Shown one piece after another: positions 1 through 35,231 of a DNA stretch of 35,231 nucleotides. A program made the position numbers and the translations under genes. The first letter of the stretch is position 1; the number at the start of each line of letters is the position of its first letter. The stretch is taken from positions 1 to 35,231 of the forward strand of contig CAKTWI010000024.1 in the NCBI GenBank assembly GCA_934630815.1. Direction: 5' to 3'. This DNA is from an uncultured Senegalimassilia sp. GTDB lineage: Bacteria; Actinomycetota; Coriobacteriia; Coriobacteriales; Eggerthellaceae. Under the pieces are notes generated by a model, which worked only from the letters and a program-made list of their open reading frames with translations, had not been told where the DNA came from and made no database searches.

Positions 1-74
1 CTAGGATTCGAACCTAGGTAGACAGAGTCAACGGGTTTACAGCCCGTCCCCTTTAACCACTCGGGCACACGCCC
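1..74 (-). tRNA. tRNA-Tyr (GTA), 3' end cut by window edge
   Basis: Read on the minus strand, the sequence has a 7-nt acceptor strand GGGCGTG (74-68), a D arm beginning CCCGAGTGG, and an anticodon loop CTGTAAA with anticodon GTA. A long variable arm and a T arm CTAGG-TTCGAAT-CCTAG follow, and the T arm ends exactly at position 1. The long variable arm and GTA anticodon identify a class II tRNA for tyrosine. The 3' acceptor strand lies outside the window. A strong promoter sits about 80 nt upstream. Confidence 0.93.
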
Positions 75-155
75 ATGTTTCGCTGCTTAATTCATGTGCA
101 TTTATCAAGCTGCCTGCTTGCGGATCGGTGAGAACCCGAACGCGCGAGCAGTGGA

Positions 156-184
156 ATCATACGCTAGCTGAGAAGCCGTGTCAA
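156..184 (-). promoter_or_regulatory. Sigma70-type promoter of tRNA-Tyr
   Basis: On the minus strand there is a perfect -35 TTGACA (184-179), a 17-nt spacer and a -10 TATGAT (161-156). The predicted start of transcription is near 149, about 75 nt before the mature tRNA 5' end at 74. This is a near-consensus promoter, as expected for a stable RNA gene. Confidence 0.75.
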
Positions 185-199
185 CCCTTTACACGGCCC

Positions 200-600
200 C
201 GGGCGTATCCTCTTCAAACCTTCACAAAGCTTTGAATCCTTATCACCCGTTGCTGTAAGCTGTTCAGCTTTTCAGCAGGCGTTCCACTCCGAAGCTCGCT
301 GTCGTGAGCTCCGCAAGCGAGGTAGTATATTACGGGATAGTGGACGTTGTGGCAAGCCCTTTTTCCAACTTTTTTTGAAAGATGGAGCTTCTCTTGCGTG
401 CGCTGAGTCTCCCCCTTCGTAAGGCAGGGATTGTTTTCCCTGTTCAGCTTTATGCTAACGCGACCTTGGCGTCTTTTGAGCGAATCTCATTTTGCGCCCT
501 GCCGTCCGTTACATTATCTGTAATGGGGGCTCTGCAGCCATTGGGCCCATTACTTCCCTCCTACGGTATTGCGCCTTGCCTATCGATCACATGCTCTAAA
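200..600. other. Intergenic region without a recognisable gene
   Basis: Between the tRNA-Tyr promoter and the terminator of the NlpC/P60 gene I see the second minus-strand promoter, short hairpin-forming stretches and no convincing coding sequence. The open frame starting at 382 on the plus strand has no ribosome binding site, has unlikely amino-acid composition, and runs across the terminator at 605-636. Confidence 0.5.
327..355 (-). promoter_or_regulatory. Second minus-strand promoter upstream of tRNA-Tyr
   Basis: On the minus strand, -35 TTGCCA (355-350), a 17-nt spacer and -10 TAATAT (332-327). The transcript would start near 320 and run toward the tRNA-Tyr promoter through about 130 nt of sequence able to form hairpins (for example AAGCTG-AAC-AGCTT around 258-271 and CTCGCT paired with AGCGAG around 295-322). 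It could be an upstream tRNA promoter or drive a separate short RNA. Confidence 0.45.
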
Positions 601-636
601 ACAAATCGGGGGAAGGCCTGTATGCCTTCCCCCGAT
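599..636 (-). terminator. Intrinsic terminator after the NlpC/P60 gene
   Basis: A 13-bp stem (605-617 with 624-636, core GGGGGAAGGC) with a 6-nt loop is followed on the minus strand by TTTGTTTT. It lies 41 nt past the stop codon of the hydrolase gene. Confidence 0.8.
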
Positions 637-676
637 TGCATGCTATTCAGGTTATGTCTTCTAGGGCCTATGGCGA

Positions 677-1885
677 CTAGAACTGCAGCGCATTCGTGAA
701 ATTCGACCACGAAAGCGAGTCGGTGTTACGCACGCAGGCGCCGAACGTAGGGGCATGTACGTACGGAGTGCCGCCGTAGCCGCCGGCGATTCCCACGTGA
801 CCGTAACGCCACAGAACGTCGCCCGGACGCGCCTCGCTGACAGACACCACACGCGTTGCACAAGCCATCTGAGACTCACTCTGATGCGGCAGCTCGATGC
901 CAAGCTGGCGATAGGCCCACGTGACCAGGCCAGAGCAGTCGAACGAATCAGGTCCCTCGGCGCCCCAAACGTACGGGCAACCGATACGCGAGCAGGCGTA
1001 AGAATACGCAGCGCTGTTGTCGCCAGCGGAACCACCGCCGCCGGGATAGACGATGGTGCTGCCACCGCTGCTGCTTCCGCCGCCCCAGCTGCTGCCACCG
1101 CCAGTGCTTCCACCGGTATCGCCACCCTGGTTGCCGCTATCGTTGCTTCCACCGCCCTGGTAACCGCCGTCGTTTCCGCCACCGTTACCGCCGGCAGCTG
1201 CAGCTGCAGCCTCCGCCTCTGCCTGTGCCTGAGCTGCGGCTGCGGCAGCAGCCGCAGCCTGCTCCTGCTCGAGCAACGCACGGGCCTCGTCATCAAGAGA
1301 GTTCATGAGCTCGGTGGCGTTTTGCACCTTGACCTGAACCTCATCGTGGATCTGCTTGCATTCTGCGGCCTTCTGGGCAGCGATCTGCTCCTGACGGGCA
1401 AATTCGTCTTTGGCTGCCTGAAGCTGCTCACGAGCGGATTTGGTCTGGTCGACCAAATCGGCGTCGTTGGCGTTGATCTGGTTCAGCAGCTCCCAGTTCT
1501 GGGTGAACTCGGCAAAAGAGGAAGCGCCGAGCAGAAAGTCGATGAACGTGGTGGAGCCGGAGCGGTACATGCTGCGAGCGCGCGTGCTCAGACGATCTTG
1601 CAGACCTTCGATTTCCTCGGTGGTCTCGTCGATCTTTACCTGCTGCTCCTCCATGGAGCGCTGGGCGCTCTCCTGCTCATCAAGAGCTGCATAGTAGTTT
1701 TCGCCGGCGGTTTCCAGATCGGCCTGCAAGCCGACCAGCTGGTTGCGAACAGCATCCGCTTCGGCCTGCTTTTCAGCGGCCGTTTCAGCAAACGCGAACT
1801 CGGGAATGATAAGCGACGTGGCGCCAAGCGCTGCTGCGCCGCCGATGAATGCTCGCCTGCTGAGATCGATTATAGATTGGCTCAT
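677..1885 (-). CDS. NlpC/P60 family peptidoglycan hydrolase with coiled coil and Tat-like signal
   Basis: A 402-residue exported cell-wall endopeptidase that probably cuts peptide stems of peptidoglycan. The N-terminus has a twin-arginine-type signal (SRRAFIGG at about residues 9-16, then a hydrophobic stretch ending AFA). Next comes a long alpha-helical coiled coil rich in Glu, Gln and Ala (about 35-235), then a Gly/Ser/Asn-rich linker (about 240-300). The C-terminal NlpC/P60 domain has the catalytic Cys in FDCSGLVTWAY (about Cys317), His in YGHVG (about 362) and a second His in YVHAP (about 377). The start at 1885 is chosen over an in-frame start at 1993 because AGGAGG lies 6-8 nt upstream and the signal peptide begins there. 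The architecture resembles RipA/CwlO-type hydrolases, whose coiled coil is thought to regulate activity. The gene is monocistronic with its own terminator. Confidence 0.9.
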   Translation of the reverse strand: MSQSIIDLSRRAFIGGAAALGATSLIIPEFAFAETAAEKQAEADAVRNQLVGLQADLETAGENYYAALDEQESAQRSMEEQQVKIDETTEEIEGLQDRLSTRARSMYRSGSTTFIDFLLGASSFAEFTQNWELLNQINANDADLVDQTKSAREQLQAAKDEFARQEQIAAQKAAECKQIHDEVQVKVQNATELMNSLDDEARALLEQEQAAAAAAAAAQAQAEAEAAAAAAGGNGGGNDGGYQGGGSNDSGNQGGDTGGSTGGGSSWGGGSSSGGSTIVYPGGGGSAGDNSAAYSYACSRIGCPYVWGAEGPDSFDCSGLVTWAYRQLGIELPHQSESQMACATRVVSVSEARPGDVLWRYGHVGIAGGYGGTPYVHAPTFGACVRNTDSLSWSNFTNALQF

Positions 1886-2039
1886 CCAAGAACCTCCTAG
1901 ATTGAGCTTAAGTACTGTGATTACGGGCAATAGCATCGCATATGATAGCACGGAGAACGGTTGCAGGAAAAACGCTTGTGTGCTTGCGTTCATAAAACCA
2001 GTTCATGCGTATGCTTTTACGCAAACCCCCGATACGAGA

Positions 2040-2071
2040 AACGGGGAAGGAAACCCAAGGCCCCTTCCCCA
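2040..2071 (-). terminator. Possible terminator after putP
   Basis: GGGGAAGG (2043-2050) pairs with CCTTCCCC (2063-2070). On the minus strand the stem is followed by GTTTCTCG, a weak T-tract. It lies about 30 nt past the putP stop codon. Confidence 0.5.
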
Positions 2072-2100
2072 TCGAAATACCGATATATGTATCGCAGTTG

Positions 2101-3690
2101 TTATGCAGTCGCAGGATTCACATCCTCGTCCATGCGCGCCTCGGTGTAGTGATCGAACTCATCGTAGATCTCCTGCGAGGGCTCTGCCGTAAGCTTCGAC
2201 ACCACGAAGATGCACACCAACGAGATGATGAAGGCAGGCAGAAGCTCATAGATGCCGAACACGCCGCCGAGCGGCTTGATGAGGTTGTGCCAAACCACTA
2301 CCGTGATAGCTCCGCCGAGCATACCCGCAAGGGCGCCGGGCAGGTTCGTGCGACGCCAATACAGGCTGCACAGCACGAGCGGGCCGAACGAGGCGCCGAG
2401 GCCGGCCCATGCATAGGAGACGACGCGGAAGATGACGGAATTCTCGTCGAGGGCGATAAGGATGCCGATGATCATGACCACGGCCAGCGTGATGCGAGAG
2501 ACGATCATGACCTGGCGATCGGTGGCATCGCGCTTAATGATGCCGCGGAAGATGTTCTCGGCAACCGAAGAGCCAGTGATGAGCAGATACGACGAGGCAG
2601 AGGACATGGACGCCGCCAGGATGCCGGACACCACCACGCCGCACATGAAGGCGGGCAGGATCATCTGGGCGATAACGATGAAGATGTTCTCGGCTGCCGC
2701 ATTGGTGCCGAAATAGGTGGGCAGCATGGCACGGCCGATGAAGCCGATGCACAGAGCGCACACCATGGAGATGACGACCCACACCACGGCGATGATGCGC
2801 GACTGGCGAACCTCTTCGGCCGAGCGAATGCCCAGGAAGCGCACGAGCACCTGCGGCATGCCGAAGTAGCCAAGGCCCCAGGCCAGGGTGGAGATGATGG
2901 TGAGAATGCCGTATTCAGTAGGCTCGCCGAACAGCGGCTGATCGCCCTGGACCGCCTGCAAGCCCGTATTCGCATCGATGATGGGCGTGGTGAGCTGTCC
3001 ACCGTTCAAGAAGCCGGGGATGTTCTGCAGGAAGGCGATCGTCACATCGACACCGCCAACGGAGGCGATGGAGCCGATGAGCACCACGGCCAGGGCGAAG
3101 AACATCAAGCAGCCCTGGATGAAATCGGTTGCCACAACCGAAAGATAGCCGCCCACCAGCGTGTATGCGAACACCACCACGGCGCCGAAGATCATCATGG
3201 CCGCATAGTCGATGCCGAACAGCGTGTGGAACAGCTTGCCGCAGGTGACGAAGCAGCTGCCCGTATATACGCAGAAGAACAGCAAGATGATGACCGCCGC
3301 CACCGTGGACAGGATGTTCTTCTTGTCATGAAAGCGGTTGGAGAAGAAGGCCGGAATGGTGATGGCATGCACGCGCTCGGAGTACTGACGCAGGCGCTTG
3401 GCCACGAACAGCCAGTTCAAATACGTGCCGATAGCAAGGCCGATGCAGGTCCACATGGCCTCGGAGGCGCCGAAGAAGTAAGCAAGACCGGGGATGCCCA
3501 TGAGCAGATAGCCCGACATGTCGGACGCCTCGGCGGACAGCGCCGTGAACCACGGCCCCACCTTGCGACCGCCGATGAAGTACTCGTCGGTAGAGGAATT
3601 CGAGCGCTTGGCGTAGGAGAAGCCCACCGCCAGCACCACGACGAAGTAGATAACCATGGCCAAAACGACCAGCAAATCATTCGTTTCCAT
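2101..3690 (-). CDS. putP: Sodium/proline symporter
   Basis: A 529-residue inner-membrane sodium:solute symporter that imports L-proline with Na+. The N-terminal segment (YFVVVLAVGFSYAKRS, then STDEYFIGGRKVGPWFTALS and ASDMSGYLLMGIPG at about residues 32-66) is the classic PutP/SSF signature, with 13 predicted membrane helices across the length. Length matches the family (about 500). The short acidic C-terminal tail is cytoplasmic. It is transcribed divergently from the aminotransferase at 3902. A TATAAT -10 at 3829-3824 and a 15-bp palindrome at 3840-3854, over the place expected for its -35, suggest a regulated promoter. PanF (pantothenate) is the main alternative within the family, but the N-terminal motifs fit proline better. 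Confidence 0.9.
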   Translation of the reverse strand: METNDLLVVLAMVIYFVVVLAVGFSYAKRSNSSTDEYFIGGRKVGPWFTALSAEASDMSGYLLMGIPGLAYFFGASEAMWTCIGLAIGTYLNWLFVAKRLRQYSERVHAITIPAFFSNRFHDKKNILSTVAAVIILLFFCVYTGSCFVTCGKLFHTLFGIDYAAMMIFGAVVVFAYTLVGGYLSVVATDFIQGCLMFFALAVVLIGSIASVGGVDVTIAFLQNIPGFLNGGQLTTPIIDANTGLQAVQGDQPLFGEPTEYGILTIISTLAWGLGYFGMPQVLVRFLGIRSAEEVRQSRIIAVVWVVISMVCALCIGFIGRAMLPTYFGTNAAAENIFIVIAQMILPAFMCGVVVSGILAASMSSASSYLLITGSSVAENIFRGIIKRDATDRQVMIVSRITLAVVMIIGILIALDENSVIFRVVSYAWAGLGASFGPLVLCSLYWRRTNLPGALAGMLGGAITVVVWHNLIKPLGGVFGIYELLPAFIISLVCIFVVSKLTAEPSQEIYDEFDHYTEARMDEDVNPATA

Positions 3691-3803
3691 GTTCTGTGCC
3701 CGCCCCTTATGCCGTTTTCAAGCCCGTCCCCCAGGCAAACCGCACGGCCCTCCAGCCGGCATCGCCGAAATACGGGAAACGGACGCATTTAACGACCGGT
3801 CGA

Positions 3804-3831
3804 TTGTTTACGTTGACGCTGGGATTATACT
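3804..3831 (+). promoter_or_regulatory. Candidate promoter of the aminotransferase gene
   Basis: -35 TTGTTT (3804-3809), a 16-nt spacer and -10 TATACT (3826-3831) on the plus strand. It overlaps, on the opposite strand, the TATAAT (3829-3824) proposed for putP, so the two divergent promoters share their -10 region. Confidence 0.4.
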
Positions 3832-3839
3832 TGACTTCG

Positions 3840-3854
3840 CCTACCTCAGGTAGG
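3840..3854. promoter_or_regulatory. Palindromic operator-like site between putP and the aminotransferase
   Basis: CCTACCT-C-AGGTAGG is a perfect inverted repeat with 7-nt arms and one central base. It covers the -35 position expected for the putP TATAAT and lies just downstream of the aminotransferase -10. No regulator gene is adjacent, so the binding protein is unknown. Confidence 0.45.
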
Positions 3855-3901
3855 TGTTTTCGATTGTTCTTACCCCGCAAACGGCGAAAGGATGCACCAC
3901 G

Positions 3902-5191
3902 ATGCCAGCTTACGCAGAGCTTGCCCATGAAGCGTTGGAATCAACGCGCGATGCGCTCACCCGCGAATACGAGTCTTTCAAGGCGAAGGGGCTGGCTCTG
4001 AACATGGCGCGCGGCAAGCCTTCCCGCGCACAGCTTGACCTGAGCATGCCCATGCTCAGGTGCATCACCGATGTCGACGACTGCACCGCCGAAGATGGCA
4101 CGGACTGCCGAAACTACGGCGTGCTCGATGGCATTCCCGAGGCGAAGCGCCTTATGGCCGTTATGCTCGACGATGACGCCGAGCATGTGATGGTGTTCGG
4201 CAACTCCAGCCTGAACATCATGTACGACACCATGGCTCGTTGCTGGATGTTCGGCACGCTGGGCCATACGCCTTGGTGCAAGCTTGACGAGGTGAAATGG
4301 CTGTGTCCCTGCCCGGGTTACGATAGGCACTTCGGCGTGACCGAGGCCTTCGGCATCAAGATGATCCCCGTTGCCATGAACGAGAACGGCCCGGACATGG
4401 ACGAGGTAGAGCGCCTGGTCGCCGAAGACGCTTCGATCAAGGGCATCTGGTGCGTGCCGAAATATTCCAACCCCAGCGGCGCAACCTATTCCGACGAGGT
4501 GGTGCGCCGCTTGGCCGGCATGCCTTGCGCAGCCGACGATTTCCGTATCTTCTGGGATAACGCATACGGCATCCATCACCTGAGCGACGACGCGGCGCAG
4601 CAAGATCAGCTGCTCGATATCCGCCGCGCCTGCGATGATGCCGGAAATCCCGACCGCTGCTTCAAGTTCGCTTCCACCAGCAAGGTAACCTTCCCCGGTG
4701 CGGGCATTTCGGCAATGGCGGCAAGCAGCGCCAACATCGCGGACATGAAGGCGCATATGAGCCCGCAGATCATCGGCCACGACAAGCTCAATCAGCTGCG
4801 TCACGTGAAGTTCCTGCACGACGGGAAGGGTTTGGCAGAGCATATGGCAAAGCATGCCGCCATCCTGCGCCCCAAGTTCGAGCTGGTAGACCGCAAACTG
4901 TCCGAGGGCTTGAGCGAAATCGGCGGCTGCACCTGGAGCAAGCCGCGCGGCGGGTACTTCGTCTCGTTCAACGCCCCCGCTGGATGCGCTAAGCGGATCG
5001 TGGAGCTTGCCAAAAACGCCGGCGTCACCATGACGGGCGCAGGCGCCACCTGGCCATACAAGCAGGACCCGGCCGACAGCAACATCCGCATCGCCCCCAG
5101 CCTGCCGCCCGTTGAGGAATTGGATGCAGCGCTTGACGTGTTCGTTTGCTGCGTGAAGCTGGCGTACGCGGAAAAGCTGTTGCAAGATTAA
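3902..5191 (+). CDS. Pyridoxal-phosphate aminotransferase, aspartate aminotransferase (class Ic-like) family
   Basis: A 429-residue cytoplasmic fold-type I PLP enzyme that probably transfers the amino group between aspartate and 2-oxoglutarate. The sequence shows NMARGKPSRAQLDLS near the N-terminus (about 35-49), VFGNSSLNIMYD at the cofactor phosphate site, CVPKYSNPSGATYS, the FRIFWDNAY Asp that contacts the pyridine nitrogen, and the Schiff-base Lys in TSKVTFPGAG (Lys261). The carboxylate-binding Arg is probably in SNIRIAPSLPP near the end. These features fit the Asp_aminotransf family related to corynebacterial AspT rather than MocR or AspC. The start at 3902 follows an AAAGGA ribosome site; an in-frame ATG at 3854 lies inside the operator region and is not favoured. 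The exact substrate remains an inference. Confidence 0.85.
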   Translation: MPAYAELAHEALESTRDALTREYESFKAKGLALNMARGKPSRAQLDLSMPMLRCITDVDDCTAEDGTDCRNYGVLDGIPEAKRLMAVMLDDDAEHVMVFGNSSLNIMYDTMARCWMFGTLGHTPWCKLDEVKWLCPCPGYDRHFGVTEAFGIKMIPVAMNENGPDMDEVERLVAEDASIKGIWCVPKYSNPSGATYSDEVVRRLAGMPCAADDFRIFWDNAYGIHHLSDDAAQQDQLLDIRRACDDAGNPDRCFKFASTSKVTFPGAGISAMAASSANIADMKAHMSPQIIGHDKLNQLRHVKFLHDGKGLAEHMAKHAAILRPKFELVDRKLSEGLSEIGGCTWSKPRGGYFVSFNAPAGCAKRIVELAKNAGVTMTGAGATWPYKQDPADSNIRIAPSLPPVEELDAALDVFVCCVKLAYAEKLLQD

Positions 5192-5309
5192 GCCGAACAC
5201 GCCGATCAGATGCGCCATTCGAGCAACGTCAGCACAATGCCGTAACGATGATGCGCGAGCTTGTTTTAGCCCAAATCGACACACGCCGCGAGCGCAAACG
5301 CGTAAAGGC

Positions 5310-5332
5310 GTAGGCAGGCTTCTCTTGCCTAC
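5310..5332. other. Short hairpin downstream of the aminotransferase
   Basis: GTAGGCA (5310-5316) pairs with TGCCTAC (5326-5332). It has no T-run on either side, so it is not a convincing terminator. Confidence 0.3.
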
Positions 5333-5407
5333 ATCGATTCTCCCTTGCAAGCGTGCTTGGCATTGAATCGTGCCTAGGAACTTTTCGCGACCGTTACATA
5401 TATAAAT

Positions 5408-5442
5408 AGGTAAGGCCCGCTCGATTGAGCGGGCCTTTATTG
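5408..5442. terminator. Bidirectional terminator between aminotransferase and thiE
   Basis: An 11-bp stem AAGGCCCGCTC (5412-5422) and GAGCGGGCCTT (5427-5437) with a 4-nt loop. T-rich sequence follows on both strands. It sits between convergent genes and can serve both. Confidence 0.85.
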
Positions 5443-5460
5443 CGTTTGCTTCAGTTTGCG

Positions 5461-6168
5461 TTAGTTAGCTTGCTTCGCAGCGTTCCATGCTTGCACGAGC
5501 TCTTGAGCAGCTGCATGCGGGTCAGGCGCAGCGCATACCGCGGATACCACGAAGAAGCCATCGACGCCGGTTTGCGCGACGGCGGGGATGTCCGCCACCT
5601 TCACTCCCCCGCCAACCACGATGGGAACGGGGCTTGCCTGATGGAGCGCCGCCAAGTCCTCAAGGCTTTTCGTGATAATGGTGCCATCTGCCGCCAAACC
5701 GCAGTCGGTTTTCGTGGGCGTCTCATGCAGCGGGCCGACGCCCAGATAATCGACCAGCGACATATCGGCGGTTTTCACGTACTCGAGCATCTCGTCTGCG
5801 CGAGCGGAAAGGCCGACCACCGCATCGGGACCGAGCAAGGCACGGCACGCCTCGACGGGGATATCGGTCTGGCCAACGTGCACGCCATCGACCTTGATTC
5901 CCTGCTGACGGGCGGCATACACCGCATCCAGACGGTCGTCGATGAGCAGCGCCACGCGGTCTTGCGCGCCGGCCTGCCGTACAACCTCGGATGCCTGGGC
6001 CGTGCAGGAGATGAGCTCACGAGCCGAGCACTCCTTCGAGCGGATCTGCACGCAGGTGAACCCTGCCGCGATGGCCTGGGCCACCACATCGGCAACGGGT
6101 CTGCCCAAGGTATTTTCCGGACCCAGGACCAGATATGCGGAAATATCCAGATTATCTCGCATGCTCAT
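5461..6168 (-). CDS. thiE: Thiamine-phosphate synthase
   Basis: A 235-residue cytoplasmic TIM-barrel enzyme that joins HMP-pyrophosphate to thiazole phosphate to give thiamine phosphate. Recognisable segments are VQIRSKECSARE (pyrophosphate site), LLIDDRLDAVYAA, GVHVGQTDIP, VGLSARADEM, DYLGVGPLHETPTKTD and PIVVGGGVKVADIP near the C-terminus, all standard in ThiE. The start at 6168 is preceded by AAGGGGGA at good spacing; the in-frame ATG at 6222 would overlap the upstream gene by about 50 nt. The stop of the upstream thiamine-binding protein lies one base before it, so translation is probably coupled. It is the last gene of the riboswitch-controlled operon. Confidence 0.95.
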   Translation of the reverse strand: MSMRDNLDISAYLVLGPENTLGRPVADVVAQAIAAGFTCVQIRSKECSARELISCTAQASEVVRQAGAQDRVALLIDDRLDAVYAARQQGIKVDGVHVGQTDIPVEACRALLGPDAVVGLSARADEMLEYVKTADMSLVDYLGVGPLHETPTKTDCGLAADGTIITKSLEDLAALHQASPVPIVVGGGVKVADIPAVAQTGVDGFFVVSAVCAAPDPHAAAQELVQAWNAAKQAN

Positions 6169-6169
6169 G

Positions 6170-6502
6170 CTATTCCCCCTTTTCGGCATCTCCGTCGGCA
6201 ACGCCGCCTTCAAGAACTGCATCGACGCTTCGAACCTTCTGCTCCATCATGTTCTCGAACCCAGGGCGCACATCGGCCTTCAGGATAACCTCGGTGCGGA
6301 TACCCTTTTGAGCCAAGACGAACGTAGCGTTGCGAACCACGGCCATGACCTCGTCCCATTCGCCTTCGATCTCGGTGAACATCGAATAGGTTTTGTTGGG
6401 TAGACCCGATTCGCGGATGACGCGAACCACCTCGGCAACCTCAGGTGCAAGCTCATCGCCCACGCCGAACGGGGCGATGGCCACGGCAACCAGCGTGTTC
6501 AC
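6170..6502 (-). CDS. MTH1187/YkoF-type thiamine-binding protein
   Basis: A 110-residue cytoplasmic protein of the thiamine-binding family (formerly DUF77). The N-terminal VAVAIAPFGVGDELAPEVAEV, then YSMFTEIEGEWDEVMAVV and a C-terminal half starting ILKADVRPG, match the ferredoxin-like fold of this family, which binds thiamine or related pyrimidine/thiazole compounds. The start is a GTG at 6502 with AGGAGG 9 nt upstream; longer in-frame starts lie inside thiM. It is placed 4 nt after the thiM stop and 1 nt before thiE. Its job is probably to hold or deliver a thiamine intermediate, which is an inference. Confidence 0.85.
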   Translation of the reverse strand: MNTLVAVAIAPFGVGDELAPEVAEVVRVIRESGLPNKTYSMFTEIEGEWDEVMAVVRNATFVLAQKGIRTEVILKADVRPGFENMMEQKVRSVDAVLEGGVADGDAEKGE

Positions 6503-6506
6503 GATG

Positions 6507-7346
6507 CTACGCCTCCTGAATCTCGATGGGGTTGCCGGCAACCGCCTCGGGGGTTGCGCGGAACAGTTCGTCGATGAAGGCCACCTTGAAGCTTGCCGGA
6601 GCATCGGCGGCAGCTGCAGCCGCGACGCCCGCCAGGTTGTAGTGGTTCACCGCGGCAACAGCGGCCGTGAACGGATCAGTTTGCGTAGCGTATACGGCAA
6701 GCACGCCGCCCTGCGAACAGCCGAAACCGGTGACCTTGCCCATAAGCGCGCTGCCGCCATGGCTGATGACGACCGAATGCCCGTCGGTGACCAGGTCGGA
6801 CTCGCCGGAGATGACGACGGCGCCTTCCGTATAGCGTGCCAGCGCGATAGCCGCCGCACGTGCAGCCTCCACCGTATCGGCGGTGTCGACGCCACGGGCG
6901 CGCGAAAGATCGTCGACCGTGCCCTCAAGACCCCACAGACCGGCGAGCGCGATGATCTCGGAGGCGTTGCCGCGCACGATGGCGGGCTTATACTGCTTGA
7001 GCTCGGACAGCAGCTTGGTGCGCAGGCTGCCGATGCCGATTCCCACTGGATCGAGCACCCACGGCTTGCCAGCGGCCTGGGCCGCGGCCGCCGTGCGCGG
7101 GATAGTTTGCTCGTAAATGGGGAACAGCGTGCCCATGTTCAAATACACGGCGCCGCCTGCGGCAACCAGGGTTTCGCCCTCGTCGGGCAGGTAAACCATG
7201 GCAGCCGAGCCACCGACGGCGAGCTGGGCATTCGCCACGAAATCGATGGTGACGGTGTTGGTGATGGATCCGGCCAGGGGATTGTTGGCACGCACATCGG
7301 CGGCGGCCTTCGCGATGGATGCCTCGAGCTGATTTTGTTCGATCAT
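6507..7346 (-). CDS. thiM: Hydroxyethylthiazole kinase
   Basis: A 279-residue cytoplasmic ribokinase-like enzyme that phosphorylates the salvaged thiazole moiety of thiamine. Motifs: NPLAGSITNTVTIDFVAN near residues 21-38 (substrate site), VLDPVGIGIGSLRT, IVRGNASEI and VTGFGCSQGG. In the last motif the catalytic Cys is kept, although the more usual reading is TGTGC. The start at 7346 has AGGAGA at 5 nt. It is first in the operon with the thiamine-binding protein and thiE. The leader contains a TPP riboswitch and terminator, so expression should fall when thiamine pyrophosphate is plentiful. With no thiC or thiD in the window, the operon points to thiazole salvage. Confidence 0.95.
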   Translation of the reverse strand: MIEQNQLEASIAKAAADVRANNPLAGSITNTVTIDFVANAQLAVGGSAAMVYLPDEGETLVAAGGAVYLNMGTLFPIYEQTIPRTAAAAQAAGKPWVLDPVGIGIGSLRTKLLSELKQYKPAIVRGNASEIIALAGLWGLEGTVDDLSRARGVDTADTVEAARAAAIALARYTEGAVVISGESDLVTDGHSVVISHGGSALMGKVTGFGCSQGGVLAVYATQTDPFTAAVAAVNHYNLAGVAAAAAADAPASFKVAFIDELFRATPEAVAGNPIEIQEA

Positions 7347-7360
7347 ATTCTCTCCTTTGC

Positions 7361-7402
7361 AACGAAAAACGAGGACGCTACCGTAGAAGATGGCGCCCTC
7401 GT
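7361..7402 (-). terminator. Riboswitch-controlled terminator ahead of thiM
   Basis: A 10-bp stem (7369-7378 with 7393-7402, one G-U pair) is followed by TTTTTCGTT on the minus strand. It lies between the TPP aptamer and the thiM ribosome site, ending 17 nt before the ATG. This is the expected expression platform. Confidence 0.85.
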
Positions 7403-7414
7403 CCGTGCACGAGA

Positions 7415-7506
7415 GATGCTCCCTACGCCAGCGTTACCTGGACAGGTTCAAAGGGTTAGGCTTGCGCCCTCTCAGCGCCGACGTTGCCGCCGGGCACCCC
7501 TGCATC
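7415..7506 (-). ncRNA. TPP riboswitch (THI element)
   Basis: Minus-strand sequence contains the conserved GGGGTGCCC, CTGAGAGGG, ACCCTTTGAACCTG and GCCAGCGTAGGGA segments in order. They are closed by a P1 stem GATGC (7506-7502) with GCATC (7419-7415). These are the known core elements of the thiamine pyrophosphate aptamer. It lies directly upstream of thiM and its terminator. Confidence 0.96.
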
Positions 7507-7673
7507 GAATCTGTTGAGCATATAGTACACCGGCGCGTAAACCGCTTGCCCGTTAAACCGCCGAACGGACAAAGGAATCGCACGAGCCAAGAGACCGGCG
7601 TTACCGCGCGCCCTTTGCGCGCCCGACCGCCGAACGGATACGGCAAAAACCAAAGACAGCGGAACCCTTCACC

Positions 7674-8903
7674 TTACTGTGCGCGGCGGGGCTTGCGGGA
7701 CAGGCGCAATGCCGCGATTTCGGCAGCCACCGCGCAAGCGGTGAAGGCAGCGGAGACGAACGGCATCGCCAGAAGCGGCATGCAAGTGATGAACACGCCT
7801 GCGGCGAACGACCCGAGCGCGCTGCCGAGCTGCAACGAGGAGTTCGACAAACTGACGGCAAACGCCGCCTCATCCCCGGCGTTGAGCATGATGAATGAAT
7901 TCTGCGCCGGTAAGAATCCCCAGGATATGCCCGTCCACATACACGCTGCCGCCAGCGCCGCAGGCCACGACCCCGTGACAAGCCCCAACATCACCAGCGT
8001 TACCGCCTGAAGCGCCACGCAGCCGATGACCGCCGAAGCCGAGCCGAAGCGATCGGCTGCCCAGCCGCTTGCCTTCGAGCCGATCATGCTCATCAATCCG
8101 AAGGCGAACAGGGAGCCGCTCACCCACTCCGGCTGGGGAAGCACGCTTTCCATGAACGGCGTGATGTAGGTGTTCATGGAAGCGTATCCCACGAACATGA
8201 GCACGGTGCAAATCAGCGGCAGCACCACGCAGGGGTTGCGGAACACGCGCAGCGCATCGGCGTTGCGACGGCCTTGCCCAGCCGATGAGCTGCTCGGCGC
8301 GTCGGGTACGCGCACCACGAGCGCGATGACCGCGAACGCGACGCACGCTGCGACGACGAGCACCCAATACGCCTGCTGCCAGGTGATGACGTTGCGCAGC
8401 ATGCGCGCAGCGGGAAGCGCGAAGACGAACGAAGCGCTGAACCCCAGCGCCACGTTCGACATGGCCGATGCGGCATGCGAAGGGCCGGCGATGCGGCTTG
8501 CCGCGATATAGGCGGTTGCCGCAAAGGTGCCGTTGCCCACGCCCATGACGGCACGACCCGTCAAAATGACGGGATAGATGGGCGTGGCTGCGCATATGGC
8601 CATGCCCACCGCCATAAGGGCAAGACTGACCAGCAGCAACGTTTTCGGTCCGCGCGAGGTGAGCGCCATAACCAGAAGCGGCGTGCCGATGGCGTTGCAC
8701 ACGCCGTAGACGCCCATCATGAGGCTCACCTGGGATAGGTCGATGCCGGCGATTTGCGCGACCTGATCGGGCACACCCAAGATGTACTGGTAGGCGCATC
8801 CGAACACGAAGCAGCTGAGCGCCAACACCAAGATCATGAGATTGCCGCGCGCGCGGCTGGGCATCTCCGCCGCGGATGCCGTCGCCATCTCGGAGCCGCT
8901 CAT
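7674..8903 (-). CDS. MFS transporter, AraJ/drug-exporter type
   Basis: A 409-residue, 12-helix major facilitator permease of the inner membrane, probably a proton-driven exporter. The sequence shows two six-helix halves separated by a polar loop rich in Ser, Gly and Arg (VPDAPSSSSAGQGRRNAD, about residues 190-210). An A-motif-like loop follows the second helix, and the segment TGRAVMGVGNGTFAATAY is typical of helices 4-5. The second half includes SKASGWAADRFGSASAV. No substrate can be assigned. The start at 8903 is 4 nt after the stop of the U32 gene with GAGGG close upstream; a longer in-frame start at 8993 would lie inside that gene. The two genes are very likely co-transcribed. Confidence 0.85.
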   Translation of the reverse strand: MSGSEMATASAAEMPSRARGNLMILVLALSCFVFGCAYQYILGVPDQVAQIAGIDLSQVSLMMGVYGVCNAIGTPLLVMALTSRGPKTLLLVSLALMAVGMAICAATPIYPVILTGRAVMGVGNGTFAATAYIAASRIAGPSHAASAMSNVALGFSASFVFALPAARMLRNVITWQQAYWVLVVAACVAFAVIALVVRVPDAPSSSSAGQGRRNADALRVFRNPCVVLPLICTVLMFVGYASMNTYITPFMESVLPQPEWVSGSLFAFGLMSMIGSKASGWAADRFGSASAVIGCVALQAVTLVMLGLVTGSWPAALAAACMWTGISWGFLPAQNSFIMLNAGDEAAFAVSLSNSSLQLGSALGSFAAGVFITCMPLLAMPFVSAAFTACAVAAEIAALRLSRKPRRAQ

Positions 8904-8907
8904 GCCC

Positions 8908-10173
8908 TCACTTCCTGCGCGCCTTGGGGGCGGAATCCACGCGAATGCGCAGCAGATCGCCCGGCTGCAAGGAGATATCGCTGGTGAACGCATAGGTTTC
9001 CATAGTGCGATTCGCCACCGGCACCGGCTCGGGTGATGGATTGGGGCGATCGTCGCTTGGCTGCACCAGCCAGGTGAGGCCCCTCACGTTCGCCGTTGCA
9101 ATGGCCTTGCGCGGAGAAAGCGCCTCAAGCTCATCACCTTCGCGGAAGCGGTTGTGACACGTGGCCTCGATTCGCCACCTGCCCTCCCCTTCGGGGCTGC
9201 AGCTGGTCACCGTAGCCGCATGCAAGTAATCCTTGTCGTAGCCGTCGCGCTCCTGGCGTTGGCTTGGCTGGCCGAAATAGAAACCGGTGCCATAGGGGCG
9301 ATGCGAAATGGCGTGCAAGTCGGACATGACCGTGGATGGATCGGCGCCATCCATGACCGCCCGATAGGCATGCACCACCGTGGCAACGTAGAACGCGCGC
9401 TTGTTGCGGCCTTCGATCTTAAACGAGCTGACGCCAGCTTGCGCCAGCTCATCGAGATGCTCGATCATGCACAGGTCGTGCGCGTTCATGACATAGGTGC
9501 CGCGCACGTCCTCCTCGATAGGGTAATACGCGCCGGGGCGCTTCTCCTCGACGAGCGCATAGCTCCATCGGCACGGCTGCGCGCAATAGCCCTTGTTGCC
9601 CGAGCGCCCCGTCATGGCCGCCGACAACATGCAGCGCCCCGAGAAGGCCATGCACATGGCGCCATGCACGAACGCCTCGATCTCAAGATCGCGCGGCGCC
9701 TGCGCGCGCAGCTCGGCGATGTCCTCCACGCTCATCTCGCGCGCGACCACCACGCGCGAGGCGCCCAGATCGTGCCAGGTGCGCGCTGCTTCGGCATTCA
9801 TCACGGAAGCCTGCGTGCTCACATGCAGCTCCATGTGCGGCGCGTAACGTTTCGCCAGGGAAAATGCGCCAAGGTCGCTGACGATGAGCGCGTCGGCGCC
9901 CGAGGCGTCAAGAGCCTCAAGATACGGCGGCAGGGCGGCGATATCCGCCTGGTTCATAAGCGTGTTCACCGTCACGTACGCCTTCACGCCCGCCGCGTGG
10001 GCGAACGCGACGGCGGACGGGATATCGTCAAGCGTGAAGTTTTCGGCGCGTTGGCGCATGCCGAACCTATCAGCGGCCAAATACACCGCATCCGCCCCGA
10101 AACGAACGGCGGCCTCCAGCTGGCTGCGGCCGCCCGCAGGCGCGAGAAGCTCGGTTGTTGAAAAATCAGTCAT
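8908..10173 (-). CDS. U32 family peptidase-like protein (TrhP/YegQ-like)
   Basis: A 421-residue cytoplasmic protein. The N-terminus ELLAPAGGRSQLEAAVRFG and the segment VHVSTQASVMN-like HVSTQASVMNAEA are typical of U32 proteins, and EAFVHGAMCMAFSGRCMLS (about residues 160-180) is the U32 family signature. Cysteines in GRSGNKGYCAQPCRW and in the signature could bind an Fe-S cluster, as proposed for TrhP. In E. coli and Bacillus, relatives act in tRNA uridine hydroxylation (TrhP, YrrMNO) rather than as bulk proteases, so a tRNA-modification role is as likely as proteolysis. The start at 10173 (sequence MTDFSTTELLAP) fits the family; an in-frame start at 10257 adds 28 unlike residues. It precedes the MFS gene by 4 nt. 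Confidence 0.85.
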   Translation of the reverse strand: MTDFSTTELLAPAGGRSQLEAAVRFGADAVYLAADRFGMRQRAENFTLDDIPSAVAFAHAAGVKAYVTVNTLMNQADIAALPPYLEALDASGADALIVSDLGAFSLAKRYAPHMELHVSTQASVMNAEAARTWHDLGASRVVVAREMSVEDIAELRAQAPRDLEIEAFVHGAMCMAFSGRCMLSAAMTGRSGNKGYCAQPCRWSYALVEEKRPGAYYPIEEDVRGTYVMNAHDLCMIEHLDELAQAGVSSFKIEGRNKRAFYVATVVHAYRAVMDGADPSTVMSDLHAISHRPYGTGFYFGQPSQRQERDGYDKDYLHAATVTSCSPEGEGRWRIEATCHNRFREGDELEALSPRKAIATANVRGLTWLVQPSDDRPNPSPEPVPVANRTMETYAFTSDISLQPGDLLRIRVDSAPKARRK

Positions 10174-10395
10174 CGGCAGCAATCTTCGTAGTAATCGGTC
10201 CAATACAAACACGAAAGCCGCCGCGCAGCCTCGAACCCATCCGGTCGGATGCCGCACGGCAAATCCGGCACCTTCGCTTCAGGCCCGGCGAAACGCATCT
10301 TGCGTCAGGCCAGGCGGAGCGCGGCCTTTCGACCACGCCCGCAAGGTTGAAGACGGGAACGAAGCGGCGCAGCGGCCCGCAACGTCGGTTTTATC
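10174..10395. other. Gap between cysS and the U32 gene
   Basis: Contains GC-rich sequence without a clear terminator, promoter or coding signal. The U32 gene may be read from an unrecognised promoter here or by read-through from cysS. Confidence 0.4.
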
Positions 10396-11916
10396 CTACT
10401 TGCCCTCGGAGGGGTCGTAGCTGACGCGAGCACCCTGAGGGGTGTCCTCGATGGTGAAGCCCAGCCCCGTAAGGCCATCGCGTACGGCATCGGCCACGGC
10501 CCAGTTCTTCTCGGCACGCGCGGTGGCACGAGCCTCGAGCAGAGCGTCGACAGCCTCATGAGCATCGGAGCCTTCGTAGCCGGCAACCTGTTTCGCCAGG
10601 TCGACGACCTCGGCCGGGTATGCGTCGGCCTGCGCATCCTCCCAATCCTGCGGGGCAACCTCCACGCCGAACACGCGCATGAGCGTGGTAATGGTCTCGC
10701 GCAGATCGCGCACGGCGGGAACATCGGAAAGCGCCAGCGTTTTGTCGGCGATCTGGGTGTTCGCGAAACCGACCAGATCGAACACTTCGCCCAGTGCGCG
10801 CGGGGCGTTGAAGTCGTCGTCCATGGCCAGGACGAACTCGACGCGCGTGGACTTCGCCTGCTTCAGGATGGCCTGCGTATCAAGCGGGCTGGGCACATCC
10901 TGAGCATTCTTCATCTGCCAGTCAAGGTTGCGCACGGCGTTCTCGATGCGGGAAAGCGCGGATGCGGCCTCGTCAAGGCGCTCGTCGGAGAAATCGAGCG
11001 GGCTGCGATAATGCGTCTGCAGCATAAGGAAACGCAGCACATCGGGGGACGTGGTCTTGAGGATGTCGCGCAACAGCAGGAAGTTGCCCAGCGATTTGCT
11101 CATCTTCTCGTGGTTGATCTGCAGCATGCCGCTGTGCATCCAGTGGTTGGCGAAGGTGCAGCCGCATGCGGCCTCGGACTGGGCGCGCTCGTTCTCATGA
11201 TGCGGGAACACCAAATCGGCGCCGCCGCCGTGGATGTCGAAGGGCAGGCCCAGGTACTTGCGCGACATGGCCGAGCACTCGATGTGCCAACCGGGACGGC
11301 CCTGGCCCCACGGGCTTTCCCAAGAGGGCTCGCCGGGCTTGGCGGCCTTCCACAACGCGAAGTCGAGATGGTCGCGCTTGCGATCTTCCAGGCCCTGGCC
11401 GTCGGCGCGCAGTTCTCGATGACCGCCTTCCATCTCGTCGATGTTGCGACCGGACAGCGCGCCGTAATCGGCATAGCTGCGCACGCTGAAGTAGACGTCG
11501 CCCTCGACCTCGTACGCATGGCCGCCGTCGATGAGCTCCTGGATGAGCTGGATCATCTCGGGAATCTCCTCGGTTGCGCGCGGGCGCACGTCCGGGTCCT
11601 GCACGTTCATGGCGTGCATGTCGTCGAGGAAGGCCTGCGAATACTCGGCGGCAACCTCGGCTGCGCTGCGGCCCTCTTCGTTAGCCTTCTTGATGATCTT
11701 GTCATCGACATCGGTGATGTTGGAGACGAACTTCACCTCGAAGCCGCGCCAGGAGAGGTAGCGGCGGATGACGTCGAAGCTGACGAAGGTGCGCGCGTTG
11801 CCGATGTGGATGTAGTTGTACACGGTGGGGCCGCATACGTACATGCCGATCTTCCCGTGCTCGAGCGACTCGAAAGGCACCTTCTCACGAAGTTTGGTGT
11901 CGTAAATCTTAAGCAT
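10396..11916 (-). CDS. cysS: Cysteinyl-tRNA synthetase
   Basis: A 506-residue cytoplasmic class I aminoacyl-tRNA synthetase that charges tRNA-Cys. The HIGH-type motif appears as YIHIGNART following CGPTVYN (about residues 22-35). The zinc-binding residues are Cys in CGPTVYN, Cys in HIECSAMS, and the His/Glu in FPHHENE. The KMSKS loop is in [11 protein letters not shown] (about 265-275). The C-terminal helical anticodon-binding region follows. The start at 11916 has AGGAAC just upstream; the in-frame ATG at 11946 lacks one. It follows ispF by 85 nt, so ispD-ispF-cysS is a probable operon, a frequent arrangement in Gram-positive bacteria. Confidence 0.97.
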
Positions 11917-12001
11917 TTGCGTTCCTGTTCTATATGCATGCCGCATGGTGCGGCGGATTGACGAAGGCTATGAAGGAAGGGCGCCGAAACCTGCGCCCGG
12001 G

Positions 12002-12499
12002 CTAGCTACATCGCGCCAGCAGGGCCACGGCCGTGGCGGAGATGCCCTCCTGACGGCCCTCGAAACCCAGGTGCTCGGTGGTGGTGGCCTTCACGCCGAC
12101 GTTATCGACCGCGATGCCCATGGCTGCTGCCAGATTCTCGCGCATCTGCTGGCGATGCGGCGCCATCTTCGGCGCCTGAGCCGCGATGACACTATCGACA
12201 TCGATGATCTGGTAGCCCTCTTCGCGCACCTTGTCCGCCACAGCCGCCAGCAGCTTCATGGAATCGGCCCCCTCCCATTCGGGGTCGGTGTCGGGGAAGA
12301 GCTTGCCGATATCGCCGCCGCGGATGGCTCCGAGCAGCGCATCGGCCACGGCATGCGCCAGCACATCGGCATCGGAGTGGCCGAGCAGCCCTAGGGTATG
12401 CGGGATGTCCACCCCGCCGATGATGAGCTTGCGGCCCTCGACCAGCTTATGCACGTCGTAGCCCTGCCCTATGCGGAGGGCGTTGAATTCCAGGCTCAT
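12002..12499 (-). CDS. ispF: 2-C-methyl-D-erythritol 2,4-cyclodiphosphate synthase
   Basis: A 165-residue enzyme of the MEP isoprenoid pathway, a homotrimer. It converts CDP-ME 2-phosphate to the cyclodiphosphate with release of CMP. The metal ligands are visible in GYDVHKL (Asp, His at about 14-16) and in [12 protein letters not shown] (about 40-51). [17 protein letters not shown] is the usual substrate loop. The ATG overlaps the ispD stop codon (ATGA, 12499-12496), so translation is coupled to ispD. Confidence 0.97.
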
Positions 12500-13344
12500 T
12501 GCTCCTGCTCACCTTTCTGCTTGAGATAGCGCTCGCGCACGGCGGCGACGAGCATGAGGTAATCTTCCGGCACGGTGAGCTTGATGTTGTCGCGCTTGCC
12601 TTCCACCACAAGGACGCGGCCGCCGAGACGCTCGATCAAGGAGCTGTCATCGGTGCCGACGAAGCCGTCGGAGAGCGCCGAGGCGTGCGCGCGGCGGTAG
12701 ATGCCCGCGCGGAAGACCTGCGGGGTTTGCGCGTTCCAGAACACGCTGCGGTCGGGCGTGCCCACGATAACGCCGTTTTCCACCACCTTGAGCGTATCGA
12801 TGGCGGGATGGGCAACCACAGCGCCATCGGCATCGATGTTGCCCTTGAGCGTGGCGATGGTATGGGCGATCAGATCGGCCGAGATGAGCGGGCGCGCGCC
12901 GTCGTGCATGACCACGTACTCGAACTCCTCGGGTACGAGTTCAAGGCCGGAAAACGCCGATTCCTGACGCGTGGAGCCCGCCGCGGCGACCACGATGGGC
13001 GTGGCGAACGGGAAGGGATCGACGGCCTTGCTCAGGTATTCCGCCTGACGATCGGCCGGGCAAACGATGACGATGAGGCCGATATCGCCCACGGCGTCGA
13101 AGGCCTCGGCCGACCAGGTGAGGATTGGCTTGCCGCCGATTTCCACCAGCTGCTTGCCGCCTTCCTTGCCGAAACGCTCGCCCGTGCCGCCGGCCAAGAT
13201 GATGGCCGCCGTCTTCGGGTTCTTGTCGACCTTGCCCTCAAGGCCGGCCAAGGATTGCGTGAGCGCATCGATGTCAAGCGCCGTGGCCAGATCGGCTGCG
13301 GCGAGCACCGAGGACGAGAACACCGGGTCAACGGTCTTGGGCAT
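12496..13344 (-). CDS. ispD: 2-C-methyl-D-erythritol 4-phosphate cytidylyltransferase
   Basis: A 282-residue enzyme that transfers CMP from CTP to MEP, the step two before IspF. The nucleotide-binding start of the catalytic domain is [14 protein letters not shown] (about residues 46-59) with [14 protein letters not shown] after it. The substrate region has [11 protein letters not shown] and [10 protein letters not shown], and the C-terminus [12 protein letters not shown] and IKLTVPEDY. An extra 44 residues precede the catalytic domain, longer than the usual 230-residue protein. The start at 13344 is supported by AGAGGA 6 nt upstream. A terminator hairpin lies only 18 nt before the start. Confidence 0.95.
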
Positions 13345-13361
13345 GGTTTCCTCTTTCCGTC

Positions 13362-13397
13362 GAAAACAAATGAGGCGGCCCCTTTCGGGACCGCCTT
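13362..13397 (-). terminator. Terminator of clpC / possible attenuator of ispD
   Basis: AGGCGG (13373-13378) pairs with CCGCCT (13391-13396), with a further CCC/GGG inner helix. TTTGTTTT follows on the minus strand (13370-13363). It lies 118 nt after the clpC stop and its T-run ends 18 nt before the ispD ATG. Confidence 0.75.
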
Positions 13398-13512
13398 ACA
13401 TTCTAAAGCAACTGCCGCGTTTTCGCAGGCACGCTACGCGCTGTATGGAAAAAGAGCGCGTGGCAGGCGTCCCCGTCAGCCCAAGCCAAGCGCAACGGGA
13501 GCAACCGCGACC

Positions 13513-16086
<2,574 letters not shown>

Positions 16087-16133
16087 GAAGCCTCGATTCT
16101 CGCGGCATATGATTATGGTCTCGATTGTTCATG

Positions 16134-16160
16134 TTAGCACTCCCGTCAATGGACTGCTAA
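16134..16160 (-). promoter_or_regulatory. CIRCE element (HrcA operator) of clpC
   Basis: TTAGCACTC (16134-16142), a 9-nt spacer and GACTGCTAA (16152-16160). The consensus is TTAGCACTC-N9-GAGTGCTAA, so only one arm base differs. It lies between the probable promoter (A/T-rich TATACGAT region around 16165-16180, minus strand) and the clpC start. Confidence 0.85.
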
Positions 16161-16412
16161 GCCGTTTACGTATCGTATACATAATAAAGTAGCTCGAAGC
16201 CGCACAGCGCCCGTTGCCCTTGCTACGTGCAATCCGCACACACCGGAAGCGCTTTTAGACCCTTCTTGCCCCTTTTCACCCGGATTTCGCACGCGGTTCT
16301 TCACGAAAGGTCGACAAGCACGCAAGCACGGCGCCTTGACCGACGCGCACGCTTATACTGGTTGCAAAACGCGCAACAGCGCGGCATATCCCCCTTCAAC
16401 CGACAGGATCGC
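16161..16412. other. Divergent intergenic region clpC / AI-2E permease
   Basis: Holds the clpC promoter area next to CIRCE. On the plus strand there is a TATACT (16354-16359) that could serve as -10 for the permease, with no well-spaced -35 (TTGACC at 16336 is too close). No other gene is visible; the in-frame extension of the permease up to 16227 has no ribosome site. Confidence 0.4.
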
Positions 16413-17567
16413 ATGAACAGGCACACCATACGCTACGCCCTTATCCTTGTTGCCGCCCTTGCCGTGGCGGCGCTTGCCGTCGCCCGATTCGACGGCCTCT
16501 GCTCCATCTTCTCAACCGTCTGGTCCGCTCTTGAGCCTTTGGCCATCGGCGCGGTCCTGGCATACCTGCTGAACTTCATAGCAGCGGCGCTCGAATCCCG
16601 ATGGTTTCCGCGCTCGAACAGCGCGCTTGTGGCGAAAACGCGCCGCCCCATCTGCGTCATCCTGGCCATCGCCGCCGTTACCTTGGCGCTTGCGGCGCTG
16701 ACCGCGTTCGTAGGCGGCGAGTTCAAATCCGTGGGCGCCGCCATCATCACCGGCGTTTCGGAAGCTGCGGCCATGGCGTCGCAGGCCATCGCGAACCTTC
16801 CCGGCACGCAGGCCATCCCGATCTTGGACAACGCCACCTGGAACTCCATCGGGCAAAAGGCCCTAGACGCCATGGGCGGCACCGACCAGGCGCTGCGCAT
16901 CGTGGCGCAGACCAGCGGAGAGGTGGCCCATCTGACGCTTTCGATCTTGCTGGGCATGGTGTTCGCGCTGTACCTGCTGCTTGACAAGGACCGCGTGCAC
17001 GCCGGCGCCATGCGCGCGGCCAGCTTCATCCCCGGCGAAACCCTGCGTCGCCGCGTGCTGCACGCATGCAGCATCACCAACGACTGCTTCTCGCGCTTCA
17101 TCCGCGGGCAATGCATCGAGGCCATCATCCTGGGCGCCCTGTGCGCTATCGGCGGCACCATCCTGCAGTTCCCCTATGCGGCCTCCATCGGTCTTATCGT
17201 GGGCGTGTCGTCGCTCATCCCGTTCGCCGGCGCGTGGATCGGCGGCATCATGGGTGCAGCGATGATCCTGTCGCAAGACCCCGTTCAAGCCCTGCAGTTC
17301 ATCGTGTTTCTGGTGGTCCTCCAGCAAATCGAGGGACACCTCATCTACCCGAACGTGGTGGGTCAGTCGGTGGGCCTGCCGAGCATCTGGGTGTTCGTGG
17401 CCGTGATCGCAGGCGGATCGCTGTTCGGCCTTCTGGGCGTGCTTTTGGGCGTGCCCGTCATCTCCACGATCCGAACGCTTGTCATGGAGCACTTCGCGCA
17501 AGCTGACGCTGAAAAAGAAGGCGAAGAGGAAAGCGACGCGGCTATTCAGCCCGCGACGACGGCATAG
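16413..17567 (+). CDS. AI-2E family transporter (PerM/YdiK type)
   Basis: A 384-residue inner-membrane protein of about 7-8 helices, from the family named after the E. coli autoinducer-2 exporter, whose members also export other small molecules or ions. The conserved central part (ALYLLLDKDR-like FALYLLLDKDRVHAGA), RGQCIEAIILGALCAIGG, GVSSLIPFAGAWIGG and the C-terminal IEGHLIYPNVVGQSVGLP plus LLGVLLGVPVISTIR are family hallmarks. The start at 16413 has ACAGGA 4 nt upstream and begins directly before the first helix; an earlier in-frame ATG at 16227 would add 62 polar residues and is rejected. The C-terminus is acidic (AEKEGEEES). Substrate unknown. It is one of the two plus-strand genes. Confidence 0.85.
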   Translation: MNRHTIRYALILVAALAVAALAVARFDGLCSIFSTVWSALEPLAIGAVLAYLLNFIAAALESRWFPRSNSALVAKTRRPICVILAIAAVTLALAALTAFVGGEFKSVGAAIITGVSEAAAMASQAIANLPGTQAIPILDNATWNSIGQKALDAMGGTDQALRIVAQTSGEVAHLTLSILLGMVFALYLLLDKDRVHAGAMRAASFIPGETLRRRVLHACSITNDCFSRFIRGQCIEAIILGALCAIGGTILQFPYAASIGLIVGVSSLIPFAGAWIGGIMGAAMILSQDPVQALQFIVFLVVLQQIEGHLIYPNVVGQSVGLPSIWVFVAVIAGGSLFGLLGVLLGVPVISTIRTLVMEHFAQADAEKEGEEESDAAIQPATTA

Positions 17568-17611
17568 CGGCATCCGCAACGGAACGATTCCCGAACGCGT
17601 CAGGTTAAACT

Positions 17612-17652
17612 TAAGGGACTGACCCCGGAGGAGTTCCGGAGCCAGTCCCTAG
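17612..17652 (+). terminator. Hairpin after the AI-2E permease, possible terminator
   Basis: AGGGACTG (17614-17621) pairs with CAGTCCCT (17643-17650), with an inner CCGG/CCGG helix. The downstream TCTTTATTT begins about 10 nt later, so termination is uncertain. It overlaps the first 68-bp repeat. Confidence 0.4.
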
Positions 17653-17834
17653 TGGCATAGTCTTTATTTAAGCCGTCCAAGTTTTGGGGCGCAGTTCAGA
17701 GTTCCGGAGCCGGCCCATCGCGGCATTGCCGCTATTTTCGCCATCCAAGTTTTGAGGCGTGGGCCAAGCACCGAAGCCACTCCCCCTGCGGCATAACCGT
17801 TATCGAGATCGACCAAGTTTTGGGAGCAGCTCAG
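17631..17834. repeat. Three tandem 68-bp degenerate repeats
   Basis: Units start at 17631, 17699 and 17767. Each has a GAGTTCCGGAGCC-like start (the third reads AGCACCGAAGCC), a GCGGCATA-like centre and the strongest shared motif CCAAGTTTTG at 17677, 17745 and 17813, exactly 68 bp apart. The repeats lie between two convergent genes and code for nothing obvious. Confidence 0.75.
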
Positions 17835-17855
17835 GGCCGCCTTTCCCCCTTCGTT

Positions 17856-19580
17856 CTACTCAGCTCGATTTCCCGCAAGGAAATCGAGCAGTTCTTGCCT
17901 GGAGTGCACATCAAGCTTTGAGTAAATGGCCCTCAGGTGCGTGCGCACGGTGTTCTTCGAGATGGTCAGATGCTCGGCGATCCAGTTCGCGCTGCGGCCT
18001 TGGGCGAACAGGTCGAGGATCTCCAGCTCGCGAGCGGAAAGACCGTACACGGGGTTCGACGGATCGCACGATGCGGAAGCATCTTGCCCATCGTACACGC
18101 CAGCCAAGGGCGCACCATCGCCATCCTGCGAAAGAGGGCCGTGCATACCCCGCGTCACAGCGCTGCCAGCTGCAGCATCGCCGCCCCCGACCGAAGCCGT
18201 CACCTCCTTACGAGGCGCGGCCCCTGAAGCGCCGGAAACCGATGCCCCGCCGGCCACCGAACCATTCGCCACCGTCGGAGCCGCCGCGCAAGCCCGACAT
18301 GCGGCGCAAGCATCCGCCGAACGCGCACGCGCCGCCGCCTCGCTGTCCACCGAACGGGCCATGATCCGCTTCAAATCGTTCTCCGGGAACACATACACCA
18401 GCACAAGCACCACCAGAAACGCAAGCGCCATGCCCACGCCCATGCGCACAATGCCGTCCACATAATATGGTTGCAGAAAACCGCCAACGGCCCACCCTGC
18501 GAGCGAGGCGACGAAGTACACGCCCTGACCGATGCCGAACACCCGCACGGCAGAGAAATCATAACGAAACGCCATGTATGCCATAAAGCAGGAGAACACC
18601 ATCCAAAGGCACTCCTTGCCCACCGACAAGAACGCGACATCGAAGCCGAAGCAGGAAAGCAGCATCATAGCGATACCGAGGACGATCAAGCCCGAATACA
18701 CCCTGCGTGCGCCGCGCACCGTATCCCCATGATTGACCACCGCAACGATGACGATGGCAAGCAGACCCACGCAAAACACGATGAGGGTGCCTGAGCGCGC
18801 GAACACATCGGCATTGCCGATCATCGACGTGATGCCCTTGCCCACGCCTGCGGTGAACGCGACCAAAGCCGAAGCAGCCACTAACTTGCGATACATGTGC
18901 CGCTCAGGAGACCGGCGCGCCATGAGCTCGCCTTCGGTCGGCGCAGCGGAGGGAAACGGATCGGCATCGCCCATGGTAAGCAGCAAAGTCGACACGATCG
19001 GCAATGCCGCGATGAACAGAAGCCTGAGCTCGGGCGGGATGCCGACGCCGACGTAATACAGAAACGCCGCGAGCAAAAGGGAGATACCGCCGGCGGTGAG
19101 CGAATCGCCCAACGAGATGGAACCGTAGATGCACCCTGCCTTCAAGCACAGCACGGACGTGCCCACGCCCGTGAGCAATGCGGCGATCACGAAAAACGGG
19201 CCGCCGCCCATAACCACGGAATAGCCGAGCAAAACGGTGAACAGCGAGGCCGTGCACGCACCGGCGATCACGAACGCCCGTCGCTCGAGAAGGCTGGTGA
19301 CCTGCCGCCACATCGCCGCAGCGGCGAACATGCTGCAGGCGATTCCCGCAGTTGAGAGCAGGTACATCTGCAACACGAACGGCGTTTGGTCGCCGGTTGG
19401 GAACATGCGCATGATCTCGGTGGAGTTGTAGCACAGCCAGATCCAAGCCCACCACGCGCCGAAACCCAGGAAACGCAGGTACGCCCATTGCTCGGCGATG
19501 GGCGTAGGCGCAGCAGGACCGCCCTTCACGCCTCGTTTGCCCATATCCGGCCCCACAGGCTTCTCAACGGTATCCCCCAT
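17856..19580 (-). CDS. Membrane-bound LuxR-family transcriptional regulator with MFS-like sensor half
   Basis: A 574-residue protein. Residues about 20-400 hold about 12 membrane helices resembling an MFS fold (for example FLGFGAWWAWIWLCYNSTE, ISLLLAAFLYYVGVG, MALAFLVVLVLVYVF). A long Ala/Gly/Ser-rich linker (about 415-510) follows, including a cysteine cluster CAACRAC. The C-terminal LuxR helix-turn-helix contains LSARELEILDLFAQGRSANW and TISKNTVRTHLRAIYSKLDV. Such proteins are abundant in Eggerthellaceae and sit beside reductase genes they are thought to control. The start at 19580 has AAGGGGGGA; an in-frame TTG at 19610 is less likely. It lies downstream of the reductase operon on the same strand, behind a terminator, so it probably has its own promoter. 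Ligand unknown. Confidence 0.9.
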   Translation of the reverse strand: MGDTVEKPVGPDMGKRGVKGGPAAPTPIAEQWAYLRFLGFGAWWAWIWLCYNSTEIMRMFPTGDQTPFVLQMYLLSTAGIACSMFAAAAMWRQVTSLLERRAFVIAGACTASLFTVLLGYSVVMGGGPFFVIAALLTGVGTSVLCLKAGCIYGSISLGDSLTAGGISLLLAAFLYYVGVGIPPELRLLFIAALPIVSTLLLTMGDADPFPSAAPTEGELMARRSPERHMYRKLVAASALVAFTAGVGKGITSMIGNADVFARSGTLIVFCVGLLAIVIVAVVNHGDTVRGARRVYSGLIVLGIAMMLLSCFGFDVAFLSVGKECLWMVFSCFMAYMAFRYDFSAVRVFGIGQGVYFVASLAGWAVGGFLQPYYVDGIVRMGVGMALAFLVVLVLVYVFPENDLKRIMARSVDSEAAARARSADACAACRACAAAPTVANGSVAGGASVSGASGAAPRKEVTASVGGGDAAAGSAVTRGMHGPLSQDGDGAPLAGVYDGQDASASCDPSNPVYGLSARELEILDLFAQGRSANWIAEHLTISKNTVRTHLRAIYSKLDVHSRQELLDFLAGNRAE

Positions 19581-19648
19581 GATCCCCCCTTGGTAAAAGC
19601 CCCTCCCCAACGGGACTTTGTCGTCAATTCAGCCCGATGGTATCACAT

Positions 19649-19658
19649 GACCCGGGTC
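19649..19658. promoter_or_regulatory. Short palindrome upstream of the LuxR-type regulator
   Basis: GACCCGGGTC is a perfect 10-bp palindrome about 70 nt upstream of the regulator start, just after the operon terminator. It could be an operator, but the sequence is short and may occur by chance in GC-rich DNA. Confidence 0.2.
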
Positions 19659-19659
19659 G

Positions 19660-19702
19660 TAAAGCAAAGCGGGCGCCTGGGCTTGTTACCCAAACGCCCG
19701 CT
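19660..19702 (-). terminator. Terminator of the molybdenum reductase operon
   Basis: AGCGGGCG (19668-19675) pairs with CGCCCGCT (19695-19702), with an inner TGGG/CCCA helix. TTTGCTTTAC follows on the minus strand. It lies 22 nt after the NapH-like stop codon. Confidence 0.85.
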
Positions 19703-19724
19703 AACGCGTACAGCCAAGCCGCCC

Positions 19725-20624
19725 CTACTTGAACTCGATCGACGCCGTGGGGCAGCGTTTCGCGCACTCGCCGCAACGCGTGCACATGCCCAGCTGGGCG
19801 GAAACATCCGAAGCGTGCAGATCGATATGCTCGGCGCAGGCGACGGTGCAGACATCGCACGCCACCCCCTTCGAGGCGCGCAAGCACGTATCCGCGTTGA
19901 CATGCGGACGGAACCTTACGGCGAACCGCCCGAATATGCCGAGCAGGCCCGCCACCGGGCACACGTTCATGCACCACTTGCGGCACAAGACCAGCTCGAC
20001 AGCGAGCGCGATGGGAAACACGAGCACCGAAGCGGTCATCTGCTTATCGACGATGAGATGCCACAACGAAGCGACGCTGCCGAACGTAAGCCCTATCGGG
20101 CACACAAGGCAGAACAACGGAAGACCGGCGACAAGGGCGCACACGAGCACCGCAACCAACACCCAGGTGCGGCTATCCTTCGCGATGCCGCGCAGGTTTT
20201 CCTTTAGATCGAACGCGGACGCAACTCCCGCGCAAGACGCGCAACCGCCCTCGCAGCCCTGATCGCTCAAACTGGCCGGCTTGGGATCTCGCTTAAAAAA
20301 ACGCCTGATCACCGGCGCCGGGCAGCCCCACGCGCACCATGCGCGCCCGAATAGGAGCGAAAACACCAGCACCACACCGGCTGAAATAGCCGCGATCGGG
20401 ATGAACAACTTCGCCGTGAACATGGCCTCAAGGCCGCCGAGCGGGCACAGCAGGTTAAACTGTCCGATGCCGAACGACGAGGGCGTGCCCAAGCCGCAAT
20501 CGAACGCCAACGATGCCAGCACCGCGACGAGCACCGCCGTCAGGGTCACGCGACGGGCGAGCACCATGCGACGGCCCTGCGCACGGCCGCGGCCCTGCGC
20601 CGTTTCCTTTTCCTCCATACCCAT
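19725..20624 (-). CDS. NapH/CcoG-like membrane 4Fe-4S protein
   Basis: A 299-residue inner-membrane protein with about four helices that probably takes electrons from quinol and passes them to the NapG-like partner. It shows the NapH-type cysteine motifs CAWGCPAP (about residue 97), CLVCPIG and CMNVCPVAG next to helices. At the C-terminus are two 4Fe-4S sites: an irregular one (CDVCTVAC with an upstream Cys) and a standard CTRCGECAKRCP. An extra cysteine group GCEGGCASC lies in the loop after the first motif. The start at 20624 immediately follows the TAG stop of the NapG-like gene with no gap, so translation is coupled. It is the last gene of the operon. Confidence 0.85.
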   Translation of the reverse strand: MGMEEKETAQGRGRAQGRRMVLARRVTLTAVLVAVLASLAFDCGLGTPSSFGIGQFNLLCPLGGLEAMFTAKLFIPIAAISAGVVLVFSLLFGRAWCAWGCPAPVIRRFFKRDPKPASLSDQGCEGGCASCAGVASAFDLKENLRGIAKDSRTWVLVAVLVCALVAGLPLFCLVCPIGLTFGSVASLWHLIVDKQMTASVLVFPIALAVELVLCRKWCMNVCPVAGLLGIFGRFAVRFRPHVNADTCLRASKGVACDVCTVACAEHIDLHASDVSAQLGMCTRCGECAKRCPTASIEFK

Positions 20625-21245
20625 CTATGCCTCGACCCCCTTGGCCATCTGCCTTGCCGTCGCCACGCGGATCCCGCGCTCATCGCCGCCGGAAAACGAC
20701 GTGTTGACGTTCGCCGGGCAGATTCGCACGCATTCTCCGCATCCGTTGCATTTCGAATCGTCCACGACGGGACGTCGCTCGTCGTCGAACGAAAGCGCGC
20801 CATACGGGCAGGCATCCACGCAAATGCCGCATGAGCCGGGCGTCGCAAACGCCAGACAACGCTCGGGCAATACCTGCGCGCCGCCGATGCGACCCTTTTC
20901 GGGCGCATACGGATCGACGCTGCCGATGGCCTCGGTCGGGCACACCTGCCGGCACAGATCGCAGAACGTGCAGCTGCCGGCGCGGAAATCAAGCGCCGGG
21001 GTTCGCACGGCCAGCACGCCGGCCTTGATGCCAAGCGGGTACAACACATCGGTCGGGCACACGCTGATGCAGCGGTCGCATCGTATGCAGCGCGCCATGA
21101 ACTCGGCCTCGTCGGCCGCGCCGGGCGGGCGCAGCGTATCGCAAGAAGCCGCACAAGGACGGGCCGCAGCGCCGATGCCGGCGCCCACGGCGAGCGCAGC
21201 CGCGCCGAGAACGAACGCGCGGCGGCTCGGATTCGCTGGTTTCAT
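20625..21245 (-). CDS. NapG-like Tat-exported ferredoxin with four 4Fe-4S clusters
   Basis: A 206-residue electron carrier expected on the outer face of the membrane. The N-terminus NPSRRAFVLG plus an Ala/Gly-rich hydrophobic stretch is a twin-arginine signal. Four cysteine sets follow: CIRCDRCISVCP (about 53-64), CTFCDLCRQVCP, CGICVDACP (first Cys a little upstream) and CNGCGECVRICP near the C-terminus. This matches NapG/MauM-type proteins that accept electrons from NapH. The start at 21245 is chosen because the Tat signal begins there and AAAGGGG precedes it; an in-frame start at 21308 lies inside torD. It is placed 11 nt after the TorD-like gene and directly abuts the NapH-like gene. Confidence 0.88.
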   Translation of the reverse strand: MKPANPSRRAFVLGAAALAVGAGIGAAARPCAASCDTLRPPGAADEAEFMARCIRCDRCISVCPTDVLYPLGIKAGVLAVRTPALDFRAGSCTFCDLCRQVCPTEAIGSVDPYAPEKGRIGGAQVLPERCLAFATPGSCGICVDACPYGALSFDDERRPVVDDSKCNGCGECVRICPANVNTSFSGGDERGIRVATARQMAKGVEA

Positions 21246-21256
21246 AGCACACCCCT

Positions 21257-21961
21257 TTACGCAGCGAGCAGCGGCAATTCGTCCGACACGCAGGTCAGCG
21301 CATCGCACGCCTGCTCAAGCGCGCCTTGGCACACCTTCAGCATGCCCGTATAGAACGTGGTCTTCGCATACTCTTCCGCCGCTTCCTGAAGCTGCCCAAT
21401 CCAATTGAGCAGATGCTGCTCAATGAAACGGCGCTGACGCTTCACGTTCTTGATGGCGTCCAGATTCTGCCCATCGCGGATCAGAGCCGCAGCCTTCGCG
21501 TTCATATGCGCCAGATACTCCAACTCGAAGGAAATGTGGTCCTCCGGCTCATGCAGGTCGGGGTTGACCTTGAATCCATCTTGGATGAACCAATCGATCA
21601 CCTCATCGCGCGTGCCGCCCATCATGATGTGATCCTCGCTGGTGAACACGCTCTCGTAGGGCACAGCAGAGCGCCTCTCCTGAGAGAACACGCCTGCCGC
21701 CAGGAAGATGCGCGCGTACTCCACGGCAAGCTGGCTGCGGCGATCGCCTGCGCTGAACTTGAAATACCGGCGCAGAAGGTTGTAGCCGCGGTCGAGCGCC
21801 TCGTTACCGGTATTCTCGGGCCACTGACCCCCTGCCAGCTCGGCGATGGCCTCCTCGGTCAGCTCCTTGTAAAACACCTGGGAAAGGAACGTGAACGTGT
21901 CGACGTTCGCATCCAGGAACTCAAGCATCTCCTCGGTGGTGGTTTTCTCGTCCTCGGTCAT
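21257..21961 (-). CDS. TorD/DmsD family cytoplasmic chaperone
   Basis: A 234-residue all-helical protein that should bind the Tat signal of the molybdopterin subunit and hold it until the cofactor is inserted. Typical segments are FLSQVFYKELTEEAIAEL near the N-terminus, VEYARIFLAAG, AVPYESVF and the family motif EPEDHISFELEYLAHM (about residues 140-155). The start at 21961 follows AAAGGGGGA; an in-frame TTG at 21982 is less likely. It lies 11 nt before the NapG-like gene, but 245 nt after the DmsC-like gene, and that gap holds two large hairpins. Confidence 0.9.
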   Translation of the reverse strand: MTEDEKTTTEEMLEFLDANVDTFTFLSQVFYKELTEEAIAELAGGQWPENTGNEALDRGYNLLRRYFKFSAGDRRSQLAVEYARIFLAAGVFSQERRSAVPYESVFTSEDHIMMGGTRDEVIDWFIQDGFKVNPDLHEPEDHISFELEYLAHMNAKAAALIRDGQNLDAIKNVKRQRRFIEQHLLNWIGQLQEAAEEYAKTTFYTGMLKVCQGALEQACDALTCVSDELPLLAA

Positions 21962-22014
21962 GCTTCCCCCTTTTTCACTCAAACGGATAAATAACCATGC
22001 TCGTCCATGGTCCT

Positions 22015-22052
22015 ACCTGCGAAGCTTTACGAACGAGTAAAGACTCGCAGGT
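22015..22052. other. Stem-loop in the dmsC-torD gap
   Basis: ACCTGCGA (22015-22022) pairs with TCGCAGGT (22045-22052). After a 2-nt mismatch, CTTTAC pairs with GTAAAG around a 6-nt loop. There is no T-run after it on the minus strand, so it is not a standard terminator. Confidence 0.65.
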
Positions 22053-22073
22053 CAAACCAACGTCGGCGAGGGT

Positions 22074-22166
22074 GCTCGCAGCGCCCCAGGTCGTAGGGAA
22101 CGCGAAGGTGGGCGTACTTGCGATACGCGACCTTTCGAGTTCCCGCAAAGTCGGGGCGCCGCGAGC
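22074..22166. repeat. 93-nt nested palindrome (large structured hairpin)
   Basis: Pairs from outside in: GCTCGC (22074-22079) with GCGAGC (22161-22166); GCGCCCC (22081-22087) with GGGGCGC (22153-22159); an 8/8-nt internal loop; GGGAAC (22096-22101) with GTTCCC (22139-22144); CGAAGGT (22103-22109) with ACCTTTCG (22130-22137, one bulge); GCGTA (22112-22116) with TACGC (22124-22128), 7-nt loop. No coding signal. Confidence 0.8.
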
Positions 22167-22206
22167 GGTTGCAGCGTCGAATAGCGCTTTCGCCGTCAGG
22201 CTGAAG

Positions 22207-23028
22207 CTAGTCGAGCGGCTGCAGGAAGAAATCGAGCAGCGGGGTGCCCACAAGCCACATCGCCACACGCAGAGCGATGGCGCAGACCGCGCCCGCTGCG
22301 GTTGCCGCAACGCCGGCCGCGGTCGCAGACTCGGTCTTCTTCACGGCAAGCGCACCGGCGACAAGCGCGATGACGATGCACGCGAACGTGGCGGCGATCC
22401 ATGCGGTGCAGCCGGGCTTAGCGTTGCCCAGCCATGCGCCGGCGTAGACGAAGAACGCGATGGAGCACACAGCGGCTACTGCAGAGCAGGCGACCGTCAG
22501 CACGCCCGCAAAGCTCACGGATGCGTCCTCATCCTTCGCAACGGCCTTGAGCAGTAGGTTCAAACCCGCGCCGGCAACGGCGGCCGTGGCCCAGTAGGAC
22601 AGAGGCAAGGCAATGGTCATCCACGCCTGACGAGCCTCCATCATGTAGGAGTAACCGCACATGAACGGGAAGATGATGGCGATGACCATCGTCACGACGC
22701 CGACGATCCTCGTGCCGGATTCGCCGGACTTGCGCACGAGCATGACCAGGTAGATCAGCGCCAGCACGATCAGCACGCCGATAAGGGCGGCCTCGACGAA
22801 AATACCGGACGTGGGATGGTTGAGCGCCTCGAAGATGCGATCGATGTGCTTAAGGTGCGTTACCGAGGCGACGCCGCCAACGGCCAGAAGCACGATCGCC
22901 ACAATCGTCTCGACCTTCGTGGGCAACGGGCTTTTCTTCGCCAGGGCGCCCATCATGGACGTCGCGAACAGCCAGGCGCCCGCACCGCTGATGACGGTGA
23001 ACAAAACCAGGGACCATTGGGCTTCCAT
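22207..23028 (-). CDS. DmsC-like membrane anchor of a molybdopterin reductase
   Basis: A 273-residue, eight-helix inner-membrane protein that anchors the catalytic pair and oxidises menaquinol. The N-terminus WSLVLFTVISGAGAWLF and the following helix pair with HLKHIDRIFEALNHPTSG match DmsC (first helix and the His/Arg region near the quinol site). The rest is hydrophobic and rich in Ala and Val, with YMMEARQAW in a loop. The start at 23028 overlaps the DmsB stop by one base (TAATG), so the two are translationally coupled. It is the third gene after the catalytic subunit, in the usual A-B-C order. Confidence 0.88.
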   Translation of the reverse strand: MEAQWSLVLFTVISGAGAWLFATSMMGALAKKSPLPTKVETIVAIVLLAVGGVASVTHLKHIDRIFEALNHPTSGIFVEAALIGVLIVLALIYLVMLVRKSGESGTRIVGVVTMVIAIIFPFMCGYSYMMEARQAWMTIALPLSYWATAAVAGAGLNLLLKAVAKDEDASVSFAGVLTVACSAVAAVCSIAFFVYAGAWLGNAKPGCTAWIAATFACIVIALVAGALAVKKTESATAAGVAATAAGAVCAIALRVAMWLVGTPLLDFFLQPLD

Positions 23029-23669
23029 TAGTCGACGCTCCCTTCAGTGGTCATGTACTTCGACGTGGTCTGATGCACGTCCTCCCCTGCCCACTTCGCG
23101 ATCTTCGGGGAAAGGATGTAGGCAGAGATGGGGCCGTTGCCCACGTCGGGCAGATGATGGATGGATTCGGCCGGATACTTCGCCAGCTCTTTCGAGACGT
23201 CGGAGTTCGGGTCGTCCAGATCGCCGTAGAAACGCGCCGTGCCGCAGCAGTTCTTCACGCACGCGGGCTTCTCGCCGGCGCTGGTCAGATGGCTGCACAT
23301 GGTGCACTTCTCGACGACCTTCTGCTCCTTGTTCCAGGAACGCACGCCGTAAGGGCACGCCATCATGCAGTAACGGCAGCCTATGCACTTCGACTTGTCG
23401 ACGAGCACCTTGCCCGTCTCCTCATCGCGATAGCTGGCGCCGGTCGGGCACACGTGCACGCACGGGGCGCCTTCGCACTGCTGGCACTGCACGGGAAGCC
23501 AATACGTCTGCACATCGGGGAACACGCCGGCGGGCTCGATTTGCAGCACCTTGTTCCAGCGCTCGCCCATCGCGATATCGTTCTCCATCTTGCACGCCAC
23601 CTCGCAGCTGTAGCAGCCGATGCAGCGATCAAGGTTCACTACCAAGCAATTACGCGCCATAAACGGCAT
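23028..23669 (-). CDS. DmsB-like electron-transfer subunit, four 4Fe-4S clusters
   Basis: A 213-residue iron-sulfur protein that carries electrons from the membrane anchor to the molybdopterin subunit. Cysteine sets: CIGCYSCEVACK (about 15-26), CQQCEGAPCVHVCP, CIGCRYCMMACP and CTMCSHL with a later CVKNC, as in DmsB/NrfC/PhsB proteins. No signal peptide is seen; it is expected to ride out with the Tat-bearing catalytic subunit. Its start at 23669 has GGAGGGGG 5 nt upstream and overlaps the end of the catalytic gene by 20 nt; a start at 23660 is also possible. The longer open frame to 23825 is a shadow. Confidence 0.92.
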   Translation of the reverse strand: MPFMARNCLVVNLDRCIGCYSCEVACKMENDIAMGERWNKVLQIEPAGVFPDVQTYWLPVQCQQCEGAPCVHVCPTGASYRDEETGKVLVDKSKCIGCRYCMMACPYGVRSWNKEQKVVEKCTMCSHLTSAGEKPACVKNCCGTARFYGDLDDPNSDVSKELAKYPAESIHHLPDVGNGPISAYILSPKIAKWAGEDVHQTTSKYMTTEGSVD

Positions 23670-26457
23670 TACCCCCTCCGGTGTTCTCGGATTCCTGCGG
23701 CATCCATGCAGTGAACTGCTCGGGCTCGGTCCAGATGCCCTCAGGTGCGCTATCGGCCTTCTTGATGTTGATCTGGACGCCGCGCAGCACATAGGTGCCA
23801 TACACGTCGTTGAACGGGCAATCATCGCTGTTCTGCGTAAGCAGGTTGATGTTCATGGCCTGCCATGCGCGGTTCGGGTCCTTCGAATCGAGCAGCTCGG
23901 GGAACCAGAAGCGCTCCTGGTAGATGACCTTCGGGGCCACCGACTTGGTGATGCGTGCCTTGCCCTGCGTCTTGCCGCGCTTCGACTCCAGCCACAGCCA
24001 ATCCCCGTCCTCGACGCCGATCTCCTTGGCCGTTTCCGGGTTGATCCACGTCTCGGGATACGGATACAGCTCGCGGGTGTAGGGCGTGTTGCGCAGCGTG
24101 CCGTGATGGAATACCGGCAGACGGCCCTGCGTCAACGTGTAGGGATAGTTCGCGTCGTAACCCGGGTCGCCTTCCACGGGGCTCTCGTAGGGCTCCAGGT
24201 AATACGGCAGCGGGTTGTAGTTGTTCGACTTCGGGAACACGTCGGTGGCGGGCTCCATGGAGCCGGTGCCGTCGATGGCGCCCGTGTTGCCCAGCAAGAT
24301 GTTGCCGTCGAAGTACGGTTCGCAACGCTTAGAGGTCGTATGGAAGCCGGCGGGCTTGGTCGGATCGTCGCCATCGGGGAACAGATGGCTGTTGTACGAC
24401 TTCGCCGCATACTCCTCGATGGTCTGGTACTCGGAAGGCGCCTGAGCGTCGAACTTCTCCCAGTTCCAATCCTCGCGGTCGTAGTAGAAGCTGCCCACGA
24501 AGTAGCCGACGTAGTCCTTGTACTCCTCGTAGGTCTTCCAATACGTGCCGTAGAACTTGCCGGCGATATCGGGATTGAACGAGTCGATGCAGCGCTGATG
24601 GCCGCGCTTGGCAAGAGCTGCCGCAAGCCAAGACCAGTGCATGCACTCGTCGACGGCCTCGTAGAGCTGCGTGCAGGGGCGACGGATGGCATAAGTGTTC
24701 AGGCGGTCCTGAGCGTAGGCCGTCTCAAGCCATTCCGCCGTCGGGAGCACATAGTCGGCCAGGCACACGCTCGTGGTGGTCCAATGCATGTACATATGGA
24801 CATTGAGCTCGGTGGTCATCATGGCATCGTAGAGTCGCTTGGCGTTGCCGATCATCACCAGCTTGTTGCCGGAACGCTCGATCCAGATGCGCGGACGATA
24901 CGGCTCGCCCGTCTCGATGGCCTTGAGGACCGTCGGGATGTGGCTGGCAAGCCAGTGCCCCAGGCCCTTATGCTCGGTGTAGCCCAAGCGCGCGTTGGCC
25001 TCGGATTCGGGCATGCGCAGCGGGTGGTCGGGATGATGCAGGCCGAACGGCTGCACGACGTAGTTGCACGGCTCGACGTAGCACGGGCGGTCCTGCACGA
25101 TGGAGCCGGGCTGGCGGATGCAGCCCATCAGGATGTCCATGATGGCGTCGCCCTGCGCCGCCTGCGCCGAGTTGATGGCCTGGTCGGTGGCCACGCCCAG
25201 CGAGATGCCGGCGTTCGGGCAGCCTTCCACGTAGATCTTGATGGCCTTCTCGATCTTGTCGGCGTCAAGCCAGCAGACCTCCGCGGCCTTCTCCAGCGTC
25301 CACTCGGCCACGTGCTCCTTCATGATCTGGAACGCCGTGCGGGCCTTTTCGCCGTTGGGAAGCGTGTAGGTGCCGAACATCTCCGGGTCGATGGAGCCGT
25401 CGGAGGGGAACGGGTACGGCATGGCCACAGCAGCGTTGGTCTTCTTGTCCCACACCACGTACTCGTCCTCGCCGCCTAATCCCAGCTCGCTTGCGCGATA
25501 GGTCAGGCGCGTGTCCTCATGGACCAGGAAAGGCAGGTTGGTCCACTCGCGACAGAAGTCCTTCGCCCACAGGTCGTGCTCGATGATGTAGTTGATCCAG
25601 CACAGCATGAGCGCAACGTCGGTACCCGGTCGGATGGGCAGCCACACGTCGGCCTTTGCGGCGTCGGGCGTCAGACGCGGGTCGATGACCACGGTCTTCA
25701 TGCCGTTGTTACGCAGCTCGGTCACCACGCGGCCCGTGGAGCCGATGCCGTGATACGAAGGGCCGACGCCCCACATGACGTAGCTCTTGGTGGGCGTGCA
25801 CTTGTCATCGGGCAGGTAACCGGGCAGGTACACCTCGGTGACCGGGCCATCGGCCAGCGACGTGTCGGCCGTGCCGTTCAGGCAGAACTCCATGTGGTTA
25901 CGCGGCAGATAGCACTGGGCGCAGCCGGGCTCGAAGAAGTTGCCGCCGCCCCACACGGAAAGGAAGCGCGCCGGGCTGAAGAACTGCGGGTTGCCGCCGC
26001 CGCCCGTGGAGGTGACCAGGCACTTCGGGCCCTCCTTCTGATACCACTCCCACATAACCTCGGAGATCTCGTCCATGGCCTGGCCCCAGGAGATGCGCTC
26101 CCACTCGTTGGAACCGCGCTCGCCCTTGCGCTTCATGGGGTACTTGATGCGGTTGGGGTTGTACAGCGCCTGGATGCCGGCAAGGCCCTTAGCGCACGCC
26201 GCACCCTTGTTCATCGGGTCCTCCGGGTCGCCTTCAAGCTTGACCACCTTGCCGTCGCGCACGTGCGCGACCATGCCGCAGTTGTTCAAGCAGGCGCGGC
26301 AGATCGTGCGGATCTTCTGCGTCTCCCCCGTGGTGGCCGCCATAGCCGGCTTGACCTGCATGAGGTTCTGCGTCGTGGCGCTTGCCATGGCCACAGCGGC
26401 GCCGGCGAACGCGGACAGCTTCACGAAGCCGCGGCGGCTGATGCTCGTCTTAGCCAA
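23650..26457 (-). CDS. Molybdopterin-dependent oxidoreductase catalytic subunit, DMSO reductase superfamily
   Basis: A 935-residue Tat-exported enzyme with a bis-molybdopterin cofactor. The N-terminus AKTSISRRGFVKLSAF is a twin-arginine signal. The proximal 4Fe-4S site is CRACLNNC with a later GAACAKG (Cys 53, 56, 60, 88). Then come TSTGGGGNP, and GCAQCYLPRNH (Cys 179 and 182), where the Mo ligand is expected in this superfamily; a cysteine ligand is thus likely, unlike the serine of true DMSO reductase. The C-terminal molybdopterin-binding domain starts at about YTLTQGRLPVFHH. The start is probably TTG at 26457, since AGGAAGGG lies 6 nt upstream and the Tat signal begins there; ATGs at 26496 and 26541 would precede it. 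Substrate unknown: acetylene-hydratase-like or catechol-dehydroxylase-like enzymes are candidates, on motif resemblance only. Confidence 0.92.
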   Translation of the reverse strand: MAKTSISRRGFVKLSAFAGAAVAMASATTQNLMQVKPAMAATTGETQKIRTICRACLNNCGMVAHVRDGKVVKLEGDPEDPMNKGAACAKGLAGIQALYNPNRIKYPMKRKGERGSNEWERISWGQAMDEISEVMWEWYQKEGPKCLVTSTGGGGNPQFFSPARFLSVWGGGNFFEPGCAQCYLPRNHMEFCLNGTADTSLADGPVTEVYLPGYLPDDKCTPTKSYVMWGVGPSYHGIGSTGRVVTELRNNGMKTVVIDPRLTPDAAKADVWLPIRPGTDVALMLCWINYIIEHDLWAKDFCREWTNLPFLVHEDTRLTYRASELGLGGEDEYVVWDKKTNAAVAMPYPFPSDGSIDPEMFGTYTLPNGEKARTAFQIMKEHVAEWTLEKAAEVCWLDADKIEKAIKIYVEGCPNAGISLGVATDQAINSAQAAQGDAIMDILMGCIRQPGSIVQDRPCYVEPCNYVVQPFGLHHPDHPLRMPESEANARLGYTEHKGLGHWLASHIPTVLKAIETGEPYRPRIWIERSGNKLVMIGNAKRLYDAMMTTELNVHMYMHWTTTSVCLADYVLPTAEWLETAYAQDRLNTYAIRRPCTQLYEAVDECMHWSWLAAALAKRGHQRCIDSFNPDIAGKFYGTYWKTYEEYKDYVGYFVGSFYYDREDWNWEKFDAQAPSEYQTIEEYAAKSYNSHLFPDGDDPTKPAGFHTTSKRCEPYFDGNILLGNTGAIDGTGSMEPATDVFPKSNNYNPLPYYLEPYESPVEGDPGYDANYPYTLTQGRLPVFHHGTLRNTPYTRELYPYPETWINPETAKEIGVEDGDWLWLESKRGKTQGKARITKSVAPKVIYQERFWFPELLDSKDPNRAWQAMNINLLTQNSDDCPFNDVYGTYVLRGVQINIKKADSAPEGIWTEPEQFTAWMPQESENTGGGNAVYGA

Positions 26458-26541
26458 AACACACCCTTCCTTTCCTTTTCTCACTCGTTTACTCATCCTT
26501 GCTTCAAGCGGCCGCGTGGCCGCGGAAAGCCTTAACTGCAT

Positions 26542-26721
26542 CTTGGAAGCCGTTGCACGGAGCGCGGCGCCGCCGGCCTAAAACGAGGCGACGGATGCGT
26601 GAGGATCTATCCTGCTGAAAATGAAGGGAGGGGGAGGATTCAGCAGGACGTGCAAGGGAGGAGGGTTCGTCGCATGGACGCTGCGCGCCGTGCGACGGCT
26701 TCCGAGATACGGGGCAGGCGA
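26542..26721 (-). other. Leader region before the molybdopterin subunit, with two hairpins
   Basis: CCTGCTGAA (26611-26619) pairs with TTCAGCAGG (26639-26647), the loop being almost all pyrimidine on the minus strand. CGTCGCA (26668-26674) pairs with TGCGACG (26691-26697). Neither is followed by a T-run. They may stabilise, attenuate or process the transcript between the winged-helix gene and the catalytic gene. Confidence 0.5.
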
Positions 26722-27318
26722 TTATGCGATCGCGCGAAGGCCTGCCTCGGTTGCACGCCATGCGCCATCCCAAACGATGCCGCCGGCGGTCTCGAGCGCA
26801 TCCATGAAGTACTGCGGATAGACGCGCTTGCCATCCGGCGAAACGACGTTGCCGTCCTGCTCGACCGCCTGCTCGACCGCATCGCGGCTCGCGCCGTCGG
26901 AAGCGGCGCAAACGGAGATCACGCGGGCGAACACGTCGCGATAATGCGGGCGGTCGGCCAGCAGGGCGCGCATGGTGAAATCAGGGTCGAGCGAAGCCGC
27001 CAGATCGCGGCCCGTTTGCGTGATGGAAATGCCGTCGGAGACTTCGGCCTCGAGCGGAACGGATTCGTCGCGCTGGATGTCCTCGAGCGTACCGTTATAA
27101 ATCTTGCCGTCGACGACGATCTGCTCGGCAAGCGCGCCGTTGCGCAAAAGCGATTCGATGATGGTGGCGGGAGCTTGCGAGTAGGATTCGCGCCACACCT
27201 GAGCAAGCTGCTCCTCAAGCTGCGCACGGTCGAACGTTTCAGCTTCGGCATACATGCCCAGCACGCAGGCAACGGGCTCCTTAAGCCGCGGATTGTGCTC
27301 TACCAGATCGATTGCCAT
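26722..27318 (-). CDS. Tandem winged-helix-like protein of unknown function, head of the reductase operon
   Basis: A 198-residue cytoplasmic protein without signal or membrane segments that I do not recognise as a named family. Its pattern suggests two winged-helix units. The first (about 8-108) has RAQLEEQLAQVW, ATIIESLLRNGAL and a wing-like GISITQTGRDLA. The second (about 118-198) has RDVFARVISVCAASDGASRDA, then PQYFMDALETAGGI and WDGAWRATEAGLRAI, with the typical helix then beta-wing ending in TEAG. The start at 27318 follows AAAGGGGGA. It lies 264 nt upstream of the molybdopterin gene on the same strand. It could be a regulator, or a maturation factor analogous to TorD; the sequence does not decide. 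Confidence 0.7.
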   Translation of the reverse strand: MAIDLVEHNPRLKEPVACVLGMYAEAETFDRAQLEEQLAQVWRESYSQAPATIIESLLRNGALAEQIVVDGKIYNGTLEDIQRDESVPLEAEVSDGISITQTGRDLAASLDPDFTMRALLADRPHYRDVFARVISVCAASDGASRDAVEQAVEQDGNVVSPDGKRVYPQYFMDALETAGGIVWDGAWRATEAGLRAIA

Positions 27319-27639
27319 GATTCCCCCTTTGTCTCATCTCGTCGAAAGGGCTGGCGATAACAGGTCCGGCTCGAGAAGCGCTCCCCCGTTTCAGGTTGCG
27401 GGGCGTAAGCTTCGTCCGGTCCGTTCCCCTTCGACGCCTATGAACTCTACAAGGCGCACTTGGATGACCGCATGCTCGGAAATGAACGAAATCATGGATG
27501 ATTCGCGGGGTGATGAGCGCAAAGGACTAGTCACACAAAAAGGATTAGAGGGTTTGTTTTCCCAGATGAATGTTGTTCTCTGCTGAGGATACGCATTTCG
27601 TTTCGATCTTCGCTCAACGAAGACCGCATCGGACCGAAA
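27319..27639. other. Upstream region of the reductase operon
   Basis: No convincing gene: the open frames at 27254-27586 and 27391-27732 lack ribosome sites. Minus-strand sequence contains A/T-rich stretches around 27530-27570 that may hold the promoter, but no clear -35/-10 pair. A 14-bp palindrome AATCAT-GG-ATGATT lies at 27490-27503, about 175 bp upstream of the winged-helix gene, and is a possible operator. Confidence 0.4.
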
Positions 27640-27680
27640 CAAGAAAAGCCCGCCCGAGCAACAGCTCGAGCGGGCTTTGA
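27639..27680 (-). terminator. Terminator of lysS
   Basis: AAAGCCCGC and CGAGC (27645-27659) pair with GCTCG and GCGGGCTTT (27664-27678) around a 4-nt loop. TTTTCTTGTTTC follows on the minus strand. It lies 36 nt after the lysS stop. Confidence 0.9.
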
Positions 27681-27715
27681 AGAACTCGCCGATATAACGA
27701 CGATGTGAAAATGAC

Positions 27716-29659
27716 TTAGTACAGCTTGGCACCTGCCGGGATGCGGTCGGAGACCATGAGCAGGTTCAGACGCTCCTCGGTGGTATCGTCGTCGACCTTC
27801 TCCTCGTGCACCGCGGACAGCAGCATGCCGCAGGAGGCGATGCCCATCATCTTGCGCGGCGGCAGGTTGGTGATGGCGACGAGCGTGCGACCCACCAGCT
27901 CCTCCGGTTCGTAGTACGCGTGGATGCCGGACAGGATGGTGCGGTCGGTGCCCGTACCATCATCGAGCGTGAACTGCAGCAGCTTCTTGCTCTTCGGCAC
28001 GGCCACGCAGTCCTTGACCTTCACAGCACGGAAGTCGGACTTGCTGAACGTGTCGAAGTCCACCTCGTCGGCGAACAGCGGCTCGACGACCACCTTCGAG
28101 AAGTCGATGGGTTCCTCGACGGGCTGCTCGACCGGAGCGGCCGGGCGTGCGGCGGGCTTGGCGCCGGCAGGGGCCTCGTCGCGCATGTGCGGGAACAGCA
28201 GCACGTCGCGGATGGTCGGCGAATCGGTGAGCAGCATGGTCAGACGGTCGATGCCGATGCCCACGCCGCCTGCCGGAGGCATGCCGTACTCGAGCGCGCG
28301 GATGTAGTCGGCGTCGTAGCCCATGGCCTCGTCGTCGCCCATGTCCTTGGCCTCGACCTGTGCGCGGAAGCGCTCGGCCTGGTCGACCGGGTCGTTGAGC
28401 TCGTTGAAGGCGTTGGCGTACTCGTGGCCGCAGATGAACAGCTCGAAACGCTCAGTGAGCTCGGGGTTGTTCGGCAGCTTCTTGGCCAGCGGGGAGATCT
28501 CCAGCGGATGCTCGGTGACGAACACGGGCTGGATGAGCTTCTCCTCGGCCACGGCCTCGAAGATCTCGGAGATGAGCTTGCCCTTGCCCCAGGCGTCCTC
28601 GGCGCGACCGCCGTTCTTCTCCAGGATGGCCACCAGGTCCTCACGGCTGCGGTCGAAGGAAACCTCTTCACCGGCATAGCGCGAAGCCAAGCCGCACATG
28701 GTCTCGCGCGGCCACTGACCGGACAGGTCGATGTCGACGCCCTGGTAGCTGACCTTGAGCGTGCCGCAGGCGGCTTCCGCGGCCGCCTTGATGAAGCCCT
28801 CGGTGAGGTCCATCATGCCGTTGAGGTCGGAGAAGGCCTGGTACGCCTCCATGGTGGTGAACTCGGGGTTGTGGTACGGGTCCATGCCCTCGTTGCGGAA
28901 CTGACGGCCGATCTCGAACACCTTCTCGAAACCGCCTACGAGCAGGCGCTTAAGCGGCAGCTCGGTGGCGATGCGCAGGAAGTAGTCGCGGTCGAGCGCG
29001 TTGAAGTGCGTCACGAACGGCTTTGCGTTCGCGCCGCCCAGGATGGGGTGCAGAAACGGCGTTTCCACCTCGTAGAAGCCATGGTCCTCCATGTAGCGGC
29101 GGATGGCGGCGACGATCTTGAAGCGCTTCTCGAAGACCTGCTTGACCTCGGGGTTCATGACCAGGTCGATGTAACGCTGGCGATAACGCGTCTCCTTGTC
29201 CGCCAGGCCGTGGAACTTCTCGGGCAGCGGGCGGATGGACTTGCTGAGCAGCTCGAAGGACGAGACGGCCACGGACAGCTGACCGCGACGCGTGCGCATC
29301 ATAGCGCCCTCGACGCCGATCCAGTCGCCCACATCAAGGTCCTTCAAGCGGCCGAAGGCCTCTTCGCCCAGCTCGTTGATGCGGCAGAACAGCTGCATGT
29401 CGCCCGTGGCGTCGCGCAGGCCCAAAAAGGCGATCTTGCCCTGAACGCGCTTGGACATGATGCGGCCGGCGACCTTGACCAGGTCCTCGGTGGAATCCCC
29501 GTCCTCAAGGTGCGCGTAGAGCTGCTCGAGCTCGGCCAGGTGATGGCTGTAGTCGAACGCATGACCATAGGGGTTCTGGCCCGCATCGAGCATGGCCTGG
29601 CGCTTGGCCTTGCGCACCTCGATGGGATCGTCTTCGATAATTTCAGGGGTATTGCTCAT
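27716..29659 (-). CDS. lysS: Lysyl-tRNA synthetase (class II) with a fused C-terminal tRNA-binding domain
   Basis: A 647-residue cytoplasmic enzyme that charges tRNA-Lys. The N-terminal OB-fold anticodon domain (about 60-165: [21 protein letters not shown]) is followed by the class II catalytic core. The core has motif 1 around [17 protein letters not shown], motif 2 in [20 protein letters not shown] and motif 3 in [16 protein letters not shown] (about 475-490). A Pro/Ala linker (about 510-535) leads to an extra domain of about 110 residues: [39 protein letters not shown] and [17 protein letters not shown]. This matches the Trbp111/EMAPII-type tRNA-binding domain normally found at the end of MetRS. 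Typical LysRS is about 500 residues. The start at 29659 has GAAGGG 7 nt upstream. Confidence 0.95.
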
Positions 29660-29811
29660 GGGAAAGCCCTTCTAAGTACAGGGATTTGGTTGAGTAAGCG
29701 AGAGCGGCTGCGGTGCGCCGGGTTCTGCCAAAGCAAGCGGGCATAGGCCCGTTGCCTTGTCCGTGAAACCGAATGCGCAAGCGACGCGGCGCAGCCAACC
29801 GCAACGTCGAG

Positions 29812-29843
29812 AAGTTCCGCTTACCCACAGGCAAGCGGAACTT
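29812..29843. other. Hairpin after greA
   Basis: AAGTTCCGCTT (29812-29822) pairs with AAGCGGAACTT (29833-29843), an 11-bp perfect stem with a 10-nt loop, 10 nt past the greA stop. There is no T-run beyond the stem on the minus strand, so termination may be weak or Rho-dependent. Confidence 0.6.
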
Positions 29844-29852
29844 GCAAATTCG

Positions 29853-30320
29853 CTAGTGCTCGATGTTGACGATCTTCATCTTGATGACGCGACCGGTCGG
29901 GCCGGTGGTCTCGATCTCATCACCCTTCTTGTGGGCCAGCAGCGCAGCGCCCACCGGGGACTCGTTGGAGATCTTGCCGGCATGGCTATCGGCCTCGGCG
30001 CCGCCCACGATGGTGAACACGCGCTCACGGCCGCCCATGTCGACGGTGACGGTGGAGCCGATGTGCACGGAGTTGGAGCGCTTCGGGGTTGCCACGACGG
30101 TAGCCTCGCCCAGGATGCGGGTGATCTCGGCGATGCGCGCCTCGAGCATGCCCTGCTCGTTTTTCGCGTCATCGTACTCGGAGTTCTCGGAGATGTCGCC
30201 GAACTCGCGCGCTACCTTGATACGCTCGCCCACCTCGGCGCGCTTCTCGGTTTCCAGATAATGCAGCTCCTCTTCAAGCTGCTGCTTGCCCTCGGGGGTA
30301 AGGATGTAATTGTCAGCCAT
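29853..30320 (-). CDS. greA: Transcription elongation factor GreA
   Basis: A 155-residue factor that enters the RNA polymerase secondary channel and triggers cleavage of backtracked RNA. The N-terminal coiled coil begins ILTPEGKQQLEEELHYL, its tip has the acidic GDISENSEYDDAKNEQ (about 41-56), and the C-terminal globular domain ends with NESPVGAALLAHKKGDEIE and the basic VIKMKIVNIEH. The start at 30320 has AGGTGA 5 nt upstream; a GTG at 30329 is less likely. The gene lies only 20 nt after a strong terminator, so its promoter must be upstream of that hairpin. Confidence 0.96.
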   Translation of the reverse strand: MADNYILTPEGKQQLEEELHYLETEKRAEVGERIKVAREFGDISENSEYDDAKNEQGMLEARIAEITRILGEATVVATPKRSNSVHIGSTVTVDMGGRERVFTIVGGAEADSHAGKISNESPVGAALLAHKKGDEIETTGPTGRVIKMKIVNIEH

Positions 30321-30339
30321 GTTGTTCACCTATCTATAC

Positions 30340-30384
30340 GAAAAAAGCGGTATGCGCCGGACCGCAGCCCGTTGCGCATACCGC
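30340..30384 (-). terminator. Terminator after tatA / in the greA leader
   Basis: GCGGTATGCGC (30347-30357) pairs with GCGCATACCGC (30374-30384), an 11-bp stem, followed by TTTTTT on the minus strand. It begins 25 nt after the tatA stop and its T-run ends 20 nt before the greA ATG. Confidence 0.88.
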
Positions 30385-30408
30385 GTACCAACCTTGTGAA
30401 GCTGCGAT

Positions 30409-30651
30409 CTACTCGCTCTTCTTGCGGGCAGCGGTGGTCTTCTTCTTGGCGGCATCCTCGTCGTCTTCCTCGACCTCGACCTCGTCGGCCTCTTCCTCGG
30501 CCTTCTTAGAATCGCCCATGCCCTCGCGCAGGTTCTTCACAGTCTTGCCCAGAGCGCTACCGAGTTTTGGCAGATTCTTCGGGCCGAAGATAAGCAGGAT
30601 CACCACGAGGATGATCAGAAGCTCAGGCACGCCCATTCCCAGAAATTTCAT
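30409..30651 (-). CDS. tatA: Sec-independent protein translocase subunit TatA
   Basis: An 80-residue membrane protein forming the export pore of the twin-arginine pathway. One N-terminal helix (VPELLIILVVILLIF, about 8-22), the FGPKNLPKLGSALGK hinge and amphipathic helix (about 23-45), then a charged tail with an acidic run (EVEVEEDDED) and Lys/Ala end. TatA, TatB and TatE are alike in size; the short tail and FGP hinge favour TatA/E. The start at 30651 has GGAGGA 4 nt upstream. No tatC is in the window. Its probable clients here are the hydrolase at 677, the molybdopterin subunit and the NapG-like protein. Confidence 0.92.
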   Translation of the reverse strand: MKFLGMGVPELLIILVVILLIFGPKNLPKLGSALGKTVKNLREGMGDSKKAEEEADEVEVEEDDEDAAKKKTTAARKKSE

Positions 30652-30796
30652 GTGTCCTCCAAGTACTCGTCCCAGCCCGGGCATCGGGCCGTGATATGCA
30701 ACGCCGCGTACTTTAACATAACCGCAGCTTGCCGACGCACCTTCGATGAAAAGCACACGCGCTTGCACGGCACTCCGACGGATATGCGCGGTTGCA

Positions 30797-30827
30797 CGAA
30801 AAAGGCCCGGTGCGAACACCGAGCCTT
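30797..30827 (-). terminator. Terminator after tRNA-Pro
   Basis: AAGGCTCGGTG pairs with CACCGGGCCTT (minus strand, 30827-30802) with a TTCG tetraloop and one G-U pair, followed by TTTCG (the run reads TTTTT counting the stem end). It lies 11 nt past the tRNA. Confidence 0.88.
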
Positions 30828-30837
30828 GACCATGCAA

Positions 30838-30914
30838 TGGTCGGGATGACAGGATTTGAACCTGCGGCCTCTGCGTCCCGAACGCAGCGCTCTACCAAGC
30901 TGAGCCACATCCCG
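30838..30914 (-). tRNA. tRNA-Pro (CGG), CCA encoded
   Basis: On the minus strand: acceptor CGGGATG (30914-30908) paired with CATCCCG (30848-30842), D arm GGCTCAGCTTGGTAGAGC, anticodon arm CTGCG-TTCGGGA-CGCAG with anticodon CGG, T arm GCAGG-TTCAAAT-CCTGT, discriminator A (30841) and encoded CCA (30840-30838). All stems pair. Confidence 0.95.
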
Positions 30915-31001
30915 ATTGCCGCTTTCGCAGCGGGGAATATATTAGCATAACCATCCGGCATCCGCGACGACTTTTTTCAAAATTTGCGGCCGAATGCGTC
31001 C

Positions 31002-32174
31002 CTACCGCTTGAAATTCGACAAGATTCCCAGTCTGGCCTGGGGTTTCGGCAAATAGATGAAACGCGGTTCGAAGTCGAACAGCTCGGCGGTGCGCACCTG
31101 CGGACTTACCGTGATGCACTTCTTCATGCACGCATCCACGCACAGGCCGCATTGCACGCACTCGGCGCAGGAGAATTCCAGGAAGCTGCCGCCGTCGGGC
31201 GTGCCGTCGGCGTTGGGGCTGGGTTTGATGGAGCTTTTTGCAAGCGCACCCGTAGGGCAGAACACCGCGCACATGCCGCATGAGTTGCACACGGAAGCGT
31301 CGATCTCCACCCTGCCGAACAGGCGCGTCTCGACCTGCTCGACCTCAGGCTCGCCCAAACGGTCCATGGCATCGAGCACCTGGCTGCGGCGCCGCTCCTG
31401 GAACTGGGGCAGCGTGCCCGATGCGCCCGCCCCCAGCTGTTCGCGAAGCGTGGCTTCCTTTGCCTGCATCCCCAGGTTTTTGCGGATAACCATCTCGGCG
31501 GTCTTGCCCGCCGCGCTGGCCGTCCATGAGGTTGCGCTGGTAAAGAAGCCGCGGCGCGCCTCGCCGAGCAGGCTGTTCGCGTTCTTGAGCGCAAGCCCTT
31601 CTGGGAACTCCGACGCGCGGGAGACCATTGCCGGCGCCCCCTGCGCCTGCATCAGGTTGTTGGCGGAAGCGATGGTTTCGTCCACGCCGGGCGAGGTCGC
31701 CCTGAACCTGCACGTCTTGCAGCACCCGTCCACCAACACGATGTCCTTGGCGCCGACCGCCGCCAAGCTGAGCAGCAGGCTTTCGTCGACGCGCGCCAGG
31801 CAGGGCACTTCGGCGAACTTGTGCGGGTCGGCCAGGCCCTTCGACGCGATGCGGGCGCAGGCGACGACCGCGCGCCCATCAAGGGCGGCCATAGCCTCTG
31901 CCGCCGCCCGCTCAAGCGACTCGTCGGCAGGGCGAACGGGGATCAAGGCCTCGGTGGGGCAAACCACCGTGCAGGCCCCGCACGCCACGCAAGCCTTGTG
32001 ATCGACGCTGAGCACGTTGTTGTGCACGCTGATGGCATCGGCCGGGCAGGCATCGATGCACTTGCGGCATGAAGCGTTGCGGTTTCGCACGGCCACGCAG
32101 CGTTTCGAAGCTGCCACGACGGCCTTGTCCTCAAGTTCCTCGGCCACTTCTATGATGTCTGCGATGTTCGGCAT
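31002..32174 (-). CDS. Four-cluster 4Fe-4S ferredoxin with a central MvhD-like domain
   Basis: A 390-residue cytoplasmic electron carrier. The N-terminal ferredoxin pair is CRKCIDACP (with upstream Cys26) and CVACGACTVVCP (about 36-75). A central domain (about 95-170) with VVACARIASKG, EVPCLARVDESLLLSLAAVG and VLVDGCCKTCRF resembles the hydrogenase delta subunit (MvhD/FlpD) fold. A helical stretch follows, then a second ferredoxin pair CNSCGMCAVFCPTGAL and CAECVQCGLCVDACMKKC (about 290-355). The start at 32174 follows GGGGAAGG. No hydrogenase or heterodisulfide reductase partner is nearby. The neighbour upstream is mobBA, so it may supply electrons to a molybdoenzyme or its maturation; this is an inference. 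Confidence 0.8.
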   Translation of the reverse strand: MPNIADIIEVAEELEDKAVVAASKRCVAVRNRNASCRKCIDACPADAISVHNNVLSVDHKACVACGACTVVCPTEALIPVRPADESLERAAAEAMAALDGRAVVACARIASKGLADPHKFAEVPCLARVDESLLLSLAAVGAKDIVLVDGCCKTCRFRATSPGVDETIASANNLMQAQGAPAMVSRASEFPEGLALKNANSLLGEARRGFFTSATSWTASAAGKTAEMVIRKNLGMQAKEATLREQLGAGASGTLPQFQERRRSQVLDAMDRLGEPEVEQVETRLFGRVEIDASVCNSCGMCAVFCPTGALAKSSIKPSPNADGTPDGGSFLEFSCAECVQCGLCVDACMKKCITVSPQVRTAELFDFEPRFIYLPKPQARLGILSNFKR

Positions 32175-32249
32175 TCGCCTTCCCCCTCATTTACTCCCAC
32201 GCGTATATGCCGCGGCGAAGATTAGCGTACGATCGCTGCGCGCGACGGG

Positions 32250-32271
32250 TTCGCATCATAATCTGTGCGAA
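32250..32271. promoter_or_regulatory. Inverted repeat in the leader of the ferredoxin gene
   Basis: TTCGCA (32250-32255) and TGCGAA (32266-32271) with a 10-bp centre that contains, on the minus strand, TATGAT, a possible -10. It lies about 75 nt upstream of the ferredoxin start and could be an operator. Confidence 0.35.
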
Positions 32272-32307
32272 ATCGGCGCGGGTCGGACGCGGGCGCTTCA
32301 CATGGCG

Positions 32308-33651
32308 CTACTCGCACTCGATGCGCTCCTGCACGATGCGCTCGAGCGCCGCCAGCTCGTCGGGCGTGTTCGCGTTCATGAAGCACCCGCCCATAGGCTC
32401 GGCCTCAAGCACCTTCTTTTGCGGAAACTCGCACACGTTGACCTGGTTGAAGAACACCTGAGCGCGCTTCTCCCCTTCATTGAGCGCCTCGCGCACGGCC
32501 GGCAAGCAGCCCGAGCGGCGGTAGATCGCGTGAAACGGCTCGAAGCCATGCTTGTTGACGGGCACCACCACATCAGCCCCCGTCCTGGTCATCTCGAGCG
32601 CTTCGGCGACCACGAGCGACGGCGACGCGAGCACCATGTCGCAGGCCACAACGGCCACGTAGGGGTTGCGGGCGCAGCGAAGGGCCGTGTAAAGGCCCGG
32701 CAGCGCGCCGCGCTCGTTGATGACGTCGGACTCGAAGCGGATACCCAGTTCGGGATACTGCTCTTGCAGAAACGCAAGCTCCTCCGGCTCATTGGTGGTG
32801 ATGATGAGCTCGTCGGCCACCGGCGAGAGCCTCTCGACCAAACGGCAGATGAGCGGCCGGCCGCAGAACGGGACCGTTGCCTTGCTGCGACCCATGCGGC
32901 GGCTCTCGCCGCCGGCCTGGATGACCATAGACACGCGCGGGCGAGCGAAGCTCACCTGCAGAAAATCCGCCAACCCTGCCACATCGTTGATATCGAACGC
33001 CGGGATGCCGTATATGCCGGCGGCTTCAGCAGCCAGCGGGATGTCGGTGACCACCGCGACCGTTGCGGCCGTGGGCATCTTGTTGGAGATGTCGGCATGG
33101 TCGGGATAGCTGCGCGCGAGGCGGTCCTCCTCGACCTGGTCCAAAGGCTGCGCCACGGGATGATCATCGGGGTAGACATCGGCCGCATAAGGCACGGAAC
33201 CGCGTCCGAACTGGGTGAAATCCGTGCCGAGCGCCCATCCCTTGCGAGCACCCTCGGCGAACACCTCGGCGGTTCGGGCATCGGCCTTGTTGCCGGCGCG
33301 CATGATCTCGATGGTGGGCAGGCCGCTTTTGCGATAACCCTCGACGATCACCACGTCGTGGCCGGGCATGCTCGCCACGATGTCGGCGCATTCCGCTTCC
33401 CCATCGGTGGTTTGGATACGCGCCATCTGGCCCGGTGCCGCGATAACCGTCTCGCTGGCGCCGGCGTGGCGATGCCGCCACGAGTCTTTCCCGGGAATGT
33501 CGATATCGAACCCGACATGGCTGTGGTGCTTGACGCTGCCAACGTCCAGACCACGGCCGACCAGCTCGGCGATGAGCTTCTCGATAAGGGTTGTCTTGCC
33601 GGAATTATGACGCCCGACGATGGAGACCGCGGGGCTGGGAAACTTGATCAT
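32308..33651 (-). CDS. MobB-MobA fusion, molybdopterin-guanine dinucleotide biosynthesis
   Basis: A 447-residue cytoplasmic protein. The N-terminal half (about 1-215) is MobB, a P-loop GTPase with VGRHNSGKTTLIEKL near residues 11-25, VKHHSHVGFDID and VVIVEGYRKSGLPTIEI. The C-terminal half (about 228-447) is MobA, the guanylyltransferase that adds GMP to molybdopterin, with IQAGGESRRMGRSKA and NERGALPGLYTALR, the VVACDMVLAS Asp that binds metal, and VPVNKHGFEPFHAIY. Together they make the bis-MGD cofactor needed by DMSO reductase-type enzymes such as the one at 23650. The start at 33651 follows AAAGGA; an ATG at 33657 is too close to it. A TATACT at 33680-33675 (minus strand) may be its -10. 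Confidence 0.92.
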   Translation of the reverse strand: MIKFPSPAVSIVGRHNSGKTTLIEKLIAELVGRGLDVGSVKHHSHVGFDIDIPGKDSWRHRHAGASETVIAAPGQMARIQTTDGEAECADIVASMPGHDVVIVEGYRKSGLPTIEIMRAGNKADARTAEVFAEGARKGWALGTDFTQFGRGSVPYAADVYPDDHPVAQPLDQVEEDRLARSYPDHADISNKMPTAATVAVVTDIPLAAEAAGIYGIPAFDINDVAGLADFLQVSFARPRVSMVIQAGGESRRMGRSKATVPFCGRPLICRLVERLSPVADELIITTNEPEELAFLQEQYPELGIRFESDVINERGALPGLYTALRCARNPYVAVVACDMVLASPSLVVAEALEMTRTGADVVVPVNKHGFEPFHAIYRRSGCLPAVREALNEGEKRAQVFFNQVNVCEFPQKKVLEAEPMGGCFMNANTPDELAALERIVQERIECE

Positions 33652-33774
33652 GCGCATATCCTTTCGTGCGAAAAAGTATAGCACGCGCCCTTCCGGCGCA
33701 GGTCCCGCGACCACGACCAGCCCAGGCGTTCCATGCGCTCCGTCTAAGGAAGTGCTTATGATTGATAGAATTTA

Positions 33775-33803
33775 TTGATATTCCGTGAAGGGATTGCTAT
33801 AAT
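33775..33803 (+). promoter_or_regulatory. Near-consensus promoter of the small RNA
   Basis: -35 TTGATA (33775-33780), an exact 17-nt spacer and a perfect -10 TATAAT (33798-33803) on the plus strand. There is no plus-strand gene downstream within the window other than the proposed RNA. Confidence 0.85.
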
Positions 33804-33809
33804 GTAGTT

Positions 33810-33887
33810 GCTTTTTTCGATAGCTTCGGCTTCGTTAAAAGGAAGAGAAGGGATTCCGTTTTTTGGAGGGGGCGGAATCCCTTTTTC
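33810..33887 (+). ncRNA. Candidate small RNA of about 77 nt
   Basis: Transcription should begin near 33810. The 5' part folds as a hairpin (33811-33840): CTTTT/AAAAG, a TT/TT internal loop, CGA(T)AGC/GCTTCG with a TTCG tetraloop. A purine linker GGAAGAGAA follows. The 3' part is an intrinsic terminator: AAGGGATTCCG (33848-33858) with CGGAATCCCTT (33873-33883), a loop containing GGAGGGGG, then TTTTTCT. An open frame overlaps but has no ribosome site and passes through the terminator. I do not recognise it as 4.5S, 6S, tmRNA or RNase P RNA. Confidence 0.7.
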
Positions 33888-33910
33888 TATGCCAAAACGC
33901 GGCCATCAGG

Positions 33911-33949
33911 CAAAACACGGGCCCCGCAGCTGTTCGGCTGCGGGGCCCG
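33911..33949 (-). terminator. Terminator of the dnaX-ybaB-recR operon
   Basis: CGGGCCCCGCAGC (33918-33930) pairs with GCTGCGGGGCCCG (33937-33949), a 13-bp GC-rich stem with a 6-nt loop, followed by TGTTTTG on the minus strand, 54 nt past the recR stop. Confidence 0.88.
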
Positions 33950-34003
33950 GTTCGTTGTCATGGGTTTTTGGCGCTGCGGAAAACGCGCGCAACAAAGACC
34001 GCG

Positions 34004-34600
34004 TTACAGCACGCGCCTTGCCTCAAGCGCCCGCCCGAGCGTCACCTCGTCGGCGAACTCCAGGTCGCCGCCTACGGGCAGGCCGCTGGCAAGACGCGTG
34101 ACCTTGATGCCCAGGGGCTTGATCAGGCGCGCCAGATAGGCGGCGGTGGTCTCCCCTTCCACGTTGGGATTGGTGGCCAGCACCACTTCCTGGATATCCT
34201 CGCTGCCCAGACGCTGCATCAGCTGAGGGATGCGAAGATCATCGGGCCCAATGCCGTCCATAGGCGACAGGGCGCCCCCCAGCACGTGGTACACGCCCTG
34301 GAACACGGCGGTGCGCTCGATGGGCGGGATATCGCGCGGCTCGCTGACCACGCACAGCAGCTGCTGGTTGCGGCTGGTCGAGCGGCAGATCTCGCACAGG
34401 TCGTCCTCGGCATAGTTGAAGCAACGGCTGCAGAAATGCACCGTGTCCTTCACCTCCACGATGGCCTGCGCCAAGCGCAGCGCCGTGGCGCGGTCGGAGT
34501 TCAAAATCCAATACGCCATGCGCTGCGCCGATTTCGGGCCCACGCCGGGAAGGCGTTCGAGCTCGTCGAGCAGCTTTTGGATTGCGGGAGCCGATTGCAC
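34004..34600 (-). CDS. recR: Recombination mediator protein RecR
   Basis: A 198-residue DNA-repair protein that, with RecO and RecF, loads RecA at gaps. The N-terminal helix-hairpin-helix has LERLPGVGPKSAQRMAYW (about 14-31), the zinc finger CSRCFNYAEDDLCEIC (about 57-72), the Toprim domain has LCVVSEPRDI and VVLATNPNVEGETTAAYL, and the C-terminus VTRLASGLPVGGDLEFAD is the Walker-B-like family end. The start is GTG at 34600 with GGGAAG upstream. Canonical position after ybaB, 12 nt away. Confidence 0.97.
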   Translation of the reverse strand: MQSAPAIQKLLDELERLPGVGPKSAQRMAYWILNSDRATALRLAQAIVEVKDTVHFCSRCFNYAEDDLCEICRSTSRNQQLLCVVSEPRDIPPIERTAVFQGVYHVLGGALSPMDGIGPDDLRIPQLMQRLGSEDIQEVVLATNPNVEGETTAAYLARLIKPLGIKVTRLASGLPVGGDLEFADEVTLGRALEARRVL

Positions 34601-34612
34601 GGAACCGCTTCC

Positions 34613-34957
34613 CTACATCAGGCCGGGGATGCTCATGCCGCCGGTTGCGGCGTTGATGCGCTGAGCGCCGAGCTCGGCCACGCCGCGCAGCGCCTCGTTG
34701 ACGGCCGCGGTGATCATGTCCTGCAGCATCTCCACGTCCTCGGGGTCCACCGCCTCGGGGTCGATGGTCAGGCTGACCAGGCTGTTGTCGCCCTGGGCGA
34801 CCGCCTTGACCATGCCGCCGCCGGCGGAGGCCTCGAAGGTCATGTCCTTGATCTCCTCCTGCGCGCGGGCAAGCTCGACCTGCATCTTCTGAGCCTGCTT
34901 CATCATGGCGCCCATGTTGCCCATGCCGCCGCCGGGGAATCCGCCTTTACGTCCCAT
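34613..34957 (-). CDS. ybaB: YbaB/EbfC family nucleoid-associated protein
   Basis: A 114-residue small DNA-binding protein found between dnaX and recR in most bacteria. After a short Gly-rich N-terminus comes the helix MGAMMKQAQKMQVELARAQ, then the beta region EASAGGGMVKAVAQGDNSL, LTIDPEAVDPEDVEMLQDM, and AVNEALRGV, all typical of the family. The start at 34957 has AGGAAA 6 nt upstream; the in-frame ATG at 35005 would place extra residues in the gap after dnaX. Confidence 0.93.
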   Translation of the reverse strand: MGRKGGFPGGGMGNMGAMMKQAQKMQVELARAQEEIKDMTFEASAGGGMVKAVAQGDNSLVSLTIDPEAVDPEDVEMLQDMITAAVNEALRGVAELGAQRINAATGGMSIPGLM

Positions 34958-35032
34958 ATCGTTTCCTGTTCTAATCGCGAATGTACGGGTTTCAAACCAT
35001 TGCATTGTACCGGGCGCGGGCCCGGATGTGCG

Positions 35033-35231
35033 CTATTCCTTGACTTCTTCGAACGTCACGCCGCCGCCGAAACCCGCCTGCAGCACTGCCTGCAACTCAT
35101 CGGGGGTTTGCGGCGCGCCCTCGCAGGAAGGCGTCGGCTGGGCTGCGAACGCCTGGGAGCGCGGCGCGGGGGCCGGCTGAGCCGGGGCCGCGGGGGCCGG
35201 CTGAGCCGGGGCCGCGGGGGCCGGCTGGGCC
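35033..35231 (-). CDS. dnaX: DNA polymerase III gamma/tau subunit, C-terminal end (partial)
   Basis: The last 65 residues of a gene that begins outside the window. The visible part is an Ala/Pro/Gln-rich linker made of AQPAPAAP repeats, then the short conserved end LQAVLQAGFGGGVTFEEVKE. A composition like this between the ATPase part and the C-terminus is usual for DnaX. The call rests mainly on position directly before ybaB and recR, and on this end sequence. Confidence 0.8.
   Translation of the reverse strand, partial: AQPAPAAPAQPAPAAPAQPAPAPRSQAFAAQPTPSCEGAPQTPDELQAVLQAGFGGGVTFEEVKE
35169..35231. repeat. 24-bp tandem repeats inside dnaX
   Basis: Unit of 24 bp (GCCGGCTGAGCCGGGGCCGC plus GGGG) present about 2.5 times up to the window edge, encoding AQPAPAAP in frame. 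The number may be larger beyond the edge. Such in-frame repeats can vary in copy number without disrupting the gene. Confidence 0.75.

What the first reader, a model, noticed from the sequence alone, without database searches (positions are those of the whole stretch)
17856..27318. Molybdenum reductase operon with two quinol modules, a LuxR-MFS sensor and a winged-helix head gene
The order winged-helix gene, catalytic subunit, DmsB-type, DmsC-type, TorD, NapG-type, NapH-type, LuxR-MFS is a complete respiratory unit. DmsABC normally works alone, and NapGH normally serves nitrate reductase or related enzymes. Having both in one transcription unit suggests two electron entry routes, or that NapGH serves a partner elsewhere. 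The catalytic subunit has cysteines at the expected Mo-ligand site, so it is unlikely to be a plain DMSO reductase.
Basis: partly seen in the sequence, partly recalled or inferred. Interest (0 to 1): 0.75.

Follow-up and report, generated by a model that had tools for sequence, protein, structure and literature searches.

The report
Gut respiratory reductase operon, uncharacterised branch
These genes build an exported molybdenum enzyme that gut Coriobacteria probably use to breathe an unknown compound, wired like the known gut enzymes that strip hydroxyl groups from dopamine and plant polyphenols but belonging to a separate, untested branch.

Summary
The eight genes are real and in the stated order. 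The catalytic subunit is not a DMSO or TMAO reductase: it sits in a fully supported third branch of the acetylene hydratase / catechol dehydroxylase group, about 25-31% identical to the dopamine, hydrocaffeate and DOPAC dehydroxylases, with cysteine at the Mo-ligand position. DmsABC plus NapGH is not new: E. lenta dadh and hcdh clusters carry the same parts, and published dadh deletions (PMC11887054) found the NapG- and NapH-like genes indispensable, the DmsC-like gene dispensable. The 'winged-helix' gene matches DadhE, needed for activity but apparently not expression: more likely a maturation factor than a regulator. The LuxR lies behind a terminator and moves between relatives, but its sensor part follows the enzyme. 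Apparently new is a module swap: in 60 of 80 scorable relatives DmsC+NapG+NapH were all present (27) or all absent (33), never mixed. Of the 33, 31 are Bacillota, mostly without detected menaquinone genes or a Tat motif, and 27 of 33 sit beside AsrA/AsrB. Some paralogues in quinone-makers also lack the module. Substrate unknown; a hydroxylated aromatic is my guess.

The parts
26722..27318 (-). DadhE-like protein with winged-helix fold (198 aa), probable enzyme-specific maturation factor
23650..26457 (-). catalytic bis-MGD molybdenum subunit, 935 aa, Tat motif (SRRGF)
26194..26301 (-). N-terminal 4Fe-4S cluster cysteines (residues 53, 56, 60, 88 of 935)
   Evidence: invariant in the 44-sequence alignment
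25912..25914 (-). Cys182, proposed Mo ligand, in GCAQCYLPR
   Evidence: aligns with Cys/Sec of NapA, FdnG, acetylene hydratase, Dadh, Hcdh, Dodh; Ser in DmsA/YnfE; invariant in 44 sequences
23028..23669 (-). DmsB-type 4Fe-4S subunit, 213 aa
   Evidence: 45% to DadhB, 46% to HcdhB
22207..23028 (-). DmsC-type membrane anchor, 273 aa
   Evidence: Pfam DmsC 62.6 bits; 7 hydrophobic segments on a rough scale
21962..22206 (-). structured DmsC-TorD intergenic stretch (no function shown)
   Evidence: RNA MFE -112 kcal/mol, z -5.2, 0 of 200 shuffles; z below -5 in 5 of 9 loci tested
21257..21961 (-). TorD-type chaperone (DadhF homologue)
   Evidence: Pfam 94.9 bits; 32% to DadhF
20625..21245 (-). NapG-type protein, Tat-like RR signal, four 4Fe-4S motifs (DadhG homologue)
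   Evidence: 36% over 201 aa to DadhG, E 5e-39
19725..20624 (-). NapH-type membrane quinol dehydrogenase subunit with CX3CP motifs (DadhH homologue)
   Evidence: 41% over 174 aa to a DadhH piece, 34% over 315 aa to the Hcdh-cluster protein
19668..19702 (-). terminator-like hairpin, 15 pairs, between NapH and LuxR
17856..19580 (-). transmembrane LuxR-type regulator (DadR kind)
   Evidence: GerE 61.3 bits; sensor part 42-73% identical beside 7 of 8 orthologues, mostly 31% or less to others
27645..27678 (-). terminator-like hairpin after lysS, probable upstream border of the operon
31002..32174 (-). DadhI-like Fe-S protein, outside the operon
   Evidence: 34% over 387 aa to DadhI, E 1e-58; 35% to the Cadh-cluster accessory
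32308..33714 (-). MobB-MobA fusion (molybdopterin guanine dinucleotide synthesis), outside the operon
   Evidence: Pfam MobB 127.5 bits, NTP_transf_3 114.3 bits

Best explanation
The operon encodes an exported (Tat-dependent) molybdenum reductase of an uncharacterised third branch of the acetylene hydratase / catechol dehydroxylase group. The WH (DadhE-like) and TorD proteins mature the catalytic subunit. Menaquinol is oxidised at the membrane by NapH, assisted or scaffolded by DmsC. Electrons pass by the Fe-S clusters of NapG and the DmsB-type subunit to bis-MGD molybdenum held by Cys182, where an organic acceptor is reduced. The transmembrane LuxR senses that acceptor and switches the operon on. 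DmsC+NapGH act as one supply module rather than two alternative entries. The acceptor is unknown; a hydroxylated aromatic (catechol or pyrogallol type) is the best guess, at about 0.4. Shown by sequence: gene content, relatedness, Tat motif, ligand alignment, co-occurrence. Inferred: electron path, role of DmsC, substrate class, induction.
For: Three-branch tree with full support for this branch and 99/99 for the joint group (FastTree). Cys at the ligand position. Gene-for-gene match to the E. lenta dadh and hcdh clusters, plus a DadhI homologue and MobBA upstream. Published deletions in the dadh cluster: dadhB, dadR and dadhD-H indispensable, dadhC dispensable; Dadh protein still detected in most inactive strains except the dadR and dadhD deletions (PMC11887054 section 5). 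DmsC+NapG+NapH all present in 27, all absent in 33, mixed in 0 of the 60 of 80 loci with enough flank. MenD above cut-off or MqnA found in 15 of 19 genomes with the module and 2 of 33 without (Fisher 9e-8, which ignores shared ancestry). AsrA/AsrB, NAD(P)H-linked by family, lie near the enzyme in 27 of 33 loci without and 0 of 27 with the module, which argues that the enzyme consumes electrons. The LuxR sensor part tracks the enzyme.
Against: No experiment on this branch. The all-or-none pattern rests on only 2 independent changes in the tree of those loci. Paralogues of this branch in E. lenta (L171, no DmsC/NapGH in the 10 kb downstream held) and in A. equolifaciens (L013@2026, none before the next cluster) lack the module although both genomes have menD. 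Four of 19 module genomes gave neither MenD nor MqnA: two Sutterella (L047, L051) and two MAGs (L016, 1.2 Mb; L063). Two Lactobacillaceae have MenD without the module. In dadh the DmsC-like subunit was dispensable, which fits poorly with its strict linkage here. One of 8 orthologue loci (L006) has nearby LuxRs that are not of the matching kind, on a contig that ends just after DmsC. Identity to any characterised dehydroxylase is only about 25-31%.
Confidence: 0.68

Rival explanations
1. Two alternative electron entry routes: DmsC takes electrons from one quinol pool and NapGH from another, both feeding the same enzyme, chosen by redox state.
For: Both modules are present and both are quinol-oxidising by family. 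In dadh the C subunit was dispensable, so NapGH can suffice there.
Against: If they were redundant, relatives with only one should exist; 0 of 60 scorable loci do. dadhC alone cannot replace dadhG or dadhH.
Confidence: 0.18
2. NapGH serves a partner encoded elsewhere and merely sits in this operon.
For: NapGH-like pairs occur with other enzymes, e.g. at the NapA-like locus of E. lenta (L145).
Against: Present with DmsC in all 27 module loci and absent with it in 33; identity to the window falls in step with the catalytic subunit (NapG Spearman 0.80, n=20); cluster-specific need shown for dadh/cadh accessory genes.
Confidence: 0.05
3. A non-redox enzyme (hydratase or transhydroxylase) like acetylene hydratase.
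For: The best solved structure by sequence, and first but tied by model, is acetylene hydratase.
Against: Electron-supply genes beside the enzyme: the DmsC+NapGH module in 27 and AsrA/AsrB in 27 of the 60 scorable loci; the other 6 have neither nearby.
Confidence: 0.05
4. An ordinary DMSO/TMAO/selenate-type reductase.
For: DmsB and DmsC-type partners.
Against: Separated from DmsA and YnfE with strong support and from TorA only (TorA is a long branch there); Cys not Ser at the ligand position; NCBIfam DmsA/TorA scores far below cut-offs.
Confidence: 0.02

Closest known systems
Eggerthella-type catechol dehydroxylase clusters (DadhABC-DEFGH(I)-R, Hcdh, Cadh; PMC11887054, PMC7028382)
   Same: Tat-exported catalytic subunit, DmsB and DmsC partners, DadhE-like, TorD, NapG and NapH types, transmembrane LuxR, DadhI-like protein nearby; Cys at the Mo site
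   Different: Catalytic subunit about 27-31% identical over its best pieces and in a different, fully supported branch; accessory genes E-H in one compact operon with A-C; substrate unknown; no helicase domain among the 20 window proteins scanned by Pfam
Gordonibacter-type catechol dehydroxylases (Dodh, Gp Hcdh, Eadh)
   Same: Same larger group; Cys in a similar motif (CYQPR/CYLPR)
   Different: Those are shorter, lack a signal peptide and a membrane anchor (PMC7028382, PMC11887054, PMC12771579); 25% identity to Dodh over 830 aa
Acetylene hydratase of Pelobacter acetylenicus (2e7z)
   Different: Single non-redox subunit (recalled); groups with the Dodh branch, not with this one
E. coli DmsABC and NapGH
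   Same: DmsB, DmsC, NapG and NapH types
   Different: Catalytic subunit not of the DmsA family; NapG 34% and NapH 24% identical to E. coli

Membership tests
Catechol dehydroxylase (Eggerthella type) | Catalytic subunit falls in the Dadh/Hcdh clade | tested here: not met
   Separate clade, 100/100 each, in the 25-row ML tree; also separate in the 79-row FastTree
Catechol dehydroxylase (Eggerthella type) | Tat signal, DmsB and DmsC partners | tested here: met
   (SRRGF at the catalytic N terminus)
Catechol dehydroxylase (Eggerthella type) | Accessory DadhE, F, G, H homologues in the cluster | tested here: met
Catechol dehydroxylase (Eggerthella type) | Accessory DadhD helicase homologue | not tested
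   No search with a DadhD query was made; no helicase domain among the 20 window proteins scanned by Pfam
Catechol dehydroxylase (Eggerthella type) | Removes a hydroxyl from a catechol | not testable with these tools
   needs an assay
Acetylene hydratase / catechol dehydroxylase group | Groups with these enzymes apart from DmsA, NapA, FdnG | tested here: met
   99/99 support for the 20-row group
DMSO/TMAO reductase | Groups with DmsA/YnfE/TorA and has Ser at the Mo position | tested here: not met
   (TorA only)
NapGH-type quinol dehydrogenase | NapG with RR signal and four 4Fe-4S motifs; NapH with CX3CP motifs and C-terminal 4Fe-4S | tested here: met
NapGH-type quinol dehydrogenase | Curated NapG/NapH score | tested here: not met
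   NapG 65.3 of 269, NapH 57.8 of 234 bits: homologous, not an equivalog
10-12-TM LuxR regulators (DadR kind) | C-terminal LuxR HTH behind many TM helices, homologous to DadR | tested here: met
   GerE domain; homologous to DadR, 23% over 424 aa; helix number itself not established, 7 hydrophobic segments on a rough scale
PadR/MarR winged-helix transcription factor (WH gene) | Winged-helix fold | tested here: met
PadR/MarR winged-helix transcription factor (WH gene) | Binds DNA or regulates | not testable with these tools
   Only the dadR and dadhD deletions are named as losing Dadh expression (PMC11887054), which speaks against regulation by dadhE

The most novel reading that the evidence does not exclude
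One molybdenum enzyme lineage runs on two interchangeable power supplies. In most quinone-making hosts sampled it is exported by Tat and fed through an inseparable DmsC+NapG+NapH membrane module (respiration). In quinone-less Bacillota it stays in the cytoplasm and is fed from NAD(P)H by AsrA/AsrB, the electron half of anaerobic sulfite reductase, often with AsrA fused to the enzyme's own TorD chaperone. The window's operon is the respiratory form, reducing an as yet unknown acceptor shared by gut Coriobacteria, acetogens and lactobacilli.
Probability: 0.55. Interest if true: 0.62.

Novelty: new variant of a known kind. Interest (0 to 1): 0.46.

Why it matters
Catechol dehydroxylases decide how dopamine, drugs and polyphenols are changed in the gut. 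A third, widely spread branch with no known substrate, found also in Bacillota such as Eubacterium ramulus, E. oxidoreducens and Sporomusa, is an obvious place to look for new gut reactions. The natural swap between a quinol module and an NAD(P)H module makes an open question testable: what DmsC and the NapGH pair each do, and whether the reaction conserves energy. The compact operon should be easier to move into an expression host than the more scattered dadh genes.

Full report
What is there. The stretch 17856-27318 holds eight genes on the minus strand in the order stated: a small winged-helix gene, a molybdenum catalytic subunit, DmsB-type, DmsC-type, TorD-type, NapG-type, NapH-type and a transmembrane LuxR. 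Upstream lie lysS, a tRNA-Pro gene, and further up a DadhI-like Fe-S protein and a MobB-MobA fusion; downstream an AI-2E-type transporter and a Clp-type ATPase (the Clp name is recalled from the sequence). The closest genome found is an Eggerthellaceae MAG (UBA5906, L007), 96% in the catalytic subunit and with the same flanks.

Transcript borders. Terminator-like hairpins of 15 pairs lie after lysS (27678-27645) and between NapH and LuxR (19702-19668). So seven genes, not eight, are likely one unit, and the LuxR is separate. In relatives the LuxR lies upstream, downstream, or on the other strand. Its sensor part is 42-73% identical in 7 of the 8 named loci with orthologues of at least 78% (L001-L005, L007, L016); the eighth, L006, has only unlike LuxRs and its contig ends just after DmsC. 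It is 40-44% in L063 and L067, whose enzymes are 43-45% identical, and mostly 31% or less elsewhere, apart from alignments of few columns.

The two-module question. The combination is already known. In the E. lenta dadh cluster the window's WH, TorD, NapG and NapH proteins have homologues at the positions of DadhE, F, G and H (HMM 185 bits; 32%; 36%; 41% over a piece), and the hcdh cluster has A-B-C-NapG-NapH in a row. In PMC11887054 (section 5 read in full; passages of others) deletion of dadhB, dadR or dadhD-H abolished dopamine dehydroxylation in G. [quoted passage not shown] the authors liken DadhG/H to NapG/H by FoldSeek, and AlphaFold3 put DadhE against the catalytic subunit. Thus the 'winged-helix head gene' is most likely a maturation factor. 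Its model is confident and winged-helix (pLDDT 92.2; PadR/MarR-type matches, though no Foldseek match reached E 0.001), so DNA binding is not excluded.

A module that comes and goes as one. Among 80 loci fetched with the branch's alignment (best 80 of 125), 60 have at least 5.5 kb downstream. 27 have DmsC, NapG and NapH; 33 have none; 0 are mixed. The tree needs only 2 changes: one for 31 Bacillota, one for L011+L078. MenD above cut-off or MqnA was found in 15 of 19 genomes with the module and 2 of 33 without (Fisher p 9e-8, which ignores shared ancestry). The two Coriobacteria without the module (L011, an Adlercreutzia isolate, and L078, a MAG) gave neither marker. Against this, further paralogues of the branch in E. 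lenta (L171) and A. equolifaciens (L013@2026) have WH, enzyme, DmsB, TorD and a LuxR but no module, in genomes with menD; they too are all-absent, not mixed.

The swap. In the Bacillota, AsrA (often fused to TorD) and AsrB stand next to the enzyme, above NCBIfam cut-offs in the three loci scanned (L022, L044, L060). By similarity AsrA and AsrB lie near in 27 of 33 loci without the module and 0 of 27 with it, with TorD-AsrA fusions in 15; a Tat-like motif is present in 27 of 27 with the module and 4 of 33 without. The six without AsrAB are L011, L078, L025, L041, L058 and L062. I read this as one enzyme with two exchangeable electron supplies.

Conservation of the gene set. WH lies upstream in 23 of 26 coriobacterial loci and 2 of 44 others with enough flank. 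NapG and DmsC identity to the window falls in step with the catalytic subunit (Spearman 0.80 and 0.73, n=20; the rows are related, so the p-values flatter). In 138 Eggerthellaceae genomes, 38 hold a match to P0012, the 96% relative, at E<=1e-150, 8 of them with a place at 83% or more. The E. lenta-like genome has two clusters of this branch with DmsC, NapG and NapH, 46% and 49% identical to P0012, one with WH (L152) and one without a WH hit (L139).

What is new and what is not. Known: the cluster type, the LuxR family (PMC9734109 section 13), the large unexplored diversity (PMC11585353 section 7: 121 of 126 clusters without function), and that homologues occur in Clostridium ljungdahlii and Desulfitobacterium (PMC7028382 section 11). 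I cannot say whether this branch is among those clusters. Also seen: PMC7028382 section 9 part 1 and passages, PMC12771579 section 5, PMC9734109 section 27 and passages, PMC11585353 passages, PMC3475470 and PMC12780646 passages. The listings of nine searches of the open library and what I read showed no description of this branch, of the all-or-none DmsC+NapGH pattern, or of the AsrAB partner. That library lacks most subscription papers.

Mechanism and limits. Shown by sequence: content, order, export motif, ligand residue, relatedness, co-occurrence. Inferred from the dadh experiments: need for WH, TorD, NapG and NapH. Inferred only: electron path NapH-NapG-DmsB-Mo, the role of DmsC, sensing by LuxR, and a hydroxylated aromatic acceptor. 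Some hosts outside Coriobacteria are flavonoid or methoxyaromatic users (recalled), which fits an aromatic acceptor but does not show it.

Noticed in passing
window 21962-22206 (-); also L002, L003, L005, L007: The DmsC-TorD gap folds far better than shuffled sequence (z -5.2, -5.6; relatives to -9.5) in 5 of 9 loci, is weaker in L004 and L008, and short and unstructured in L001 and L016. It may be an attenuator, processing site or mobile palindrome.
   Followed up: partly
L168:5700-7900 (G056, taken for E. lenta DSM 2243): dadhH is split by an insertion carrying an IS110-like transposase ORF (name recalled), although dadhH was indispensable for Dadh in G. urolithinfaciens.
   Followed up: partly
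L003/L013 (Adlercreutzia equolifaciens contig, 1318287-1357142): Four members of this enzyme branch lie in a row: the orthologue, a 37% one without the module, a 51% one with it, and the start of another; a hot spot of expansion.
   Followed up: partly
G001-G004, G056: 36 to 85 molybdopterin-family (PF00384) matches per genome in four Eggerthellaceae and 36 in the E. lenta-like genome; some matches are two pieces of one gene.
   Followed up: no
L022, L026, L054, L060 and 11 more: TorD chaperone fused to AsrA, next to AsrB and a mostly Tat-less molybdenum enzyme; the siroheme sulfite reductase subunit AsrC was not searched for.
   Followed up: partly
window 7403-7511 (-): TPP riboswitch (62.3 bits).
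   Followed up: no
window 31002-33714 (-): DadhI-like Fe-S protein and MobB-MobA fusion just upstream of tRNA-Pro and lysS; the DadhI-like gene is also kept in L007 (81%).
   Followed up: partly
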